DNA of 64,000 nucleotides, taken from positions 1 through 64,000 of the IMG/VR virus record IMGVR_UViG_3300008120_000016, one strand, 5' to 3'. A program made the position numbers and the translations under genes. The stretch's first letter is position 1. Every line of letters starts with the position of its first letter. The notes beneath the pieces are model-generated. The model was given only the letters and a program-made list of their open reading frames with translations, was not told where the DNA came from and ran no database searches. Of this stretch, positions 1 to 64,000 are shown piece after piece. The DNA comes from a virus.

Positions 1-178
1 ACATTTGATACAAAGGCATTTCTACTTTTTGTGCCATTGCCCAAAGATCAACAGGACCTAAATCTGTAGGTTCTGCACTCTTAAGGAGATTGGAAAGGTG
101 GTACGAATCTACGTGTGAGCTAGTCTGATAGCTGTTGTCACGTAGGAATATACCATTGTTTAAAACTGGAGTCGGCAT
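1..178 (-). CDS. Partial gene, probably major capsid protein N-terminus
   Basis: An open frame starts at an ATG at 176-178 and runs off the left edge, giving about 59 residues that begin MPTPVLNNG. It is the next gene downstream of the scaffold-like and portal genes on the same strand. In crAss-like phages the major capsid gene commonly follows the portal after one intervening gene, so capsid is the best guess. The visible fragment carries no diagnostic motif, and the call rests on position alone. Confidence 0.45.
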   Translation of the reverse strand, partial: MPTPVLNNGIFLRDNSYQTSSHVDSYHLSNLLKSAEPTDLGPVDLWAMAQKVEMPLYQM

Positions 179-211
179 GTGACTTTAAATTTAAGGGGTT
201 AATAAAATTAT

Positions 212-1480
212 TTATCGTTTAAAAATATTTTGCGGTTTTGCTATTTTCCTTGGTTTCTTATCTTCTTCTTCTTCATGATAAGTAGAAATATTCTTTCTAG
301 ATTGTTCAGTTTTAAGTTGTCTTACAGTTTGTTCAACTGCTTGATTTTTTCCCTGTTTCATAAGACTATTACGATATTCATCAGGGTTTGAAAGTAACCA
401 AAGAGCTTCTGCAATAAGAGGATAATTAGGTTCAACATACTGATATCTTTCTAAAAGATGTCCTAAAAGATTTGTAGGACGACCACTAATAGAAGGATAT
501 TGAGGTTGTACAAGTCCACTATAAAGTTGAGCTTGTGTCTTTTTATCCAATCTTAGACCATTTATTTCACCTGGTCTCAAAGCTTCAAAAACATTTTGTT
601 GATATGCTTCTGCTGCTTCTTCTTGTTGTTGTTTTCTTAATTCTTGTTGTTCAACTTGATATCGAACAACTTCTTCCTGCATTGCATCCAGTTTTGGTTT
701 AAACTGTCTAGCTTTTTTTTCTAATACACCTACATCTTTCCAGGTATCTAACTCTTCTTCAATTTCATCTGGTGTGCCAAAATTTGTTGCTTGTAAATAA
801 TTTCTTACAATCATTTCTTGATCATACTCATCTGTAGGATCAAGTTCTCTAACTTGCTCAACAGCTGCTAAAGCTTGGAAAAGACCTTTAAGATCTTGAC
901 CTCCATCAGCAACATATTTAGCTGCATATTGCAACTCTTCAGGAAGTGATTCAAAGAACTCAGCTGGTGTTTGTGCAGCAACTTCTTGTTTAAGATTATT
1001 TATATTAGCTTGCCAAAGATCATCTACATCTTTTTCTGACAAACTTGATAAATAATCATCAAGTGATTGTTTGGTTTCATCATAATCATCAAATGCAAAC
1101 ATTTCATTTGCTTCGATTCTTTTTTTCAAAAACCCTACTAAACCTGACTTGTCTGTTCGAGGTCTTCCTCGATCAGATTTAGTTTCATCATCAAATTCAG
1201 GTGTAACACCTTCATCTAATATTTCTTCTAAATCTGCTTTAACTTCATCTTTTGCATCTACATTATTAGTAGTAGAATTAAAAGTTTCAGATGTTTTTTT
1301 AGTTTCATCCCCATCTAAGAAATCAAGACTTGTCTTTTTCTTACTGAAGATATTTGGTTTAATTTCTGTAGGTTCACTCGGAGTAATTATACTTTCTGCT
1401 CCAGGAGCTCCATCAAATAAACTATCTAAGTCTACATCTACTTGTTGTACGTTTGTTTGTACATTGTTTTCAATACTCAT
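212..1480 (-). CDS. Scaffold-like structural protein downstream of portal
   Basis: A 422-residue, strongly acidic protein. The first 110 residues are low-complexity and rich in D, E, T and S. The middle is helical, with a Q/E-rich coiled coil around residues 265-300, and the tail is basic (KKPRKIAKPQ). It lies between portal and the probable capsid gene. Composition and position fit a head scaffold or internal capsid protein of crAss-like phages. No enzyme motif was seen, and the scaffold role is inferred. Confidence 0.5.
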   Translation of the reverse strand: MSIENNVQTNVQQVDVDLDSLFDGAPGAESIITPSEPTEIKPNIFSKKKTSLDFLDGDETKKTSETFNSTTNNVDAKDEVKADLEEILDEGVTPEFDDETKSDRGRPRTDKSGLVGFLKKRIEANEMFAFDDYDETKQSLDDYLSSLSEKDVDDLWQANINNLKQEVAAQTPAEFFESLPEELQYAAKYVADGGQDLKGLFQALAAVEQVRELDPTDEYDQEMIVRNYLQATNFGTPDEIEEELDTWKDVGVLEKKARQFKPKLDAMQEEVVRYQVEQQELRKQQQEEAAEAYQQNVFEALRPGEINGLRLDKKTQAQLYSGLVQPQYPSISGRPTNLLGHLLERYQYVEPNYPLIAEALWLLSNPDEYRNSLMKQGKNQAVEQTVRQLKTEQSRKNISTYHEEEEDKKPRKIAKPQNIFKR

Positions 1481-1592
1481 ATTATTGGTTTTTTGGTTTT
1501 GTATTTCTACAATAAAAATATACTAATTTAAACTCTAAAAATTTAAAAACATAAAAGAAAAAATAACAAACATATGGACTATATGGCTATAA

Positions 1593-4343
1593 TTATTTCT
1601 TCTTTTCTTTAGGTTTTGGTGCATCAAACTTATTTTTATTTTCACGGGCTATTTGAAGTTGTTTATCAGCTATTTCTTTTTGTGCCTGAAGCTTTTCCCT
1701 TTCAAGATTATTTTTTTCTTGATTTTGTATATTTTTATTTATTTCTTGCTCTCTTTTATAATTCATTGTGTCTGTATAATTTTCTTGCTTTTGAATTTTT
1801 TCTAAAGCATCTTGATAATCAGACTGTTGATTTTGATTAATATCTTGCATAGCTCCATACCCAGCTGCTCTAATTTCTGCAATAGTAACTTGAGCTTGTC
1901 TATCTTTAGCAGCTTCATCAGCTTTAAATTTCTGAGATTCTTGAAGTTGTTTTTCTTGTGCTGCGATTTGTTCTTGCTGAAGTTTTTGCTGATGTTCTTG
2001 TTCTTGTTGTTTAGCTTGTTGTACTTTTTCTTCAGCTTTCTTAAGAACACCTGTAAGTTCAGCTATTGACTCAGATTTAATAATACTTCCTAAATCATAA
2101 ATTGAGGCACCTGTAGCATTGTTATTTAGAGCTAGTTGTTTTAATTGCTCCATCATTGCACGAGAATTAGTTTTTGTAGTACAGAAAATATTAAGATCTC
2201 TCATTAACAAGTTAGTTCCTTCCATTTGGAAGTTAATTTTTTCATCTCCACCTGTAATATATTGAAGACGAATACTTGGTTTTTTAGAATGATAGTATTG
2301 AGCAAGATCAGTTCTCATCTGATGTACACGAGGCATCAAGTTGTCACTATGCTGTATAAAGTATTGTTCTGTTTGAGCATAGCTAGCATTCATAGCTTGT
2401 TCAACTCCTGTAGCAGTTTGTTGCTGAGCTATTTGCTGACCCATACGTTGTGGGTTTAAACCAATTACTTCAAATGCTTGATTTTTAAAATATGTACCAA
2501 GTTGAATCCTTGACATCAAACGTTGAGTTTGTTCAAGATTTAACACTTGATAGTGCTGGAAATTAAGAGCATTTTCTGTATTTGTAATAGATGTATCAAG
2601 TGGTAGCATTTGAAAGTTCTTCATTGCTACATATGCTTTTGATAGATTGTTCTTACCCCAGTCTTCACCCAATGAGTGACGAGGAAGAGCATTCTGGTCA
2701 AGCATAATCACTGTACCTAATTCATCTACAAGAATATCTGCTATTTGGTTGTTTACAATGTTATAACCTATCTGATAAGGCTTCATTAAGTCTACAAGAC
2801 TTACAGATCGCGTATTGCGATCAGAGAACACAGCCCCTTCTACAGGAAGTTTACAACCATAAAGAGTTGCATCACCTTTAAACTGGAAAGGAACTCTACC
2901 TGGTCTACCACCATTAAGTCCAAGATAAATAGGATTAATACCTCCTGGATTATTCATACCCCAAAATGCAGGTCTGTTAGGACCAATTTTAACTCCACCC
3001 CATACTTCATTAATCCATATCCAATCTATATGCTCACCAAAAATTAAGTTGTCTTTTGTTTTTTGTTTAAACAATTCCTGATTATAAAGTGGTTTTTCAC
3101 TCACTTTATATTCTTCAGATACTATTTCTTGTATTAAATCACCTTCTGATGTGATTTTTGTAAGGTGTCCCACTTTTCTTTGACTTTTCCAATAGATAGT
3201 TGAAACCCTAAGCATATAACTTTTACCGAAGTCTTGCATGTCCTCTGAGTCAGATAATATCCATTGGACAATGTCTCCAAATTGACTCCCGGCATCATAT
3301 AAGGAAGTGAACTGTCTATAAGCCAGTGAAGGCATTTGTGTGTTCCATTCATGTGTTCTTTTCGGATCATAATAACTACCGTCGTTTTGCATTCCTTGAA
3401 TAGCATACCCAGCTGATCTTGCTGGATAAATTGCTTCTAAAGCTTCCAATTGTTCATCAGTCATCATCCAACCGTACTTATCTACAACGTCAGAAATTGA
3501 CATCATATCTAGTTTACCTACCCAATTTCCTTGGGATATATAACGAACATCTGGAGATTTATGATAAAAAGTAAGAAGAGGATTCCAAAGTTCCATTTCA
3601 TAATCATCCTCCATCATATTAAAATGCCAAAACTCTCTATCTGTAATCAGCATATCACGAAAAGCACGTTCTTCAAGTTCTTGCATTTTAAATCTTTCTT
3701 CATCAACTTTCATTTGATGATCAGCCCATTCTTCAATCATCGATCTATAATCCTTTTTAAAAAAATCTTCTATTTCAGGAAGAGTTTTTAATTTTTCAGG
3801 ATTTAATTCTTGACCAGCTTCTTCTGAAGCAGGGTCAATACCCATTTCCATTAACTTATGAACTTGCTTTTGTTGAGCTTGTTGTAAAAGAACTTGTTCA
3901 ATCATTGCTCTTTTTTCTTCTAACATCTCATTATATGACATGTCATCAACTGCTCTAAACATTATTCTAGATGTTCTTTTAGAAAATTCATTACAAAGAA
4001 CATTAATAACATTAGGTATAATAGGATAAAACTTAAGCTCAAATGCTGATACATCCTCTTTAGTGAGAGTGTCAATCAAATCAGCCATTTCATTATCTTC
4101 TTCCACTATATAATCTTGCTTATCTATAATACCTTTAGCAAGTTTGTAGTTTTTCATTAGACGTCTTGCATTACGTCTAAGTTGTTTCATACCTTGAAAT
4201 TCTAACCAGTCAAGGTTCCAAGCTCTCCACTGATCATCTTTTTCTTTTTCTGTTACAAATTGAAAAGGCTGAATAAGAGTACCCATCTTATTGTACTCTA
4301 CTTTAGCACCCTTTTTTAACTGTAAGGCATTATATATTTGCAT
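1593..4343 (-). CDS. Portal protein
   Basis: A 916-residue protein just downstream of TerL in the packaging block. Its N-terminal two thirds has the mixed alpha/beta, W/Y-rich composition of crAss-like portals. Residues from about 770 onward form a long Q/K/E-rich coiled coil ending in a lysine-rich tail. The portal forms the dodecameric DNA channel at one capsid vertex and docks the terminase. The start lies five bases after the stop of a 34-residue ORF, as expected in a compact operon. The assignment rests on position, size and overall sequence character. Confidence 0.8.
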   Translation of the reverse strand: MQIYNALQLKKGAKVEYNKMGTLIQPFQFVTEKEKDDQWRAWNLDWLEFQGMKQLRRNARRLMKNYKLAKGIIDKQDYIVEEDNEMADLIDTLTKEDVSAFELKFYPIIPNVINVLCNEFSKRTSRIMFRAVDDMSYNEMLEEKRAMIEQVLLQQAQQKQVHKLMEMGIDPASEEAGQELNPEKLKTLPEIEDFFKKDYRSMIEEWADHQMKVDEERFKMQELEERAFRDMLITDREFWHFNMMEDDYEMELWNPLLTFYHKSPDVRYISQGNWVGKLDMMSISDVVDKYGWMMTDEQLEALEAIYPARSAGYAIQGMQNDGSYYDPKRTHEWNTQMPSLAYRQFTSLYDAGSQFGDIVQWILSDSEDMQDFGKSYMLRVSTIYWKSQRKVGHLTKITSEGDLIQEIVSEEYKVSEKPLYNQELFKQKTKDNLIFGEHIDWIWINEVWGGVKIGPNRPAFWGMNNPGGINPIYLGLNGGRPGRVPFQFKGDATLYGCKLPVEGAVFSDRNTRSVSLVDLMKPYQIGYNIVNNQIADILVDELGTVIMLDQNALPRHSLGEDWGKNNLSKAYVAMKNFQMLPLDTSITNTENALNFQHYQVLNLEQTQRLMSRIQLGTYFKNQAFEVIGLNPQRMGQQIAQQQTATGVEQAMNASYAQTEQYFIQHSDNLMPRVHQMRTDLAQYYHSKKPSIRLQYITGGDEKINFQMEGTNLLMRDLNIFCTTKTNSRAMMEQLKQLALNNNATGASIYDLGSIIKSESIAELTGVLKKAEEKVQQAKQQEQEHQQKLQQEQIAAQEKQLQESQKFKADEAAKDRQAQVTIAEIRAAGYGAMQDINQNQQSDYQDALEKIQKQENYTDTMNYKREQEINKNIQNQEKNNLEREKLQAQKEIADKQLQIARENKNKFDAPKPKEKKK

Positions 4344-4348
4344 GATTC

Positions 4349-4453
4349 TTAATTAGTTATAATGTATGTAATACCAGTGATTCCTGTAGTATTGGTACAT
4401 ACAAATGTACCTGCGTTATAATCAGATATTGTTACTGTTCCTGTAGTCATCAT
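4349..4453 (-). CDS. 34-residue ORF between terL and portal
   Basis: A short ORF beginning MMTTGTVTIS and ending with N-TAA. Its ATG overlaps the terL stop codon in an ATGA arrangement and its stop lies five bases before the portal ATG. This suggests translational coupling and a real gene. The product is T/G/I-rich with no recognisable domain. It may be a small virion or beta-rich accessory peptide; function is unknown. Confidence 0.5.
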   Translation of the reverse strand: MMTTGTVTISDYNAGTFVCTNTTGITGITYIITN

Positions 4454-6651
4454 TTTAAATTTTTAAAAGCATTTCGAACTGATCTTCCTGAAATGCTTTT
4501 ATGTGTACCAATATATCTAAAGGGACTATAATTTAATTTACTAAATTTACCGGAGTTATCCAAATTTTCATTTGTAACTTCTGTACGTTTAGACATCCCT
4601 CTGTTAGCTTGTTGCACTTTAGCAAAAGCTACTAAAGCACAAAATGCTACAAGTCTATCTACGTTTAACCCATCTTGGTAATCCTGCATTTCTTTAAGAA
4701 GCATGGGATCAGGAATACGTTCTACACCATAAACAGTTTTAACAATTGATCCGTCTTCAAGTGTTTCATGATCAAGCTCCTCTTTTAAAAATTCTATACC
4801 ATATGATAAAAGATTACCTTTAAATAAAGTTCCCACGTTTTTCCATCCATATTCTTGAAAGACATTTGTATTAGCTCCTATATCTTTAAGAAATAACATC
4901 ATATTTTTAGGAACCAAATATCTTTGTTTTTTACGTTCCATCATATAATGTATAAATAAAGACACGTTATTTTCTACAAGTGTCCAAGCATTATACCATT
5001 CAATCATCATCTCAAGCCGTTCATGTGTCTTTTTTATATCATCAAACCTACCACACCAACTTGCTACAATAGTATCTCTTTCTATATGTTGTGATATCTT
5101 TTCTCCTTCTTTTTTTATTACTTCAACTGGATTTTTAAGAATATATATTGCACAAAGAGAATCAGATGTAGTTGTTTTACCTTCACCCACAGGATCTATG
5201 GATGCATAATACATTCCAAATGTTGGATCTTTAACCGGACGTTCATAAACACATATTACTCCTTCTTTATCTTCTGCTTTTTTAGATATTGGAAACTCCA
5301 TAATAGGAGTTTTTCTAGATGGTTTATCTATTACTTTTCCTTCAGCATCTCTGTACAAATCTAAATATTCAACAGGATATTGTTTATCTTCAATACGTTG
5401 GAGTTGTTTTGATACAAGATGTGGAGGGAATACTGACTCTTTTCTGGTAGCAAATGCTTCTTCTATAGTTGTAGGCTTCTGAGATATACGAAGCTGATAT
5501 TGATCAGGAGGAAGATCTTTATACCACTGAAGACGTTCTTCTTTTATAGCTTCTAGAGCTTCCTTTACTAATGAGTTTCCTGCCTCATCTATATATGGAG
5601 GCATACTCCATTGCTCAGGAATAAAAAGACCACTTTCACCAATAGTACCTTTATTATCAATTAAGTTAGTTGTAACAGCAAACATACCATATCTATGAGG
5701 ATATAGTATCATATCTTTTAAAGGCTTACACTGATCGAGATCACCCACTGATCCTGCTGCAATAAAAGTACCTGTTGTCACCATACCAGATTGCATAGCA
5801 GGTCTCATAAACTCATATGTATCCATCATCTTAGGAGCAATACCTGCTTCTTCATGAAAGAAATAAGTTACTGGACCACCCACACCATTTGTAGGATCTT
5901 TTTCAAATGATGTACCTGTAATAATAGATTTATTACCCTTGTATGTATCACGACCTCCAATTCTCACTTTAATTCTCTGTTGCCATGAGAATATCTTATC
6001 AGGTTCAGATGGTCTATACCAAGCTGTATGTTCATTTAGAAAGTTACGATATTCATTAAGCATTCTCCAAGATCCTTTCTCAGAGATATAATCTTTAAGA
6101 CTAGCACCTATTTTGTTTACAGAACCTTCTTCAAACCAATATTGATTAAGAAGTTTAGCCATATGAAAATAGGATGATGCAATCTGACGCTTCTTTAATA
6201 TTGGTAGATGTTTCCAATAAAGCTCACCCAAACACTCATATAAAGCCATATGATATTGGGCATCCCTTACTTTAGCAAAGTCAAATCTTTTTTCCTCCTT
6301 ATCATAAATAGGAAGAAAATTAAGCCACATGTAATAATCACGAGTTATGTACCAGGTTAATCCATCTTCTTTATAAATTACTCCATTTCTGCATTTATCT
6401 TTTTGATCATTCCAGTATGCAATAAAGTCTTTACTTTTAATAGGAGCATTACAATAATATCCTAATTTTTGAAACCTTCTAGCTTCGTTATTAAATTGCT
6501 TTGATATTGATACTGTAAATTTATATCCCTCATCTGGACCAGCATCTATAAAAACAGATCTTACAAAATCACGATACCCTTCCCTTGTATAAAATACAGT
6601 GGTTGTCCAATTTCCATTATCATATGTAGGTATCGTTTTATAACTATTCAT
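4450..6651 (-). CDS. terL: Terminase large subunit
   Basis: A 733-residue packaging motor. A Walker B-like segment (VTYFFHEEAG, residues 261-270) with paired acidic residues and a coupling motif near 292-304 (TTGTFIAAGS) mark the ATPase. The C-terminal RNase H-like nuclease begins at a YASIDPVGEGK segment near residue 480, with further acidic residues downstream. This layout matches crAss-like TerL, which powers DNA translocation and cuts concatemers. The gene overlaps an upstream 73-residue ORF by 8 bp and a downstream 34-residue ORF by 4 bp. Confidence 0.9.
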   Translation of the reverse strand: MNSYKTIPTYDNGNWTTTVFYTREGYRDFVRSVFIDAGPDEGYKFTVSISKQFNNEARRFQKLGYYCNAPIKSKDFIAYWNDQKDKCRNGVIYKEDGLTWYITRDYYMWLNFLPIYDKEEKRFDFAKVRDAQYHMALYECLGELYWKHLPILKKRQIASSYFHMAKLLNQYWFEEGSVNKIGASLKDYISEKGSWRMLNEYRNFLNEHTAWYRPSEPDKIFSWQQRIKVRIGGRDTYKGNKSIITGTSFEKDPTNGVGGPVTYFFHEEAGIAPKMMDTYEFMRPAMQSGMVTTGTFIAAGSVGDLDQCKPLKDMILYPHRYGMFAVTTNLIDNKGTIGESGLFIPEQWSMPPYIDEAGNSLVKEALEAIKEERLQWYKDLPPDQYQLRISQKPTTIEEAFATRKESVFPPHLVSKQLQRIEDKQYPVEYLDLYRDAEGKVIDKPSRKTPIMEFPISKKAEDKEGVICVYERPVKDPTFGMYYASIDPVGEGKTTTSDSLCAIYILKNPVEVIKKEGEKISQHIERDTIVASWCGRFDDIKKTHERLEMMIEWYNAWTLVENNVSLFIHYMMERKKQRYLVPKNMMLFLKDIGANTNVFQEYGWKNVGTLFKGNLLSYGIEFLKEELDHETLEDGSIVKTVYGVERIPDPMLLKEMQDYQDGLNVDRLVAFCALVAFAKVQQANRGMSKRTEVTNENLDNSGKFSKLNYSPFRYIGTHKSISGRSVRNAFKNLK

Positions 6652-6865
6652 TAGTTATGTTTAATTTTTTATTAAGATCATTTAAGTCTCCTTTTGTTTT
6701 ATGTATAATATCAAGAAGAGTATTAAATGAACGACTTCTGATTATACCTTTAAGATTATAGTTGCTCCAATATTGAGTGTATTGTTCCCTAGGTATAGCA
6801 GCCCATTGCTCATTAAATGAACTATAGTGAAATACATAATCGTTTAAATATGACTGATCTTGCAT
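6644..6865 (-). CDS. Small protein upstream of terL
   Basis: A 73-residue protein rich in Y, N and S whose last 8 bp overlap the terL start, implying coupled translation. No recognised domain. Its place directly upstream of terL would suit a small terminase subunit, but it is short for TerS and has no clear helix-turn-helix, so it stays hypothetical. Confidence 0.6.
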   Translation of the reverse strand: MQDQSYLNDYVFHYSSFNEQWAAIPREQYTQYWSNYNLKGIIRSRSFNTLLDIIHKTKGDLNDLNKKLNITNE

Positions 6866-6879
6866 TTTTTAAATTTTAG

Positions 6880-6998
6880 CTGTAGGGGGAGGAGTCGAAC
6901 CTCCATGTTGACTATTCTCAACAAAAAGCTTATTTCTGTGGAGAATAACCAACACTATCGAGACAAGATAGCGTGTCTGCCAATTTCACCACCCTACA
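6880..6998 (-). tRNA. Class II tRNA with giant variable arm (formal anticodon GTC)
   Basis: Reading the minus strand, the acceptor stem TGTAGGG/CCCTACA is perfect. A Leu-like D arm follows, then a 5-bp anticodon stem CTATC/GATAG with a 7-nt loop. The T arm is GGAGG-TTCGACT-CCTCC. Between anticodon and T arms lie 50 nt (6905-6954) that fold into an almost continuous hairpin of about 21 bp, far longer than a normal class II variable arm. The loop gives anticodon GTC (6962-6964) with a pyrimidine at position 37, which is odd for a Leu-like body. CCA is not encoded. It could be a tRNA-like decoy rather than a working tRNA. Confidence 0.75.
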
Positions 6999-7145
6999 AT
7001 ATTGCAACTTTTGAACGATGTCAGTGAGAGTTGCCAACTCATCCTACATTACGATTAGGCTCTTGTTTGTGCATCAAGTATAGGTTCAAAAACCCATATC
7101 AAGATGCTAAGAGGAACTACGATCTAGTGGCCTACTAGCACTTTG
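6999..7145 (-). other. Structured spacer between two tRNA genes
   Basis: No ORF is present. The segment contains three clean hairpins: GAGTT/AACTC with a GCC loop (7028-7040), GCATC/GATGC closing an inner 8-bp stem TATAGGTT/AACCCATA (7071-7107), and CTAGT/ACTAG (7124-7138). It is probably part of a common tRNA precursor transcript. It could be a degenerate tRNA or a separate small RNA. No tRNA cloverleaf could be drawn by eye. Confidence 0.4.
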
Positions 7146-7217
7146 TTGCGAGGGTAGGACTCGAACCTACGACCTTGAGATTATGAGACTCACGAGCTAC
7201 CTCTGCTCTACCTCGCA
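7146..7217 (-). tRNA. tRNA-Met (CAT)
   Basis: Minus-strand cloverleaf: acceptor TGCGAGG/CCTCGCA, D stem GAGC/GCTC, anticodon loop CTCATAA giving CAT, T arm GTAGG-TTCGAGT-CCTAC. The innermost anticodon-stem pair is a T-T mismatch. It lacks the G/C anticodon stem of initiator tRNA, so it should be elongator Met, or Ile if the anticodon C were lysidine-modified. CCA is not encoded. Confidence 0.9.
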
Positions 7218-7219
7218 AT

Positions 7220-7774
7220 TTATTTTTTTAAATCATCTACAGTTTTAATAATAAGACCAAAAGGAATACCATAAAAAGCTGTTTTAGTTTCTCTAACACC
7301 TAAATCAAGTACCAACTCTCTACTTTGATATTTTTCTAATATATCTTTTTTATACAAACCACAAATTATAAATTTTAATTCAGTGGGATGTTTTATAACA
7401 ATTATTTCATCTCTTACAGGAACAACTTGTATTAAAGGAAACTTACCATATTCTACTGTTTTTACTCCGCAATTAAGTCCTATTTTATTAAAATCCTCAA
7501 CATCATATTTACTTGAATCTCCTACTTCCCAATCTATAATTTCTACTCCCAATAACTTTTCTAAAGCTGCTTCTCCTAATAAACCAGTGGTATATCTTTT
7601 TTCTAATTTATTAAAATCACCCTTATACCCTTTTTCTTGTTTCTTTCGTTCAGCAATTAAAGTAGCTAAATTTTTTACTTTAATTTCTATAGACTCGTCT
7701 AAATAAACTTTAGGTAGATTTTTTACAATAGGACTAACTAAAGTTTGATAATTTAATTCAATTTGTGCTACCAT
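7220..7774 (-). CDS. Hypothetical protein, possible nuclease fold
   Basis: A 184-residue protein with a helical first third and a beta-rich remainder. The run E-A-A-L-E followed by D-V-E-D-F and a V-K-T strand is faintly like a restriction-endonuclease fold. The residue two before the lysine is glycine, so the PD-(D/E)XK pattern is incomplete. It lies two bases from the tRNA-Met gene. Function unknown. Confidence 0.6.
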   Translation of the reverse strand: MVAQIELNYQTLVSPIVKNLPKVYLDESIEIKVKNLATLIAERKKQEKGYKGDFNKLEKRYTTGLLGEAALEKLLGVEIIDWEVGDSSKYDVEDFNKIGLNCGVKTVEYGKFPLIQVVPVRDEIIVIKHPTELKFIICGLYKKDILEKYQSRELVLDLGVRETKTAFYGIPFGLIIKTVDDLKK

Positions 7775-7776
7775 AA

Positions 7777-8289
7777 TTATTGATCGTATGCTAAATTTTG
7801 TCCACCTCTTACAGATGATTGTTGCTCTTCCATTAAATCTTTATACACTCCTTTAAAAGATTGTCTCACCATATCAAATCTTTCTGCTATTCTTAATAAT
7901 GCTGTAGCAGATCCGTCTCTGCCAGATGTTGGTTTTTCAGTGGCCATAAATGTAGCCATATTGTCTAGTGCAATTTTAATACCTTGATATGCTCTATATG
8001 TAGGAGTTTCGTAAAGCTTCTGACAATTTTTTAAAGCTTTATATATTAAATCATCTTCTGTACTAAACTCAGCATCTATTTCTCTTAATATTAATTCTTC
8101 TTTATCTTGTTCAGGAACATCAAAAAAAGGATTAAGATCTGGATTAGGGCAAGTCATATAAAATAAATAAGAATACACCTTAATATAATCATCAGGATAT
8201 TCTTCCATTATATCTTTTAAAAACTTTAAAGTGTAGCAATGCTCACTTGGAATCAACTTACCATTTTGTATATCAAATAATCTAATCAT
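7777..8289 (-). CDS. Hypothetical protein in packaging operon
   Basis: A 170-residue mostly helical protein beginning MIRLFDIQNGK, with an acidic middle and a polar C-terminus. It is packed within three bases of both neighbours. Operon position suggests a virion or packaging accessory role. No motif was recognised. Confidence 0.65.
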   Translation of the reverse strand: MIRLFDIQNGKLIPSEHCYTLKFLKDIMEEYPDDYIKVYSYLFYMTCPNPDLNPFFDVPEQDKEELILREIDAEFSTEDDLIYKALKNCQKLYETPTYRAYQGIKIALDNMATFMATEKPTSGRDGSATALLRIAERFDMVRQSFKGVYKDLMEEQQSSVRGGQNLAYDQ

Positions 8290-8291
8290 AT

Positions 8292-8516
8292 TTATTTATT
8301 TTGAGGTTGTCTTAATAAATCTCTTCTTGCAGAAGACATGCTCATTTTTCTTAATAATAAATGTCCATTTAACTCATGGTCATGTACCCACGTAATTATT
8401 TTATTTTTTTTATGATTTTCATTTAAATAACATTTTCTTGCTGAATTACCAGCTTCTATAATATTATTTTCATAATCATCAAGTATGCTACTTAGCATGG
8501 GAATTTCTTCACTCAT
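8292..8516 (-). CDS. Small hypothetical protein
   Basis: 74 residues, basic C-terminal half with an arginine-rich segment (SSARRDLLRQPQ). It overlaps the upstream gene by 8 bp. No recognised domain. A small nucleic-acid-binding role is possible from charge only. Confidence 0.55.
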   Translation of the reverse strand: MSEEIPMLSSILDDYENNIIEAGNSARKCYLNENHKKNKIITWVHDHELNGHLLLRKMSMSSARRDLLRQPQNK

Positions 8517-8814
8517 TGTTTTTATTTTTTAAAAAGTCCATATTTCTAACAGCACCTTTACCCCATCTACCCTTATTCGGTTTCCAATCATCAGGTATTA
8601 CTGGAACTAAAGGTTCACCTGCTGTAGGATTGCCATAAATTATTAAATCATTTTGATCCACTGTACGTACAACTCCTGTCTCATACATACGTACAACAAA
8701 CTGAGGATTAGATGTTACACTTCCTGATATCATAAACATAACAAGACATTCTCCAAGCCCTTTGGCATATCCATCAAAAGGATTGTGTATTTCATGTATT
8801 GTTTGTGTTATCAT
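8509..8814 (-). CDS. Hypothetical protein, beta-rich
   Basis: 101 residues with a short, beta-strand-rich composition and a G-R-W-G-K-G segment near the C-terminus. It overlaps its upstream neighbour by 4 bp (ATGA). Probably a conserved structural or assembly gene of the operon. No motif recognised. Confidence 0.6.
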   Translation of the reverse strand: MITQTIHEIHNPFDGYAKGLGECLVMFMISGSVTSNPQFVVRMYETGVVRTVDQNDLIIYGNPTAGEPLVPVIPDDWKPNKGRWGKGAVRNMDFLKNKNNE

Positions 8815-9182
8815 ACTGCATATAAAATTGATAATGTATGTAATCTTCCAGCTGCCTCAAACATTGCATTTATTGTAGCAGGATCTTGTCTTGTTGCATA
8901 TTCTCTTTCTAATTGAGAACAAGAATGTAACATTTCATGCAACATTTTTAATTCTTCATCATTCACTTTGTCTTGAAGATAATTAAGAACATTTTCTGCA
9001 AGAGACCACATTGTAGCACATTTTCCATGAGGATATACATCTGATCTAAGATCTTTAACTGTATCAACAAGAAGCTCAGACATTTGTAAATACATTTTAG
9101 AAACACGTTCTCTTTGAGCTATGTTTATTTCTTTTTTATGTTGTGCTATTGTCACCAACATTTTAATTACATCAAACCACAT
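8811..9182 (-). CDS. Hypothetical helical protein
   Basis: 123 residues, almost entirely helical by composition, with scattered C and H residues that do not form a regular zinc motif. The start overlaps the end of the nuclease gene by 11 bp. Function unknown. Confidence 0.6.
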   Translation of the reverse strand: MWFDVIKMLVTIAQHKKEINIAQRERVSKMYLQMSELLVDTVKDLRSDVYPHGKCATMWSLAENVLNYLQDKVNDEELKMLHEMLHSCSQLEREYATRQDPATINAMFEAAGRLHTLSILYAV

Positions 9183-9996
9183 TCTTTAAGTTTTTATCTT
9201 CTAACCAATGAATAAGAGAGATGGCTTCCTGTTTTAAATAAGGAAGGTCATATTGAATTACATCCAATACAATAGGATTCCCATCATTATCAAGAGCAGT
9301 AATAGGATTATCAAATTTGTCCCTCCCAGCTTCCTCGAACAAAATGTGATGAATAGTGAGAGATCCTGGACGAAGCTTAGGATTATGCTTAAGAATAATA
9401 TAGAGATACATGCTAAGCTGAAGAGCATAATGATTAATATGGCAATCGTCAAGATGGTTAACAGGAGGATCCATTTTTTGAGTGACCCCTTCCCAATCGG
9501 TAAAGCCTTCAAGTTTTATTTCTTTATTTGTTTTATAATCGGTGATATGTACTTCACCATTTATTACTTCAACTAAATCAGATTGTCCGCATATACCAGC
9601 ACTTTTCAAATATACTAAATGTTCAGGATAAATACCATCTGTTAGTTTTTGATTAGGACTATGTTTAACCCCCTCGATTTCGATGGGTTTAAAAACTGGT
9701 ATTGTATGTCCATGTCTTTCCATATTCTGGAAAGAACATATATCAGATTCTCTACAATTATGATACCATGTCCCAAGTGTTGTTGCTCTGTTAGCTTCAG
9801 CTTTCCAAGCTTGTCTAATTTCTTCTGGTGTCATTCCATACCACTTACTCTTTTTATTTACAGAACACTTTCTAGAAATTTCATCAGCTTTAAAAGGTTG
9901 CTTAAACTTAGATACTAAACTTGTAACACTTAACCAATTTGTACCATCATCACTAACATATTCATGTTTGTCAGGATAAAATTTGATTATGCTCAT
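9172..9996 (-). CDS. PD-(D/E)XK nuclease (RecB/Cas4-like)
   Basis: A 274-residue protein with the motif order of the PD-(D/E)XK superfamily: a helix with G-T-W-Y-H near residues 75-79, the strand GICGQSD placing Asp at 140, D-Y-K at 153-155, and a Q-L-S-M-Y helix near 193-197. This matches RecB-like exonuclease domains. It may process DNA ends for packaging or recombination. A separate nuclease of the same superfamily is encoded at 44663-45691. Confidence 0.8.
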   Translation of the reverse strand: MSIIKFYPDKHEYVSDDGTNWLSVTSLVSKFKQPFKADEISRKCSVNKKSKWYGMTPEEIRQAWKAEANRATTLGTWYHNCRESDICSFQNMERHGHTIPVFKPIEIEGVKHSPNQKLTDGIYPEHLVYLKSAGICGQSDLVEVINGEVHITDYKTNKEIKLEGFTDWEGVTQKMDPPVNHLDDCHINHYALQLSMYLYIILKHNPKLRPGSLTIHHILFEEAGRDKFDNPITALDNDGNPIVLDVIQYDLPYLKQEAISLIHWLEDKNLKNVV

Positions 9997-10325
9997 ATTC
10001 CTAATTTTTGTTTTAATTTATCTTCCTCTTCTTCAGATAGTTCTGCTTTCCATTTACCAAGAGGACATTCTGAACTAAGAGCTCTAGTCTTTAGTGAAAG
10101 ACTACATCCACATCCACCTTTCTTTTCATTACAACATGGCTGCGTTCCAGGCACCATACACCCGTCACCTTGCACATCTAAAAGTTCACATTCACCACAA
10201 ATTTGCATTCTATGTTGTGCAATCTCTTCTACATCTTCTTTCTTAAATATAGAGTTGGTAATTCCCTCAAGAATCTGACCCTTGCTCTTCCATATCTTTA
10301 TTATGTTTTTTCCTAGACTTGACAT
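9993..10325 (-). CDS. Cysteine-rich zinc-binding-like protein
   Basis: 110 residues with a cluster of cysteines (C-G-E-C, then P-C-C, C-G-C and a final C-P) that probably bind metal. The first 20 codons overlap the IHF-like gene by 59 bp, an unusual extent here, so the true start could be the internal Met just before I-C-G-E-C. Partner or function unknown. Confidence 0.6.
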   Translation of the reverse strand: MSSLGKNIIKIWKSKGQILEGITNSIFKKEDVEEIAQHRMQICGECELLDVQGDGCMVPGTQPCCNEKKGGCGCSLSLKTRALSSECPLGKWKAELSEEEEDKLKQKLGI

Positions 10326-10692
10326 TAGCTTTAGTTTTATGTAGTTTAATAAAGTCTTTTCTTTGGTTTTCTTCTGTTATGACTTTCTGTACAGCTTTTA
10401 AATTAAACAAGTTTTCAGATACTTTAAATCTTGAAATCATTTGTTGCACACCTCTCTGTTTATTTTTTTCTTCCCATCCTTCATAAGATTTTATTTTTCC
10501 TTCTAACTTCCAATGTTTAATTGTAAAGTCTCCAAGGTTTGTTATATGTATTCTTGGATGAGATAAATCCGATAAACTTTTTCTTACCTCTTCCCAATAA
10601 TAGTTTATTACAGATTCAACTAAACCCTCTGATTCATTTAGTTCTTTAGCTACTTCTTTAATAAACTCTTTACTCTTGATTGGTCTCAACAC
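10267..10692 (-). CDS. IHF/HU-like DNA-binding protein
   Basis: 141 residues. The first 65 resemble the HU/IHF dimerisation half: helix E-F-I-K-E-V-A, a second helix with Y-Y-W-E-E-V, then the strand ITNLGDFTIKHW matching the conserved G-x-F turn. The basic C-terminal half is rich in K and R. Crassvirales commonly carry an IHF-like gene in the structural block. It may bend DNA during packaging or regulation. Confidence 0.75.
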   Translation of the reverse strand: MLRPIKSKEFIKEVAKELNESEGLVESVINYYWEEVRKSLSDLSHPRIHITNLGDFTIKHWKLEGKIKSYEGWEEKNKQRGVQQMISRFKVSENLFNLKAVQKVITEENQRKDFIKLHKTKANVKSRKKHNKDMEEQGSDS

Positions 10693-11041
10693 TTAAAAAT
10701 TTAAAGTCAAGTAGAACGTTTCCTAATGCTTGTATTTTTAAATCAGGATTAATATAAATTTTCTTTTTATTCTTACCTTCTTTTTTAATTAAGTCTTTCT
10801 TTTCAGCTTTTGTTAAACAGTTTCTAACTGATTGTGTAGAAGAAAAAATTTCTTTAGTATGAGCTTTATTACAAAAACTTGTAAGCTCTTGGTCTCCTTC
10901 TATAGTTAAATATGTTAAACAATCTAAATCTGAATCACTAATCGTTATCTTATTTAAATAACAATGAGTAAGTAGTTGATATTTTACAATATCCCACTTA
11001 TTCATTCTTACTTTTTTGTTTATTTGGTTTACTAGTGCCAT
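10670..11041 (-). CDS. Winged-helix-like hypothetical protein
   Basis: 123 basic residues. Residues about 40-100 read like a winged helix: helices around T-Y-L-T-I-E, then S-S-T-Q-S-V-R-N-C-L-T-K as a possible recognition helix, followed by a K-rich wing (KKIYINPD). It may be a small transcription factor or DNA-binding accessory. The assignment is from pattern only. Confidence 0.5.
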   Translation of the reverse strand: MALVNQINKKVRMNKWDIVKYQLLTHCYLNKITISDSDLDCLTYLTIEGDQELTSFCNKAHTKEIFSSTQSVRNCLTKAEKKDLIKKEGKNKKKIYINPDLKIQALGNVLLDFKFLSVETNQE

Positions 11042-11475
11042 TATAAATCTAGTTTAAAACTGACATAATCTTCTTTTGTATTTTCCCAGTTTTTGTATGT
11101 TAGTATTTCTGTAGCTCCAAAGTTTTGGAATATTTTCCAACTGGCTCCTTTTCTTGCTTCACCAGTTAAATAGTTGTAATCAGAATTAGTCCCCCATTCT
11201 ATAGCCAATCTTATAAGCTCATGACCTAAACCTTTACCCCTGTGATTTGGTAAAACAGTGAAACCATCTATGTGCAGCACGTTGGTTGATTGCCACGACA
11301 ACAAAATCTCACCGATCAAATCTAGTTTTTCTTTAAGCCATATACCTTGGAAGTTTTTTTCTTCCTGTAACATATAAAGTTTATACGAAGGTTCCCATCT
11401 TAATTGAGCTGGATGCTCTTTTTCAAACTTTATTGTTTCCTTATAATCTTTAAGCTTATAGACGGGGGACATCAT
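11041..11475 (-). CDS. GNAT-family N-acetyltransferase
   Basis: 144 residues with the GNAT acetyl-CoA-binding motif A: a strand FTVLPNHRGKGLG in which R-G-K-G-L-G (79-84) forms the pyrophosphate loop, followed by the helix H-E-L-I-R-L. The substrate cannot be read from sequence. Phage GNATs may modify host or phage proteins. Confidence 0.8.
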   Translation of the reverse strand: MMSPVYKLKDYKETIKFEKEHPAQLRWEPSYKLYMLQEEKNFQGIWLKEKLDLIGEILLSWQSTNVLHIDGFTVLPNHRGKGLGHELIRLAIEWGTNSDYNYLTGEARKGASWKIFQNFGATEILTYKNWENTKEDYVSFKLDL

Positions 11476-11478
11476 TCT

Positions 11479-11793
11479 TTACTTCTTTTTCAATCCTCTT
11501 TCTTTTTTAGCAGGAGTTTCTTCTACCATAACTTCATCTCCCACTTTAAATCCTTGCTCAGCTAATTCAGGATTGTTTTGAATATCTTCATCAGTGATGG
11601 TATGAGGCTTACCTTGTGAAGATGGATTTGTCATCTGTGCAATAAAACTTAAAGCTTTTAACTCTTCAGCTCTAGCTACAGCTAACTTAGTGTTTAATTC
11701 TTGAAGATGAAGTTGCTGACCTTTCACTTCAATTTGCTCTTTAAGAAATTCTAAGATTTCTTCTTTTGTTGGAACTTTTTGTTCTTCTGACAT
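11479..11793 (-). CDS. Acidic coiled-coil hypothetical protein
   Basis: 104 residues: an E/K/Q-rich helix over the first 50 residues, a short T/P segment, and a basic lysine-rich tail. Possibly a small structural or scaffold accessory. No motif recognised. Confidence 0.55.
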   Translation of the reverse strand: MSEEQKVPTKEEILEFLKEQIEVKGQQLHLQELNTKLAVARAEELKALSFIAQMTNPSSQGKPHTITDEDIQNNPELAEQGFKVGDEVMVEETPAKKERGLKKK

Positions 11794-11810
11794 AACTATG
11801 GGTTTTTGGT

Positions 11811-12140
11811 TTATAATTCAAAATTATCGTCTTCATCTGGAGGAGGTGGGGGAAAATCAATTCCATATATAGTACCGTAATTATTATAATAGTCCTCAAA
11901 TATTTTAGCAAACTGCTCAAAATGAGTATCTATAATATACGTGTTACCGTTTCTTAAAAATACAGTGGTGCAGTTAAACACTTCACTATCTGGCTCATCT
12001 GTAGTCATCTTAATAACATCTACACTACCTAAATCAAATAAAAAAGGTAGCCATTTACCTTTATCTTCTATACCTAGACTATCTGCTTTCTCTTTATCAA
12101 GAGAATAACATTGAACTTTACACCTGTGTACTACTTTCAT
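11811..12140 (-). CDS. Hypothetical protein with proline run
   Basis: 109 residues. A beta-rich body with N-G-N-T-Y-I-I-D-T resembles small regulatory or scaffold folds. It is followed by a run of prolines and an acidic tail ending E-D-D-N-F-E-L. Function unknown. Confidence 0.6.
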   Translation of the reverse strand: MKVVHRCKVQCYSLDKEKADSLGIEDKGKWLPFLFDLGSVDVIKMTTDEPDSEVFNCTTVFLRNGNTYIIDTHFEQFAKIFEDYYNNYGTIYGIDFPPPPPDEDDNFEL

Positions 12141-12355
12141 ATTGATTGACTTTTTCTTGGTGATTGATTATATTGTGAATAGTTCATAAACTTACTCCTA
12201 TTGTTTTGCTTAATCATATTATAAGCAAGCATTCTTTCAGCTAACCCATCTCTAACATCAATTACAGGTATGTTTACTGGCATACCATACTTGTTTGTTG
12301 TTTGAAGATAATGACTAAGTTTATCTTCCACTTCAACCTTTTTCATTTGTTCCAT
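12137..12355 (-). CDS. First gene of the minus-strand block, hypothetical
   Basis: 72 residues, basic, with N/Q-rich C-terminus. It opens the leftward operon and overlaps the next gene by 4 bp, so its promoter should lie in the divergent region at 12356-12680. No domain recognised. Confidence 0.55.
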   Translation of the reverse strand: MEQMKKVEVEDKLSHYLQTTNKYGMPVNIPVIDVRDGLAERMLAYNMIKQNNRSKFMNYSQYNQSPRKSQSI

Positions 12356-12493
12356 ACTATAATATACTTTAAATGTTTAAACTTAACAAATTTACTTATA
12401 AATATTTTTAACAACATTTTTTATTTATCCCCACCTTGTTAATATACCCTCCCCCCTTATTTCTTTTGTGATAGAGGATGTGAATACTTTCCT

Positions 12494-12544
12494 AGCCAGA
12501 AGCCCCCGGCTGGCTCACAGCTTGGGGGTACCCCCTCAAAGCTG
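12494..12544. repeat. Two GC-rich inverted repeats
   Basis: AGCCAG (12494-12499) pairs with CTGGCT (12510-12515). CAGCTT (12518-12523) pairs with AAGCTG (12539-12544) around the perfect 12-bp palindrome GGGGGTACCCCC (12524-12535). Such GC content is striking in this genome. Confidence 0.8.
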
Positions 12545-12630
12545 AGGAGGAAAGCTGAAAACATGGAAAAAAAATCAAACCACAATCCTAGGAAGAAGAA
12601 CAACACACAGAGACACAGAGACAAAGTTCT

Positions 12631-12675
12631 TTTCCTTTGTAATCTTGATAACTCTATTCACTAACTAAAATCTAT
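12631..12675 (+). promoter_or_regulatory. Candidate early promoter P0
   Basis: TTTCCTTTGTAATCTTGATA followed by CTATTCACTAAC upstream of the ATG at 12680. It is one copy of an element repeated before most genes to 15513. The TAatcTTG core is near the Bacteroidota -7 element TAnnTTTG, but the CCTTTA prefix is specific to this set. Confidence 0.55.
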
Positions 12676-12679
12676 TCAA

Positions 12680-12970
12680 ATGAAAAAGAGTGTACAAATC
12701 TTCATCGGTGGCAGAGAGCTGTCTGTCACTAAACTATTATCAGCGTTATTGTTCATAGCATCCATAATATGGTTTGTTATGGGCATAATACAAATCGAAC
12801 CTCAACAGTTAAAGGGACTATTCTTAATCCTAACAACTGGTACATGGATGACAGCATCTGCTTACATATGGCAGATGGCATACCCTGAACACTACAGAAA
12901 CTACAATTATGCAATACTGATATTTAGTATCACAGTGTTGGCATCAATTGGTTATCAGTGGGCTGTATAA
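12680..12970 (+). CDS. Small membrane protein, three TM segments
   Basis: 96 residues with three hydrophobic segments (about 18-38, 47-66 and 77-95) separated by short polar loops. It has its own promoter-like element and a strong terminator, so it is monocistronic. Probably a host-membrane early protein, possibly involved in exclusion or host takeover; that role is inferred. Confidence 0.7.
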   Translation: MKKSVQIFIGGRELSVTKLLSALLFIASIIWFVMGIIQIEPQQLKGLFLILTTGTWMTASAYIWQMAYPEHYRNYNYAILIFSITVLASIGYQWAV

Positions 12971-12985
12971 CAGCTCAATCTCATT

Positions 12986-13013
12986 AAGCCCTTATTTCCA
13001 TAAGGGCTTTTTT
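12986..13013 (+). terminator. Rho-independent terminator
   Basis: Stem AAGCCCTTA/TAAGGGCTT with a short loop, followed by a T run that merges directly into the next promoter-like element. Confidence 0.85.
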
Positions 13014-13035
13014 CCTTTATAATATTGGAGAATAG
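13011..13035 (+). promoter_or_regulatory. Candidate promoter P1
   Basis: TTTCCTTTATAATATTGG starts within the T tract of the preceding terminator and lies about 100 bp before the lipoprotein ATG at 13119, which itself follows an ATATTCCTTAACC leader. Confidence 0.55.
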
Positions 13036-13118
13036 TCACAGGGCTTAACATTTAAACCTGTTATAAATAAGAGCACTATCTCTCCTTATTATATATTCCT
13101 TAACCAAAAAGCAAAAAC

Positions 13119-13292
13119 ATGAAAAAGCTTTTAACACTCATCATTGTAATTGGATTATTTACTAGCTGTACACGCTACACTGTAGACGGTGTCACTAGTG
13201 GAGGTTGCGGAGTTTGGTATGAAAAAAAGTTCAAACCAAACAAAGTACCCAAACAAAGAAACATTCACAACAGAATGCCAGTAATCCATTAA
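13119..13292 (+). CDS. Small lipoprotein
   Basis: 57 residues: MKK, a hydrophobic core of about 11, then a lipobox L-F-T-S-C placing the lipidated cysteine at 17. The mature part is short, basic and G/C-containing. It is probably anchored in the host envelope. Early phage lipoproteins often block superinfection, but that is inference here. Confidence 0.7.
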   Translation: MKKLLTLIIVIGLFTSCTRYTVDGVTSGGCGVWYEKKFKPNKVPKQRNIHNRMPVIH

Positions 13293-13299
13293 TTCATTT

Positions 13300-13323
13300 A
13301 AGACCCTTTAATTAGGGTCTTTT
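13300..13323 (+). terminator. Rho-independent terminator
   Basis: AAGACCCT...AGGGTCTT stem followed by TTTT, just before the next promoter-like element. Confidence 0.8.
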
Positions 13324-13327
13324 CAAA

Positions 13328-13362
13328 TTCCTTTATAAACTCGGTATATATATTCCTTAATC
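13328..13362 (+). promoter_or_regulatory. Candidate promoter P2
   Basis: TTCCTTTATAAACTCGGTAT followed by ATATTCCTTAATC, only a few bases before the start at 13369. Same element as P0, P3, P4 and P6. Confidence 0.55.
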
Positions 13363-13368
13363 TTAAAA

Positions 13369-13683
13369 ATGTTTAAAATGAAAAAAGAAGGAGCAGTTAT
13401 TTTAATTGCAGCCATTTTAGTAGGCTGCTTAACATTTGCGTTATCAGTTGGATGCAGCAGTAAATCAGGTCAAAGAACTAAAAAGAAGTTCAGAACTATT
13501 GACAACAGCATCAAAATCACATTTGTTGATTCCGTAGACGGTAGACCTACATACTATGTAGAGTTTCCAGACGGAAGAGGGTTGGATCAAATGTATCCAG
13601 AAGAAATCGCCAACAGTCTCAACACCGGTCACTGGAGTTATGATGAGACATTGATTATTGTTGGAGAAGATTCTGCACCTTAA
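13369..13683 (+). CDS. Second small lipoprotein
   Basis: 104 residues. The start could be 13369 or the second ATG at 13378. A hydrophobic signal of about 18 residues ends in L-S-V-G-C, a lipobox. The mature domain is polar, with a VEFPDGRG segment and an acidic C-terminus. Two lipoprotein genes in a row suggests envelope remodelling by early genes. No family recognised. Confidence 0.75.
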   Translation: MFKMKKEGAVILIAAILVGCLTFALSVGCSSKSGQRTKKKFRTIDNSIKITFVDSVDGRPTYYVEFPDGRGLDQMYPEEIANSLNTGHWSYDETLIIVGEDSAP

Positions 13684-13736
13684 ACCTTATTAGTTAGGTT
13701 AGGAATGAGTAGGGACTTAACAGTCCCGAAAAATAT

Positions 13737-13780
13737 ATTCCAATCTCAACTTTCAGTTGAGAACACCTTTATAATCTTGA
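13737..13780 (+). promoter_or_regulatory. Hairpin-promoter unit A
   Basis: ATTCCAAT, a hairpin CTCAACT-TTC-AGTTGAG (13745-13761), then GAACACCTTTATAATCTTGA. The flanks match the units at 14675 and 15379 while the stem sequence differs. Confidence 0.6.
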
Positions 13781-13827
13781 TATAATAATTATATAATAGC
13801 AGCATTATATAGTTAAGTGGTTATTTT

Positions 13828-13861
13828 TTTCCTTTAATAATTCGATAGTTATTTCTTAACC
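13828..13861 (+). promoter_or_regulatory. Candidate promoter P3
   Basis: TTTCCTTTAATAATTCGATA followed by TTATTTCTTAACC, about 15 bp before the ATG at 13877. Proximal partner of hairpin-promoter unit A. Confidence 0.55.
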
Positions 13862-13876
13862 AAAAAATTATTTAAA

Positions 13877-14305
13877 ATGAAAAGCGAAAAACTATTCGGA
13901 TTTAGTTCCATTAGAATTAACGGTCAAGTATGCTTGACCACGAACATCACAATCTCTGCTGCCACAACACTCAACGCAGAAATGCAAGAACTCCGAGATA
14001 TGGGAGTATCTGTATGGCACACACCAAAATTAGTTGGTAGAAAAGGTAAACAGAAAGAAAAACAGTTTATCCAAATCCAACATAACACATTCGATTTTCT
14101 CCAACATTCTGCTGTTAGAACTGCAGTTCAACTATTCCTCGAGAAAGTGTATTTAGAACGCATCAGATGCAAATACTCTAAATATCACAAATCCGAGCAA
14201 ACCAATATTACTCCGCAAGAATACTACGAGTATGAAGGATTAAATTGGGATGAACCAACAGAACAACCGGTTGCAGACTTCAACATTGAAGACATTGATT
14301 TTTAA
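13877..14305 (+). CDS. Hypothetical early protein with acidic tail
   Basis: 142 residues. The basic central part (GRKGKQKEKQ near 54-63) is followed by a helical region and an acidic C-terminus ending F-N-I-E-D-I-D-F. Such acidic-aromatic tips recur in the early proteins here and recall SSB C-terminal peptides. It may bind nucleic acid. No family recognised. Confidence 0.65.
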   Translation: MKSEKLFGFSSIRINGQVCLTTNITISAATTLNAEMQELRDMGVSVWHTPKLVGRKGKQKEKQFIQIQHNTFDFLQHSAVRTAVQLFLEKVYLERIRCKYSKYHKSEQTNITPQEYYEYEGLNWDEPTEQPVADFNIEDIDF

Positions 14306-14321
14306 GAGTGTTCATAATCAC

Positions 14322-14353
14322 AGCCTTCTATTTCTATAGAGGGCTCTTTTTTT
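14322..14353 (+). terminator. Rho-independent terminator
   Basis: AGCC-TTCTAT/ATAGA-GGGCT stem followed by a T run leading straight into promoter element P4. Confidence 0.75.
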
Positions 14354-14384
14354 CCTTTATTAAATCGGTACATATTCTTTAACC
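14351..14384 (+). promoter_or_regulatory. Candidate promoter P4
   Basis: TTTCCTTTATTAAATCGGTA plus CATATTCTTTAACC, 15 bp upstream of the start at 14400. Confidence 0.6.
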
Positions 14385-14399
14385 TTAAATTGATTTGCT

Positions 14400-14612
14400 A
14401 TGATGCACTTCTTATTCTCTACAGAAATCGTTTCTTCATTTGAGAACGATGTTGACATTCACGTCGAATTTAAAGACGTATTGGTAGCTGCTGCTGATTA
14501 TGAAAAAGCAGTAGAAACATTGGAGTACATTTGTAACTACCGAAACGAGTACAAGTATTCTCAATTAGCAACCTACAACTATATTGGTTGTTATGAGAAT
14601 GATGAGTATTAA
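14400..14612 (+). CDS. Small acidic hypothetical protein
   Basis: 70 residues, acidic and tyrosine-rich, with a helix around K-A-V-E-T-L-E-Y. Its own promoter-like element and terminator flank it. ATGATG offers two adjacent starts. Function unknown. Confidence 0.6.
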   Translation: MMHFLFSTEIVSSFENDVDIHVEFKDVLVAAADYEKAVETLEYICNYRNEYKYSQLATYNYIGCYENDEY

Positions 14613-14627
14613 CCTCTTTAGGTTAAG

Positions 14628-14667
14628 AATCCCCGAAGCAGTACAATCTGTTAGGGGATTTTTTTCT
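14628..14667 (+). terminator. Terminator hairpin
   Basis: AATCCCC pairs with GGGGATT across a 25-nt loop and is followed by a T run. Confidence 0.7.
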
Positions 14668-14674
14668 AAAATAT

Positions 14675-14712
14675 ATTCCATTCACCTACGGTGAACACCT
14701 TTATAATATTGG
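14675..14712 (+). promoter_or_regulatory. Hairpin-promoter unit B
   Basis: ATTCCA, hairpin TTCACC-TAC-GGTGAA (14681-14695, which can present a C-UACG-G tetraloop), then CACCTTTATAATATTGG. Second of three units with conserved flanks and compensatory stem changes. Confidence 0.65.
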
Positions 14713-14750
14713 ATAATAATAGTATCGTGTACCGTGTATCGTGGTACATT

Positions 14751-14787
14751 TTACCTTTTGAAAATAGGTATTTATATTTCTTAATCC
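14751..14787 (+). promoter_or_regulatory. Candidate promoter P5 (degenerate)
   Basis: TTACCTTTTGAAAATAGGTA plus TTATATTTCTTAATCC, ending 16 bp before the ATG at 14804. It departs from the consensus more than P3, P4 and P6. Confidence 0.4.
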
Positions 14788-14803
14788 ATTAAAAAAATAA
14801 CAA

Positions 14804-15322
14804 ATGGAAAATCTGATTAAAAAATCATTAGAATTGGCAGGATTTCAAAACGTCGAAGCTCTTACAAAAGTTGTGTCTTTATCTCCCAATCCAAGGGTAG
14901 CCGCAGAAGTATTGTTAAACTGTCACACACCAATGACACCTGAAAACTTTGGGTTTTATTGGACTCGTAAGTATGACAGTGATAAACAAGTTACAATCAG
15001 TTCTGTAGATGAATTGGCTAATACCGTAACCTATCTCGTGTATACATACGCGACCCAAACGGTTTGGTTTCCAACAGAAGCTGATTATAAAGCCGAAAAC
15101 TTTGTTATTGAAAAACCTGAAAAGAGTTACACTAGTAGGAACATCAGAACAAAGGGCTATAAGTATGAAGAAAACACTGAAAACATTGAGTCATTCCTTG
15201 GAAATCATACCAAATCAGATGCAGGAAAATTCTATAAATGGCTCGAAGAGTCAGAATTGTATGTTAACCCCAAACTGCAAGAGGCTATTGCTGCTGTAGA
15301 TAAGGATCTTATTGACTTCTAA
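14804..15322 (+). CDS. Hypothetical early protein with acidic tail
   Basis: 172 residues. A helical N-terminus (LIKKSLELAGFQNVE) leads into a mixed alpha/beta core, and the protein ends in A-V-D-K-D-L-I-D-F, another acidic tip with terminal Phe. Preceded by hairpin-promoter unit B. No family recognised. Confidence 0.65.
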   Translation: MENLIKKSLELAGFQNVEALTKVVSLSPNPRVAAEVLLNCHTPMTPENFGFYWTRKYDSDKQVTISSVDELANTVTYLVYTYATQTVWFPTEADYKAENFVIEKPEKSYTSRNIRTKGYKYEENTENIESFLGNHTKSDAGKFYKWLEESELYVNPKLQEAIAAVDKDLIDF

Positions 15323-15346
15323 ATGTTTGTTTTCCTGTTTGTTTGA

Positions 15347-15374
15347 AGGGCTGCACATTAGTGTAGCTCTTTAA
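15347..15374 (+). terminator. Terminator hairpin
   Basis: AGGGCTGCAC...GTGTAGCTCT stem with a 4-nt loop followed by TTTAAAA. Confidence 0.65.
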
Positions 15375-15378
15375 AATT

Positions 15379-15415
15379 ATTCCAATCCCCTTCGGGGAAC
15401 ACCTTTATAAGCTTG
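15379..15415 (+). promoter_or_regulatory. Hairpin-promoter unit C
   Basis: ATTCCAAT, hairpin CCCC-TTC-GGGG (15387-15397, can present a C-UUCG-G tetraloop), then AACACCTTTATAAGCTTGG. Third unit of the set. Confidence 0.65.
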
Positions 15416-15460
15416 GCAGTTTATAGTTTATTGGACATTTTGTAGTTTGTAGTTATTATT

Positions 15461-15493
15461 TTTCCTTTATTAAATCGTATTTTATTATTCACC
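15461..15493 (+). promoter_or_regulatory. Candidate promoter P6
   Basis: TTTCCTTTATTAAATCGTAT plus TTATTATTCACC, about 20 bp upstream of the start at 15513. The first 16 bases are identical to P4. Confidence 0.55.
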
Positions 15494-15512
15494 CTCTAAA
15501 TCCCCATTCAAA

Positions 15513-16025
15513 ATGGCAACAGAGAAACTTACTATTAGCAGCGTAGACAATTTCCAACAGAGATTTGGTTCAACAGACTACGCAATGTTTAACGCAACTA
15601 CTCCTAATGGAGATAGTATTGTAACGGGTATTTCTTATACCCTATTACAAAGCCGTGGTATTAACACAGACTTGCTTGATTCTTTAGCAGGTTCTCTTAT
15701 CCTTGTAAACGATTCTACGGATATCCGTACAGGAGAGTTTATTGAGGGTAATGAAAGGGTTCGTAAAGTAGCAGAGAAAGAACCCGGAAATTCAGTTCTC
15801 CTTGTTTCAAAGGCTAATGGCTCTATTATTAAATCAGAGCTTTATTCTACTGAAACCAAAGATTTAGCTTCTTCCACACAGGCTAAATTCAAAGTAGAAA
15901 TGGAGAAAGAGAGAGTACTTCAGGCAGCCCGTCGTACTGCAGCAAAGTTTGCTATTAAAGCTGAACCCACAGTTGCAGCTCCTAAAACTGAAGCAGCCCT
16001 TGACACGAACGAAGACCCGTTCTAA
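15513..16025 (+). CDS. Hypothetical early protein with SSB-like tip
   Basis: 170 residues. A beta-rich first 110 residues is followed by a helix and then an A/P/K/T-rich linker that ends N-E-D-P-F. A folded domain, a flexible linker and an acidic D-P-F tip is how single-stranded DNA-binding proteins are built, so an SSB-like role is possible. An OB fold is not obvious by eye, and another SSB candidate lies at 42025. Strong promoter elements suggest high expression. Confidence 0.65.
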   Translation: MATEKLTISSVDNFQQRFGSTDYAMFNATTPNGDSIVTGISYTLLQSRGINTDLLDSLAGSLILVNDSTDIRTGEFIEGNERVRKVAEKEPGNSVLLVSKANGSIIKSELYSTETKDLASSTQAKFKVEMEKERVLQAARRTAAKFAIKAEPTVAAPKTEAALDTNEDPF

Positions 16026-16044
16026 TAAGCCGGTTGAACTATTA

Positions 16045-16076
16045 AGAGAGCCTATCTAACAATAGGCTCTCTTTTA
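16045..16076 (+). terminator. Rho-independent terminator
   Basis: AGAGAGCCTAT/ATAGGCTCTCT, an 11-bp stem followed by TTTTATT. Ends the early gene series. Confidence 0.9.
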
Positions 16077-16165
16077 TTAGAACGAACAACACACCAACTT
16101 CGTTGACATAGGGACAATGTACGGACAATAAACCGTGTGCTGTGTGTAGTGTATCGTGTGATATA

Positions 16166-16181
16166 TGTTCCACGTGAAACA
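16166..16181. other. Exact bacterial parS site
   Basis: TGTTCCACGTGAAACA matches all 16 positions of the bacterial chromosomal parS consensus TGTTnCACGTGAAACA and equals the well-known Bacillus subtilis form. Chromosomal ParB binds this palindrome. It lies in a noncoding region 2.7 kb upstream of a ParB-like gene. Confidence 0.85.
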
Positions 16182-16250
16182 TAAAGGAACCAAAACAGAA
16201 CAACGTGTGAAAATTGGATAGGTTGTGGGTTTAGGTTCCTTTTATTTTTG
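16181..16250 (+). other. Long hairpin beside parS
   Basis: ATAAAGGAACC pairs with GGTTCCTTTTAT (one bulge) across about 46 nt and is followed by TTTTTG. It could be a terminator of a transcript crossing parS, or a small RNA of its own. Confidence 0.5.
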
Positions 16251-16327
16251 TTTAGTTAAATGGTATAAGTAATTGATTTGTAGTGACGTGTATGAACGAT
16301 AGTCAAGCACACCGTAATATTTCAATA

Positions 16328-17375
16328 CCTTTATATATCAAATTTAACAAACTACAAATCGGATTAAATAGCTATAAATTTGCCAATCTTGCTTCTCTCT
16401 GTTCAGAAGGGTTTAATAGACGTATTAACCGTTGTAAATGACAGATATTCCGGTAAGTTCCCGGACGTAATAGGAAACAGTTGTTCCTATGTAGGCTGAT
16501 ATATCTGAATATATATCCGTTAAGTGATCTGTCCTATGATCTGGTCACCTTTTAAGTAAGGCGGTAGGGTAAACAGTCAAAACACTTAACGATAAGTATA
16601 CAGTTCAAACCTTCAGAGTTGTAAAATACTCACGGTGTATACGATAAGGGACTATGTCCTGAACTAATTGAACCGGCTGCTTATAGTCGTTAGGATAAAG
16701 TGGGTAACCACTATAAAGTGTGCAATGTTTAAACAAGCATTGTATGCACAGGGTTAAACCTGGCCGAGTAAGCATACGAGCAACACATTCAACGGAGATG
16801 TCTCTGAGAATGTACAGTCTTAGCATAGGCTGTTGAGTGAGAAATCACAATAGGAAAACTCGTAGTGATATGTGAAATGATTCCACCAAGAGTCAAATCA
16901 CGTTGATCAGATAGATGTTGCAGGGGTCTGGTAACAGGGTCCTCATCTATCCGTAGACTGGTAATCTACACTGGGATGTCGTGTACGTTTTGCTCAAAAG
17001 GCAGAAAGCACATTCTGACAACACATCCTGGATTATGCTATTGTTTAATTAATAACTAAATTAATTAAAGCAAAAGTTTGTCAGGTGTTTGTGTGAAACC
17101 ATCTTATCTGTATGAAATATGACAGCACAATGAGTACCGCAAGGAAAATTGTGAAATCTAGAGAGTATATCTAAGGAGCTGCAGGGATGTAGCTTGGAAC
17201 TATCCCGTTCACTTGGTAGAAATCAAAGTTTATGTAGCACAAACAAAGATCCTTCTGGAGAGAAGTCAAACACTGATGGTCCCATTTACAGGTTAGTAAT
17301 AACTTGTGTGTGTATGCAATGGTAACGTTGCTAAAATAATGGGAGGAAAGGTCAACACTCAGCCTTTTATTTACT
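16328..17375 (+). ncRNA. Large ornate structured RNA candidate
   Basis: About 1 kb without a credible gene, less AT-rich than its surroundings and dense in inverted repeats. Hairpins seen: 16410-16430, 16470-16490, a 9-bp long-range helix CGTTAAGTG/CACTTAACG (16518-16526 with 16583-16591), 16699-16712, 16723-16742, 16837-16848, 16910-16951, 16953-16969, 16974-17028, 17044-17069, 17184-17206, 17252-17265 and 17316-17331. Three have GUAA loops and one GAAA. A CCTTTATATATC element near 16328 could be the promoter. The style recalls the GOLLD and ROOL classes, often found in phages near tRNA genes. Strand and ends are inferred. Confidence 0.65.
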
Positions 17376-17404
17376 TTGTATTTCTAAATCCATAAATATA
17401 TACA

Positions 17405-17725
17405 ATGAAACAATTTTTCAATTTTAAAACGAAAAAAGAAGAAAATCCGTTAGAGAAAATTACAAGGTTTTTTATAAACCCTTATATGCCTCAAAACTAC
17501 AAGCTTCTTAAGCTTAAAGACAAGTATAAAGAAATACTTGCTCATGAAACACAGATAGTTACAGAAGATGGGTATATTCCGTGTGTTTCTTTTCCTATTG
17601 AGTATCTTGTAAATGATACAGCATTTATTGAATGGAGGTCAGATTATCAATTCATCATTAACAGTTCAATCTACTGTAAAATAGTATCAGATGACACTAT
17701 TCGTATTGATACAGTGAAATTCTAA
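17405..17725 (+). CDS. Hypothetical protein
   Basis: 106 residues: a basic N-terminus (FNFKTKKEENPLEK), then an aromatic-rich alpha/beta region. It is the first gene after the structured noncoding region and may be read from the same transcript. No family recognised. Confidence 0.65.
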   Translation: MKQFFNFKTKKEENPLEKITRFFINPYMPQNYKLLKLKDKYKEILAHETQIVTEDGYIPCVSFPIEYLVNDTAFIEWRSDYQFIINSSIYCKIVSDDTIRIDTVKF

Positions 17726-17743
17726 ACCATTAAATAAATAAGT

Positions 17744-17959
17744 ATGAATGCAAGAGAGTTTTTTTTGATGCTTCCTTATAAAATAAAGATCGAAATACTA
17801 AGATCTGCTATAAGAGAAGATTTCCCAGTCTTTATTGGTTTGTCACGTTATGCACTAGAAGCACCTCTCAGTGAGGGTGGTATAGAAACAGAAGTGATCC
17901 AAGCTATTGAAGAAGAGTATAACCTGTACATGGAGGGTGCAAAAATGAGCTCTGAGTAA
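17744..17959 (+). CDS. Small hypothetical protein
   Basis: 71 residues, helical, acidic C-terminal half. It starts 19 bp after the preceding stop and is followed by an inverted repeat and terminator. Function unknown. Confidence 0.6.
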   Translation: MNAREFFLMLPYKIKIEILRSAIREDFPVFIGLSRYALEAPLSEGGIETEVIQAIEEEYNLYMEGAKMSSE

Positions 17960-17987
17960 TACCATAATATTATTAAGGTATTACTAT

Positions 17988-18017
17988 AGAGCTCAAATTT
18001 GAGCCCTACTATTTTTT
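17988..18017 (+). terminator. Terminator with palindromic stem
   Basis: GAGCTCAAATTTGAGC forms a 7-8 bp stem followed by a T-rich stretch. Just upstream a second inverted repeat TAATACC/GGTATTA spans the preceding stop codon. Confidence 0.65.
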
Positions 18018-18031
18018 AATCTTTAAATTGT

Positions 18032-18304
18032 TTGCAAATGCAAAACGAATTATTAATTATGCTAGCAACAGCTATGCCAAAAGAGTTATTATTTGAAAAA
18101 ATAGAAGAAGCTATTGCTGAATACAAAGAAGCAAAGCTATTAGGTAAAAATCTTGACGAAGCTGAAAAATCTATTGGGTTTGCTTGTCACCTGATGATTA
18201 TGAACTTAATCACAAAAGGAGAATTATCTGGTTCATTAGATGTGATCAACAAGATAAAAGAGATGAAACAAAGAGATGATTTTTTTAAAATGGATAAAAA
18301 CTGA
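18032..18304 (+). CDS. Small helical hypothetical protein
   Basis: 90 residues, nearly all helical, with an acidic centre and K/M/D-rich tail. It leads a small operon of four genes up to the ParB-like gene. No domain recognised. Confidence 0.6.
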   Translation: MQMQNELLIMLATAMPKELLFEKIEEAIAEYKEAKLLGKNLDEAEKSIGFACHLMIMNLITKGELSGSLDVINKIKEMKQRDDFFKMDKN

Positions 18305-18309
18305 TTATA

Positions 18310-18534
18310 ATGGAAAAATTAATTCGATTTTCAATCTTATCATTAACCTACCTTACATTGTTAATACTATTCTATTGTGCAATTCCTACTGTTAGTTGGA
18401 TTTTTGGGGGAGAATTTCTCTCAGTAGCACAGCACCCTATGCATGTGCTATTTGTAGGTGTGCTTTTAATAGTAATGCTCGGTGTAATATTCTCAGAGTG
18501 TTTTGATTCTAATTTTCGTAGTAAAAAAAGTTAA
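18310..18534 (+). CDS. Small membrane protein, two TM segments
   Basis: 74 residues with hydrophobic helices at about 9-30 and 44-63 and a basic C-terminus (R-S-K-K-S). Five bases follow the previous stop. Likely an inner-membrane protein; role unknown. Confidence 0.65.
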   Translation: MEKLIRFSILSLTYLTLLILFYCAIPTVSWIFGGEFLSVAQHPMHVLFVGVLLIVMLGVIFSECFDSNFRSKKS

Positions 18535-18537
18535 ATT

Positions 18538-18684
18538 ATGGAAGATCAACACAAATTAGAACCACCACCTGAGCAAATTAACATTGAAACAGGTAAGAAA
18601 ATGTGGGTAATTGATGGTTATAAAATCTGGGCTCGTACATATCAAGAAGCCTTAGAGTTATTACCAATGATTCAATCATTTTAA
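18538..18684 (+). CDS. Short hypothetical protein
   Basis: 48 residues beginning MEDQHKLEPPPEQ and ending MIQSF. It starts three bases after the preceding stop, which supports it as a gene. The W-V-I-D-G-Y-K-I-W segment is reminiscent of small beta-hairpin phage peptides. Function unknown. Confidence 0.5.
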   Translation: MEDQHKLEPPPEQINIETGKKMWVIDGYKIWARTYQEALELLPMIQSF

Positions 18685-18685
18685 A

Positions 18686-18865
18686 ATGTGCAGTATAATG
18701 CAAAAAATTAAAAAAATTCTCTTCGGAGAAAGAATTAAGGGGGAAAAACTTCCCCCTTTTAAACCATTGAAAGAAAGACCAATGGACGAAAAAGATTTTT
18801 ACAAATGGTGCAAAGAATTTAATGTATCGTCAAGATCAAATCGTAAACCAATTTATTTAAACTAA
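18686..18865 (+). CDS. Short basic hypothetical protein
   Basis: 59 residues from 18686, or 55 from the second Met at 18698. Basic N-terminal half (K-K-I-L-F-G-E-R), then D-F-Y-K-W-C-K-E-F. It sits directly between its operon neighbours. No domain recognised. Confidence 0.5.
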   Translation: MCSIMQKIKKILFGERIKGEKLPPFKPLKERPMDEKDFYKWCKEFNVSSRSNRKPIYLN

Positions 18866-18877
18866 AACAAACCAGAA

Positions 18878-19654
18878 ATGGCTACAAAAATTGCTACAGC
18901 AAAACAGTTTTACAAAGAAGCATTAAAAAATATTAAATGGCTTTCTTTAACAGGTAATATTAAATTTAATTACCTGGCAGGTATTAACAGAGCTATTAAT
19001 CCTGGTCAAGTGACTAAGCTTGCTAAATCATTAGAAATGATGGGTATTATTAGACCTGTTGTTATAGCCGAATTATCATTTGTAAATGGTAAATTGTCTA
19101 AATACATAATAGACGGTCAGCATATTTTTAACGCATTGATTAGACTTGGTTGGGAAATACCATATGTTATTATTAAAGTGGATAGTAAACAAGATCTTGT
19201 AGAGAAAATAGCAATGTTAAATGCTAGTTCTAAAACATGGAGTATGCAAGATTATGTAACTGCCTGGTCAAGCTTAAAAGAAGATTATGTAAAGCTAAAT
19301 CATTATTTTCAAGTGTATGATTTAGAAATAACAGAACTTGCTGCCATTCTTATGGGTAATATAAGAGGTGGTGGTAACATAACAAAAATTCTTAAGGCAG
19401 GTGAGTTTAGAATTATTAATGAGCAAAAAAACGTAGGTATTCTTAACAATCTTACAGACATGCTCAAGGTGGTACCAAGAATGAACAGATTTGAAAACAG
19501 ATATGCTGTTAAAGAGTATGTTAAATTCTTGAGATCTACACCTAAATATGATCATAAAGTATTTTTAGCAAAGCTTTCTAAAAACAAAGAAAAGTTTATT
19601 CTTGCTACACAAGAAGAAGGTAAACTTTCTGAACTCTTTGAAAAGCTTTCTTAA
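18878..19654 (+). CDS. ParB/Srx-like protein
   Basis: 258 residues. Residues 20-110 read as the ParB/Srx N-terminal fold: a basic start, the helix VTKLAKSLEMMGIIRPVVIAE (44-64, split across helix and strand), then Y-I-I-D-G-Q-H (76-82), where DGQH takes the place of the G-E-R-R box of canonical CTP-binding ParB. The helical part from about 130 to 190 may hold a helix-turn-helix. With an exact parS in the same region, a partition or DNA-marking role is attractive. The changed box leaves CTPase activity uncertain, and it could be a ParB-fold regulator. Confidence 0.7.
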   Translation: MATKIATAKQFYKEALKNIKWLSLTGNIKFNYLAGINRAINPGQVTKLAKSLEMMGIIRPVVIAELSFVNGKLSKYIIDGQHIFNALIRLGWEIPYVIIKVDSKQDLVEKIAMLNASSKTWSMQDYVTAWSSLKEDYVKLNHYFQVYDLEITELAAILMGNIRGGGNITKILKAGEFRIINEQKNVGILNNLTDMLKVVPRMNRFENRYAVKEYVKFLRSTPKYDHKVFLAKLSKNKEKFILATQEEGKLSELFEKLS

Positions 19655-19655
19655 G

Positions 19656-19938
19656 AAGCTGAGGCTAGCGTTGGTTAGAACCTACATATGTTCATGACTT
19701 TGTAGGATTGGGGGGCACATTCTTGCCCTAAGCGATTAGAAATTAGGACTGATCACCCATGAGTGTGTGCTAGACAGGATTCTAGCTAATCAGGGATGAA
19801 ACCTTGTAATGGTGGATAATCAACCACTCCCAAGCCTGGGTTGCATTTATGCGTATACTACCATATGTAGGGATTTAATCTGCTACAATTGACTAGTTAC
19901 TGGGTATCACAAGAGGTGGGTTAAGCCTCTTTTTTTAA
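19656..19938 (+). ncRNA. Structured noncoding RNA candidate
   Basis: 283 bp with no ORF, between the ParB-like and HTH genes. Hairpins include CCTACA/TGTAGG (19681-19706), GGGCA/TGCCC just after, CTAGA/TCTAG (19770-19785), GTGG/CCAC and CCCA/TGGG, ending in a terminator AGAGG/CCTCT with seven T (19912-19938). It looks like a discrete, terminated small RNA. No known family was recognised. Confidence 0.55.
19912..19938 (+). terminator. Terminator of structured RNA
   Basis: AGAGG...CCTCT stem with a 9-nt loop followed by a run of T, ten bases before the next start. Confidence 0.7.
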
Positions 19939-19947
19939 TTTTGTTAT

Positions 19948-20226
19948 ATGAAGAATCCAAGACTCAAAGGAGGATATGGTATGGTAACAAGCAATGTTCT
20001 TAGAAACCCGGACATTTCCTTAAGAGACAAAGGACTCTATTCATATTTAGCTACATATGCAAATTCTGATAATATACTAACAGTTAGTATAAACAGAGCA
20101 GCAAATGAATGCGGTGTTGATGAATCTACTATAAAAAGAATCCTTGACAGTTTAAAGAAACAAGGAATAATTATCCGTGAACAAAGAGAACAAGGTAAAA
20201 GTTACAAAACCACACTTGTAAAATAA
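19948..20226 (+). CDS. Helix-turn-helix protein
   Basis: 92 residues. The segment from about 28 to 78 (LRDKGLYSYLATY, then N-R-A-A-N-E-C-G-V-D-E-S-T-I-K-R-I-L) is a clear winged-helix/helix-turn-helix as in replication initiators and GntR-like regulators, followed by a basic wing. It probably binds DNA near this RNA-rich region. Both flanks are structured noncoding DNA. Confidence 0.75.
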   Translation: MKNPRLKGGYGMVTSNVLRNPDISLRDKGLYSYLATYANSDNILTVSINRAANECGVDESTIKRILDSLKKQGIIIREQREQGKSYKTTLVK

Positions 20227-20535
20227 TTATGTAAACTTACACTATAGGTTTGCATGGACTTCCCTATTTGTATATACTATAGTATGATACTATTAGGTTC
20301 TCAGTCCACACCTTATTTATCTGACGTCAGGAGCCTATAGAGTATTAACGTGAAGCAACAGATGTACTATGACCAGCTAGTAGTGTCCCTGACATGATCA
20401 ATTAGGCCTGGGAAAACACGAAGACTCAGTAATTATGGGATCTATCGCAGACAACTTAGAACTATAGTCCCTGATGTGGATAAATTTGGTAATATTGTGG
20501 ATTTTTACATAAATTTGGTATTAAAACCAATTATT
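20227..20535 (+). ncRNA. Second structured noncoding segment
   Basis: About 300 bp between two small genes with several inverted repeats: TGGACT/AGTCCA, the 12-bp palindrome ATACTATAGTAT, CTGACGTCAG, a stem GGGA-CTAT/ATAG-TCCC near 20440-20475, and TTGGTA/ACCAA close to the next start. No convincing ORF crosses it. It may be another small RNA or the leader of the next gene. Confidence 0.45.
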
Positions 20536-20676
20536 ATGTACAAAAGAGTAGCACGAAACATCAGTAAAGAAGGAAATTCTTACAGAGTTCGTTATCAAAA
20601 AAATGGTAAACGATTTTCAAAGTTCTTTTCTAAAAGAACAGAAGCAATAGCTTATAAGAAAAAAGTTATTGGTTGA
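20536..20676 (+). CDS. Small AP2/arm-binding-like protein
   Basis: 46 residues from the ATG at 20536 (a longer frame opens at 20476). The three-strand pattern ISKEGNSYRVRYQ, K-N-G-K-R-F-S-K-F-F, then helix R-T-E-A-I-A-Y-K-K resembles the AP2 or integrase arm-binding domain, which binds DNA through a small beta sheet. It is too short to be an integrase and none follows. It lies 11 bp upstream of tRNA-Ile. Confidence 0.6.
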   Translation: MYKRVARNISKEGNSYRVRYQKNGKRFSKFFSKRTEAIAYKKKVIG

Positions 20677-20687
20677 AATTGTTTAGA

Positions 20688-20762
20688 AGTCAAGTAGCTC
20701 AGTTTGGTCAGAGCATCCGTCTGATACGCGGAGGGTCATAGGTTCAAATCCTGTCTTGACTA
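20688..20762 (+). tRNA. tRNA-Ile (GAT)
   Basis: Plus-strand cloverleaf: acceptor AGTCAAG/CTTGACT, a D arm with GGT, anticodon loop CTGATAC giving GAT, and a T arm with TTCAAAT. CCA is not encoded. It is followed after 6 bp by the tmRNA, so both are probably cut from one precursor. Confidence 0.95.
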
Positions 20763-20768
20763 CAAACT

Positions 20769-21176
20769 GGGGGTGCCCGGTATTGACAGCAAATGGAAGG
20801 TAAGCACACACGCAGAGGTAAGGGTCTATTCCTCTATAATCAATGATTCAAATTTTAAGCGACAACACAACTGTTGAACTTTCTGACTACACTTTCGAAT
20901 CTCTGCTTGCAGAACTCGAAACTTCTGAGCTTGAATTAGCTTAAGTTAGGCGAGGAGCTATCCTGGGAACAGAAAATAGCACATAGTTTTCCTGATTTTG
21001 TCCTTGTGACATAAAACTTAATAGAAAATCAGGTGGTGGAGCTGTTCTAGCTGGTTTGCTAGTTCCTCATACGGTGCAAAATGTTTGGGATCTTTCCAGC
21101 ATTTAGTACTAAGCGTGTGATACGTTGTGTTTATTGTTTCTTTGTTTGGACAGGGGTTCGACTCCCCTCACCTCCA
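20769..21176 (+). ncRNA. ssrA: tmRNA
   Basis: The 5' end GGGGGTGCCCGGTATTGACAGC-like start (20769 on) pairs as an acceptor with CACCTCC (21169-21175). The T arm is AGGGG-TTCGACT-CCCCT. Between lie a tag-like frame and pseudoknot-type inverted repeats such as CTGATTTT/AAAATCAG. The tag frame consistent with a terminal TAA begins about 20861 (S-D-N-T-T-V-E-L) and ends E-L-E-L-A, about 28 residues, longer than the roughly 10-residue host tag. tmRNA rescues stalled ribosomes with SmpB. The resume codon is inferred. Confidence 0.9.
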
Positions 21177-21202
21177 CTGGTGTTTTCCGTCAAGCTAAGA
21201 AT

Positions 21203-21232
21203 ATCCTGATGTTTCTACATTGGGATTTTTTT
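21203..21232 (+). terminator. Terminator after tmRNA
   Basis: ATCCTGATGT/ACATTGGGAT gives a 10-bp stem with two wobble pairs, then seven T. Ends the tRNA-tmRNA transcript. Confidence 0.8.
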
Positions 21233-21243
21233 AATTTTATATT

Positions 21244-21588
21244 ATGAAAAGTAAAAAATATCTTGAAGAAGAGAAAGGTGTAGGTACACCTAATAAAAAA
21301 TCTAAAGATTGGATTATAGAATATAAATGGAAATCTTTAGAAGAATATAACAAATACCCTAAAATGTGGTATAGAACTGATGTATATTCAGAAGATTGGA
21401 GACCTATTAAGTATAGTAATAAATTTCATACTTCTAAATCTGCTATACAATCAATAGACCAATTTATGAAAGTAGCTCAGTCTTATCATAAAAATGATTT
21501 ACTCACTGGTTTTTATGATGATAGGTTTGGTAAAGAATATAGAGTGAGAAATATTAAAACAAAAGAAATTATTAATTACCTAATTTAA
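21244..21588 (+). CDS. Hypothetical protein
   Basis: 114 residues, K/Y-rich, with W-I-I-E-Y-K-W-K-S and W-Y-R-T-D segments. First gene of the long rightward small-gene block. Function unknown. Confidence 0.65.
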   Translation: MKSKKYLEEEKGVGTPNKKSKDWIIEYKWKSLEEYNKYPKMWYRTDVYSEDWRPIKYSNKFHTSKSAIQSIDQFMKVAQSYHKNDLLTGFYDDRFGKEYRVRNIKTKEIINYLI

Positions 21589-21593
21589 ATTTT

Positions 21594-21785
21594 ATGACTG
21601 TAAAAATTGATACTTCAAAAATAAATAGAGTAGAAATTATTAATCACGCAAAAAATAACCATTCTATTGGAAGGTTATTAACTTTGTATAAAGAACTATC
21701 TGATTTTGATAATATTGAAATTAGTATTCAAGATGACGGTAGAACTATGAAAATATTTTTAGATTCTCAAGAAAAAGAAAAATAA
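21594..21785 (+). CDS. Small hypothetical protein
   Basis: 63 residues with a short alpha/beta composition and K-rich tail. It starts five bases after its neighbour. No domain recognised. Confidence 0.55.
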   Translation: MTVKIDTSKINRVEIINHAKNNHSIGRLLTLYKELSDFDNIEISIQDDGRTMKIFLDSQEKEK

Positions 21786-21788
21786 ATT

Positions 21789-21905
21789 ATGCAATACATA
21801 TTATTAGGATTGATGGTAACAGCGGCTGTAGTAGTTGTTGTAGGACTTGTAATGTATTTTGCACAAGAATTAAATAATTATGGAAAACGAAAATCCAAAA
21901 CTTGA
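21789..21905 (+). CDS. Single-pass membrane peptide
   Basis: 38 residues: MQYILLGLMVTAAVVVVVGL forms one transmembrane helix, followed by a polar basic tail. It starts three bases after a stop and overlaps the next gene by 26 bp. The phage may make a small membrane effector here; not assigned. Confidence 0.5.
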   Translation: MQYILLGLMVTAAVVVVVGLVMYFAQELNNYGKRKSKT

Positions 21906-22110
21906 AAAAGCAACATTTGAATTTAGTCAAGAAGGTAATTGTGTAGATGGTGGCATGGAAGAACTTACTATTAGATGCGAGTCTTCGCTAGGAGTTGATA
22001 ATGATGAAGGTTGTTTCTATGTTTTAGAAACAGAAAGATGGTCTATTGATTCTGCAAAAGATTTACAGAAACTATTTGATAGAATCAGTAGTATACTTCC
22101 GAAAAAGTAA
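21880..22110 (+). CDS. Small acidic hypothetical protein
   Basis: 76 residues, acidic and beta-rich, with E-L-T-I-R-C and a C-terminal helix L-Q-K-L-F-D-R-I. Its start lies inside the preceding peptide gene. Function unknown. Confidence 0.55.
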   Translation: MENENPKLEKATFEFSQEGNCVDGGMEELTIRCESSLGVDNDEGCFYVLETERWSIDSAKDLQKLFDRISSILPKK

Positions 22111-22112
22111 AT

Positions 22113-22174
22113 AATGTACCTTATAGGGTACAAAATGAGCCAAAATGAGTAATATAATACCTGTTAGGGTATAA
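22113..22174 (+). repeat. Two similar short hairpins before a gene
   Basis: TACCTTATAGGGTA (22117-22130 region) and ATACCTGTTAGGGTAT (22158-22173 region) are each small hairpins followed by AAAAT. They lie in the 75-bp gap before 22186 and could be operators or leader structures. Confidence 0.45.
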
Positions 22175-22185
22175 AATAAAATCAA

Positions 22186-22842
22186 ATGAAAGTGAATAAA
22201 AAAAGTAAATTCTATTTTCCCAAACCATTCAAAGAAGAAGTAATTAATTTCTTTAAATCACTACTTTTTTGGAGAGGTAGAAAGAAAGGTATAATTCACA
22301 CTATGGATATTAAATGGCATCATTTAAGAGCTGTGTTTTTTCCTAAAAACTTCCACGAGAAATATCATTATCTTGGATCTATTCCTTGGAAAGAAGATAG
22401 TGATTTATTTTTAGCTATGGAACCATTAGTAATATTTATGGATCATAAAGCTAAGCCTTGGTGGTGTCCAAGATGGGTGCTTAGGTTTTTACATTTGTTT
22501 GGTAATGATAACAGTATTGTAAGAGTGAGAAATAGAACCCTTGCTAATGTTAGTGATAAGTTAACTAAAGGACTTATGATTGTTGACTATAAAACTAAAT
22601 GGCAATGGTATGATCTTAGAATTAGTATCTATGGAACTGAACAAATGCATTGGTTAGCTGATGCAATAGAAGAAAAGTTTTATAAAGATGGTAGAAGAGA
22701 AGATATTTATTTAAAAATAAAACAACTTGATCCTACTACAAAGTTTTCTGTAGGTAATACATTTGATTCATTAAACAATGAACTTGAAAGACTTGAAGAA
22801 CTTCAAGAAAATAAAAAGATAAGAACAAATGAAAATTATTAA
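22186..22842 (+). CDS. Hypothetical protein, W/H/K-rich
   Basis: 218 residues, strongly basic in the first half with many W and H (K-W-H-H-L-R, P-W-W-C-P-R-W), then a helical acidic tail. No signal peptide or TM segment is evident. Conserved-looking but unrecognised. Confidence 0.65.
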   Translation: MKVNKKSKFYFPKPFKEEVINFFKSLLFWRGRKKGIIHTMDIKWHHLRAVFFPKNFHEKYHYLGSIPWKEDSDLFLAMEPLVIFMDHKAKPWWCPRWVLRFLHLFGNDNSIVRVRNRTLANVSDKLTKGLMIVDYKTKWQWYDLRISIYGTEQMHWLADAIEEKFYKDGRREDIYLKIKQLDPTTKFSVGNTFDSLNNELERLEELQENKKIRTNENY

Positions 22843-22845
22843 TTT

Positions 22846-23043
22846 ATGCCAGATATTACTATGTGCAATGGTAATGATTGCCCACTAAAAGAAAATTGTT
22901 ATAGATATAAGGCTAAACCTAGTGAATTTAGACAATCATATTTCATACACCCACCGTATGATAAACAAAAAAATGAATGTCATAGTTTTTGGGATATGGA
23001 TTTATATTTTAAAATTAAAAAAGAAAATAATAATCATGAATAA
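22846..23043 (+). CDS. Small Cys-rich protein
   Basis: 65 residues with C-N-G-N-D-C, C-Y-R-Y and a later C-H, arranged like a small zinc-binding protein of the C-x4-C type. It overlaps the next start (23036) by 8 bp. Possibly a phage zinc-finger regulator. Confidence 0.55.
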   Translation: MPDITMCNGNDCPLKENCYRYKAKPSEFRQSYFIHPPYDKQKNECHSFWDMDLYFKIKKENNNHE

Positions 23044-23584
23044 TGAATATTTAATTGAAGAGTTCAAAAAAGATCATATTGAACATGTATTAAATTACAT
23101 AAAAGAATCAGGTGGAATATTTCCTCATCTCACTGTATTAGCAGATATGAAAGATCCACAAAATGAAGATGAAGAAAAGCCAGCTATTATTCATATACCA
23201 ATTCCTAATGAATATATGGAATCTGGATTAAGAAAGCAGATTTTTGTAGATGAAGTAGTTCCTAAAATATTTGATGAAATAAAAAGCAGATTTATTGGCA
23301 GAGCTGTAGTATTTACTTCAGAAGCTTGGATGAGAAGTTCTCAAAAAGAAGATATTTCTGATTTTGAATATGAAGCACTACCTAAAAAAGAAATACTTTT
23401 GATTACAATTGATACTGAAGAAGGATCTGAGTTTTTAAATTATGAAATCATAAGAGAAGGAAAACAAGTGAATTCTGATGGAGATTTTACAGATAAAGTT
23501 AGACTTGAGAAAATGGAAAGTTTAAATGAAATGAAAGCTTTACAAGGTAGATTTAGTAATTTGTTTACCAAATTAAAAGATTGA
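23036..23584 (+). CDS. Hypothetical protein
   Basis: 182 residues from the ATG at 23036 (MNNEYLIEEF). A longer frame from 22922 would overlap the Cys-rich gene heavily, so the internal start is preferred. The protein has I-P-I-P-N-E-Y and T-I-D-T-E-E-G segments and a helical tail. Role unknown. Confidence 0.65.
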   Translation: MNNEYLIEEFKKDHIEHVLNYIKESGGIFPHLTVLADMKDPQNEDEEKPAIIHIPIPNEYMESGLRKQIFVDEVVPKIFDEIKSRFIGRAVVFTSEAWMRSSQKEDISDFEYEALPKKEILLITIDTEEGSEFLNYEIIREGKQVNSDGDFTDKVRLEKMESLNEMKALQGRFSNLFTKLKD

Positions 23585-23587
23585 GAT

Positions 23588-23770
23588 ATGGGAATATTTA
23601 ATTTTAAAAAAGATAATGAAAAAGAGAAATTGGAAAAAGAAATATCTTTTTTAAAAAGTGAATTGGAAAATTGTGATAAGAAGCTAAAAGAAAAGCAAGA
23701 GCATATCAATAAAACCAATGCTTTTTGGAAAAAGAAACTTTATCAAAAGTCTCAAGAAAGTAAAAAATAA
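23588..23770 (+). CDS. Short coiled-coil protein
   Basis: 60 residues, almost all charged heptads (E-K-E-K-L-E-K-E and following) forming one coiled coil. Starts three bases after the previous stop. Likely oligomeric; function unknown. Confidence 0.6.
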   Translation: MGIFNFKKDNEKEKLEKEISFLKSELENCDKKLKEKQEHINKTNAFWKKKLYQKSQESKK

Positions 23771-23816
23771 TTATAGCTCTATAATCCGTTAATATAGATA
23801 AACTGTAAAAGTTTAT

Positions 23817-23850
23817 AGTTAATATATGTTAGTTTTATATTATTAACTAT
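23817..23850. repeat. Inverted repeat, possible operator
   Basis: TAGTTAATA and TATTAACTA are exact reverse complements, 16 bp apart, in the 85-bp gap directly before the gene at 23856. A dimeric regulator could bind here. Confidence 0.5.
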
Positions 23851-23855
23851 AAATA

Positions 23856-24107
23856 ATGTTATATCAATTACCAAACGGAAAGGTAATAGAAATAAGTACA
23901 GAACAATATTTTGAAATGACAGATGAAGATCTGGAGTATTTAGTTGCTTATAATCACGGTGAATCATTAGAAAATCCTTGGTTTGGTTCAATTTTAAATA
24001 AACCTTCTAAAGCTGTTGATGAAAATTCAGAAATATTACCTGATCTTACATCTTTACCAGAAATAGATACATTTAAAGATTTAGATGTAGATGTACAAGA
24101 AGAGTAA
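23856..24107 (+). CDS. Small acidic hypothetical protein
   Basis: 83 residues, acidic (many D and E), with an N-terminal V-I-E-I-S strand. It is followed by its own terminator. Acidic composition could mimic DNA or bind a basic partner; not assigned. Confidence 0.6.
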   Translation: MLYQLPNGKVIEISTEQYFEMTDEDLEYLVAYNHGESLENPWFGSILNKPSKAVDENSEILPDLTSLPEIDTFKDLDVDVQEE

Positions 24108-24131
24108 ATTGCTTAGTTAAAAATAACTAAG

Positions 24132-24154
24132 AGCCTCCATTAGGAGGTTTTTTT
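24132..24154 (+). terminator. Rho-independent terminator
   Basis: CCTCC-ATTA-GGAGG stem and seven T. Confidence 0.85.
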
Positions 24155-24174
24155 GTTAATTTCAATTTGCAATT

Positions 24175-24651
24175 ATGGGTAAAGTAAGAGTAGTTGGTGA
24201 TGACAAAGGTAATGTTATCAACATCTCACAAAACAATCCAGAGTACGGGTACATTCGGGTAGAACAAGAAACCATTCAAGTTGACGAAAGAGGATGGTTG
24301 AAATTTGTTAAAAGATCAGCATTACTTAAAGGTAAAGTAGAAGATCTTGAAAAAGCAGAATACAGTATAAACACTGTATTACCTGGTAAAATTATCGTCA
24401 TTGAATCTTTAACACCATTTAACGCACAAAATCCTGAGAAAAATATGAAAATTGCAGGACCAACGGGTGTTGTGTGTCGTATAGATGATCAACCTATTTA
24501 TAGGGATACTTTCTATACACCCAATTTAAATGCGTGTGATGAATTTATTTCACATAATAACAGTGATGAAATAAAGGATATAATGCATGCACAAACAGCA
24601 TTAGGGATTCTCACAACAAAGCAAGATCGTGTTCAAGATCTTAATTTGTAA
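24175..24651 (+). CDS. Conserved hypothetical protein, beta-rich
   Basis: 158 residues, mainly strands (V-R-V-V-G-D-D-K-G-N-V, W-L-K-F-V, K-I-I-V-I-E-S). Flanked on both sides by terminators, so it is a separate unit. It may be abundant; no family recognised. Confidence 0.7.
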   Translation: MGKVRVVGDDKGNVINISQNNPEYGYIRVEQETIQVDERGWLKFVKRSALLKGKVEDLEKAEYSINTVLPGKIIVIESLTPFNAQNPEKNMKIAGPTGVVCRIDDQPIYRDTFYTPNLNACDEFISHNNSDEIKDIMHAQTALGILTTKQDRVQDLNL

Positions 24652-24661
24652 TTAGCCAAAT

Positions 24662-24691
24662 AAAAAGGGGAGAAGAAATTCTCCCTTTTTT
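24662..24691 (+). terminator. Rho-independent terminator
   Basis: AAAAAGGGGAGAA...TTCTCCCTTTTT: a GGGAGAA/TTCTCCC stem and a T run. Confidence 0.85.
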
Positions 24692-24717
24692 AATTCTTAA
24701 TTCATAAAAAACAAAAA

Positions 24718-25251
24718 ATGAAAAAGTTCAACTCTGAAAAAACAATTTCAGCTAACGCAAGTGGTATTATTATTTCTTATTCTGAACCTTACAAAAAGAA
24801 ATTTGTAAAATATGAAAATGAGTATGTTAAAAACATACAAGTAAATGGTACGGCAAAATATCAAAAAATTATCATTGAAAAAGTATTTAATGATAAACAA
24901 AAAGAGCTTTTTCTAAAAACTGTTTTAGGGTTTAATGCATACTCTAAAGAAGAAATATCTCAAATGAGTGAGAATAAAAAACAATCAATTGCTATTCAAT
25001 ATACCAAAACAAAAAGAATATTAAACAAATGGAAGCAAGAAATACTTTTTAAGGGAGTAGATGATTTATTGTTGTTTTTATTTCCTAAATCACCCATTGT
25101 AAAAGATATGGCAAATACAACAGGTTATTTAAAAGAATATGATAAAAAAGATGAAATTACTTTTAAAGAACTTGGTATTTCCAAAGATCAAATTGTTTCT
25201 AAACTAATGAATTATGGTATTTTACCTAAAAACTTTTATGAATTAGTATGA
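24718..25251 (+). CDS. Hypothetical protein, basic
   Basis: 177 residues, K-rich, with a helical centre (Q-Y-T-K-T-K-R-I-L-N-K-W-K-Q) and a C-terminal acidic-to-hydrophobic segment. Its stop overlaps the HNH gene start by 4 bp, which suggests coupling and perhaps a shared DNA target. Confidence 0.65.
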   Translation: MKKFNSEKTISANASGIIISYSEPYKKKFVKYENEYVKNIQVNGTAKYQKIIIEKVFNDKQKELFLKTVLGFNAYSKEEISQMSENKKQSIAIQYTKTKRILNKWKQEILFKGVDDLLLFLFPKSPIVKDMANTTGYLKEYDKKDEITFKELGISKDQIVSKLMNYGILPKNFYELV

Positions 25252-25637
25252 TAAAAGCAAAATTAAAAAAGTGTGCTAAATGTGAAGAACTTAAACATAT
25301 TTGGAAATCACACGGTAAAGAAAAATATTGTAAGGAATGCTGGTATTCTATTGATAAGCCCAAATCTATTTCCCCTGTCTCTATTAAGAGACGGGGTGAA
25401 ATGGATAAGTATAGTAAACTTAGAGAAGCTTTTCTTGTTGTAAAGCCATTTTGTGAAGCAAAAATCAGTCATTGTACAGGAATAAGTACAGATGTGCATC
25501 ATAAATCAGGCAGAATTGGGGAAAATTATCTAAAAGTTGGTACTTGGTTGGCTGTGTGTAGAAACTGTCATAAATTTATTGAAGAAAATCCTGAAGAAGC
25601 TAAAGAATTGGGTTTTTCTACAAATAGATTAAATTGA
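25248..25637 (+). CDS. HNH endonuclease with zinc ribbon
   Basis: 129 residues. A zinc ribbon is formed by Cys 9, 12, 28 and 31. A second half carries the HNH fold: Cys 69 and 76, V-H-H-K-S-G-R (83-89) with the catalytic His, and C-R-N-C-H (104-108). The layout recalls NinG-type and phage HNH proteins. It may act as a homing or recombination nuclease. Confidence 0.75.
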   Translation: MIKAKLKKCAKCEELKHIWKSHGKEKYCKECWYSIDKPKSISPVSIKRRGEMDKYSKLREAFLVVKPFCEAKISHCTGISTDVHHKSGRIGENYLKVGTWLAVCRNCHKFIEENPEEAKELGFSTNRLN

Positions 25638-25642
25638 TTATT

Positions 25643-25810
25643 ATGGGAGAAGCAAAAATTACAAGAGAAATAAGATATGAACGATTATTACAACTTTCTC
25701 GTGAAAGACATAAGTCTAATATCGAAAAAAAACAAGTAAAAATTGTTTCTCCTATCAATAAAACAATTAATTGGGAAAAATTATCGAATTTTGTAAAAAA
25801 TAAAAAATGA
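25643..25810 (+). CDS. Small basic hypothetical protein
   Basis: 55 residues, basic and helical (I-R-Y-E-R-L-L-Q-L-S-R-E-R). Its stop overlaps the next ATG by 4 bp (ATGA), supporting it as a gene. Function unknown. Confidence 0.5.
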   Translation: MGEAKITREIRYERLLQLSRERHKSNIEKKQVKIVSPINKTINWEKLSNFVKNKK

Positions 25811-26070
25811 CAATAGATCAATTTAACAAAAAGTACGAAAATCATCTTGAAGATGGTCATTATGGTTTAGCAATTGGTGCACCAGAATTTGTAAAATGGT
25901 TAGACACAAAATTTGAAGAATTTATTAAAAAACCTGATTTTAAATTTTCACAAATTAAAGCAAAGTTTGGCTATGGTCGTTTCTACTGCGAAGGATTAAC
26001 CAATGAAGAAATTTATGAAGTAGAACAAAAGATAACAGATTTACATTCAGGTACAAAATTAGAATTTTAA
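25807..26070 (+). CDS. Hypothetical protein
   Basis: 87 residues with a helical N-terminus and F-G-Y-G-R-F-Y-C-E-G in the middle. Coupled to both neighbours. No domain recognised. Confidence 0.55.
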   Translation: MTIDQFNKKYENHLEDGHYGLAIGAPEFVKWLDTKFEEFIKKPDFKFSQIKAKFGYGRFYCEGLTNEEIYEVEQKITDLHSGTKLEF

Positions 26071-26165
26071 TGAAAACCTCAAAACGATTAGTTGTTGAAA
26101 CAATAGTATTTACTATTTTATGGATAACTGTAGCAACATGTCTTTATTACTTATGTAAAATTTAA
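26070..26165 (+). CDS. Single-pass membrane peptide
   Basis: 31 residues: a basic start (M-K-T-S-K-R) and one hydrophobic helix (about 9-27). The ATG overlaps the preceding stop. Possibly a small inner-membrane peptide; unassigned. Confidence 0.45.
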   Translation: MKTSKRLVVETIVFTILWITVATCLYYLCKI

Positions 26166-26168
26166 AAT

Positions 26169-26426
26169 ATGTCATATTTTTTATCATTTTTAAGTGTATT
26201 TACAGCTGTATTGATTGCAGACATATGTTGGACTTTCTATTTTATTAAAATAGAAGAAAGGAAATCTGTTGGTGCAGGTTTATGGGGAGCCGGAGTATAT
26301 GTTTGTGGTGCATTTGCAGTTATACACTATACAACTGATAAAACTATGATAATTCCAGCAGTGTTAGGTGCATTTATAGGTACATGGGCTACAATAGAAT
26401 ATAAAAAAAGAAAAGAAAAAAAATAA
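26169..26426 (+). CDS. Small membrane protein, three TM segments
   Basis: 85 residues with hydrophobic helices near 4-24, 35-53 and 60-76 and a lysine-rich tail. Lies beside another membrane peptide gene, so the pair may act in the host inner membrane. Confidence 0.65.
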   Translation: MSYFLSFLSVFTAVLIADICWTFYFIKIEERKSVGAGLWGAGVYVCGAFAVIHYTTDKTMIIPAVLGAFIGTWATIEYKKRKEKK

Positions 26427-26429
26427 ATT

Positions 26430-26810
26430 ATGTCTCATCCCTTACATCATTCAATTTCATCACAGAAAAAATGGGGAGGATTAGTAGATGATTACTTGCC
26501 CATACACAATTGGTTTGATGAAACCAAAGCTCATTACCCAGACATGAGACATCGTACCCTCAGACATCACGCTGAGGGTATTTTTTGGTGTGAAGAAAAG
26601 TTTGGAGTGTATATAACAAACTCTGATGGTAAAATGGTACCAGTAAGAGCATTAGGAGAACAACATGTAAAAGAAGATATTGGGTTTATTCCAACTATCA
26701 AAGAATATCTAGACAACATGAATATTGTTGGCTGGATGTATAAACCAGGAGATGGTAGAGCAATCGTAAAAGAAATAAACGAAAAAAAATTAGACTATGT
26801 CACTAAGTAA
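26430..26810 (+). CDS. DUF6915-like protein
   Basis: 126 residues with the regular motif set W-G-G, I-H-N-W-F-D, R-H-R-T-L-R-H-H-A-E-G-I, F-G-V-Y and G-E-Q-H-V-K-E-D-I-G. These H/W-rich signatures match my recollection of the DUF6915 family in phages and plasmids. The family's role is not known. Six histidines could form a metal site. Confidence 0.65.
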   Translation: MSHPLHHSISSQKKWGGLVDDYLPIHNWFDETKAHYPDMRHRTLRHHAEGIFWCEEKFGVYITNSDGKMVPVRALGEQHVKEDIGFIPTIKEYLDNMNIVGWMYKPGDGRAIVKEINEKKLDYVTK

Positions 26811-27513
26811 AAAAGCAGCAAAAGCTAAAAAAATAGAAGTAAAACTATCAGTACTTGAATGGTGTAAACAACAAGTAAAAGATGGAAAAGAACTTGTAAT
26901 CCACTGGGAAGGTGGTGGAGATTCAGGATGGGCACATTTTGAAATTGATGGACAAACTGTAGATAATGAATATACAGATCATCTTGTAGATATGATGTAT
27001 TCAGAACTTGATTATGGATCATGGGCAGGTGAATTTAATGCAACAGGTTTTGCAAAATTTGATCCAGCAGAAAATGCATTTGTAGGAATTGATGATTATC
27101 AAGAAGATGAAAGAATATGTTATGACTGTAACATTTCTTTTAAAGTTCCTAACAGTTTATGGTATGATAGAATACATTATCGTATAGAATGTAGTGCTGA
27201 TGAATCTGTATCAACTGAGATAGACTTTGCTATACAAAATGGATTTCTTAGTGATGAGCATAAAGAAATGGAACGGGTTCTTCAAGATGTACTTGATGAT
27301 GAAATACCAAAACTTATAGAGAAGTTTATTGAAGAAGGTAATGAATTTAGAGATATCTGGGAATCTGAAATGTTCTTAAAAACAGATGGTGAAGATAAAG
27401 GTGCTTATACTGAATTTAAAATAACAGAAATTGGTATAGGTACGTATAGATCTCAAGAAAAAGAAATAGTTCTTTATATTGAAGAAGATGAAATTGTTTC
27501 CGAAGATTTCTAA
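26797..27513 (+). CDS. Acidic hypothetical protein
   Basis: 238 residues, very acidic. A helical segment V-L-E-W-C-K-Q-Q precedes H-W-E-G-G-G-D-S-G-W, then a beta-rich central part and a long acidic tail ending S-E-D-F. It overlaps the previous gene by 14 bp. Acidity could mean DNA mimicry; function unknown. Confidence 0.65.
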   Translation: MSLSKKAAKAKKIEVKLSVLEWCKQQVKDGKELVIHWEGGGDSGWAHFEIDGQTVDNEYTDHLVDMMYSELDYGSWAGEFNATGFAKFDPAENAFVGIDDYQEDERICYDCNISFKVPNSLWYDRIHYRIECSADESVSTEIDFAIQNGFLSDEHKEMERVLQDVLDDEIPKLIEKFIEEGNEFRDIWESEMFLKTDGEDKGAYTEFKITEIGIGTYRSQEKEIVLYIEEDEIVSEDF

Positions 27514-27525
27514 AAATTAATTGTT

Positions 27526-28248
27526 ATGAATTACGATAAACAAACGTATACAGTAAATAATAGAGAAGGTTTTTCATTGACAGATGCTTTACGTCTTTGG
27601 AAAACTAAATATGCAGAATTAAAAGACTTTAAAGAAGATGTAATTAAACATCCTAGTCTTAATGACTTTAGTCAATTTGTAGAAGATTCTTGGGATAATA
27701 TTGAACCTTTTAAAGTAGAAGATGCATTAAAGATAGAAAATGCAGAAGAAAGACGTACTTATTTTGATTGTATAGGTGTAGAAAAACTGTTCAAACAGCT
27801 TAGTCCAAAGCTTAGAGATAGACAAGAAATTACTAAGAAAAGAGCTAATTGGGACGAGGATAATAAAGAAAATTTTCGTACCTTTAAAGATGTATATGAG
27901 CTCTATGAAATAGAAGGTACAAAGCTTTATGACAAAGATAAGTGGGGTAGAACACCTAATCCAGTGTTTGCTGTACGTTGCTGGTGTACAACCACTGATA
28001 GAGAATATTGGTTGTATGTAAATAACCAAGCAGCTACAGGAAATAGTTGGTGGTCAGAACAAGCAGATAATGAATACGATGCTATACGTGCAATTGCTTG
28101 GACTATACGTATAGATATCACTAACCCTGAAAGAATATATAGACAGGGTGATGTGATTATAGTTAAAAAGTCTGATAAAAGTAAAGATGTAAGTCCCTAT
28201 CATCTGGAAAAAAAACAATATCTTGATTTAATGTATTCAGAAACTTAA
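27526..28248 (+). CDS. Hypothetical protein
   Basis: 240 residues, alpha/beta, with C-W-C-T-T-T-D-R-E-Y-W-L and R-A-I-A-W-T-I-R segments. Charged and soluble in composition. No recognised family. Confidence 0.65.
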   Translation: MNYDKQTYTVNNREGFSLTDALRLWKTKYAELKDFKEDVIKHPSLNDFSQFVEDSWDNIEPFKVEDALKIENAEERRTYFDCIGVEKLFKQLSPKLRDRQEITKKRANWDEDNKENFRTFKDVYELYEIEGTKLYDKDKWGRTPNPVFAVRCWCTTTDREYWLYVNNQAATGNSWWSEQADNEYDAIRAIAWTIRIDITNPERIYRQGDVIIVKKSDKSKDVSPYHLEKKQYLDLMYSET

Positions 28249-28253
28249 TAGTT

Positions 28254-28733
28254 ATGGAAGAAAGATTAATTGGTCATGTAGGAGTTGATTCAGGTCAGCT
28301 CCTACTATGTGACCCATGTTATATAGAATCAGAATGGGAAAAAGAAGAATTTGCTGATATCAGAGTATATGAGCATAAAGTAACCAAAGATCGTTTGACA
28401 TTTGGTAAAGACTTTCCACATTATCAACACCCCATTGATAGGTATGATGGAAAGAATATGAATGAGCTAAATGCCACGGGTGAGTGGATTGAAATAGATA
28501 GACCAAATGCTATACATAATTTTAGTTATAACGCATGTTGTCAAGCTACATTATCTAATGAAGGACATGGTCAATTGAAATATAAAATGGGACATGCAGG
28601 TGTTGGTGTAGCATTTAGAACAGCATTTGGAGATGGTGTATATCCTGTATATGCTAAATATACTGATGATGGTACATTGAAAAGTGTAGAAGTAGTATTT
28701 TGGGAAGATGATGAAGAAGAAACTAATCCTTAA
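28254..28733 (+). CDS. DUF4241-like protein
   Basis: 159 residues beginning with a strand G-V-D-S-G-Q-L-L-L-C-D-P-C-Y, the signature of DUF4241-type proteins, and later G-V-A-F-R-T-A-F-G-D-G-V-Y-P-V. Biochemical role not known. Confidence 0.6.
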   Translation: MEERLIGHVGVDSGQLLLCDPCYIESEWEKEEFADIRVYEHKVTKDRLTFGKDFPHYQHPIDRYDGKNMNELNATGEWIEIDRPNAIHNFSYNACCQATLSNEGHGQLKYKMGHAGVGVAFRTAFGDGVYPVYAKYTDDGTLKSVEVVFWEDDEEETNP

Positions 28734-28743
28734 ATTAAATAAA

Positions 28744-28974
28744 ATGGCAACAAAAAAAGAAACAGTTGATTTACAAAAAGTTTATGATAAGCTTGTAGAG
28801 CTTACAAATCAATTAATTGAAGCAACTGAAAAATTAGTTGATATTAAAGATGATACAGAATTAACAATTGCCGGAGCTGGTTTTAAAGCTGGTCAAGCAT
28901 ACGCAATTGTTGACAAAGTAGCAGAAGAACTTGAGGAGTTATCAGATGAAATTGATTATAAAATTAATCCTTAA
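28744..28974 (+). CDS. Small acidic helical protein
   Basis: 76 residues from the ATG at 28744 (MATKKETVDLQ), preferred over an upstream in-frame ATG inside the previous gene. Helical and acidic, with a G-A-G-F-K-A-G turn. Role unknown. Confidence 0.55.
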   Translation: MATKKETVDLQKVYDKLVELTNQLIEATEKLVDIKDDTELTIAGAGFKAGQAYAIVDKVAEELEELSDEIDYKINP

Positions 28975-28985
28975 AATTAAATAGT

Positions 28986-29252
28986 ATGCAAAAGAAAACT
29001 TCAAAAGTTCTTGTCCTTGGACAAGGTGAAGGAAGAGATGCTACAGGAGAAATTAAAAAGCATGTTCTTGCTAGTAATTCTGGTATTCAATATGAACAAC
29101 ATAGAGAATCTATTGACTTTGAACTCAAAGCATTAGGTGTGCTTACACATGATGAGCATGCTAAAATGGTGTTTGAAGCAGGTCAATACAGAAGTTATAA
29201 TCAAGTGGAATTTAATCCATTTGATCAAACTGTACAAAGAGTATTTGATTAA
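28986..29252 (+). CDS. Hypothetical protein
   Basis: 88 residues with a basic start and F-D-Q-T-V-Q-R-V-F tail. It directly precedes the SF2 helicase by nine bases, so it may be a helicase partner. Confidence 0.55.
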   Translation: MQKKTSKVLVLGQGEGRDATGEIKKHVLASNSGIQYEQHRESIDFELKALGVLTHDEHAKMVFEAGQYRSYNQVEFNPFDQTVQRVFD

Positions 29253-29261
29253 TAAAAAGTT

Positions 29262-30353
29262 ATGACCGAAAGAGAAAAAGTTCAGAACGATGCACTGAAC
29301 ATAGCTATTGGGAAGAATCGTTGTGGACTTGGAATCAGCATGGGTGTTGGTAAAACACTCATCGGTTTAAATTATATTGACTATTTACAAGGGGTTAATA
29401 TTAGGAAGCAAAGGGTGCTAGTAGTAGCACCCAAACTTTCTATATTTGATTCTTGGAAAAATGATGCTGAAAAGTTCAATATAAACATTGAAGATGTAGA
29501 GTTTACAACATATCTTTCTTTGCATAAAAAAGATCCAAATGATTATGATGTAGTGGTACTTGACGAATGTCATAGTTTGTTATATCCTCATCAATCTTTT
29601 TTAGGTGTATTTACTGGTAGAATACTAGGTCTTACCGGCACTCCTCCAAGACATCAGAATTCAGAAAAAGGAGAAATGGTAAATAAATATTGTCCGATAT
29701 CATTTCGTTATATAACTGATGATGCTATTGAAAGCAATATTTTAAATGACTATAGAATACTAGTTCATAAAATAAGACTTGGTAGTGCAAATAATTTGGA
29801 AGTAAATCTAAAGAATAAATCATTTTACACATCAGAACAAAAGAATTATTCTTATTGGACTCAAAGAATAATGGATGCTAATACTAAAAAACAAGAGCAA
29901 ATAGCGTCTATTATGAGAATGAAAGCTATGATGGAATATAAAACAAAAGAACAATATGCTAAACAACTATTAAACGAAATAGACGAAAAGTGTATTGTAT
30001 TTTGTAACACTCAAGAACAAGCTGATAGAATGTGTAATTTTTCATATCATTCTACAAATCCTGAATCTGAAGAAAATTTGGAAATGTTTAAGAATGATAA
30101 GATTGAAAAATTATCTTGTGTTTTGCAACTTAACGAAGGTGTGAATATTCCAAATCTTAGAGCTGGTATTATTATGCATTCATATGGTAATGAAAGAAAA
30201 TCATCTCAAAGAATTGGTAGATTATTGAGATTAAATCCGGATGAAACAGCTATAGTACACGTATTATGTTATGCAGGTACAGTAGATGAAAAATGGGTTG
30301 ATTCAGCATTAAAAGATTTTGATCAATCAAAAATTAAATATTTTAACAAATGA
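29262..30353 (+). CDS. SF2 (SNF2-like) DNA helicase
   Basis: 363 residues with superfamily 2 motifs in order: Walker A G-V-G-K-T (28-32), D-E-C-H (101-104), L-T-G-T-P (124-128), and a C-terminal Q-R-I-G-R-L-L-R (about 326-333) as motif VI. The gap between the RecA-like halves is short, so this is a compact helicase. SF2 helicases beside uracil-DNA glycosylase recur in crAss-like phages. It may translocate on DNA during replication or repair. Confidence 0.85.
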   Translation: MTEREKVQNDALNIAIGKNRCGLGISMGVGKTLIGLNYIDYLQGVNIRKQRVLVVAPKLSIFDSWKNDAEKFNINIEDVEFTTYLSLHKKDPNDYDVVVLDECHSLLYPHQSFLGVFTGRILGLTGTPPRHQNSEKGEMVNKYCPISFRYITDDAIESNILNDYRILVHKIRLGSANNLEVNLKNKSFYTSEQKNYSYWTQRIMDANTKKQEQIASIMRMKAMMEYKTKEQYAKQLLNEIDEKCIVFCNTQEQADRMCNFSYHSTNPESEENLEMFKNDKIEKLSCVLQLNEGVNIPNLRAGIIMHSYGNERKSSQRIGRLLRLNPDETAIVHVLCYAGTVDEKWVDSALKDFDQSKIKYFNK

Positions 30354-30742
30354 ATCATTTGTATATAAAATGCATTAAAGAAAATAATATACTTAAACCA
30401 GTATCATTAGCAGGATTAAAACAAAAAGAAGTATTTTTATCAGCTATACCTGATAAAGCAATAGTAGAATGTTTTTATGAAGTTCAGCATGATGATGGTA
30501 CATTACCACAACTTGCAAAGCTACACGTAATGATTAAACAATTATCTACTCATATAGGTGAAACGGCAGAAAATATGAAGCTGTTAATAAAAGATAGAGC
30601 TGGACTATGTATAGCTAGAGAAGTAGCAGGTAAAGAATATTTTCTTGCTAAATCATTTGGTGATTGCTCTAGGGACGAATTGTCCCTAGCAATACAAGCA
30701 GCTATAGAGATAGGACAAGAAGTTAATTTTATACTTTACTAG
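30350..30742 (+). CDS. Hypothetical protein
   Basis: 130 residues. The start overlaps the helicase stop by 4 bp and the end overlaps a convergent gene by 14 bp. Mixed alpha/beta with E-C-F-Y-E-V and a C-terminal A-I-E-I-G-Q. Possibly a helicase partner. Confidence 0.65.
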   Translation: MNHLYIKCIKENNILKPVSLAGLKQKEVFLSAIPDKAIVECFYEVQHDDGTLPQLAKLHVMIKQLSTHIGETAENMKLLIKDRAGLCIAREVAGKEYFLAKSFGDCSRDELSLAIQAAIEIGQEVNFILY

Positions 30743-31070
30743 CAAGACCCATAATCTCATCGTAAGTTGCATTTCTTGTTAATCCTTGATCCATAGCTGA
30801 TTTTTCAACAGTATTGATTAACAAACCTAGTGTAGTTACGTGATCTTTCCATTCTTCTTTAAAATGAGGATTAGGAACATCTTTTAATGCTTCAGCTTCT
30901 TTCTTATACTGTTCAAATTCTTCTTTTGTTTTGTCTTTTACTAAAAAATGCAAAGCTTGTTGTAATCTTTTAACATAACCAGTACCCAATTTTACAGTGA
31001 TTATGGCATCTTTGTTAATTACAGGATAAGTGAGTTTTTTTAACTCTTCCTCGCTTAAATTTTCATACAT
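30729..31070 (-). CDS. Lone minus-strand hypothetical protein
   Basis: 113 residues, helical and acidic/basic (L-S-E-E-E-L-K-K-L-T). It is the only leftward gene within the rightward block between 12680 and 35286, convergent with one neighbour and divergent from the glycosylase gene across 35 bp. Could be a small regulator. No motif recognised. Confidence 0.65.
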   Translation of the reverse strand: MYENLSEEELKKLTYPVINKDAIITVKLGTGYVKRLQQALHFLVKDKTKEEFEQYKKEAEALKDVPNPHFKEEWKDHVTTLGLLINTVEKSAMDQGLTRNATYDEIMGLASKV

Positions 31071-31105
31071 AATGGTATATTTTGAAACAAATTTAATCTA
31101 AAATT

Positions 31106-31822
31106 ATGACAGAACAAGTAAATCTTGAAGATGTTAAATTAAAACTTATTGAGAAGCTCAAACCTTCAGGTTGGGCTGGTAAACTGAAAGGATTTGTACA
31201 AAGTTCAGACTTTGACAAAATCTTAAAAGTGTTATATAAATTAAGAGAAGATGGTAAAAGGTTTACTCCACCTCTTAAATATGTATTTAGAGCATTTGAA
31301 GAGTGTCCTATAAATGATCTTAAAGTGGTAATGATTGGACAAGATCCATATCCACAACTTGGTGTAGCTGATGGCATATCTTTTTCTTGTAGTTTAACTG
31401 GTAAACCACAACCAAGTTTAAGACATATACTTCGTGCAGTGAATGAAACTGTACATGGGGAAATTGCTATAGATTATGATCCGGATCTTAAAAGATGGTC
31501 TAATCAAGGTGTATTAATGCTTAATTCAGCTCTTACGTGTGAAATAGATAAGATAGGTTCACATGTACCTATATGGAAAGAGTTTACAGCTTATGTATTA
31601 GATATACTAAACTATACAAATTCAGGACTAATATTTGTTTTGCTAGGTAAGCAATCTCAAGAGTTTGAATCATTAATTGGTCATCAGCATCATATTTTAA
31701 AAGTATCACATCCTGCATCAGCTGCGTATAGTGGTGGTAAATGGGATTGTAATGATGTATTTAATGAAATAAACAAAATAATCATAGGGCAAAATGGTAA
31801 AGATTTTGCTATTAAGTGGTAA
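31106..31822 (+). CDS. ung: Uracil-DNA glycosylase, family 1
   Basis: 238 residues with the catalytic water-activating loop G-Q-D-P-Y-P (78-83), a following L-N-S-A-L-T segment near residue 142 and a DNA-intercalation-type loop S-H-P-A-S-A near 206. It removes uracil from DNA. Canonical enzymes read GQDPYH and HPSPLS, so the His of the first motif is Pro here and the second is HPASAA, as in some phage enzymes. Confidence 0.85.
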   Translation: MTEQVNLEDVKLKLIEKLKPSGWAGKLKGFVQSSDFDKILKVLYKLREDGKRFTPPLKYVFRAFEECPINDLKVVMIGQDPYPQLGVADGISFSCSLTGKPQPSLRHILRAVNETVHGEIAIDYDPDLKRWSNQGVLMLNSALTCEIDKIGSHVPIWKEFTAYVLDILNYTNSGLIFVLLGKQSQEFESLIGHQHHILKVSHPASAAYSGGKWDCNDVFNEINKIIIGQNGKDFAIKW

Positions 31823-31844
31823 TAACGGCTAATAACTAGTAATA

Positions 31845-31997
31845 ATGACAATAACTCTGGAAAATTTAGAAGACTTTAAAAAGCTATATGATGAAGCAAT
31901 TAAATCAGATAGTAAATATTTTGAATATGAAGGTCAACTAGTATTGACACATTATGCTAAGTATGTAATTGAATATTTAACAAACCAAAAAAAATAA
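31845..31997 (+). CDS. Short acidic hypothetical protein
   Basis: 50 residues, helical and acidic, in the gap between ung and the 117-residue gene and ending three bases before it. Function unknown. Confidence 0.45.
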   Translation: MTITLENLEDFKKLYDEAIKSDSKYFEYEGQLVLTHYAKYVIEYLTNQKK

Positions 31998-32000
31998 AAA

Positions 32001-32354
32001 ATGGCTATTAACAAAGTAGATTTAACAGTATCTCAATTATTAAATGACCTCAGTGAAGGTTTAACTTGGTTAAAGAAAGACGATCTTGGATATGGATCGA
32101 TTGAAGCAAAATATGGTGCTAATGAAAAACAAATCTTAGCTATTAGAAAGCATCCAAAGCTTAAAGATGCTGAAACAAATATTACTATATTTAATATTAT
32201 AGATGATACACAATCTTCAGCCTCCAAAGAATCTCAAACTTCCGGGTCAAGTTCAGATATGGAACAACAAAAAAATGATCTGGGCAGTGTTCAAACAAGA
32301 ATGGATAGAGTTGAAACCGCATTGGAAGCAGCTGACGTCTTTGCACAACTATGA
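32001..32354 (+). CDS. Hypothetical coiled-coil protein
   Basis: 117 residues: an alpha/beta N-terminus, then an S/T/Q-rich linker and a short coiled coil (Q-T-R-M-D-R-V-E-T-A-L-E). It lies directly upstream of the MoxR ATPase and could be a partner. Confidence 0.55.
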   Translation: MAINKVDLTVSQLLNDLSEGLTWLKKDDLGYGSIEAKYGANEKQILAIRKHPKLKDAETNITIFNIIDDTQSSASKESQTSGSSSDMEQQKNDLGSVQTRMDRVETALEAADVFAQL

Positions 32355-32358
32355 TAAT

Positions 32359-33717
32359 ATGAGTAATAATAGAGCAAATAGACCTAGTCCATCTGTCAGT
32401 GCAACAGTTCATTTAGCTGGAACTGTATTAGAAGGTAATGATGGTAGATTTTGGATGGTACAAGCAAATTCAGCAGGTGTAAAAAGATGGGTTCCTACTA
32501 GTCTTAAAATACCTAATGCTCAACAAGCAACAGCATCCGTACAAACTCCAAAACCGCAAATAGAAAAACTTTTACAAAATTTTAAACAATCACAAATGTC
32601 AAAAACTAAGACAATTACTAAGAGAACAACTCAAGAAGTAAGACACATTGAGACTTCCTTGATTAATAAGGAAGAAGTATTTAAGATGTTAGCATTAGCA
32701 GAAGCCACAGGATTACCGTTATTGTTAGTAGGTGAACCAGGTGTTGCTAAAACTAAAACTATTATCGAGTATGCTAAAGCGTGGTTAAATAGAGATGGTA
32801 AAATGACAGCTGAGGACTTTGCTAATAAAATGTACATCTTAGAAACTGATGAGGGTACTAAAGCATCAGAAATTAAGGGTATGCCAGATCTTGGTAAGTT
32901 ATTTACTCAAAATACTTATGAGATCAGTGCTCCTGTAGCAGAAGCAGACATTGTGATTATTAACGAGGTAGATAAGGCATCTAGTGCAATTCGTAATGCT
33001 ATGCTAGGTGTAATGAACGAGAAGTTTCTGTTTAATGGTAAGCATAAAATCCCTTGTAAATGGAAATTATTCATTGCAACTTGTAATGAAATTCCTAAAG
33101 AAGAAGAAAATTCTCCTTTTTGGGATCGTTTTATGCTTAAAATGACTGTTAATCGTGTATCTCCTGGTGAGATGAGTAAGTATTATGCAAAAGGTGCACG
33201 TAACTATCGTGAAAAGTTTGCAATTGGTATTCCTAGTGCAACAGAAATTGAAAGTGTTGAAATATCAAATACCAAGCTGGATAAATATCTTGAAGTAGGT
33301 TATCATAAAAGTTCTGATCGTACATTGACTTTTGTACCAAGACTTGCTAAAGCTGTATCTTATATCTGGGATATCAGTGTAGACAAAGCTCTTGTTAAAA
33401 CTGCTCAGATTATGATTGGTCAAAGTGCCGGTTCAGAGCTTCAAAATAAGTTGCTATCTCCTGAAGTTAAGGCAATTATGTCTAAAGTAGAGATGCTTCA
33501 TTCTCAAAGCAATAATGAAGCACTTGAACTAGCTGTAGCTGAAATTGAGAGCTTGATTAATACTTATGCAACAAGAGGAACAATTGATCAAGGACAAGTA
33601 GAAGAAATCGAAATGTCTTTGGGATATATCCTTGAGAATCACCCAGCTCGTAAAACAGCCCAATTGTCAAGTGAATTTGACAGTGTATTGAACGAATCAG
33701 TACCTGATCAGATCTAA
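32359..33717 (+). CDS. MoxR-family AAA+ ATPase
   Basis: 452 residues from the ATG at 32359; a longer frame from 32203 would overlap the preceding gene. AAA+ motifs: Walker A G-E-P-G-V-A-K-T (125-132), Walker B I-I-N-E-V-D-K (200-206), sensor 1 A-T-C-N (240-243) and D-R-F (256-258) with the arginine finger. The insert and overall order fit MoxR/RavA-type chaperones, which work with vWA proteins such as the one encoded next. It probably remodels a protein complex. Confidence 0.85.
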   Translation: MSNNRANRPSPSVSATVHLAGTVLEGNDGRFWMVQANSAGVKRWVPTSLKIPNAQQATASVQTPKPQIEKLLQNFKQSQMSKTKTITKRTTQEVRHIETSLINKEEVFKMLALAEATGLPLLLVGEPGVAKTKTIIEYAKAWLNRDGKMTAEDFANKMYILETDEGTKASEIKGMPDLGKLFTQNTYEISAPVAEADIVIINEVDKASSAIRNAMLGVMNEKFLFNGKHKIPCKWKLFIATCNEIPKEEENSPFWDRFMLKMTVNRVSPGEMSKYYAKGARNYREKFAIGIPSATEIESVEISNTKLDKYLEVGYHKSSDRTLTFVPRLAKAVSYIWDISVDKALVKTAQIMIGQSAGSELQNKLLSPEVKAIMSKVEMLHSQSNNEALELAVAEIESLINTYATRGTIDQGQVEEIEMSLGYILENHPARKTAQLSSEFDSVLNESVPDQI

Positions 33718-33732
33718 TTTTTTCATAAATTG

Positions 33733-33774
33733 GCAACACTTAGTCCTTATAATACTAATTTAACTAAGTGTTGC
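33733..33774 (+). terminator. Long inverted repeat between ATPase and vWA genes
   Basis: GCAACACTTAGT and ACTAAGTGTTGC are perfect 12-bp reverse complements around an 18-nt loop, followed by weakly T-rich sequence. It could attenuate vWA expression or be a processing site. Confidence 0.6.
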
Positions 33775-33792
33775 TAATTTAAAATTTAATCT

Positions 33793-35286
33793 ATGGCTAA
33801 AGAATATAAAAATGTGTACACCATTTTAGAAAAAGTTAAAAAAGGTGAAATTGACACATATTACAAAGATAGAGATGGTTTATTTGGTCGAATTAACTTT
33901 TACAGAAAACCAGATCTTATTAAACCTCATTTACATTATTTAGATGAATCTAAAATTGAAAACATCTTTGATGCTTATATGACAGATAAAACAAGCATTA
34001 AAGAAAGTTTCAATAAGTTTCAAAAGTTGACTGATTTTAAAAATTTACCTCAAGATCAACAGCCTAATTTTGATAGTTTTTATACAAAGTTTCAAGAAAA
34101 TTATGAAAACTTTCCGGCACATATTGGTAAAGACATTTTTAAAATGTTTTACAATAAAATGGACAAGTTAAATTTTGAAGAAAGAAGTGATAAAAACTAT
34201 GCTCAATTTAAGATTTTAGAAAGATCAAATAATCCTGTGGCTAAAATTATGACTGAGAACTCAAATTTGAGGTCAGCTATTTTTGCTCGTAATCTTGTTA
34301 GTTATTTTATAACTAGGATGACTATGATGGAATATATTGATCCAAATGCTTGTGAAGATTTAAAAAACGGTTTAGAAGGCAAATCTGAATTTGACAATAC
34401 TAATATAGATAATGTATTAGAAACAATGTGTGATTCTCGTTCAGGTAAAAACATGTTAGAAGATGCGTTACAAAAAGCTAAGCAAGATTGTGATAACATT
34501 AATAACACAATGTCTGAAGAATTACAAGAACAAATGTTTGAAGCTGCAGCTGATGACAGAGAAGCCGGCAAACTAAGTCCAGATTATATTCAAACAGTTA
34601 CAAGAAATTTGGAAAAAGTGAATATGTCTATTAATTCACTTAAAAATAAGATTAAGAAACTATTGGATAAATCAATTAGTTATTTTAGCTCTAAGAAAAT
34701 AACTACTTATGAAGATTTATTTAGTAGTGATAATCTAGGTGGCTTAGAAGACTATGAATTACTACATCCAAAACTTCGTAAGTTGTTTGTAGAAGATTTG
34801 CAAATCAAAGACACTAAATCTATTGGTAAAATAAACATTTATATAGATGTTTCAGGATCAATGGGAAGTGGCTGTGGTGTTACAAATCAAAAAGGTGATG
34901 GTATAACCAAAATTGATTTTGCCAAATCATTTGTTGCAATGCTTAAAAAACACGATTTGTTAGATCAAGTTTATATTTTTGACGGTAGAGTTAGAAACTA
35001 TAAAAGTGACATTATTAGCATTGCTATGTTAGGATGTAATGGTGGTACTTCTATTGATACTTGTATGCAACATATTCTAAAAGAAAACAAAAATGCTTTG
35101 ATTATTACAGATGCTGAAGATAGATGCTCTGTATATTCTGATAAAGCATTTTTTATTGGTGTTGCAGGATCTGACTTTACATATTTTAACGAAGATGTTT
35201 TACAAAAATATAGTGAGAACGATCAAATTGTAGTTTTTGATGGTGCTAAAATCATCAAAGTTAACCAGTATGGTCATACTGTATAA
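33793..35286 (+). CDS. vWA domain protein partner of MoxR
   Basis: 497 residues. A long helical N-terminal region leads to a C-terminal von Willebrand A domain: MIDAS motif D-V-S-G-S (352-356), with later metal-ligand segments G-G-T-S near 418 and I-T-D-A near 439. MoxR-vWA pairs (RavA-ViaA, CbbQ-CbbO, CoxD-CoxE) act in metal-centre insertion or complex maturation. No signal peptide, so it is cytoplasmic. The target is unknown. Confidence 0.85.
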   Translation: MAKEYKNVYTILEKVKKGEIDTYYKDRDGLFGRINFYRKPDLIKPHLHYLDESKIENIFDAYMTDKTSIKESFNKFQKLTDFKNLPQDQQPNFDSFYTKFQENYENFPAHIGKDIFKMFYNKMDKLNFEERSDKNYAQFKILERSNNPVAKIMTENSNLRSAIFARNLVSYFITRMTMMEYIDPNACEDLKNGLEGKSEFDNTNIDNVLETMCDSRSGKNMLEDALQKAKQDCDNINNTMSEELQEQMFEAAADDREAGKLSPDYIQTVTRNLEKVNMSINSLKNKIKKLLDKSISYFSSKKITTYEDLFSSDNLGGLEDYELLHPKLRKLFVEDLQIKDTKSIGKINIYIDVSGSMGSGCGVTNQKGDGITKIDFAKSFVAMLKKHDLLDQVYIFDGRVRNYKSDIISIAMLGCNGGTSIDTCMQHILKENKNALIITDAEDRCSVYSDKAFFIGVAGSDFTYFNEDVLQKYSENDQIVVFDGAKIIKVNQYGHTV

Positions 35287-35291
35287 ATAAA

Positions 35292-35316
35292 AAGGGCCCC
35301 AATAAAAGGGCCCTTA
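35292..35316. terminator. Bidirectional terminator
   Basis: GGGCCC-n8-GGGCCC with A-rich 5' and T-rich 3' flanks separates the vWA gene from the leftward lysis island. Works in either direction by symmetry. Confidence 0.8.
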
Positions 35317-35376
35317 TTTATTTCCTGTAGACAGGCAGGGTAAAGGTAAGGTCTAACAGGATGAGAAAGAGAAATA

Positions 35377-35502
35377 TTACTTTCCTTGTCCACGATATTT
35401 AGACACAGATTTATCTTTAGGTCCACGTGACTTAGCAGCTTTGCCACCTTTACGTTTACCAAATGTAACTTTTCTTGAATCGGTTATTTTACCTTTTGCC
35501 AT
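35377..35502 (-). CDS. Very basic 41-residue protein
   Basis: 41 residues, start ATG at 35500-35502, about one third K or R (V-T-F-G-K-R-K-G-G-K). It is the last gene of the lysis island. The charge suggests nucleic-acid binding or a virion DNA-packing peptide. Confidence 0.6.
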   Translation of the reverse strand: MAKGKITDSRKVTFGKRKGGKAAKSRGPKDKSVSKYRGQGK

Positions 35503-35511
35503 TTTCAATCA

Positions 35512-35736
35512 TTAAGGTCTGGTTGTAGTTGTGGTAGGTGCAGGAGGAGCTACTGTTGTAGTCGGAGTAACACCACCATCACCATCTTTATTACTTGTGG
35601 TAACACAGCATAAGTCTGCTGGAACCTCATACCAAACGGCAGGTCCATTAGGATATGATCCATTTGTTAGGATCAAGCTCCCAGGTACAATTTTACCCTC
35701 TTTAGTGTACCTTACAAATGCTCTTTTCTTTGCCAT
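35512..35736 (-). CDS. Small protein with P/T-rich tail
   Basis: 74 residues: a beta-rich head with a C-C pair (D-L-C-C-V), then a G/D linker and a tail of repeated Thr and Pro ending T-T-T-R-P. The P/T tail looks like a virion decoration or surface linker. Function unknown. Confidence 0.6.
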   Translation of the reverse strand: MAKKRAFVRYTKEGKIVPGSLILTNGSYPNGPAVWYEVPADLCCVTTSNKDGDGGVTPTTTVAPPAPTTTTTRP

Positions 35737-35790
35737 AAAATAAATTTATAAGTTAATAATATATACAATTATAATTTAAGGAATTTTTTG

Positions 35791-36726
35791 TTAATAACCA
35801 ACTATATTTCTGATATAGACACTATCGTTTTGGTTTGAATAGCGACAATTACCAATCCACCATATTCCTGGTTTATAATAAGATAATCCCATTATAGGAG
35901 CATTTGGGCTAGAACCACCATCAAAATATTCTGTAACAAAAGTAGAACAGTCTGGAGTCCATTCAGATTGATGATAAAGTCCAAAAGCATGACCTGCTTC
36001 ATGTGAAGTTGCTTCCCAAATTAACTTCTGTTTATACTGCAATGCTTTACTAAACACAAAACTTGGTACTTCTTCTCCCCAAGTAAAAGATCCTATCCAA
36101 GCAACACCACCTGCACAAGGTGTAGGTCCACAATACCATTCATCACTTTGTGTAATTACAACTCTATGTCTTTTACCTGGAGAAACACTAAAATATACAG
36201 ACGAATCAGTTGTAACTGTAACAGGAAACTGAGAGTAATCTTTTGTTACCTCATTTAGTATGTTAGCTATTTCAATTTCACCTAATCCAGAAGAAGTAAC
36301 TGTAAATGGAGGGTTTTGTCGTGCAGTAGTCCAATAAAAGTCATTTACCAAATGACCATCAAAATCTAAGTAGATAACCCATACATTAGGTTCTTTAGGA
36401 GGATCTTCGGGTTTTGTTACATCGCAAGCATCTCCTACACCATTATTATCTATATCTTCTTGACCTGGATTGAATATAAAAGGACAATTGTCTCTATTAT
36501 TTCTTACACCGTCCCCGTCATCATCATTTGGTTGGAACTTCTCAATTCTACGAAAACCTATTTTAGGATTTCTTGCTGTAGTATTATAGTTACCATGTAA
36601 AAAGTCACAACTTATATGTTGTTCTTCTTTTTTTGCAACTTCTCTATGTTTAGTACATCCTACAGCAACAAGCAAAATGATTGTAAGAATTAATACAATC
36701 AATACAATCAAAACATGATTACGCAT
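35791..36726 (-). CDS. Metzincin lipoprotein with TSP3-like segment
   Basis: 311 residues. An N-terminal hydrophobic segment ends in the lipobox V-A-V-G-C (Cys 24). Residues 68-102 are a thrombospondin type 3-like calcium-binding run (N-D-D-D-G-D-G then D-I-D-N-N-G-V-G-D-A-C). The catalytic site H-E-A-G-H-A-F-G-L-Y-H (242-252) with the P-I-M-G Met-turn (277-280) is metzincin. It is probably anchored to the envelope or virion and may cut host surface or envelope proteins during release or entry. Confidence 0.8.
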   Translation of the reverse strand: MRNHVLIVLIVLILTIILLVAVGCTKHREVAKKEEQHISCDFLHGNYNTTARNPKIGFRRIEKFQPNDDDGDGVRNNRDNCPFIFNPGQEDIDNNGVGDACDVTKPEDPPKEPNVWVIYLDFDGHLVNDFYWTTARQNPPFTVTSSGLGEIEIANILNEVTKDYSQFPVTVTTDSSVYFSVSPGKRHRVVITQSDEWYCGPTPCAGGVAWIGSFTWGEEVPSFVFSKALQYKQKLIWEATSHEAGHAFGLYHQSEWTPDCSTFVTEYFDGGSSPNAPIMGLSYYKPGIWWIGNCRYSNQNDSVYIRNIVGY

Positions 36727-36728
36727 AG

Positions 36729-37145
36729 TTAGATTTTAGAAAGTTGGAAATGCATCCCATCCTTTCTTTTCCATGTACCACCCCAGTCGAATCCAGCATC
36801 TGTAAAGCATTTTACAAATCCTGCAGAAAGTTTAGGAACTTGATTCAAACCGTTTTCAAAGGCATTTACATCTACAGCTATACCCCAGCTGTGAAGAGAC
36901 ATGGAACTAAGTCCACGTTTTTTACGGATATTAAAACAACCATCCCAGGTCTTAAGCTCAGATACGTGTCCTGTAGAAATAAGATTTTGAAAAGCTTGAG
37001 ATAGTGGTTGCACCAAATCTCTATTGCAATAAATCTTTCTAGGAATAAAGCCAATTTCAAGATTAGAAGGAACATCCCAAACAATCATTGCTTTTTGAAG
37101 AGTGGGATCACCATATTTTTTTAATGCTTGAGCTGAAGTTACCAT
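36729..37145 (-). CDS. Endolysin, M15-type peptidase
   Basis: 138 residues with the M15 zinc signature S-L-H-S-W-G-I-A-V-D (83-92; His 85 and Asp 92) and the later M-H-F-Q motif with His 132. This matches VanY- and phage T5-like peptidases that cut peptidoglycan stem peptides. No signal peptide; a holin would release it. It sits beside the metzincin and the membrane genes of the island. Confidence 0.85.
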   Translation of the reverse strand: MVTSAQALKKYGDPTLQKAMIVWDVPSNLEIGFIPRKIYCNRDLVQPLSQAFQNLISTGHVSELKTWDGCFNIRKKRGLSSMSLHSWGIAVDVNAFENGLNQVPKLSAGFVKCFTDAGFDWGGTWKRKDGMHFQLSKI

Positions 37146-37175
37146 AATTTAATGATTTTTTTCCAGTATGAGTGA

Positions 37176-37790
37176 TTATTTAAGTTTTATTTTCCAGTAT
37201 AATTGTGCACCATATTGTACTTGACCATTACGATCAATACCTATTGTAGCACCATATATTTGATCTTTTTTACTTTTAAACAAAGCTCCAGCACTAATTT
37301 GACTAGGGGTGTTAACAGGATTACCTTGCAAAAGTCCACCAATATACAATTGATTTTTCTTTTTTTCAGGAATTGTAATAGTATTTGTAATAACTGGATA
37401 CTTTAAATTGTATTCAGTGTATCTTCCAAGTAGAAAATTTCTACTCACTGTATCTACAATATGTACATATCCAATTGAATCTATTTTAATTGAATCTGAA
37501 TGAATATTAGAAGCTAAGAATTTTTCAGCTAGATCAGTATATTGCTTTACAAGTTTGCTATAATTAGTATCAGGAAGATATTCAGTATTCCATTGTTCAA
37601 TTGGTACAGGAACTGTTTTAATAAGTTGAGGTTTAGAATAAACTGTACTGTCTTTATATACCCATACAGTGTCCCTGGTTATTACAGGTTTTACAACATC
37701 TGTATTTTTACCACAAGTTTGAAACAAAATAATGGAAAGTAATACTAATACTACTATGCTAACAAAATTAGTTTTAATAAATTGATTCAT
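37176..37790 (-). CDS. Spanin-like membrane-anchored protein
   Basis: 204 residues from the ATG at 37790; a longer frame from 37865 overlaps the upstream gene. The N-terminus has a hydrophobic segment (about 9-25) and a cysteine at 26, a possible lipobox. A long extracellular beta-rich part with repeats of K-T-V-P-V-P follows. This order fits a spanin-like or envelope-linked lysis protein. Confidence 0.6.
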   Translation of the reverse strand: MNQFIKTNFVSIVVLVLLSIILFQTCGKNTDVVKPVITRDTVWVYKDSTVYSKPQLIKTVPVPIEQWNTEYLPDTNYSKLVKQYTDLAEKFLASNIHSDSIKIDSIGYVHIVDTVSRNFLLGRYTEYNLKYPVITNTITIPEKKKNQLYIGGLLQGNPVNTPSQISAGALFKSKKDQIYGATIGIDRNGQVQYGAQLYWKIKLK

Positions 37791-37791
37791 A

Positions 37792-38034
37792 TTAATCAGA
37801 TTGAACTTCTCCTTCTTGAATATGTACAGGTTCTTCAGAAAAAAAGTTAGAAAGTACTTTTCCAACTACACCTATTATTAAAGAAGCAATAGCCAGTCCT
37901 TTATGATCTGTAATCATAGAAGACATTGAAGTGATAGAAAAAATACCTAGCAGAGCATCTCCTATTTTTCTAGCAAATTTAGGAGTGGGAGCCCAATAAG
38001 ATTTAACTTTAAATTTTGTAGTTTTTTTAGTCAT
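37792..38034 (-). CDS. Holin-like protein
   Basis: 80 residues with two hydrophobic segments (about 28-43 and 48-65), a basic N-terminus and an acidic tail. The size and topology match a holin candidate, and it lies two genes upstream of the endolysin. Confidence 0.6.
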   Translation of the reverse strand: MTKKTTKFKVKSYWAPTPKFARKIGDALLGIFSITSMSSMITDHKGLAIASLIIGVVGKVLSNFFSEEPVHIQEGEVQSD

Positions 38035-38347
38035 TTTGAGCTATATATTTTTTTGGATCATATATTTCCTCATGCTTAAAATACTTATCATGATAAAGTT
38101 CAGGTGTATATGTTACAGGTCTAGCTTTGTTATTTCCAAAAACAGATTGTTCTAAGAATCGAACATCTTTTTCAAGCTGCTCTATTTTTGTTTTATCAAT
38201 GTTTGATTGTGCCAATAAAGCTTTTATATCACTTCTCATCTCTGTCACATCTCTCCAAATCATCATTGATAGAATAGACACAAGGGTAGGAAACAGATAT
38301 AATTTTATGCCATTGACAATTGAATTCTTGGATGAATTTGTAGTCAT
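38027..38347 (-). CDS. Membrane-anchored coiled-coil protein
   Basis: 106 residues: a hydrophobic segment around 15-30, then a coiled coil (about 36-68) and a polar tail. It opens the leftward lysis island. It may be an inner-membrane spanin-like or holin-associated protein. Confidence 0.6.
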   Translation of the reverse strand: MTTNSSKNSIVNGIKLYLFPTLVSILSMMIWRDVTEMRSDIKALLAQSNIDKTKIEQLEKDVRFLEQSVFGNNKARPVTYTPELYHDKYFKHEEIYDPKKYIAQND

Positions 38348-38485
38348 TTCACAAAAAAATATAAATAAATAAAAAAAGTTTAACGGTATTTACAAATTTC
38401 TATAAATTTGCTCCCCCCGTACAATAATAATATACGAACTTTTTAAGTAAAAATCTAAAATAATTATTTAAGAATACACTTAGTC
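38348..38485. promoter_or_regulatory. Divergent promoter region
   Basis: 138 bp without ORFs between the leftward lysis island and the rightward replication block. Very AT-rich with a CCCCCC tract near 38413. Promoters on both sides are expected, but the early CCTTTA element was not found here. Confidence 0.55.
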
Positions 38486-38962
38486 ATGAAGAAAAATTCA
38501 ATTGAATTATTAAAGGCAGAAAAAGAAATAATTAATGACTTTTTATCAAAGTTTTACAATAATATAGGATATTACCCCACTGTATTAACTAAATACGGTC
38601 ATGTGACGGGAGATGGAAGTCCTAAAATATTAAAACTTAGCGAGTTAGAAGAGTTATTTGAACCTTTTCTTCCGGTGGTTTATGAAAGAAAATATAGAAT
38701 AACAGCAAAATTTAGACTACGAGAACTTGTTGATTTAAGATTTATATTTTATTTCATAGCTAATAAAATGCTAGGGTATAAACTTACAGAAATAGGAAGA
38801 TATCTTAAACAAGATCATACAACAGTAATTCATGGTATAAAAGAATATAATAAGTTGTATGAAACAAGTCCACTTTTTAGAGAGAAAACCCTCCAATTAA
38901 TTAACCTTGTAAAAAATAAACAAAATGAGCCACAAGCATTGGAAGAGTTTGATAAAACATAA
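38486..38962 (+). CDS. DnaA domain IV-like protein
   Basis: 158 residues. Residues about 78-125 match the DnaA C-terminal DNA-binding domain: helices R-E-L-V-D-L-R and the signature Q-D-H-T-T-V-I-H-G (109-117), close to the D-H-S-T-V of host DnaA. There is no AAA+ ATPase domain. It could recognise DnaA-box-like sites at a phage origin, act as a competitor of host DnaA, or load the helicase. Confidence 0.75.
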   Translation: MKKNSIELLKAEKEIINDFLSKFYNNIGYYPTVLTKYGHVTGDGSPKILKLSELEELFEPFLPVVYERKYRITAKFRLRELVDLRFIFYFIANKMLGYKLTEIGRYLKQDHTTVIHGIKEYNKLYETSPLFREKTLQLINLVKNKQNEPQALEEFDKT

Positions 38963-39491
38963 CATTACACCTAACCAACTGTTTTTATTAGATTGTTACA
39001 AAAGTAAAATAAAACCTGTTTTAATTAATGAAGATGCAGAATTATTTGCTTGTGTAAGCAAAGAATTAATTGACGAAAAAGGTGAATTAACTCCAAAAGC
39101 TTTAAAAGTTTTAAACGACTATGAAACATTAATAGGTAAAAAAGAAAAAGAAGTTGCTGAAAATGTTTTAGGAAATGAGTTTGAAGCTAAAATTATGGAG
39201 TACAGAGACAGATTTCCTGCTAAAAGACTTCCGTCTGGTTTAGCAGCAAGGCAAAATGTCAAAGATTTAAAAGAAAGATTTATTTGGTTCTTTAAAACTT
39301 ATCCTCAATATGACTGGGATCTTGTTTTAGATGCTACAGATCTGTACAATGAAGAGTTTGAGAAAAAGAATTATCTGTTTATGAGAACCAGTATGTATTT
39401 TATTAAAAAAAATAATGGTAAAGAAGAGTGTTCACAATTAGCAGATTATTGTCAAATGATTATTGATAACCCTAAATTATTAGAAAGATGA
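38925..39491 (+). CDS. Hypothetical replication-block protein
   Basis: 188 residues, helical and charged, overlapping the DnaA-like gene by 38 bp, with W-F-F-K-T-Y-P-Q-Y-D-W and N-Y-L-F-M-R-T segments. Position between DnaA-like and DnaB-like genes suggests a helicase loader, but no AAA+ motif is visible. Confidence 0.6.
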   Translation: MSHKHWKSLIKHNITPNQLFLLDCYKSKIKPVLINEDAELFACVSKELIDEKGELTPKALKVLNDYETLIGKKEKEVAENVLGNEFEAKIMEYRDRFPAKRLPSGLAARQNVKDLKERFIWFFKTYPQYDWDLVLDATDLYNEEFEKKNYLFMRTSMYFIKKNNGKEECSQLADYCQMIIDNPKLLER

Positions 39492-39679
39492 CATTAAGTA
39501 AACGATTATTTTTATCACTCATTTTATCATGTATTATCAGTGTATTGTCTTATTTATTTATCAATTTTTTCATTGTAAAAATTAGCATTTTAAAGTTTAT
39601 TTTTATTGAATTTATTTTGCTTGGTTCAAAAAAATTGTTTAAATTTACAGACTCTAAACTAGATAAACCAATACGATGA
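39488..39679 (+). CDS. Small membrane protein, two TM segments
   Basis: 63 residues with hydrophobic helices near 8-30 and 34-50 and a K-rich tail. It overlaps both neighbours by 4 bp, unusual for a membrane gene inside a replication operon. Could tether replication to the membrane. Confidence 0.55.
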   Translation: MTLSKRLFLSLILSCIISVLSYLFINFFIVKISILKFIFIEFILLGSKKLFKFTDSKLDKPIR

Positions 39680-40731
39680 GTATTTTAAGCATGGGTATTA
39701 ATCATAGACCCTTTGGTATTAAAACTTATGTGGAAATACTAGAAGAAGGTCTTCAATACATTGAAGATAGACGTTCTGGAAAAATAAAATCATTTATGTT
39801 ACCTTGGTCTGGATTAAACAGAGCAGGTGTAGCTGGATTAGAGTGGGGATCTATGATGACAATAGGAGCTCGTCCTGGTTCTGGTAAAACAATGTTTGTG
39901 TCTCAAATACTAAGAGAATGCAAACTTCTTAATCCAACACAAGATTTTAATATTTTAGAATTTCAATTTGAGATGGGTGCAAAACAAACTGCATCCAGAG
40001 ATTTTGCATCACAAGTAGGACTAGATTATAATCAAGTATTAAGTACTTACAAGCAAGTTGATGATTTTGCTTTAAAACAAATGAAGCAATATCTTGATGA
40101 TACTAAAGCTTTTCAAAAATTTGGTAATCATAGAGTTCAAATTAACAATCCCCTTACCGTAAAGGATATGGAAAAAGCAATTTACACTTGCTATGAAGGT
40201 CTGGGTAAAAAACCATTGATTGTTAGTATTGATCACAGTTGGTTAATTAAAAAAGATATAAACGAAAAGGAAAAAATAGCTACTTTATACAACACTGTTG
40301 AAATGTTGATGAAAGTAAAAAATAATGTTCCTATTATAGTTTTTATGATTTCTCAACTTAATAGAAGTATTGATGAAGCAATTAGAAAAATCCCCGGCAA
40401 TATTGCTAATTATCCTACAAGCAGTGATATATTTGGTGGTGATGCTTTAATGCAAGGCAGTGATATGGTATTAGTATTAACAAGACCTTTTAAAGCTGAT
40501 ATTGAGATATATGGTCGTAAAGAATATCATTGTAAAACTGATGATATATTTGGTCATATTCTTAAATCAAGAAATAGTGCTGATGATACTAACTTAATAT
40601 TTTTAAAAGCTGAGTTTGCAAAACAAAGAATGATTGAAGTTGCCGAACCTGTTGCATCAAACCCTACCGGAAATGCACCACAACGTAGAACAACAAATAG
40701 ATTTAATTCATCAACACAACCAACACCTTAA
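39676..40731 (+). CDS. DnaB-type replicative helicase
   Basis: 351 residues. The RecA-like core has Walker A A-R-P-G-S-G-K-T (65-72), a Walker B I-V-S-I-D-H near 187-192 and S-Q-L-N-R (about 230-234), the DnaB motif 3/4 region. It lacks the DnaB N-terminal domain. It should unwind DNA at the phage fork. A short unstructured T/N/P tail follows. Confidence 0.8.
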   Translation: MSILSMGINHRPFGIKTYVEILEEGLQYIEDRRSGKIKSFMLPWSGLNRAGVAGLEWGSMMTIGARPGSGKTMFVSQILRECKLLNPTQDFNILEFQFEMGAKQTASRDFASQVGLDYNQVLSTYKQVDDFALKQMKQYLDDTKAFQKFGNHRVQINNPLTVKDMEKAIYTCYEGLGKKPLIVSIDHSWLIKKDINEKEKIATLYNTVEMLMKVKNNVPIIVFMISQLNRSIDEAIRKIPGNIANYPTSSDIFGGDALMQGSDMVLVLTRPFKADIEIYGRKEYHCKTDDIFGHILKSRNSADDTNLIFLKAEFAKQRMIEVAEPVASNPTGNAPQRRTTNRFNSSTQPTP

Positions 40732-40742
40732 AAATAATATTT

Positions 40743-41303
40743 ATGGCTATAATGCATACAATGGCTGAAGATGAAAAAGCCAATTATAAAGCACAGAAAT
40801 TAAAAGAAGTAAGAGATTATCATTCCGAATTAATTAAAAATTTGGGAATCGGTTACACTGATTTTAATATGAAAACTCAATTTAGAGATCAGTATGGAAG
40901 AATAGTAGTTGGTATTTTTCCTTCAGAATTTAAAAAAATCAAAGGATTTTATTTTGAATTAGTTGATTTTGATCTTATTCCTTCAACATCTGATCGTAGT
41001 GTTTATAGAGTTCCTCCTTCAAGTTCATTTGATGATGAATATGAGTTAAGCTCAAAAGGACAATATCTCGTTCCACTTGAAGAATTAAAAGTAATTAGTT
41101 CAAAGCCTGTTGTTAATAATACAACAACCGCAGAAGATAAAAGCATATTTAAAATTACTCAAAAAGCACAAGAGTCAAATAGTCCAATAAAAGAAGATGC
41201 ACCCTATAGTGATATGACTATTAGAGATTATGTAGCAATACATAAAGGACAACCTGTGAGTAATAAAGAATGGCTTAATCAATTAATTAAACAATTACCT
41301 TAA
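40743..41303 (+). CDS. Hypothetical replication-block protein
   Basis: 186 residues: an alpha/beta first 120 residues, then a polar N/S/T/Q-rich linker and a short C-terminal helix (S-D-M-T-I-R-D-Y). It lies between the helicase and Sak4-like genes. Function unknown. Confidence 0.65.
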   Translation: MAIMHTMAEDEKANYKAQKLKEVRDYHSELIKNLGIGYTDFNMKTQFRDQYGRIVVGIFPSEFKKIKGFYFELVDFDLIPSTSDRSVYRVPPSSSFDDEYELSSKGQYLVPLEELKVISSKPVVNNTTTAEDKSIFKITQKAQESNSPIKEDAPYSDMTIRDYVAIHKGQPVSNKEWLNQLIKQLP

Positions 41304-41305
41304 AT

Positions 41306-41989
41306 ATGGCACAAGGAATCCTAATCATTGCAGAGTCCGGTACTGGTAAATCAACCAGTATTGAGACGTTAAACCCTCAAGAAACATTTATTATAAATGT
41401 TGCAAACAAACCACTTCCATTCAAAGGATGGAGAAAAAAGTATGTTACATGGAGTAAAGAAAACCCTGGGGGTAATCTTTATGACAAGGCTGGTCCAGAA
41501 AACATTGAAGCATGTTTACGTTACATTAATGAAAAACGACCTGAAATTAAAAACATTGTTGTAGATGATTTTCAGTACATGAGCTCATTTGAATTTTTCG
41601 ATAAGGCAAATGAGAAAGGTTATGAAAAATTTACCCAAATCGGTGCTCATCTAGCTCGTATTGCACGTATGCCAAAAGATATGAGAGAAGATTTGCTTAT
41701 ATTTTTCTTAACACATGCTGAGGAAGCTACTGATTTAGAAGGTAAACGTAAGTATAAGGCAAAAACTATTGGTAAAATGGTTGATGAAAAACTTACATTG
41801 GAAGGATTATTTTCTATAGTTTTGTTTGGCAAAGCTAAGAAAAACAAAGATGGACAAATTCGTTATGTATTTGAAACTCAAACTACGGGTGATAATACAT
41901 GCAAAAGTCCAAAAGGTATGTTTGATAATTTCGAAATACCAAATGATTTGGCTTTTATTGTAAACTCTATAAAAGACTATGAGAATTAA
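41306..41989 (+). CDS. Sak4-like RecA-fold ATPase
   Basis: 227 residues with a near-N-terminal P-loop A-E-S-G-T-G-K-S (9-16), Walker B V-V-D-D-F-Q near 84-89, and a F-F-L-T-H segment. The compact RecA-like ATPase matches Sak4 (AAA_24) single-strand annealing proteins, which pair with an SSB. An SSB-like gene follows directly. Confidence 0.75.
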   Translation: MAQGILIIAESGTGKSTSIETLNPQETFIINVANKPLPFKGWRKKYVTWSKENPGGNLYDKAGPENIEACLRYINEKRPEIKNIVVDDFQYMSSFEFFDKANEKGYEKFTQIGAHLARIARMPKDMREDLLIFFLTHAEEATDLEGKRKYKAKTIGKMVDEKLTLEGLFSIVLFGKAKKNKDGQIRYVFETQTTGDNTCKSPKGMFDNFEIPNDLAFIVNSIKDYEN

Positions 41990-42024
41990 AAACTCTATTA
42001 TTTAACAAAAAAAAAAACAAAAAC

Positions 42025-42642
42025 ATGTTTAAAACAGAAGGACAAGACATCAAAGGTGGTGGTCTTGAAAAATCTCTACAACCTGGTGTGGTTAAAGCAC
42101 ACATCTATAGTGCAACAGTTAAAACTGCAAGCACTGGTAAAAAAGCTTTAGAATTTGTTTTAGAAGGACCTGCTATTGAAAATTTTGAAGGTTGGGCTAT
42201 TGACAAAAATGATCAAGAAGGACCTAAATTTAAAGGTGCTTCTTCTAGAGTTAGTGCAACTATTTATTCAAACGACTTCAATAGTGATGATGTTAATAAG
42301 AATGAAATTCTTAGCAAAATCATTGTAATTTCTAATGAGCTTGGTTTAAGAAAAGAAATTGATGAATTAGCAAGTGATAAATCTATTACATCAATTGAAC
42401 AATGGGTTGAAAAAGCTGTTAGTATTCTCAAGGATCAAGATCTTTATTGGTTTTTAGCAGGTAAAGAAGATATTTATAATGATAAACTCATTGTAAAGCT
42501 TTCATTACCAAAATACAAATTTTGTTCAGCTGATGAAGCAAAATTGAATAAATTTGATAAAACTAATAAGTATCACTTTAGTCCTTATGCGACTAAACCT
42601 GTATCAAGTTTTGAACCAGCTAATGACGATTTTAGTATGTAA
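42025..42642 (+). CDS. SSB-like protein
   Basis: 205 residues. The first 110 are strand-rich (V-K-A-H-I-Y-S-A-T-V, K-A-L-E-F-V-L-E-G), consistent with an OB fold, followed by helices and an acidic-aromatic tip P-A-N-D-D-F-S-M. Directly follows the Sak4-like gene, the usual recombinase-SSB pair. It probably coats single-stranded DNA at the fork. Confidence 0.65.
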   Translation: MFKTEGQDIKGGGLEKSLQPGVVKAHIYSATVKTASTGKKALEFVLEGPAIENFEGWAIDKNDQEGPKFKGASSRVSATIYSNDFNSDDVNKNEILSKIIVISNELGLRKEIDELASDKSITSIEQWVEKAVSILKDQDLYWFLAGKEDIYNDKLIVKLSLPKYKFCSADEAKLNKFDKTNKYHFSPYATKPVSSFEPANDDFSM

Positions 42643-42681
42643 TTCCTCTCGGTTTGTCATAGTTTTAGAGTTTAGAAATGC

Positions 42682-42716
42682 AAGAGGCTTGTTTCTACAA
42701 GCCTCTTAATTTTTTT
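42682..42716 (+). terminator. Strong terminator before primase
   Basis: AAGAGGCTTG/CAAGCCTCTT, 10 bp, then a T run. It falls 13 bp before the primase start, and an upstream in-frame ATG would lie inside the hairpin. Confidence 0.85.
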
Positions 42717-42728
42717 AATATTTTAGAT

Positions 42729-43712
42729 ATGTTTAAAACAAAAAACCTCGTAAATGATGTTAATGACGTTCCTGTTACATGGATATTTGAACATTTTTGT
42801 AATCTAAAAGAAAAACTTAAAGGTCAAGATGTTAAAATAAAATCTTTATTTAATGAAGAGAAAACACCTAGTATGTGTATTTATACTGATGAGTATAATA
42901 CCTATAGGTATAAAGATTTTTCATCCGGTAAATCAGGTAGTGCTATTAATTTAGTAAAGGATTTACATTCTTACACATATCATCAAGCTTGTAATAAAAT
43001 AGTTGAAATATATAATGATTATATTTTACATAAAGGAAAATATGATGTTGAATTATTTGAACAAGCTTCAAAGTATAAAGTAACTAAATTTACAGTTAGA
43101 CAATGGACTACACAAGATGAATACTATTGGACACAATATAACATTGGTTCAAGATTATTACACGAGCACAATGTCCGGCCTCTTTCTGTTTATTGTATGC
43201 AAAAAGATGATACAGAATTATGTATTAAAGGTTTGTATATATATGGTTATTTAAAAGAAGATGGTACACTTTATAAAATTTATCAGCCTAAAACACTTGA
43301 TAAAAAATTTATTAAAGTTAAATCCTACATACAAGGATTAGAACAATGTAAACCACCTTATAAGAATTTACTAATAACTTCAAGTTTAAAAGATTTGATG
43401 TCTATAAAATCTTTAAAACTTTCAAACATTAATGTTGTTGCCGCAGATTCAGAAAATAGTATGATCGAATCTGCTTATATAGAATCTTGGCAAAATCAAT
43501 ATGAAAACATATTAATTATGTTTGATAATGATGATGCAGGTATTCAGGCAATGGTTAAATACAAAGAAAAATATCCATTTATTAAAGTAGCTTTACTACC
43601 TTTAAGTAAAGATATTTCTGATAGTATAAAAGACCATGGAGTCAAAAAAGTTAAAGAGTATCTTGTGCCAATATTAAACAAGAAAATAAATGAAAAGGAA
43701 GAAAATAGTTAA
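42729..43712 (+). CDS. TOPRIM DNA primase
   Basis: 327 residues from the ATG at 42729, chosen because the earlier in-frame ATG (42678) lies in a terminator hairpin. An N-terminal zinc-finger-less binding region with S-L-F-N-E-E-K-T-P-S-M recalls the primase N-terminal loop. A TOPRIM fold with I-M-F-D-N-D-D-A-G near 262-268 carries the metal-binding D-x-D. Makes RNA primers for the phage fork. Confidence 0.8.
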   Translation: MFKTKNLVNDVNDVPVTWIFEHFCNLKEKLKGQDVKIKSLFNEEKTPSMCIYTDEYNTYRYKDFSSGKSGSAINLVKDLHSYTYHQACNKIVEIYNDYILHKGKYDVELFEQASKYKVTKFTVRQWTTQDEYYWTQYNIGSRLLHEHNVRPLSVYCMQKDDTELCIKGLYIYGYLKEDGTLYKIYQPKTLDKKFIKVKSYIQGLEQCKPPYKNLLITSSLKDLMSIKSLKLSNINVVAADSENSMIESAYIESWQNQYENILIMFDNDDAGIQAMVKYKEKYPFIKVALLPLSKDISDSIKDHGVKKVKEYLVPILNKKINEKEENS

Positions 43713-44094
43713 TAAACCTAAAAAAGCTACAACACCAAAACCTAGAAATGCAGGCACTATGACAGAGTCAGCTTTTTGGGGGTTTATTAGAAGTGCTTTG
43801 AGACAAAAGTCTAGATGGTGGAAACCCATTACACAATGTAAACAAAAATCTAGAAGACCTTATAGAGGTCCTAACAAAAGACAAAAGTTTGAATATCAGT
43901 GTAATAGTTGTAAAAATTGGTTTCCAGAAAAAAACATCAATGTAGATCATATTGTACCTGCCGGTACACTCAAATGTGCTAACGATCTTCCAGGGTTTGT
44001 AGAAAGGCTATTTTGTGAAGCTGGAGCTTTACAAGTGCTTTGCACAACTTGTCATGATTTAAAAACTAAAAATGAAAAAAATGGCTATCATTGA
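43690..44094 (+). CDS. HNH endonuclease
   Basis: 134 residues. A basic N-terminal tail leads to a zinc knuckle (Cys 71 and 74), N-V-D-H-I-V-P-A-G (84-92) with the catalytic His, and C-T-T-C-H (118-122). It overlaps the primase gene by 23 bp and is set in the replication block, which suits a free-standing homing endonuclease or a resolvase-like role. Confidence 0.75.
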   Translation: MKRKKIVNKPKKATTPKPRNAGTMTESAFWGFIRSALRQKSRWWKPITQCKQKSRRPYRGPNKRQKFEYQCNSCKNWFPEKNINVDHIVPAGTLKCANDLPGFVERLFCEAGALQVLCTTCHDLKTKNEKNGYH

Positions 44095-44275
44095 AGAAGA
44101 TAAAATTCAATTATATCAAGAATTAATTGATGAAGTAGTAGCTGAAATACATCTTGGTTTACAAGAAAGAGATACAGAAGCTATTGAAGAACTTCTTAGA
44201 TTTTGTCCTACAGAAAATCTGATAGGATATTTACCAGAAAGATATCATAAAAACTTCAAACCTTTATTAAAATGA
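44072..44275 (+). CDS. Small acidic helical protein
   Basis: 67 residues, helical, E/L-rich. Overlaps both neighbours. Function unknown. Confidence 0.55.
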   Translation: MKKMAIIEEDKIQLYQELIDEVVAEIHLGLQERDTEAIEELLRFCPTENLIGYLPERYHKNFKPLLK

Positions 44276-44484
44276 ATTCTGAAAAAATAAAAAAACACAA
44301 AGATTTATTAAGTCAAGTTATTGATATTAATAATACTCTTATTGAAATACAGGAAGAAAAATTTAAAATTCTTACTGATTTTTTAGAATATGAAGAAGCT
44401 TTAACAACCGACAAAGCTACAGCAGCAAGAATTAAATCACTTTTAATAAGTATAGGTGTATGGCAGACTTCCACAACACAATAA
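44272..44484 (+). CDS. Small helical protein
   Basis: 70 residues, K/E/L-rich, with a likely coiled coil (about 12-45). Overlaps its upstream neighbour by 4 bp and the following start by one base. Function unknown. Confidence 0.55.
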   Translation: MNSEKIKKHKDLLSQVIDINNTLIEIQEEKFKILTDFLEYEEALTTDKATAARIKSLLISIGVWQTSTTQ

Positions 44485-44672
44485 TGGGTAAAAAATTCTA
44501 TCAAGCTGATGTTCCTGAGTTTATACATCAATTAAAAAGAATTGCAGATGCACTAGAAAAAGAAAAAAAAGAAGAAGAATTAGGAGATAAGTATAGTGCA
44601 ATAAAATCATTTGTTAAACTACACCCTGATGATAAAGAATTAGGGAAAAAAATTAGAGAAATATGGAGCTAG
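44484..44672 (+). CDS. Small charged coiled-coil protein
   Basis: 62 residues from the ATG at 44484 (MGKKFYQADV), which overlaps the previous stop as TAATG; an in-frame ATG at 44460 is less likely. A K/E-rich coiled coil is followed by a short D/K tail. Precedes the exonuclease gene with a 10-bp overlap. Confidence 0.55.
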   Translation: MGKKFYQADVPEFIHQLKRIADALEKEKKEEELGDKYSAIKSFVKLHPDDKELGKKIREIWS

Positions 44673-45691
44673 AAACAATTATGGAAGAGTCTATTAAAAA
44701 TTTAGAAAATGATTTTTATTCTAAACCTTTTGATTTTTCTTATAGCAGTTTGAATAAACTTATGTGGAATCCACAAGCTTTTTATCAAATGTATGTATTA
44801 GGAAATAGAGAGGAGAAAACTGAATCATATCTTGTTAATGGTAAAGTAATTCACTGTCTTCTTTTAGAACCAGAAAAGTTTGATGAGCAATTTATTGTTT
44901 CACCAAGCGTACTTCCTACAGGAAATACTAAAATAGTAGTAGACTCTGTATTTAGACATGCTGTTGAATTACAATCACAAGGTGATCAAAGAACAGAGTT
45001 TGTAGATTTTACTGATGCTGTGTTAGATGTATTGGTTGATATGAATCTTCATCAAGCACTTAAAACAGATCAACAGCGTATAGATAAAGTTTATACTTCA
45101 GAAGCTATAAATTATTGGAATTTTCTTGTAACTAAAGGAAATAAAACTCTTATTGATCAAGAAACTTATAATTTTTGTAAAACAGCAGTTGATATTGTAA
45201 AAACTGACGATATTATCTGTTCATTAATTGGTTGCAATAAGAACGACTTTGATAATAAAGAAGTGTTTAATGAGATACCACTAAGATCAATTATAAATGA
45301 TAAAAACTTTGGTATTAAGGGTATTATTGACAATTTAGTTATTGATCATGACAAGAAAATTTTGTATATTAATGATATAAAGACAAGCTCAAAAGATCTT
45401 AAAGATTTTTCTGAATCTATCGAATTTTATAATTATTGGTTACAAGCTTCAATTTATATAGCACTTGTTAGTAGTAATTTTATGGCACTAATAGACATGG
45501 GTTATGAACTCAAGTTTCATTTTGTTGTTATAGATAGAAACTATCAAACATATGCTTTTCCATTGACAAATCAAACTAGAGAAGCATGGTTTAAAAAGTT
45601 AACAACAGTGTTAGAGAAAGCAGAATGGCATTATTCAAATAAAAGTTATACATTGCCTTATGAATTTGCTCTACAAACAGTTACACTTTAA
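44663..45691 (+). CDS. RecE/exonuclease VIII-like PD-(D/E)XK nuclease
   Basis: 342 residues. S-Y-S-S-L-N-K-L at 26-33, G-K-V-I-H-C-L-L-L-E-P (about 64-74), a metal-site strand I-I-D-N-L-V-I with D, then N-D-I-K-T-S-S (about 235-241) with the D-x-K, and Q-A-S-I-Y near 262. This is the order of RecE/ExoVIII-type exonucleases. It resects double-strand ends so that the Sak4-like ATPase can anneal single strands. Confidence 0.8.
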   Translation: MELETIMEESIKNLENDFYSKPFDFSYSSLNKLMWNPQAFYQMYVLGNREEKTESYLVNGKVIHCLLLEPEKFDEQFIVSPSVLPTGNTKIVVDSVFRHAVELQSQGDQRTEFVDFTDAVLDVLVDMNLHQALKTDQQRIDKVYTSEAINYWNFLVTKGNKTLIDQETYNFCKTAVDIVKTDDIICSLIGCNKNDFDNKEVFNEIPLRSIINDKNFGIKGIIDNLVIDHDKKILYINDIKTSSKDLKDFSESIEFYNYWLQASIYIALVSSNFMALIDMGYELKFHFVVIDRNYQTYAFPLTNQTREAWFKKLTTVLEKAEWHYSNKSYTLPYEFALQTVTL

Positions 45692-45704
45692 ACAAGATAA
45701 TGAA

Positions 45705-46265
45705 ATGATAGATAAACTCTATGGTAAATATTTTCAAAAATCAAGATCATTTTTATTTCCTGCTTTAGGAATTAAAAAGCAGAGTCATATAACTCCTTCT
45801 GGAACCTATTTATGCATAGAAGATAAAATCCGAGTTGAGGATTTGAAATTAATATGTACTTACAGGGATGATGGATCACAGGGATTTAAAACTTTTGAAG
45901 AGCAAATGCTCGTCGGAAATCCACTATTTGTTGAAAAATTTAAAGTGGATGGGTTTAGTATCTATGTGTTTGATTTAGAAATATATTCACAAGATTATAT
46001 CAATTTTTTATTAGGTAAATATTCAAAATTATCAAATCAATTAAAAAAAGCTATTAGATTGTATTATGGTGAAAGTTCACCAGAATATAAATTTATAGAT
46101 AGCTATTTATACCCGGATAAATATTTTGAAGTTTATGCTAAACTTTTAGGAGTTAGCATAAGTACATTGAAAAAAATTGGAGAATTATGTAATCCTGTAG
46201 ATATTGATAAAGAAACATTAAAAATTCCCTTAGAAGAGCTATCTAAATTAAATAAAATGATATAG
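45705..46265 (+). CDS. Hypothetical protein
   Basis: 186 residues from the ATG at 45705 (MIDKLYGKYF), chosen because the earlier in-frame ATG at 45660 would overlap the nuclease gene. Beta-rich first half, helical second half ending with a P-V-D-I-D-K-E segment. Unrecognised. Confidence 0.6.
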   Translation: MIDKLYGKYFQKSRSFLFPALGIKKQSHITPSGTYLCIEDKIRVEDLKLICTYRDDGSQGFKTFEEQMLVGNPLFVEKFKVDGFSIYVFDLEIYSQDYINFLLGKYSKLSNQLKKAIRLYYGESSPEYKFIDSYLYPDKYFEVYAKLLGVSISTLKKIGELCNPVDIDKETLKIPLEELSKLNKMI

Positions 46266-46285
46266 ATTTGTAAAAAAACCAATCA

Positions 46286-46681
46286 ATGGAAAAAACAATG
46301 TTATTAATTACTTCAAGTTGGGGAAGTAAGAAAACTTTTAAAATGATCCCAGCTAGTTCAAATTCAGTGTATAATGAAGTTATTTTTGATTTAGATAGTA
46401 AAGTTCTTGCTTTAATATCTAAAGAGAAAAAAGACTCATTACATATGCTACCTAAGCTTAATGAATTTGGAGATCCTGAAATTATGAAAATCGGTAAACG
46501 TGCTAATGGTAAAGAATTTAAGGAAGAACGTAAAAACTTAGAAACTTACTATGAATATTATATTGAAGATTTAAATGAGATTAAATATTTTATTGATAAA
46601 GTTGCTATTAATGCTGCTGATTTTAATTTTAATCAATATCTTGAATCTTCTGAAAAAGCACACGTATCATCACTTTTATAA
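46286..46681 (+). CDS. Hypothetical protein
   Basis: 131 residues, alpha/beta with K/E-rich centre, ending in the helix S-E-K-A-H-V-S-S-L-L. Followed by a strong terminator before the polymerase. Function unknown. Confidence 0.6.
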   Translation: MEKTMLLITSSWGSKKTFKMIPASSNSVYNEVIFDLDSKVLALISKEKKDSLHMLPKLNEFGDPEIMKIGKRANGKEFKEERKNLETYYEYYIEDLNEIKYFIDKVAINAADFNFNQYLESSEKAHVSSLL

Positions 46682-46698
46682 CCCATCAGCATAGAAGG

Positions 46699-46725
46699 AA
46701 GGCAGACATTTGTCTGCCTTTTTTT
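46699..46725 (+). terminator. Strong terminator before polB
   Basis: AAGGCAGACA/TGTCTGCCTT stem and seven T. It ends six bases before the first ATG (46731) that could start the polymerase free of the hairpin. Confidence 0.9.
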
Positions 46726-46766
46726 GTCACATGTCACGGGGAAACAGCTTAACTGAATTATATCAT

Positions 46767-48692
46767 ATGAATGATATACACTACGTAATGGACTATGAAA
46801 CAATTTGTAATTGTTTTATTGCCGTTTTTGAACATTATAAAACTGATGAAAGAAAGGTTTTTGTTATTCATGACTCACGTAATGACTTGCCTGATTTTAT
46901 TAACTTTTTAAATGAAAATAAAAGTAGAAATCAATGGCATATTTCATTTAACGGATTAAGTTTTGATGCACAAATAACACAAAAAATAATTGATAAACAA
47001 AAAGAACTCTTAAAGCTTAATACTCAACAAATTGTAGAGTTTATTTACAATTATGCTCAAAGTGTAATTAGCAAATCAAACAAAAATGAATTCTTAGAAT
47101 ATGCTCCATATAAGCTTAAAATAAAGCAAATTGATCTTTTTAAGCTTAACCACTGGGATAATAAAGCTAAGATGAGTGGTTTAAAATGGATACAATATTC
47201 TATGGATTGGCAGAATGTAGAAGAAATGCCACATCCTCACTTTGAACCTGTGACAGATGTTCACACTTTGAATTCAATAATTAACTATTGTATAAATGAT
47301 GTTAAATCGACCAAACAAGTATTAAGTCTATCAAAAGAACAAATACTTTTAAGAAAAACTTTAACAAATGAATACAATATTGATTTATTTAATGCATCAG
47401 AACCTAGAATATCTAAAGAACTCTTTCTTTATTTCTTAGAAAAGAAAACCGGTATTGAAAAATCTCACTTAAAAACACTTCGGACACCTAGATCACACAT
47501 TGTATTAGCAGATTGCATACTACCTTACGTAAGTTTTCAAACTCCTGAATTTAAAAAAGTCATAGATTATTTTAAATCTAAAATTATTACATCTACTAAA
47601 GATGGGTTTAAATATAGTTTAGATTTTAAAGGAGTTAAAACAGACTATGGTTTAGGTGGTATACATGGTGCAGCATCAGCAGGTGTATATGAAGCTAAGC
47701 CCGGATGGACAATAATGACATCGGACGTTACTAGTTTCTATCCTAATCTAGCTATTAAAAATGGTTTTCACCCAGCTCATCTTCCTCAGAAAGAGTTTTG
47801 TGAGCTGTATGAATGGTTCTTTGAGGAAAGAAAAAAGTATCCTAAAACTGATCCAAAAAACTATGTGTATAAGATTATCCTTAATAGTACATATGGTTTG
47901 ACAGGTGACGAAAATAGTTTCCTATATGACCCCAAGATGACTATGCAGATTACTATTAATGGTCAGCTATTATTATCAAAACTTGCAGAAATGTTAAGTT
48001 TTGCTATTCCAGAAGGTCAGCCTCTTATGCTAAACACGGATGGTTTAGAAATGATGATTCCAAGTGATAAAGTAGAAATATATATGAAAGCATGTGAAGA
48101 GTGGGAAAAACTTACACAACTTTCATTAGAGCATGATCAATATAGCAAAATGATCATACGAGATGTAAATAACTACATGGCTGTAAACACAGCAGGAAAA
48201 GTAAAATGTAAAGGTGCTTTTGAATGGGAAGATTTAGAAAAAAAGAAAGTAGCTATTCTTCATAAGAATAAATCTTTTTTGATTATTCCTAAAGCTATAT
48301 ATGCATTCTTTGTTCATGGTACAAAACCAGAGGATTTCTTAAAAGATAATCAAAATATCTTTGATTATTGTGCCGGTGTAAAAGCTAAAGCTGGTTGGTA
48401 TTTTGAAGAAAGAAAGTTAGAAAATGGCGAATTAGTTATTCAAAAGTTACAAAAAATCATAAGATATTATATTTCTAATAACGGTAGTAAACTAGTAAAA
48501 TGCCATAATGATGGTAGAGAAATACAAGTAGAATCCGGTGAATGGTTACAAACAACAATTAATAAAATTGATGATGTTGATATTAGCAAGTATAATATTA
48601 ATACGAAATATTATTTACAAGAGATTTATAAAGAAATAGAAAACATACAAAACGTTTCTTATAAATCGTTTAAACAATTATCTTTATTTTAA
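46767..48692 (+). CDS. Family B DNA polymerase with exonuclease domain
   Basis: 641 residues from 46767 (MNDIHYVMDYE); 46731 is also possible, while the longest frame from 46710 starts inside the terminator. Exonuclease motifs: D-Y-E (Exo I), F-N-G-L-S-F-D (Exo II), Y-C-I-N-D (Exo III). Polymerase motifs: S-D-V-T-S-F-Y-P (A), K-I-I-L-N-S-T-Y-G (B) and L-N-T-D-G (C). Motif C normally reads D-T-D, but here the first Asp is Asn. This should be the phage replicative polymerase. Confidence 0.85.
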   Translation: MNDIHYVMDYETICNCFIAVFEHYKTDERKVFVIHDSRNDLPDFINFLNENKSRNQWHISFNGLSFDAQITQKIIDKQKELLKLNTQQIVEFIYNYAQSVISKSNKNEFLEYAPYKLKIKQIDLFKLNHWDNKAKMSGLKWIQYSMDWQNVEEMPHPHFEPVTDVHTLNSIINYCINDVKSTKQVLSLSKEQILLRKTLTNEYNIDLFNASEPRISKELFLYFLEKKTGIEKSHLKTLRTPRSHIVLADCILPYVSFQTPEFKKVIDYFKSKIITSTKDGFKYSLDFKGVKTDYGLGGIHGAASAGVYEAKPGWTIMTSDVTSFYPNLAIKNGFHPAHLPQKEFCELYEWFFEERKKYPKTDPKNYVYKIILNSTYGLTGDENSFLYDPKMTMQITINGQLLLSKLAEMLSFAIPEGQPLMLNTDGLEMMIPSDKVEIYMKACEEWEKLTQLSLEHDQYSKMIIRDVNNYMAVNTAGKVKCKGAFEWEDLEKKKVAILHKNKSFLIIPKAIYAFFVHGTKPEDFLKDNQNIFDYCAGVKAKAGWYFEERKLENGELVIQKLQKIIRYYISNNGSKLVKCHNDGREIQVESGEWLQTTINKIDDVDISKYNINTKYYLQEIYKEIENIQNVSYKSFKQLSLF

Positions 48693-48704
48693 AAATCAAC
48701 AACT

Positions 48705-49550
48705 ATGCCTCCTAAAGTTCCTATTTACACAGAACAACAATTAAGACAAGTACCTCTCCCTACACATGGTGGGAGATATGCTGTTGTTCCACACGGGGAT
48801 GTTATAGACGAAGTTAAAAAACAGCTTAATAATGCTGGATTAACAATTAGAGAAGTTATTTATAAAATGACTTCGGACGGACAAGTAGCTCAAGGTATTT
48901 ATTATCTTGAAGAGGCTACAATACAAGAAATGGGTATGATGTTTGCCTGGTCTAATAGTTATAATAAAACTATGAGATTTAAATGTGCAATAGGTGCTCA
49001 TGTATTTGTTTGTGGTAATGGTGTTTTACGTGGAGATATGGGAAATTATTCTCGTAAACATTCTGGTACAGCAAAGCAAGATGTGTTTAATCAAATTCAA
49101 GATCAGATAACAAATGCATTATCTCATTATAATTCATTAATAGCTGATAAGCAATTGTTAGAAAATGTTATTCTTACTCCTAGAGATAAGGGTCAAATAT
49201 TAGGAGAATTATTTGCTAACGATGAGATTCTTACTCTTACTCAAGTAGGTATTGTAAAACGTGAGATAGACAAGCCGTCCCACAATTACAATTCACATTT
49301 GAATTCAGCGTGGACTATGTATAATCACATTACACTAGCCCTAAAAGAATCACATCCATCCACTTATTTAAAAGATCATGAAAGAGTTCATGAATACTTT
49401 GTAAATAAATATGGTCAGTTAGTAACTGCTAAAATTCCTATGGAAGAAGTTGCTGATGTTCAAGGAGAACCAGATTTTGAAGAGCAATCTGTGTTATCTT
49501 TACCTGGATCTGATTTTGATATTGATAAATTAGGTGTGAATTTTATGTAA
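48705..49550 (+). CDS. DUF932-like protein with DFDID tail
   Basis: 281 residues. The beta-rich core (I-G-A-H-V-F-V-C-G-N-G-V) and helix-rich second half recall DUF932 phage proteins. The tail ends G-S-D-F-D-I-D-K-L-G-V-N-F-M, and G-S-D-F-D-I-D-K is identical to the polymerase metal loop of the giant ORF at the right edge. The tail looks acidic and flexible. Follows PolB by 12 bp. Confidence 0.65.
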   Translation: MPPKVPIYTEQQLRQVPLPTHGGRYAVVPHGDVIDEVKKQLNNAGLTIREVIYKMTSDGQVAQGIYYLEEATIQEMGMMFAWSNSYNKTMRFKCAIGAHVFVCGNGVLRGDMGNYSRKHSGTAKQDVFNQIQDQITNALSHYNSLIADKQLLENVILTPRDKGQILGELFANDEILTLTQVGIVKREIDKPSHNYNSHLNSAWTMYNHITLALKESHPSTYLKDHERVHEYFVNKYGQLVTAKIPMEEVADVQGEPDFEEQSVLSLPGSDFDIDKLGVNFM

Positions 49551-49564
49551 TACTAACTAAACTA

Positions 49565-49590
49565 AAGGGGGGTGAAAACCCCCTTCTAGT
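49565..49590 (+). terminator. Rho-independent terminator
   Basis: AAGGGGGG...CCCCCTT stem with a GAAAA-type loop. Ends the polymerase operon. Confidence 0.8.
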
Positions 49591-49608
49591 TTATATTAAA
49601 CTATTAAT

Positions 49609-49707
49609 ATGATAGAACACAAAAATTATCAAAGAAAAAATACTTTTACAGGTTGGGTGTATCATATTTATCTTGTAATTTTATCAATGTTTAGTAATCC
49701 AAGATAA
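49609..49707 (+). CDS. Short membrane-like peptide
   Basis: 32 residues with a hydrophobic second half (V-Y-H-I-Y-L-V-I-L). Its stop codon adjoins the kinase ATG. May be a leader peptide or small membrane peptide. Confidence 0.4.
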   Translation: MIEHKNYQRKNTFTGWVYHIYLVILSMFSNPR

Positions 49708-50403
49708 ATGATAATAGGTATTAATGGTTATAGTGGTTCTGGAAAAGACACATTAGGTGTATTAATACAATATATAAATTGTTTTAATGTAGGAGAAGTA
49801 TCTATAGAAGATATACTAAATGATTATACATCTCATCAATGGTGGCTTGAAGAACAATCAGGTTGGGAAATTAAAAAATATGCCGGCAAACTTAAAACCA
49901 TAGGATCTTTGTTAACAGGGATACCAGTTGAAAAGTTTGAGGATCAAGAATTCAAAAAAACAAGACTCTCAAGTGAATGGAACATTCACGGTATGCCAAT
50001 GACAGTGAGAGAATTTTTGCAGAAACTTGGTACTGATGCATTAAGAGATGGGTTACACTCAAATGCATGGGTAAATGCTTTATTTGCTGATTATAAAAAA
50101 GAATTTTCAGAGTGCGGTGTTAGTAAAGCAGGTACAACAATAAATTGTGCAAAATACCCAAACTGGGTTATTACAGATGTTAGATTCCCTAACGAAGCTA
50201 AAGCCATTAAAGATAGAGGTGGGGTAATGATTAGAATTGATAGACCATTTGTAAAACCTATTAATAATCATCCATCAGAAATAAGTTTAGATACTTGGAA
50301 ATTTGATTACAAAATTGCAAACGTCTCAGATTTAGTATCTCTAAAGTTTACAATTAAAAACATTTTAGAAGAAGTTAATGAAAATAATAAAACAAAAAAC
50401 TAA
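49708..50403 (+). CDS. Deoxynucleoside monophosphate kinase
   Basis: 231 residues with the N-terminal P-loop G-Y-S-G-S-G-K-D (7-14), a Q-K-L-G-T-D-A-L-R segment near 105-113 and a LID-like stretch, as in T4 gp1-type dNMP kinases. It should phosphorylate dNMPs toward dNTPs. It overlaps the SplB-like gene by 26 bp. Confidence 0.75.
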   Translation: MIIGINGYSGSGKDTLGVLIQYINCFNVGEVSIEDILNDYTSHQWWLEEQSGWEIKKYAGKLKTIGSLLTGIPVEKFEDQEFKKTRLSSEWNIHGMPMTVREFLQKLGTDALRDGLHSNAWVNALFADYKKEFSECGVSKAGTTINCAKYPNWVITDVRFPNEAKAIKDRGGVMIRIDRPFVKPINNHPSEISLDTWKFDYKIANVSDLVSLKFTIKNILEEVNENNKTKN

Positions 50404-51229
50404 AACCCTTATAACAAAAGATAATGGGAGAAGCTCTGATGCAGTTTCTCCCAATTTTGTCTATGGATGTTTAGGAGGTTGTATGAACAGTTATTGTTAT
50501 GTAGGTAGATATAATCACGATAAGGTGTATATAAATGAAAACACAGGTGATATATTATTATCTATAGATAGTTGGGTTGAACAACAACCATGGCCTAAAA
50601 CTCCTAATCAATGTGATGATAAATATTATGTAATTGATATAGGATGTAGTACAGATGTACCTCTAATGAGTAAGCACTATGATTGGCAAAAAGTGTTTAA
50701 TCATTTTAATTTTCATGATAAAATTAAAAGCACATTTGCCACTAAGTATCCATCAATGTTTGATCCTACTAAATATAATTTAGACGAAAATAAACATAGA
50801 ATTAGGGTGAGCTTAATGCCTCAGAAATATAGTAATGTACTAGAACCCAACACTGATCTTATATTTGATCGCATACAATCTATACCAAGGCTACAGAAGT
50901 ATATGGAAGTGCATATAAACTTCAGTCCTATTATCTTCCATGATGGATGGTTATACGAATATGACGAATTGTTTAGGGAAATAGCATATTCAAAAATTGA
51001 TACAAAATGTGAATGTATTTTTCTTACTTATAATGATATACAATATGAAAGAAATGCTCCTATTGTAAATCATTTATGCTGGAAACCAGAAATACAAGAA
51101 AAGAAAGATTCACATTATGCACCCGATAATATTAGATACAAATGGCAATTAAAAAGAGATATGATTGCAGATTTTACTAATTTGTACTCTAGATATTTTA
51201 ATCCTTCAAATATTAGATATATTTTTTAA
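50378..51229 (+). CDS. SplB-like radical SAM protein
   Basis: 283 residues. The N-terminus has C-L-G-G-C-M-N-S-Y-C (31-40), where C31, C35 and C40 give a C-x3-C-x4-C iron-sulfur motif in place of the usual C-x3-C-x2-C. The following Y-V-G-R and later H and D residues are in the style of spore photoproduct lyases. It may repair thymine lesions or modify a DNA or protein radical site. Confidence 0.7.
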   Translation: MKIIKQKTKTLITKDNGRSSDAVSPNFVYGCLGGCMNSYCYVGRYNHDKVYINENTGDILLSIDSWVEQQPWPKTPNQCDDKYYVIDIGCSTDVPLMSKHYDWQKVFNHFNFHDKIKSTFATKYPSMFDPTKYNLDENKHRIRVSLMPQKYSNVLEPNTDLIFDRIQSIPRLQKYMEVHINFSPIIFHDGWLYEYDELFREIAYSKIDTKCECIFLTYNDIQYERNAPIVNHLCWKPEIQEKKDSHYAPDNIRYKWQLKRDMIADFTNLYSRYFNPSNIRYIF

Positions 51230-51231
51230 TC

Positions 51232-51549
51232 ATGAAACCATTAGCAAGAGAATTTTTATTAAAAAGAGGGTTCTGTTGCCATAATGGTTGCAAATATTGT
51301 CCTTATATGAATACAGTAAGTGAAGCTGAAGAAACATTTTGTATGTTTAAATTAGGAATGGAAGGTTCCTACATGACATCTTTAATAACTACAATATTTA
51401 AAGGTGATATGAATCATAGATTTAAATTAGCCAAGGGCTATCCAGATTTAGTAGAAGTATGTAATAGATACAATAATGAGTCAGGATACTGGCAAGAGTT
51501 AGTAGAAAGATGGAATTCTTTAAATCCTAATCATAAACTTGTATATTAA
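51232..51549 (+). CDS. DUF5522-like Cys-rich protein
   Basis: 105 residues with R-G-F-C-C-H-N-G-C-K-Y-C-P-Y (12-25), a small Cys-rich motif also seen in DUF5522-type proteins, and a helical remainder. Three bases after the SplB-like gene. Might be an iron-sulfur or zinc partner of it. Confidence 0.6.
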   Translation: MKPLAREFLLKRGFCCHNGCKYCPYMNTVSEAEETFCMFKLGMEGSYMTSLITTIFKGDMNHRFKLAKGYPDLVEVCNRYNNESGYWQELVERWNSLNPNHKLVY

Positions 51550-51812
51550 TGAATGAAGGTATTGGAGAAGATAATCTGTGTGTTAAGGTTTACGATCCGA
51601 CGGGTCCTAAACTTATTGCTGTTTATGAAAGCTTGCGAAAAGCATCAAACAGACTAGGTGTTACATATAAAGTTGCTAAAAATGCAACTGTTAATAAGAA
51701 TAGAATACATTCTCCATTATTAAACATGGATGTAGCTGTTCGAGTAAATAAAAAAGGACCTGAAGATATTTTACTAATATCTAAAACGACTAGTAAAGGT
51801 AAATTAGATTAG
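51549..51812 (+). CDS. NUMOD1-like DNA-binding module
   Basis: 87 residues. V-Y-D-P-T-G-P-K and Y-E-S-L-R-K-A-S-N-R-L-G-V resemble the NUMOD1 fold used by homing endonucleases for DNA recognition, but no nuclease domain follows. A free-standing DNA-binding module is possible. Confidence 0.5.
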   Translation: MNEGIGEDNLCVKVYDPTGPKLIAVYESLRKASNRLGVTYKVAKNATVNKNRIHSPLLNMDVAVRVNKKGPEDILLISKTTSKGKLD

Positions 51813-51820
51813 AAAACAAT

Positions 51821-51850
51821 AGTAAAGTGGTCAATTTAGACCACTTTACT
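51821..51850. terminator. Bidirectional terminator
   Basis: AGTAAAGTGGTC/GACCACTTTACT, a perfect 12-bp stem with A/T on both sides, between convergent genes. It overlaps the stop of the 2224-residue ORF. Confidence 0.9.
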
Positions 51851-54800
51851 ATCTTTTCTGTAAGTTTTCAAATGCTTTAAGAGCATCTTCTGGATGTATA
51901 GTTCTTCCCGTGTATCCTACAAATGATCTCATAAATTCAGCTACAATTTTAGCATCCCCTTTATCTTTTAATCCACTTTGATCTACGTCTTTTTTATAGT
52001 ATAAACTACCTTCAAAATTAAAGAATGGAGTAGCATCTAATAAATGCATTCCTAAAAGTTTACTAATTTTAATATAACGTGTGGTTTCATTAAAAAGAAG
52101 TGATGGATTACTATAAACTCCTTTAATCTCATCAAGACCGGCATACGGTAAGAATTGTTCTGTTTCTGATTTTACTTTTAAAAGAATGAATAATGTAGCT
52201 CTATGTGCCCAGTTCTTTTCTTTAAGTTTTTTGAAACGATCTGGATCATCTGGATCCCATCCCAGTAACAAACTAGTAACTGCTATGATGCTTAATACAA
52301 TTGCTATATCTGCAAGTGTTCTTTTAATAGCTCTTTTTTCAAAATCAGAATAATTTTCCCAATTTACAAGGTTGTTCCAATTAAATTTAACAAGATCCTT
52401 TCCCCAACTTTGTATAAAAGTTATATAAAAACCTTGCTCAGGTGACATGCTTTCGTAATCAGCCCTTCTTTCACCCCATCTGTTAACTCCAATAGGTAAG
52501 AAGTATTTTCTAAAGAAAAATGCCATACGACCAAGAGATGTTTTTTCAGCATATGATCTGTCAAACTTAGCATAAGAACCATTTAATCTTTTCTGCATTG
52601 CATGCAGCTTTCCTATAATATTGCTAAATTCACTACTGCCAAGTTGAAATACATTTTTGTACTCATCTTTAACAACTAAAACACCTTCTTTATCTTGTTC
52701 AAAAAGATCTAATAAATTAACATCTAAACTATCCCATTCTTCAAGTGCTTTTAATTTTAATTCACTAATTTCTCTAGGTGTTAAATTTTCAACATCTGTT
52801 CCTATTTTTAGTGTAATAAAGTCTTCTTTGTCTACCATTTTTCCATCATAAAGACGAACGTTTTTCATAAAGGCAATGAAAGATTTCATTTGAATTTCCC
52901 ACTCACCCCAGACTTTACCGGCAAACAAACCCAATTGTAATATATTTTTTGCTTTATTAAAGTTTGTTTTTTGCCCATATTCATTTTCAAATTCTCCTTG
53001 TATAGGATCAAAATATTCCATAATTTGACCCCAAAATGAAAGCATTCCTACTTTAGTGTAATCGGACATCAAGTCTTTAATAGCTGAACCATATTTACCA
53101 CTTCCATATATATCACTATGAGCTGATCCATATTCTTTCATAGTGTACAATTTACCACCTATACCTTCCACCATGTTTTGAATATTACCACTTATCCAGT
53201 TTGTAGCCCAGTTTAATGGAGCAGCACCTAACATTGTAAAGCTACTTAAACCCATCAAAGCATTTACAGCTTTTTGTGAGTTAACTCCTAATACATCAAT
53301 TCCTTGAAAATATTCTTCGTTATACATTACAGAATTTACAAAACTCTTTAATGTATCTAATCTAATATTAGTTCCTTTATTTATACGAGCAGCCTCAAGT
53401 TCAGGTATATACTTTTTATAAATATTATTTAATATCAGATTTCTTTGTTCTGTTTTAGGTTGGTTTGCTTTATCACCAAGTATAGATTCTAATCCGTTAA
53501 TAAAAGCTAAATCTTTTTCTAGTTCCTTTTTACGAGTAACTGAACCTAGATAACCTAACACTCCTCCCCAAACATTATAACTTGCATTTTCAGCTTCACC
53601 CTTTGTACTAAATCTAACAGGGACATATTTAATTTCTTCATTGTCCATTGTAGCTAGTTTAGCTATGTCATTTCTACTATCTGCTTCTTGTGTAGGGATA
53701 CCAGTTTGATCAACATCCTGATCTGTACGAGTAAATGCTCTTTTTATATATTGTCCAAAACTAGTAAGTCTAGATTGAGTTTTGCTTGTTATATTTTCAC
53801 CTTTAGTTTCAATTGTTCTTTCTAAACCTTGTTTTTCTAAAAACGGAACAGCTAATCCTAATCTTTGACTTAATTCTATTTCTTGTTGTGATTCAAGCAT
53901 CTTACTAGAAATATAGATTAAGTTTTCATAATCAACTTTTTCCATTTGATCAGCAGTACCATTGTTAACTCGATTGCGTAATTCAACAAAATCTTTATTT
54001 AAATAAGGATGATCTACACCATATTCTTTACGATATGCCTCATTTGTTTTTGGTTTGAATCTATTTTTAACATCCAAATTATTAGGATCTCTTAGAAGTA
54101 TTTTTTGCCCTTTTTCATTAATATAAAAATCTCTTTGAACTGATTTTACAAAATGTGACCCAGGTTTTATTTCAATATATTTTTCAACAGGCATACTTCT
54201 CAACCATTGTGATGTTGGAGTATCTGTCCTTGCAACACGTTTTCTTCCATCTTCATCCTCATATAGCACTTTAACCTTAATAATATGGTTATTCATGTAC
54301 CACTCTGACTCCTTAAATTCTTCTAAATATGTACCTTCTTGTTTTAACTGATCCATTGTGATCATTCGAGAATCAGCAAACATTTGCATTTGTTTTTCTA
54401 ACTCTTCATCATAATATTTTGTTCTTTCTTTTTTACTCATTGAAAAAATTTCATCATTTATTTCTTTGAGTCTTTTTAATTTTTTAGCAAAATCAGGATC
54501 TGCTAACATCCGCATATCAATTCGTTGTTGAGCTTTTTCACGGAGTTCATCAAGCTCACGTTGACTATAGTCAAATCCATTATTTTTAGCATAATACAAA
54601 GCATCTACACGATTTTTTTCTTCACGTGTATAACCATTAAATATGCTAACTTCAGATGTATCTTTTAAGTATTCTAATCTTGTTTCAATCTCTTTAAGCT
54701 TTTTAGCTGATTCTTTACTAAGCATAGTACCTCTTACATAACCATCTTTATCTTTATATGTACCTGTTAAATTGCGAAGTTGTTTGTATAAATCACTAAT

Positions 54801-57800
54801 TTCATCTGATTGAGTTCCTAGAATCTCTGCTCTTTCTTTGAAAAGCTCATCTCTTTTTTTATAAAACTCATCACTAATTACAATTCTTGTATTACTTGCT
54901 TCCCAAAGTTTAAATTGCTCGCTATCTTCACCATACTTAAGCTTAGCTTTTTCACGAGATCTTTCATAAAACTCTGTTTGTTCTACAAATTCGTAAAGAT
55001 TTTTCTTATCTATATCGTATTGCTCTAATATATTAGCAATTTTTAAAGCATCACCTGTTTTTGGATTACCACGTTCATCAACTTTTTCTCTTATTGAAGC
55101 TTTTTCTTCAGTTATTTCTTGAAGTCTTTTTAAATAATCAGGATTAAAAGCACCATTTAATTTTTCCTCTTCTGTAAATTCGTTTTCTAACTGAAGAATG
55201 CGATTTTGTAAATTTGCATTTATTTCTCGTATAGTAGTTTCTACACCTTGATACATTACTTTTGTATCTAAAGGTTTAGTCATTCTATAATATTCATCAG
55301 TAAATCCTGTTTGTAAATATCTTTTTTCAAAATCTTTTAAATCTTTTCTTGCTTTTGTAATCTCACTTTTATTTTTTCCTTCTTGTGCTTTCTTTAGAGC
55401 ATATACTTTCTTGTTATAATCAGAATATAATCTTTCATCAAACTCACTTTTAAAATAAAGAACATTCATCGATTTGCCAGTGTTTACATTAAATTCATCA
55501 ACTACATATGTAAGAGACTGATTTAATGTTTTAACATCTAACATTTGCCCATAAATGTCCCATCTTTTTTGAAGTTGTTTACTTAAGTCATCTCTTACTT
55601 TTTTATTTTCAAGTCTAACTCTATCTAAAGATGCTTTTAATTTTTTAGCAGCACCAGCAAGAATAATATCAGGATTTCCTATTGTAGCAAACACCCTAGA
55701 CCAGAAAACACCAGCATCACCTCTATCTCCTTTTAATAACTCAGCTATTACTTTTTCTGATGGTAAGTTATCACGTTCTTCTTTTAATACTTCTGCTCTT
55801 TTAAAATCTTTTCTAACTTTTGCTGCAGCAATTAATTCATTATACTCTCTAACAATAGTGTTTAGTGAATCTTTGTTAAATACATCTAGTAACATATCAC
55901 TTACCATTGGAGTAATAGTGGTAACGTAATCATTGTTAACACTAGAAATTAAACCAACTAATTGTGAAAGTTTTTCATACACTGGATTATTTTGAGATGC
56001 ACCTGGCATATAACCGAGCAAATCTTCAAACATATTTCTGTAACCTGTTAGAAAATCTCTAATCTTCATCATTTCACTCAATCTTTGAGAAGCACCTGCA
56101 TTACTAGTAGGTGTAAGTTCTTTCAAAGATTCAAAATATTGAATAGTTTGTTCGATAATAGGTACACTTGAGTCAATCATATCAAGGAAACTTTTTTGCA
56201 TATTTGCAAACTGACCAGGTGTTATATTATCAAAATCTTCAAAAAGATCTAAAGCTGTTTTAACTTTTAAACGTTGTGAAGAAACTTTATTTGACTTTGT
56301 AGTAACATCTTCTAAAGCTTTAAATAAATTATCTTGATCTTTATTTTTTTCAAATTTTCTACCAATTTCAATTAATCTAGCGTATGCTTTTACAAAAGCT
56401 TCTTTTAATTTTTCCTTTTTTATTTTATTAATGTTATCTAAACGAGTATCTCTTATATCAATTTTTACTTCTTCTTTTATAGATGCATCGTTAGACGTAT
56501 CTAAATTAGGAAAATAATAACTTGCAAGATTACTATTAAAAGTAACATTCTCAATTAACTCAGGTCTTACTTCAGTAACCTTTTTTGTAGTATTATCTAA
56601 ACGATAAGGAACTCCTATTACATTTAAAGATCCTACTCGTACACCGGCCTCCATTAACATTTTTTTGTAAATAGAAAGCTGTTGTCCATACTTTTGTTTA
56701 TTACTTCTTTGTTTATCTACTAATTCTTTTAATGTTGTAGGATCATTTAAAACACCTGTAGGACTTAATTTATTAATAGCACTATGAAATTCTTCAACTA
56801 ACCCTTCTTTAACATAAGGTTTTTCTCCAAAGTTTTTAAGAAATTTAGTTTTAAAATCATAAATATCAACTGTACCATCCGGTTTTATTACAATAATATC
56901 TAGCTGACCACCTATTTTACCATTACTTATAGATATTTCACTCATAATAACTGAACCATCTTTTTTAATTTCTCTAAGCATACCCATAATTCCTGGATTA
57001 TGAATATCTCCAAAAATTAATGATTCAAGTGATTTTCGATCAATTAATCTATAAACATCCGGGCTTACATGTTCTGGGTTATCAAAATCAATTTTATTTC
57101 CCAAAATTAAATTTTCTACAATTGTGTGAATACCAGTACCGAATAATCTTTTAGATGTTGCTTCAGAAGCTTTAAATAATAAATCAATCAATCTTGGGTT
57201 CAATAATCCTTCAAATACACTTTTATCAAAAGTCCCATCTACAATATTATTTATTAAAAAATCCTTTACTTGTTCAGCTATTTCTATATTTGATTTACTT
57301 GTATCAATTATACCTGCTGGTATTGCATTTAACCATGCATCAGACAATTGCATTAATACACTTGGGTCTTCAAGCTCACTTATAAAATCACTACCTATAA
57401 TAGTAGTTACACTATTCATTACATTATCTTCACTAAAATCAGCATGAATATATTTATGACTATCTTTATTAAAACCAGTTTTAGCAACATAAGCAACAAT
57501 TTTTTGTAATGTTGCTTTCTGTGCATCATTCATTGGTTGAGATTCGTAAATATTCTTTTCTTCATCTGTTAGCTGATTGTAAATTTCAGATGATTTTAAA
57601 TTTGTATTTAACAATTCCATTTCACCAGAAAAAAACATTTCTTGCAATATTTCAAAAGAATCTTTTTTCACTTTAACTTTATTAATAAGACTCATTATCA
57701 TATCAATCAAAGTCTGCAACCAACCTCTTTTTTCTTTCTTTTTCATTTCATTAGCTAACTCTTTAGCTAAAGCTTCTTTACGAATTTTATCAAATCTAAC

Positions 57801-58523
57801 TTTACCATCTGGTGTGCGATAGTTAGGATTATTTTTATATTTTGCAAGTGTACTTTTATAAGTACTTGTAGTTCTAACTTTATCTAATGCTTCAATCAAT
57901 GCCTCATTATCTTGAGGCAACATATCTAAAAAGAAGTGCATAGCTTCTTCAGGAAGAGCTACATCCATCTTTCCAGATTGAATTTGAACCATTCTTTCTG
58001 CAAAATCAGCTATACCATTAGAACCATATTTTTTAATTAAATCGTCTTGTTCTAAAATTTTAACTCCAATGCGACTAAGAAAATCCTTACATAAATCAGT
58101 TAATGACTTTGATTGACTTCTATGATAAGTTGCAAGGCTGTTCCATTTATTAAGACTATCTTCATTGATTGTAACATAGTCTCCTTTATATTCTAACACT
58201 GAACCATACTTATCAGTGTATTTAGCTAGTTCGTTAGAAATATCTATATTTTGATTTAATGGATACCATTTACGACCATTTTCTTCTACAGGTTCACCAT
58301 AAATTATACTATCATTATTTAAAACATTTATAAGTTCATCCCATTTTAATAATGGTAATTTTTGTAAATCTTCTAAAGCTTCTCTATTTGTAAGTAATTC
58401 ACGAGCTTTTTCAAAAGACGGAATCTCAGAATTGTTACGGATAAAAGATAACATAGCTCTATCTTCACCAAGCTGTTCAACTAGTGATTTCCATTCTTTA
58501 CTACTTTTATTAGGGCAAACCAT
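51849..58523 (-). CDS. Giant virion/ejection protein with nuclease domain
   Basis: 2224 residues. Residues about 455-640 contain a PD-(D/E)XK nuclease: G-T-G-I-H-T-I-V-E-N (near 457), G-G-Q-L-D-I-I-V (near 533), Y-D-F-K-T-K (near 554) and G-Q-Q-L-S-I-Y (near 610). Long coiled coils and K/E-rich regions follow through about 1900, a hydrophobic patch lies near residues 1730-1750 and another transmembrane-like segment near 2070-2090. A long multi-domain cargo protein next to the virion RNA polymerase fits the ejected proteins of crAss-like phages. It may cut host DNA and help DNA entry. Confidence 0.75.
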   Translation of the reverse strand: MVCPNKSSKEWKSLVEQLGEDRAMLSFIRNNSEIPSFEKARELLTNREALEDLQKLPLLKWDELINVLNNDSIIYGEPVEENGRKWYPLNQNIDISNELAKYTDKYGSVLEYKGDYVTINEDSLNKWNSLATYHRSQSKSLTDLCKDFLSRIGVKILEQDDLIKKYGSNGIADFAERMVQIQSGKMDVALPEEAMHFFLDMLPQDNEALIEALDKVRTTSTYKSTLAKYKNNPNYRTPDGKVRFDKIRKEALAKELANEMKKKEKRGWLQTLIDMIMSLINKVKVKKDSFEILQEMFFSGEMELLNTNLKSSEIYNQLTDEEKNIYESQPMNDAQKATLQKIVAYVAKTGFNKDSHKYIHADFSEDNVMNSVTTIIGSDFISELEDPSVLMQLSDAWLNAIPAGIIDTSKSNIEIAEQVKDFLINNIVDGTFDKSVFEGLLNPRLIDLLFKASEATSKRLFGTGIHTIVENLILGNKIDFDNPEHVSPDVYRLIDRKSLESLIFGDIHNPGIMGMLREIKKDGSVIMSEISISNGKIGGQLDIIVIKPDGTVDIYDFKTKFLKNFGEKPYVKEGLVEEFHSAINKLSPTGVLNDPTTLKELVDKQRSNKQKYGQQLSIYKKMLMEAGVRVGSLNVIGVPYRLDNTTKKVTEVRPELIENVTFNSNLASYYFPNLDTSNDASIKEEVKIDIRDTRLDNINKIKKEKLKEAFVKAYARLIEIGRKFEKNKDQDNLFKALEDVTTKSNKVSSQRLKVKTALDLFEDFDNITPGQFANMQKSFLDMIDSSVPIIEQTIQYFESLKELTPTSNAGASQRLSEMMKIRDFLTGYRNMFEDLLGYMPGASQNNPVYEKLSQLVGLISSVNNDYVTTITPMVSDMLLDVFNKDSLNTIVREYNELIAAAKVRKDFKRAEVLKEERDNLPSEKVIAELLKGDRGDAGVFWSRVFATIGNPDIILAGAAKKLKASLDRVRLENKKVRDDLSKQLQKRWDIYGQMLDVKTLNQSLTYVVDEFNVNTGKSMNVLYFKSEFDERLYSDYNKKVYALKKAQEGKNKSEITKARKDLKDFEKRYLQTGFTDEYYRMTKPLDTKVMYQGVETTIREINANLQNRILQLENEFTEEEKLNGAFNPDYLKRLQEITEEKASIREKVDERGNPKTGDALKIANILEQYDIDKKNLYEFVEQTEFYERSREKAKLKYGEDSEQFKLWEASNTRIVISDEFYKKRDELFKERAEILGTQSDEISDLYKQLRNLTGTYKDKDGYVRGTMLSKESAKKLKEIETRLEYLKDTSEVSIFNGYTREEKNRVDALYYAKNNGFDYSQRELDELREKAQQRIDMRMLADPDFAKKLKRLKEINDEIFSMSKKERTKYYDEELEKQMQMFADSRMITMDQLKQEGTYLEEFKESEWYMNNHIIKVKVLYEDEDGRKRVARTDTPTSQWLRSMPVEKYIEIKPGSHFVKSVQRDFYINEKGQKILLRDPNNLDVKNRFKPKTNEAYRKEYGVDHPYLNKDFVELRNRVNNGTADQMEKVDYENLIYISSKMLESQQEIELSQRLGLAVPFLEKQGLERTIETKGENITSKTQSRLTSFGQYIKRAFTRTDQDVDQTGIPTQEADSRNDIAKLATMDNEEIKYVPVRFSTKGEAENASYNVWGGVLGYLGSVTRKKELEKDLAFINGLESILGDKANQPKTEQRNLILNNIYKKYIPELEAARINKGTNIRLDTLKSFVNSVMYNEEYFQGIDVLGVNSQKAVNALMGLSSFTMLGAAPLNWATNWISGNIQNMVEGIGGKLYTMKEYGSAHSDIYGSGKYGSAIKDLMSDYTKVGMLSFWGQIMEYFDPIQGEFENEYGQKTNFNKAKNILQLGLFAGKVWGEWEIQMKSFIAFMKNVRLYDGKMVDKEDFITLKIGTDVENLTPREISELKLKALEEWDSLDVNLLDLFEQDKEGVLVVKDEYKNVFQLGSSEFSNIIGKLHAMQKRLNGSYAKFDRSYAEKTSLGRMAFFFRKYFLPIGVNRWGERRADYESMSPEQGFYITFIQSWGKDLVKFNWNNLVNWENYSDFEKRAIKRTLADIAIVLSIIAVTSLLLGWDPDDPDRFKKLKEKNWAHRATLFILLKVKSETEQFLPYAGLDEIKGVYSNPSLLFNETTRYIKISKLLGMHLLDATPFFNFEGSLYYKKDVDQSGLKDKGDAKIVAEFMRSFVGYTGRTIHPEDALKAFENLQKR

Positions 58524-58541
58524 TTATAAATAATTTAATTT

Positions 58542-61500
58542 TTAACAAGATAATCTTTTCAAAAACTCTTCAATTTTTTCACCAGATAGTTTTTCAGCAT
58601 CGTATTTCTTTTGAATATCTTGAACTGATTTAACTTTTTCAAATATCACTCTAGCAGAATCAAGATTATTATTTAAATACGAAGCAATTGTATATTCAAT
58701 ACTATCTTTAGAATAATCTGTAATAGAACCAATTTTAGATAAACTTAGGATATCCTTTCTCATACCATTTTCATCACCCCATTTCATAGCTTTATTACTA
58801 TCCAAAGATATAATAATACCTTTAGATGTTACAACATAATCTGTATTTCTGTAATTAATAATATTAGCTTTATTTGCCATTGCCTGGAGATTATCCTTAG
58901 ATACACTCTTTTTAGCAGCAGTTCCTTCTTTTAATGGATTATATATTTGAATTGTGTTATTTTTATTAAACTTAGTTACTATATACACTTCATCTTGATA
59001 CTTAACATATCTACCTGGTTCAATTTCAAAAGTTTTAACTGGTTCATTTTTAACCTCTGTTTTGGATTCAGAAACATATTGTATACCTGTTTTTAAATCA
59101 ACATCTTCTATGTAAATTTCTCCACTCTCTTTATCAGTTAAATAATACAAACCATTGTCTTGTAATAACCATTTCGATGTCTGAGGAGCATTTTCTCTTC
59201 TACCTGTAACAGGATTATAAAATACTTTAAACTTAGTTGCACTTGTAAAGAATTCTTTAGGAGCAACGTTGTTTGACTTTGATAAATATGTTTTATAAGC
59301 AGCTACATCGTCATCACTTATAACCTTTACACCTTTACCAGATGGTTTAGCAATAGGGGTAGTAGATTTAATTGCTGGTTTAGAACCTTCTAATTGTTTT
59401 TCTAATTCGTTTATTTCATCACTTGTATAATCTAAAATTACCTTAGAAAGTTTATCAAAAGCATATTTAAACTCAGAATCTACTTTAAATACTTTTTCAC
59501 CTTTCTTTCTTGATCCTATATAAATTTCATTTTCTTCTTTGTCGTACATAAAAAGATCATCCCCTGTAGGTTTAGGAAAAACATCCATTTCACCAGCACC
59601 AGTTCCAAAAGGAACATAATAAAACTGACCTTCTACATTTAATAAACCTTTAGAAACTTTTTTACCTCCAATAGCTGTAATAAATTGGTCTACTCCTTCT
59701 TTACCTTTTAATATGACAACGTCAGCAGGTTTGGTTCTTTTCATTGCTTTATCAGATATGCCAGGTAATCTACCATGTCCGTAGATAGAATATGTAGCTC
59801 CTATTTCATTTAAATAATCAATAAATGGAGTATCTACACCTTCCATATCACCTACTATAAAAGTATAATCTCCTGCATCGTGTACCTTTTTAATAGCAAA
59901 TTTTGTATCTTCTTCTAAAGGTTTTCCTTTTAAAGTACCATTTCTAGCTAACATAACATGACCTCTTTCACTATCACTAAAAACATAAATAGTTTTTTCA
60001 CTATTGGGTGTTTTTTGAACTTTCCAATCTATAGGTTTTCCTTGACGATCATTAGGTAATTCTTTTTTCCATCTCGCAAGTATTTCTTTTGCTGATGTAT
60101 GAGTAGAACTTTTTCCATTATAATCTGTGACCTCACCAATAAAGAATTTTGCATCTTTTCTCATAGCTACATCAGCATCTGTACCACGTGAAGCACTTGG
60201 ACGATTCCATTTAAATACTTTTACTTCAGATAATCCTGGAGAACTTTCATCTCTTATACTTTTACCAGGCTTATCTTTTATTCTTTCATTAATTAAATCA
60301 ACAAGTACGTGTGCATGACTTCTATAGCCTGCTTTAAAGTATACAAAAGTTTTATTATCAAGTCTTCCTGAATCAATTACCCCAAGTATCCAATCTCTTC
60401 TTTCAGGTTGCACATCAAAAAAGTCTTCTTTTCTCAACCACTTTTCATAATTATTAGCAGCTTCTATAATACCATCCATTCCATCTTGAACAGTTTTAAT
60501 AGAACCTTGAAATCCTTTTTCACTCCAAGGATTTCCAAAATGTAAATTTTCATCTACACCTGGAATATCATCACCGGGATTAGGTCTCATTGAATAAATA
60601 CCTTCCTTACGTCTAGCTGCTTGTTTAGTTTCAAAAGTACCAGCTTTAATTACTAATCTTGTTTGATTACCCAAAGGTGTCATAACATTTCCTGGTTGTG
60701 CAGAAGATGTTTGTGTAATAATCTTTTTAAAATCAAGTTTATACTTACGAGTGTACCATTTACCAAGACTACTTTTATCTCCGGTTAATGTATCTTTTGA
60801 AATTCCAGTGTAGAATATAGGATTATTTGAACGAAACATGCTCCAAAAATGTTTATAGACATCACTTTTTTGTTTCGTACCAAAATCAGCTATTAAATTC
60901 TGATAACTTTCAAAGGCATATCCGTATAATTTATTAATTATTTGAATAGGTGCTACCGATGTATAACTTACATCAGAAGTATTCATGCCAGATTGAAAAA
61001 TTGAATATAAAGCAAGATCTTTAAAAAAACTAACTACTAATCTATCTATATCATCTTTAGGTTCAATATTTACCAAACTTTCAAACTGACTAATAATACT
61101 TTGTTTTTCTATTGGGTTAGAACTATTTTCAACTAATTTAAAAGTATTTAATCGATTATTATTCTCTCCTATTTGTAATACTATATTTTTAATAAAAGGA
61201 TATCTTTCAGCTAATGAATTAAAAGCTAAAACGTCAGCACCAGAAACATTGTCTTTTATTTTTCTAGTTTTTAATTCATACCAATTATCAACCATTTTAG
61301 TAGTAGTAACTAATTCTAATAAATACTCATTTAAATCTTTATCAGTATTAAATGTTTCTTTAAAAAATTTAGTACCTTCTTCAGATTTGTCTAAGCCATT
61401 TTGTAACAAGTAATTAGCAAAATCATTTTTTGCAGTTCGTGCTACTTTTGACATATCATCTTGAGAAATAATCTGTTTATTATCACGACTATCTCTCATT

Positions 61501-64000
61501 AAAGTTATTTCATTTAAAAGAAACTCATTAAAATCTTCATCATTTCTTATTGGAAATAACTCACTAAGAATTGATTTAATATCATCTCCAACATCTAAAG
61601 GACTAATAATACTATTCTTTTTAATATTTATTAAAGTTTCACTGCTTAAAATGTTTAAATTAAAGTCCACTGATCTTTCATACTCATCGTTTTTAGCATA
61701 AACTTCAAATGAACTTTTATAAGGATTTGTATCAAAATCTAAAAATCTTTGTGCTTCTGTCATACTGTTAGACTGCTCTCTTAAATTTAATAATTCTAAG
61801 AGCATAGACAGCTGTATAATTTTTCCTTTATCAGTTAATGTTGATATATCAAAATCAATTTCACCATTGTCTTCTCCTTTTTGAATACCTTTATACAACA
61901 TTTCTTCTGTAAAAAACTGATCGTAAGATCCATTTACAAAACTTATATTTCTTTCTAATGTTTTTTCTATTGCTTTTTTACTAGTATCTTGTTGAGCAAA
62001 TCCAAGTTCTAACAATGTTCTTTTTAAAGCTAATTGTCTTGAACCTTCATCTCCATCATAATTAAGCTGAGTATGAAGATTTTGATACATCGACAGGTTC
62101 TTAATGTATGTTCTAATGGCAGGTTGATTAACAAAATATAATATCTTTTTAGAAGACATCCCAGCATATTTCATATAAAATATAATAGGACTTAATTCTG
62201 TTACAACATTAGCTGCAAAAACATAATCATCTCTAGCAACATCTACAAAAGCATTAATAAACTCACTAAAAAACTCTGATTTTAATTGATTGTCTTCGTC
62301 AAATATGCTTGCAAAATTTATGTTTTCAATTAAACCTTTTGAATTTTTTTCAATGTAATTTGAATTAAAAAATGTTTTAATTTGACTTGAATTGAAAAAA
62401 TGAGAATTACCTTCTGCATTAGCAAGTTGAAACATTACATTAAAGGTATTTGCTTTAGCTGCAATACCTAAATCACTTTTACCTTTGAGAAGTGATATGA
62501 ATTTTCTTAAGTTTTTTTCTCGATCAAGAATATCTGAATTCTTATAATCTGTTTTAGGTCTATCTTTTCCTTCTTCCTTTCTACCAAGTTTCTCAAATAT
62601 TTCATCTATTATAGGTAATATGTGATAATTTTCTGATGGAGTTACTAGTTCCATGTAGTTAGCAGGATGTAAAATAATATCAGCCATTACATCATAAAGC
62701 TTATTTTGTATATTACCTTTTATGTGATTGTATTTATATAATCTATTATGAACTACTTCAATTTCTTTTGTAATATCATTATAAATACCATCAATATATT
62801 CTTTGTTCTGATCACGAACTAGTTTTAAATATTCTGTCTCAGAATTAAATAAATTTTCTATTGAATTTACAAGTGTTTCTAAACCTTGTTTTCTTGTGTC
62901 GACCCAAAGCATAGGATTAAATACATTAAGATTATTATCTTCCATGTATTTTTCATATTCTCCTATATCAAAAGTGATATTAGAACGAATTAAATTTTGT
63001 AATACACTATCTGGATGATCATTGTTTTCAGCTGTTCTTGATAATGCTGATTTCATATTATCTGCAGCCTCAGCATCCATTACAGCAATAATTGTCTGAA
63101 CTCTTCTTAATAAACGATTAAGTTTATCTCGTGTTTGAGTATCTTTTCTTAAAGCTTTTCTATATGTACGTTCTAAATCTTTATACTCTTGAAGCAAATC
63201 ATTGACGGTAGTTCTTCTTGCTAGTTTTAAATAACTCAAATCAGCAACAGCTTCTGCTTTTTTATCTTGTATGTTTTCTTGTAAAATAGAATCATTATAT
63301 TCAAAATTGATATAATTACCATTTTTATCCAGATTAGGATAGAACACAAACATCTTATCAATATCAAAGTCAGATCCGGATTTAATAACCACTTCAGATG
63401 GCATAATAATAGCATCACCTACACTAGCCGGTAAAAATTCTTTTACCATCATTACATCTAAAAAGTTTCTACCTTGTGTTGGAATCCTATAAGCAATCAT
63501 AGTAATTGCTTTTTCATTTTCTGCTCTCCAAGCATCATCTCGTATAGCTTGATTTAATCTCTCTCTTGTTCCAATTTTTGAACCATTCCAGTTAAGATTT
63601 AATAAATTTAACCATTGACCAGTGAGAGCTATTTTGACATCCATTTTACCAACAATAACATTATTTGCTATTTGTTGAACATCATAGTAATTTAATTCAG
63701 AATTACCATATGTCTCAACAGCTTTTTTACTATCATCCTTATTAAATATTGTAGGTTCTGATCCTGTAATAGCCATCTGAACTAACATAGATCCGTTAGT
63801 CTTATATCTTACTACTCTATTATTAATAGCAGATATAATTATTCCTTCAATAACTTGAGCTTGTACTGCAGCATCTAATGGAATTTCAAACTTACCTGTT
63901 GTTTCATTATATGAAAGAGCCTTTTTTACATTGCTGTCTTGATTCTTTTTATCTATCTCTTTAAAAAAGTATTCAACTAATTTATTTAAATCATTAACTT
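58542..64000 (-). CDS. Virion RNA polymerase, giant ORF cut by window edge
   Basis: At least 1819 codons; the first internal Met is at 63788 but the frame stays open to the right edge, so the true start lies beyond. The DPBB region contains R-I-P-T-Q-G-R and G-S-D-F-D-I-D-K-M, with D-F-D-I-D at 63357-63371, the metal-binding motif of the crAss-like virion RNA polymerase. About residue 1080 (from the internal Met) lies a DUF4326-like domain (H-F-G-N-P-W-S), and about 1300-1350 a SLOG-like segment (V-G-D-M-E-G-V-D). Such a protein would enter the host with the DNA and transcribe early genes. Confidence 0.85.
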   Translation of the reverse strand, partial: VNDLNKLVEYFFKEIDKKNQDSNVKKALSYNETTGKFEIPLDAAVQAQVIEGIIISAINNRVVRYKTNGSMLVQMAITGSEPTIFNKDDSKKAVETYGNSELNYYDVQQIANNVIVGKMDVKIALTGQWLNLLNLNWNGSKIGTRERLNQAIRDDAWRAENEKAITMIAYRIPTQGRNFLDVMMVKEFLPASVGDAIIMPSEVVIKSGSDFDIDKMFVFYPNLDKNGNYINFEYNDSILQENIQDKKAEAVADLSYLKLARRTTVNDLLQEYKDLERTYRKALRKDTQTRDKLNRLLRRVQTIIAVMDAEAADNMKSALSRTAENNDHPDSVLQNLIRSNITFDIGEYEKYMEDNNLNVFNPMLWVDTRKQGLETLVNSIENLFNSETEYLKLVRDQNKEYIDGIYNDITKEIEVVHNRLYKYNHIKGNIQNKLYDVMADIILHPANYMELVTPSENYHILPIIDEIFEKLGRKEEGKDRPKTDYKNSDILDREKNLRKFISLLKGKSDLGIAAKANTFNVMFQLANAEGNSHFFNSSQIKTFFNSNYIEKNSKGLIENINFASIFDEDNQLKSEFFSEFINAFVDVARDDYVFAANVVTELSPIIFYMKYAGMSSKKILYFVNQPAIRTYIKNLSMYQNLHTQLNYDGDEGSRQLALKRTLLELGFAQQDTSKKAIEKTLERNISFVNGSYDQFFTEEMLYKGIQKGEDNGEIDFDISTLTDKGKIIQLSMLLELLNLREQSNSMTEAQRFLDFDTNPYKSSFEVYAKNDEYERSVDFNLNILSSETLINIKKNSIISPLDVGDDIKSILSELFPIRNDEDFNEFLLNEITLMRDSRDNKQIISQDDMSKVARTAKNDFANYLLQNGLDKSEEGTKFFKETFNTDKDLNEYLLELVTTTKMVDNWYELKTRKIKDNVSGADVLAFNSLAERYPFIKNIVLQIGENNNRLNTFKLVENSSNPIEKQSIISQFESLVNIEPKDDIDRLVVSFFKDLALYSIFQSGMNTSDVSYTSVAPIQIINKLYGYAFESYQNLIADFGTKQKSDVYKHFWSMFRSNNPIFYTGISKDTLTGDKSSLGKWYTRKYKLDFKKIITQTSSAQPGNVMTPLGNQTRLVIKAGTFETKQAARRKEGIYSMRPNPGDDIPGVDENLHFGNPWSEKGFQGSIKTVQDGMDGIIEAANNYEKWLRKEDFFDVQPERRDWILGVIDSGRLDNKTFVYFKAGYRSHAHVLVDLINERIKDKPGKSIRDESSPGLSEVKVFKWNRPSASRGTDADVAMRKDAKFFIGEVTDYNGKSSTHTSAKEILARWKKELPNDRQGKPIDWKVQKTPNSEKTIYVFSDSERGHVMLARNGTLKGKPLEEDTKFAIKKVHDAGDYTFIVGDMEGVDTPFIDYLNEIGATYSIYGHGRLPGISDKAMKRTKPADVVILKGKEGVDQFITAIGGKKVSKGLLNVEGQFYYVPFGTGAGEMDVFPKPTGDDLFMYDKEENEIYIGSRKKGEKVFKVDSEFKYAFDKLSKVILDYTSDEINELEKQLEGSKPAIKSTTPIAKPSGKGVKVISDDDVAAYKTYLSKSNNVAPKEFFTSATKFKVFYNPVTGRRENAPQTSKWLLQDNGLYYLTDKESGEIYIEDVDLKTGIQYVSESKTEVKNEPVKTFEIEPGRYVKYQDEVYIVTKFNKNNTIQIYNPLKEGTAAKKSVSKDNLQAMANKANIINYRNTDYVVTSKGIIISLDSNKAMKWGDENGMRKDILSLSKIGSITDYSKDSIEYTIASYLNNNLDSARVIFEKVKSVQDIQKKYDAEKLSGEKIEEFLKRLSC

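Follow-up and report, generated by a model that had tools for sequence, protein, structure and literature searches.

The locus

The window analysed here, a 64,000-nt stretch taken from a virus record of 124,719 bp, carries between positions 16328 and 17375 a region that a preliminary description, made from the sequence alone, had singled out as a highly structured noncoding RNA candidate of about 1 kb. The features on which that proposal was built are borne out. The region lacks a plausible open reading frame (ORF), the sole ORF of at least 60 aa inside it encoding 73 aa on the minus strand, and its GC content of 0.36-0.41 exceeds the roughly 0.30-0.33 found nearby. Its plus strand folds far beyond dinucleotide shuffles (z -8.2; minus strand, z -3.0). 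The 9-bp long-range helix is present, such a helix in fact occurring twice (Table 1), GUAA loops cap three stems (16700-16711, 17287-17308 and 17316-17331) and a GAAA loop caps one (16837-16848).

Table 1. Features of the GOLLD locus in the window and Pistol ribozymes in related contigs (positions in the latter are those of the contig named)
Feature	Position	Strand	Evidence or remark
Promoter-like motif CGGATTAAATAGCTATAA, immediately 5' of the RNA	16360..16377	+	Recurrence in relatives
GOLLD-family RNA, estimated transcript and ends	16378..17372	+	Fold; Rfam and homolog evidence
5' domain, proposed equivalent of the GOLLD cap domain	16400..16970	+	nhmmer/blastn and alignments
9-bp long-range helix, CGTTAAGTG / CACTTAACG	16518-16526 / 16583-16591	+	
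3' domain, full-length GOLLD match	16971..17365	+	RF02032; covariation
Variable linker rich in A/T, matching the one enclosed in the solved cage	17032..17066	+	Rfam alignment
J13/15 dinucleotide GC, predicted kiss with L20 of the neighbouring chain	17070..17071	+	GC:GC to AC:GU in L219/L231
9-bp long-range helix, P17 by name mapping	17086-17094 / 17237-17245	+	Double changes in 7/9 pairs
L20 dinucleotide GC, predicted partner of 17070-17071	17139..17140	+	GC:GC to AC:GU in L219/L231
P21 three-way junction	17171..17216	+	Isolated fold and loop survey
P21a, 8 bp, loop GGGA	17184-17187 (loop)	+	
P21b, 4 bp, loop UAUCCC	17201-17206 (loop)	+	
P27 hairpin AAAGG-UCAACACUCAG-CCUUU with U-rich tail, likely 3' end	17347..17372	+	3' motif common to 15 viral contigs
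tRNA-Ile and tmRNA, genomic context	20688..21179	+	Rfam, ARAGORN
Pistol ribozyme, L216	3451-3512		Above Rfam cut-off; starts 5-6 nt after GOLLD
Pistol ribozyme, L225	2050-2111		Above Rfam cut-off; starts 5-6 nt after GOLLD
Pistol ribozyme, L215	4605-4666		Above Rfam cut-off; starts about 170-280 nt after GOLLD
Pistol ribozyme, L221	1979-2040		Above Rfam cut-off; starts about 170-280 nt after GOLLD
Pistol ribozyme, L228	603-664		Above Rfam cut-off; starts about 170-280 nt after GOLLD

A divergent GOLLD RNA

The region had been likened to giant RNAs of the GOLLD and ROOL style, and an Rfam search had been proposed as the check. That search identifies it as GOLLD (RF02032), matched over positions 1-416 of the 416-position model at 83.3 bits (E 1.2e-21), with homologs reaching 133.7 bits; ROOL gave no match to the region at E up to 10. 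The gathering cut-off of RF02032 is 150 bits, a curation threshold rather than a structural feature, and because the window copy scores below it, default annotation misses this RNA: a default-threshold Rfam scan of the window lists tRNAs and the tmRNA only. The same holds across the clade, whose GOLLDs score 79.8-133.7 bits under an E-value threshold, none of the members tested rising above the gathering cut-off. Many of these members nevertheless match RF02032 end to end at E 1e-19 to 1e-35, values that put homology to GOLLD beyond doubt despite the low scores.

Motif searches agree with this assignment. An ordered three-part GOLLD motif occurs once in the window, with zero occurrences expected by chance, and members with end-to-end matches carry AAAGCAAAAG, CGCAAG and CUCAGCC in that order. 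The three-part pattern is found in at least 120 viral-contig stretches; since some of these are chance matches in coding DNA, our statements on loops rest only on members confirmed by Rfam or profile. A search with the consensus pattern AAAGGTGTAATCTCAGCC gave no matches, and blastn of the window GOLLD and those of two relatives against INPHARED phages gave no significant match. The evidence supports assigning about 16378-17372 on the plus strand to a large structured noncoding RNA of the known class GOLLD, from a divergent branch.

Host phage and distribution

The terminase large subunit (TerL) of the window is 25-27% identical over 85-93% to that of crAss-like cr* phages, Bacteroides and Flavobacterium phages; its terminase falls in phrog_6681 and its portal in phrog_6547. 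On these TerL and portal relationships, the host phage appears to be crAss-like (Crassvirales). The expectation that the RNA would be phage-borne and near tRNA or tmRNA genes thus holds, the tRNA-Ile and tmRNA lying 3.3-3.8 kb downstream. The tmRNA itself (20769-21179) encodes an unusual tag, DNTTVELSDYTFESLLAELETSELELA, and a tmRNA is found at a similar distance from GOLLD in the relative L233 (9958-10424).

Close TerL relatives of the window are metagenomic contigs. Among the 15 viral contigs that carry an exact copy of the 18-base 3' motif AAAGGTCAACACTCAGCC, TerL is 62-73% identical to that of the window in eight and 28-29% identical, with in-frame TAG, in three, and two more show partial matches of 25-29%. 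Four contigs with TerL in the 62-73% range (G043, G044, G047 and G055) share the arrangement of the window, GOLLD and TerL being on opposite strands with 8-12 kb between them, and gene-by-gene comparison places the GOLLDs of L233 and L219 inside the same genome interval. Close TerL relatives L082-L089 retain this interval with no GOLLD detected there, so the RNA is not essential to the phage group. At the equivalent position, the noncoding gap of L089 folds near chance (z -1.7); that of L088 reaches z -4.2, yet no GOLLD was detected in it.

Outside recognized phage contigs, a GOLLD match of 104 bits lies at 543-963 of L229, an 8-kb contig binned as Campylobacterales; it is a real GOLLD, probably on misbinned phage DNA. 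A candidate on a Formosa chromosome (L230) was rejected, being an 18-base match only, without profile support.

Domain plan and covariation

Published GOLLDs have a 3' domain that is conserved, a 5' domain that is less so and a linker that varies (PMC12286853), and the window shares this plan (Table 1). The 5' domain, the putative equivalent of the GOLLD cap, is conserved with L217, L219, L231-L237 and others. Near 16450, the element CCGG-UAAGUUC-CCGG and the hairpin that follows it have their counterparts in CCAG-UAAG-CUGG elements of L217, L232, L216 and L223. No tRNA was found in the linker by ARAGORN.

Both domains carry compensatory changes. In the 5' domain, 43 of 72 predicted consensus pairs (16655-16975) show double changes. 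When seven sequences of the 3' domain are aligned, 94.3% of alignment cells are paired, a percentage that favours the window because the structure was drawn on its sequence. More weight lies with the double changes, which affect 33 of 81 pairs, where shuffles average 20.1 and none of 500 reaches as many. When the structure is slid along the alignment, at most 10 pairs show double changes. Homologs devoid of compensatory changes had been named in advance as grounds for rejecting the RNA; the opposite was found in both domains.

Predicted contacts between chains

In the env-38 GOLLD, L20 kisses J13/15 of another chain (bridge B7), and L21a and L21b each kiss themselves across half-shells (B8 and B9) (PMC12286853). 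Here stem and loop names are mapped from the Rfam layout and the text of that paper rather than from solved-structure coordinates, and the mapping is accordingly an inference. With these names, the dinucleotides within L20 (CGCAA) and J13/15 (AAGCA) are GC:GC in the window and AC:GU in L219 and L231, a change that is probably one event in one lineage. We equate this two-base contact, one of those with compensatory changes, with the published kiss between chains.

The P21 loops are a different matter. In confirmed GOLLDs they typically read GGCA, CGCAA, UGCA, GGCC or AGCU, each with a self-complementary core. The window loops GGGA and UAUCCC lack the self-complementarity of B8 and B9 and are complementary to each other. 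The combination of GGGA in one P21 loop and UCC in the other is shared by the window, L218-L220, L231/L234, L233/L235 and L237, and it appears separately in L125 and L191, two unrelated 177-kb contigs confirmed as GOLLD by Rfam at 80-84 bits. Such a coordinated switch suggests pairing of L21a with L21b, either between chains or within one, and thereby rewired contacts at the P21 loops of the window subclade. A less favoured alternative to this pairing is a tetraloop-receptor contact, given that GGGA conforms to the GNRA consensus of tetraloops. Self-complementary L21 loops are a variable contact, on which membership of the GOLLD family does not rest.

How these loops would act in assembly is a matter on which we can be only tentative. 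It is conceivable, though our confidence is less than even, that the subclade rewired the seam of the cage, replacing two homotypic kissing loops with one heterotypic GGGA/UCC pair that forms either a new half-shell contact or an open half-cage, and that a ribozyme trims the GOLLD 3' end in related crAss-like phages. Purine riboswitches provide a precedent for contact inside a single chain: adjacent hairpin loops of their three-way junction kiss in this way. L21a (GGGA) and L21b (UCC) are likewise adjacent hairpins of a three-way junction, and were they to kiss within one chain, the RNA would still be a GOLLD relative, with half-shells left unjoined and an open 7-mer bowl or other assembly in place of the closed 14-mer. 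The loss of self-complementarity in loops that serve as self-kissing bridges between half-shells in env-38 (PMC12286853) would fit such an outcome. We nonetheless consider it unlikely, as the same loops could instead pair between chains, and the half-shells are also bridged by an A-minor contact, B10, which might keep them joined.

Proposed transcript boundaries and flanking elements

The 18-mer CGGATTAAATAGCTATAA directly upstream of the RNA is found exactly in several crAss-like relatives and in degenerate form in dozens, its copies frequently preceding ORFs in the same interval of the genome. With at most one mismatch, CGGATNANANAGCTATAA occurs three times in the window and in none of 100 shuffles; a second window site of this 18-base motif is at 23771-23788 on the minus strand. 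We infer that the copy at 16360-16377 is a candidate phage promoter of this crAss-like group. In a sigma-70 promoter scan, matches were no commoner than in shuffles, and the same was true of a generic terminator scan, which did not call the P27 hairpin. The RNA likely ends near 17372, at this AAAGG...CCUUU hairpin and the U-rich tail that follows, and P27 may serve as terminator.

In relatives, the 3' flank of GOLLD often holds further elements: Pistol ribozymes lie downstream in several contigs (Table 1), and in L219 a tRNA starts 8 nt past GOLLD. These arrangements suggest ways of defining a precise RNA 3' end. Neither a Pistol ribozyme nor a tRNA was seen just 3' of GOLLD in the window, where an ORF (17405-17725) begins about 33 nt past the RNA on the same strand. 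Given this proximity, the region could act in cis as the leader of that ORF, being a 5' UTR or an RNA switch instead of a free RNA, a reading that we regard as very improbable: the downstream neighbour differs among relatives, the conserved block closes with a hairpin and U-rich tail, and a tRNA or Pistol ribozyme 5-8 nt 3' in relatives would sever the RNA from downstream genes. Less credible still is convergence, in which the region would belong to a novel class of giant RNA that looks like GOLLD without being related to it, an idea to which the sub-cut-off score of every clade member tested might lend itself and which is effectively refuted by the end-to-end RF02032 matches and the ordered GOLLD-specific motifs.

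Proposed role and comparison with known systems

GOLLD is, to our knowledge, among very few natural RNAs that build cages without protein. We consider it highly probable that this phage gene encodes a GOLLD-family RNA about 1 kb long, which would build a homo-oligomeric cage, most likely as a compartment of lytic growth. The RNA would probably be transcribed from its own phage promoter (the 18-base motif), its 5' domain folding as the cap and its 3' domain as the ring, by analogy with the solved GOLLD 14-mer. Neighbouring chains would join sideways through the L20-J13/15 kiss, which the window appears to retain, and half-shells would meet through P21 loops that seem to have switched in the subclade from self-complementary to mutually complementary. 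The resulting compartment would most likely enclose the linker, and perhaps also tRNA, tmRNA or other cargo related to translation. By the same analogy, cage assembly is likely: GOLLD forms 14-mers down to nanomolar RNA and rises at phage lysis (PMC12286853). GOLLD is reported, in work that PMC7567579 cites, to be dispensable for phage production by one Lactobacillus prophage.

The closest known system is the env-38 14-mer nanocage (Kretsch et al. 2025, PMC12286853), which shares with the window the full-length 3' domain, variable linker, large 5' domain, L20-J13/15 pairing, P21a/P21b arm and final conserved hairpin, as well as its phage-borne position near tRNA/tmRNA. The window copy differs in scoring below the Rfam cut-off, in residing in a crAss-like phage, in having no tRNA in the linker and in its GGGA/UCC L21 loops, which are not self-complementary. 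ROOL is likewise a large phage-borne RNA and forms cages in a published structure, whereas the sequence and motifs of the window are those of GOLLD. The noncoding RNA of about 800 nt in phage ICP1 (PMC7567579) is also large, borne by a lytic phage and abundant in infection; it is not classed as GOLLD in that paper, and the likeness drawn here is one of description.

A literature search, with subscription papers and preprints outside its scope, returned no paper reporting GOLLD in crAss-like phages. The presence of GOLLD in these phages, the P21 loop switch and the Pistol ribozymes or tRNAs 3' of relatives' GOLLDs look new. With a branch in crAss-like phages that is conserved and covaries, the phage range of GOLLD is broadened, and an entire branch is seen to be hidden by the Rfam cut-off. 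Its natural variants can serve to test the part that individual kissing loops play in keeping the cage intact. The GGGA/UCC switch gives a direct, checkable prediction for assembly.

Other elements in related genomes

Several further elements were observed in relatives. In L088, a close TerL relative, a Hatchet ribozyme (2925-3062, 79.8 bits) sits in a gap of 1.1 kb that is poor in ORFs, at the interval occupied by GOLLD in the window. An inverted repeat of about 105 nt occupies a noncoding gap of L086 (3065-3170) and is kept in several relatives that lack GOLLD. Upstream of GOLLD in L128, a TAG-recoded crAss-like phage, positions 2074-2132 give a match resembling the type III hammerhead ribozyme, at 43 bits and below the cut-off.
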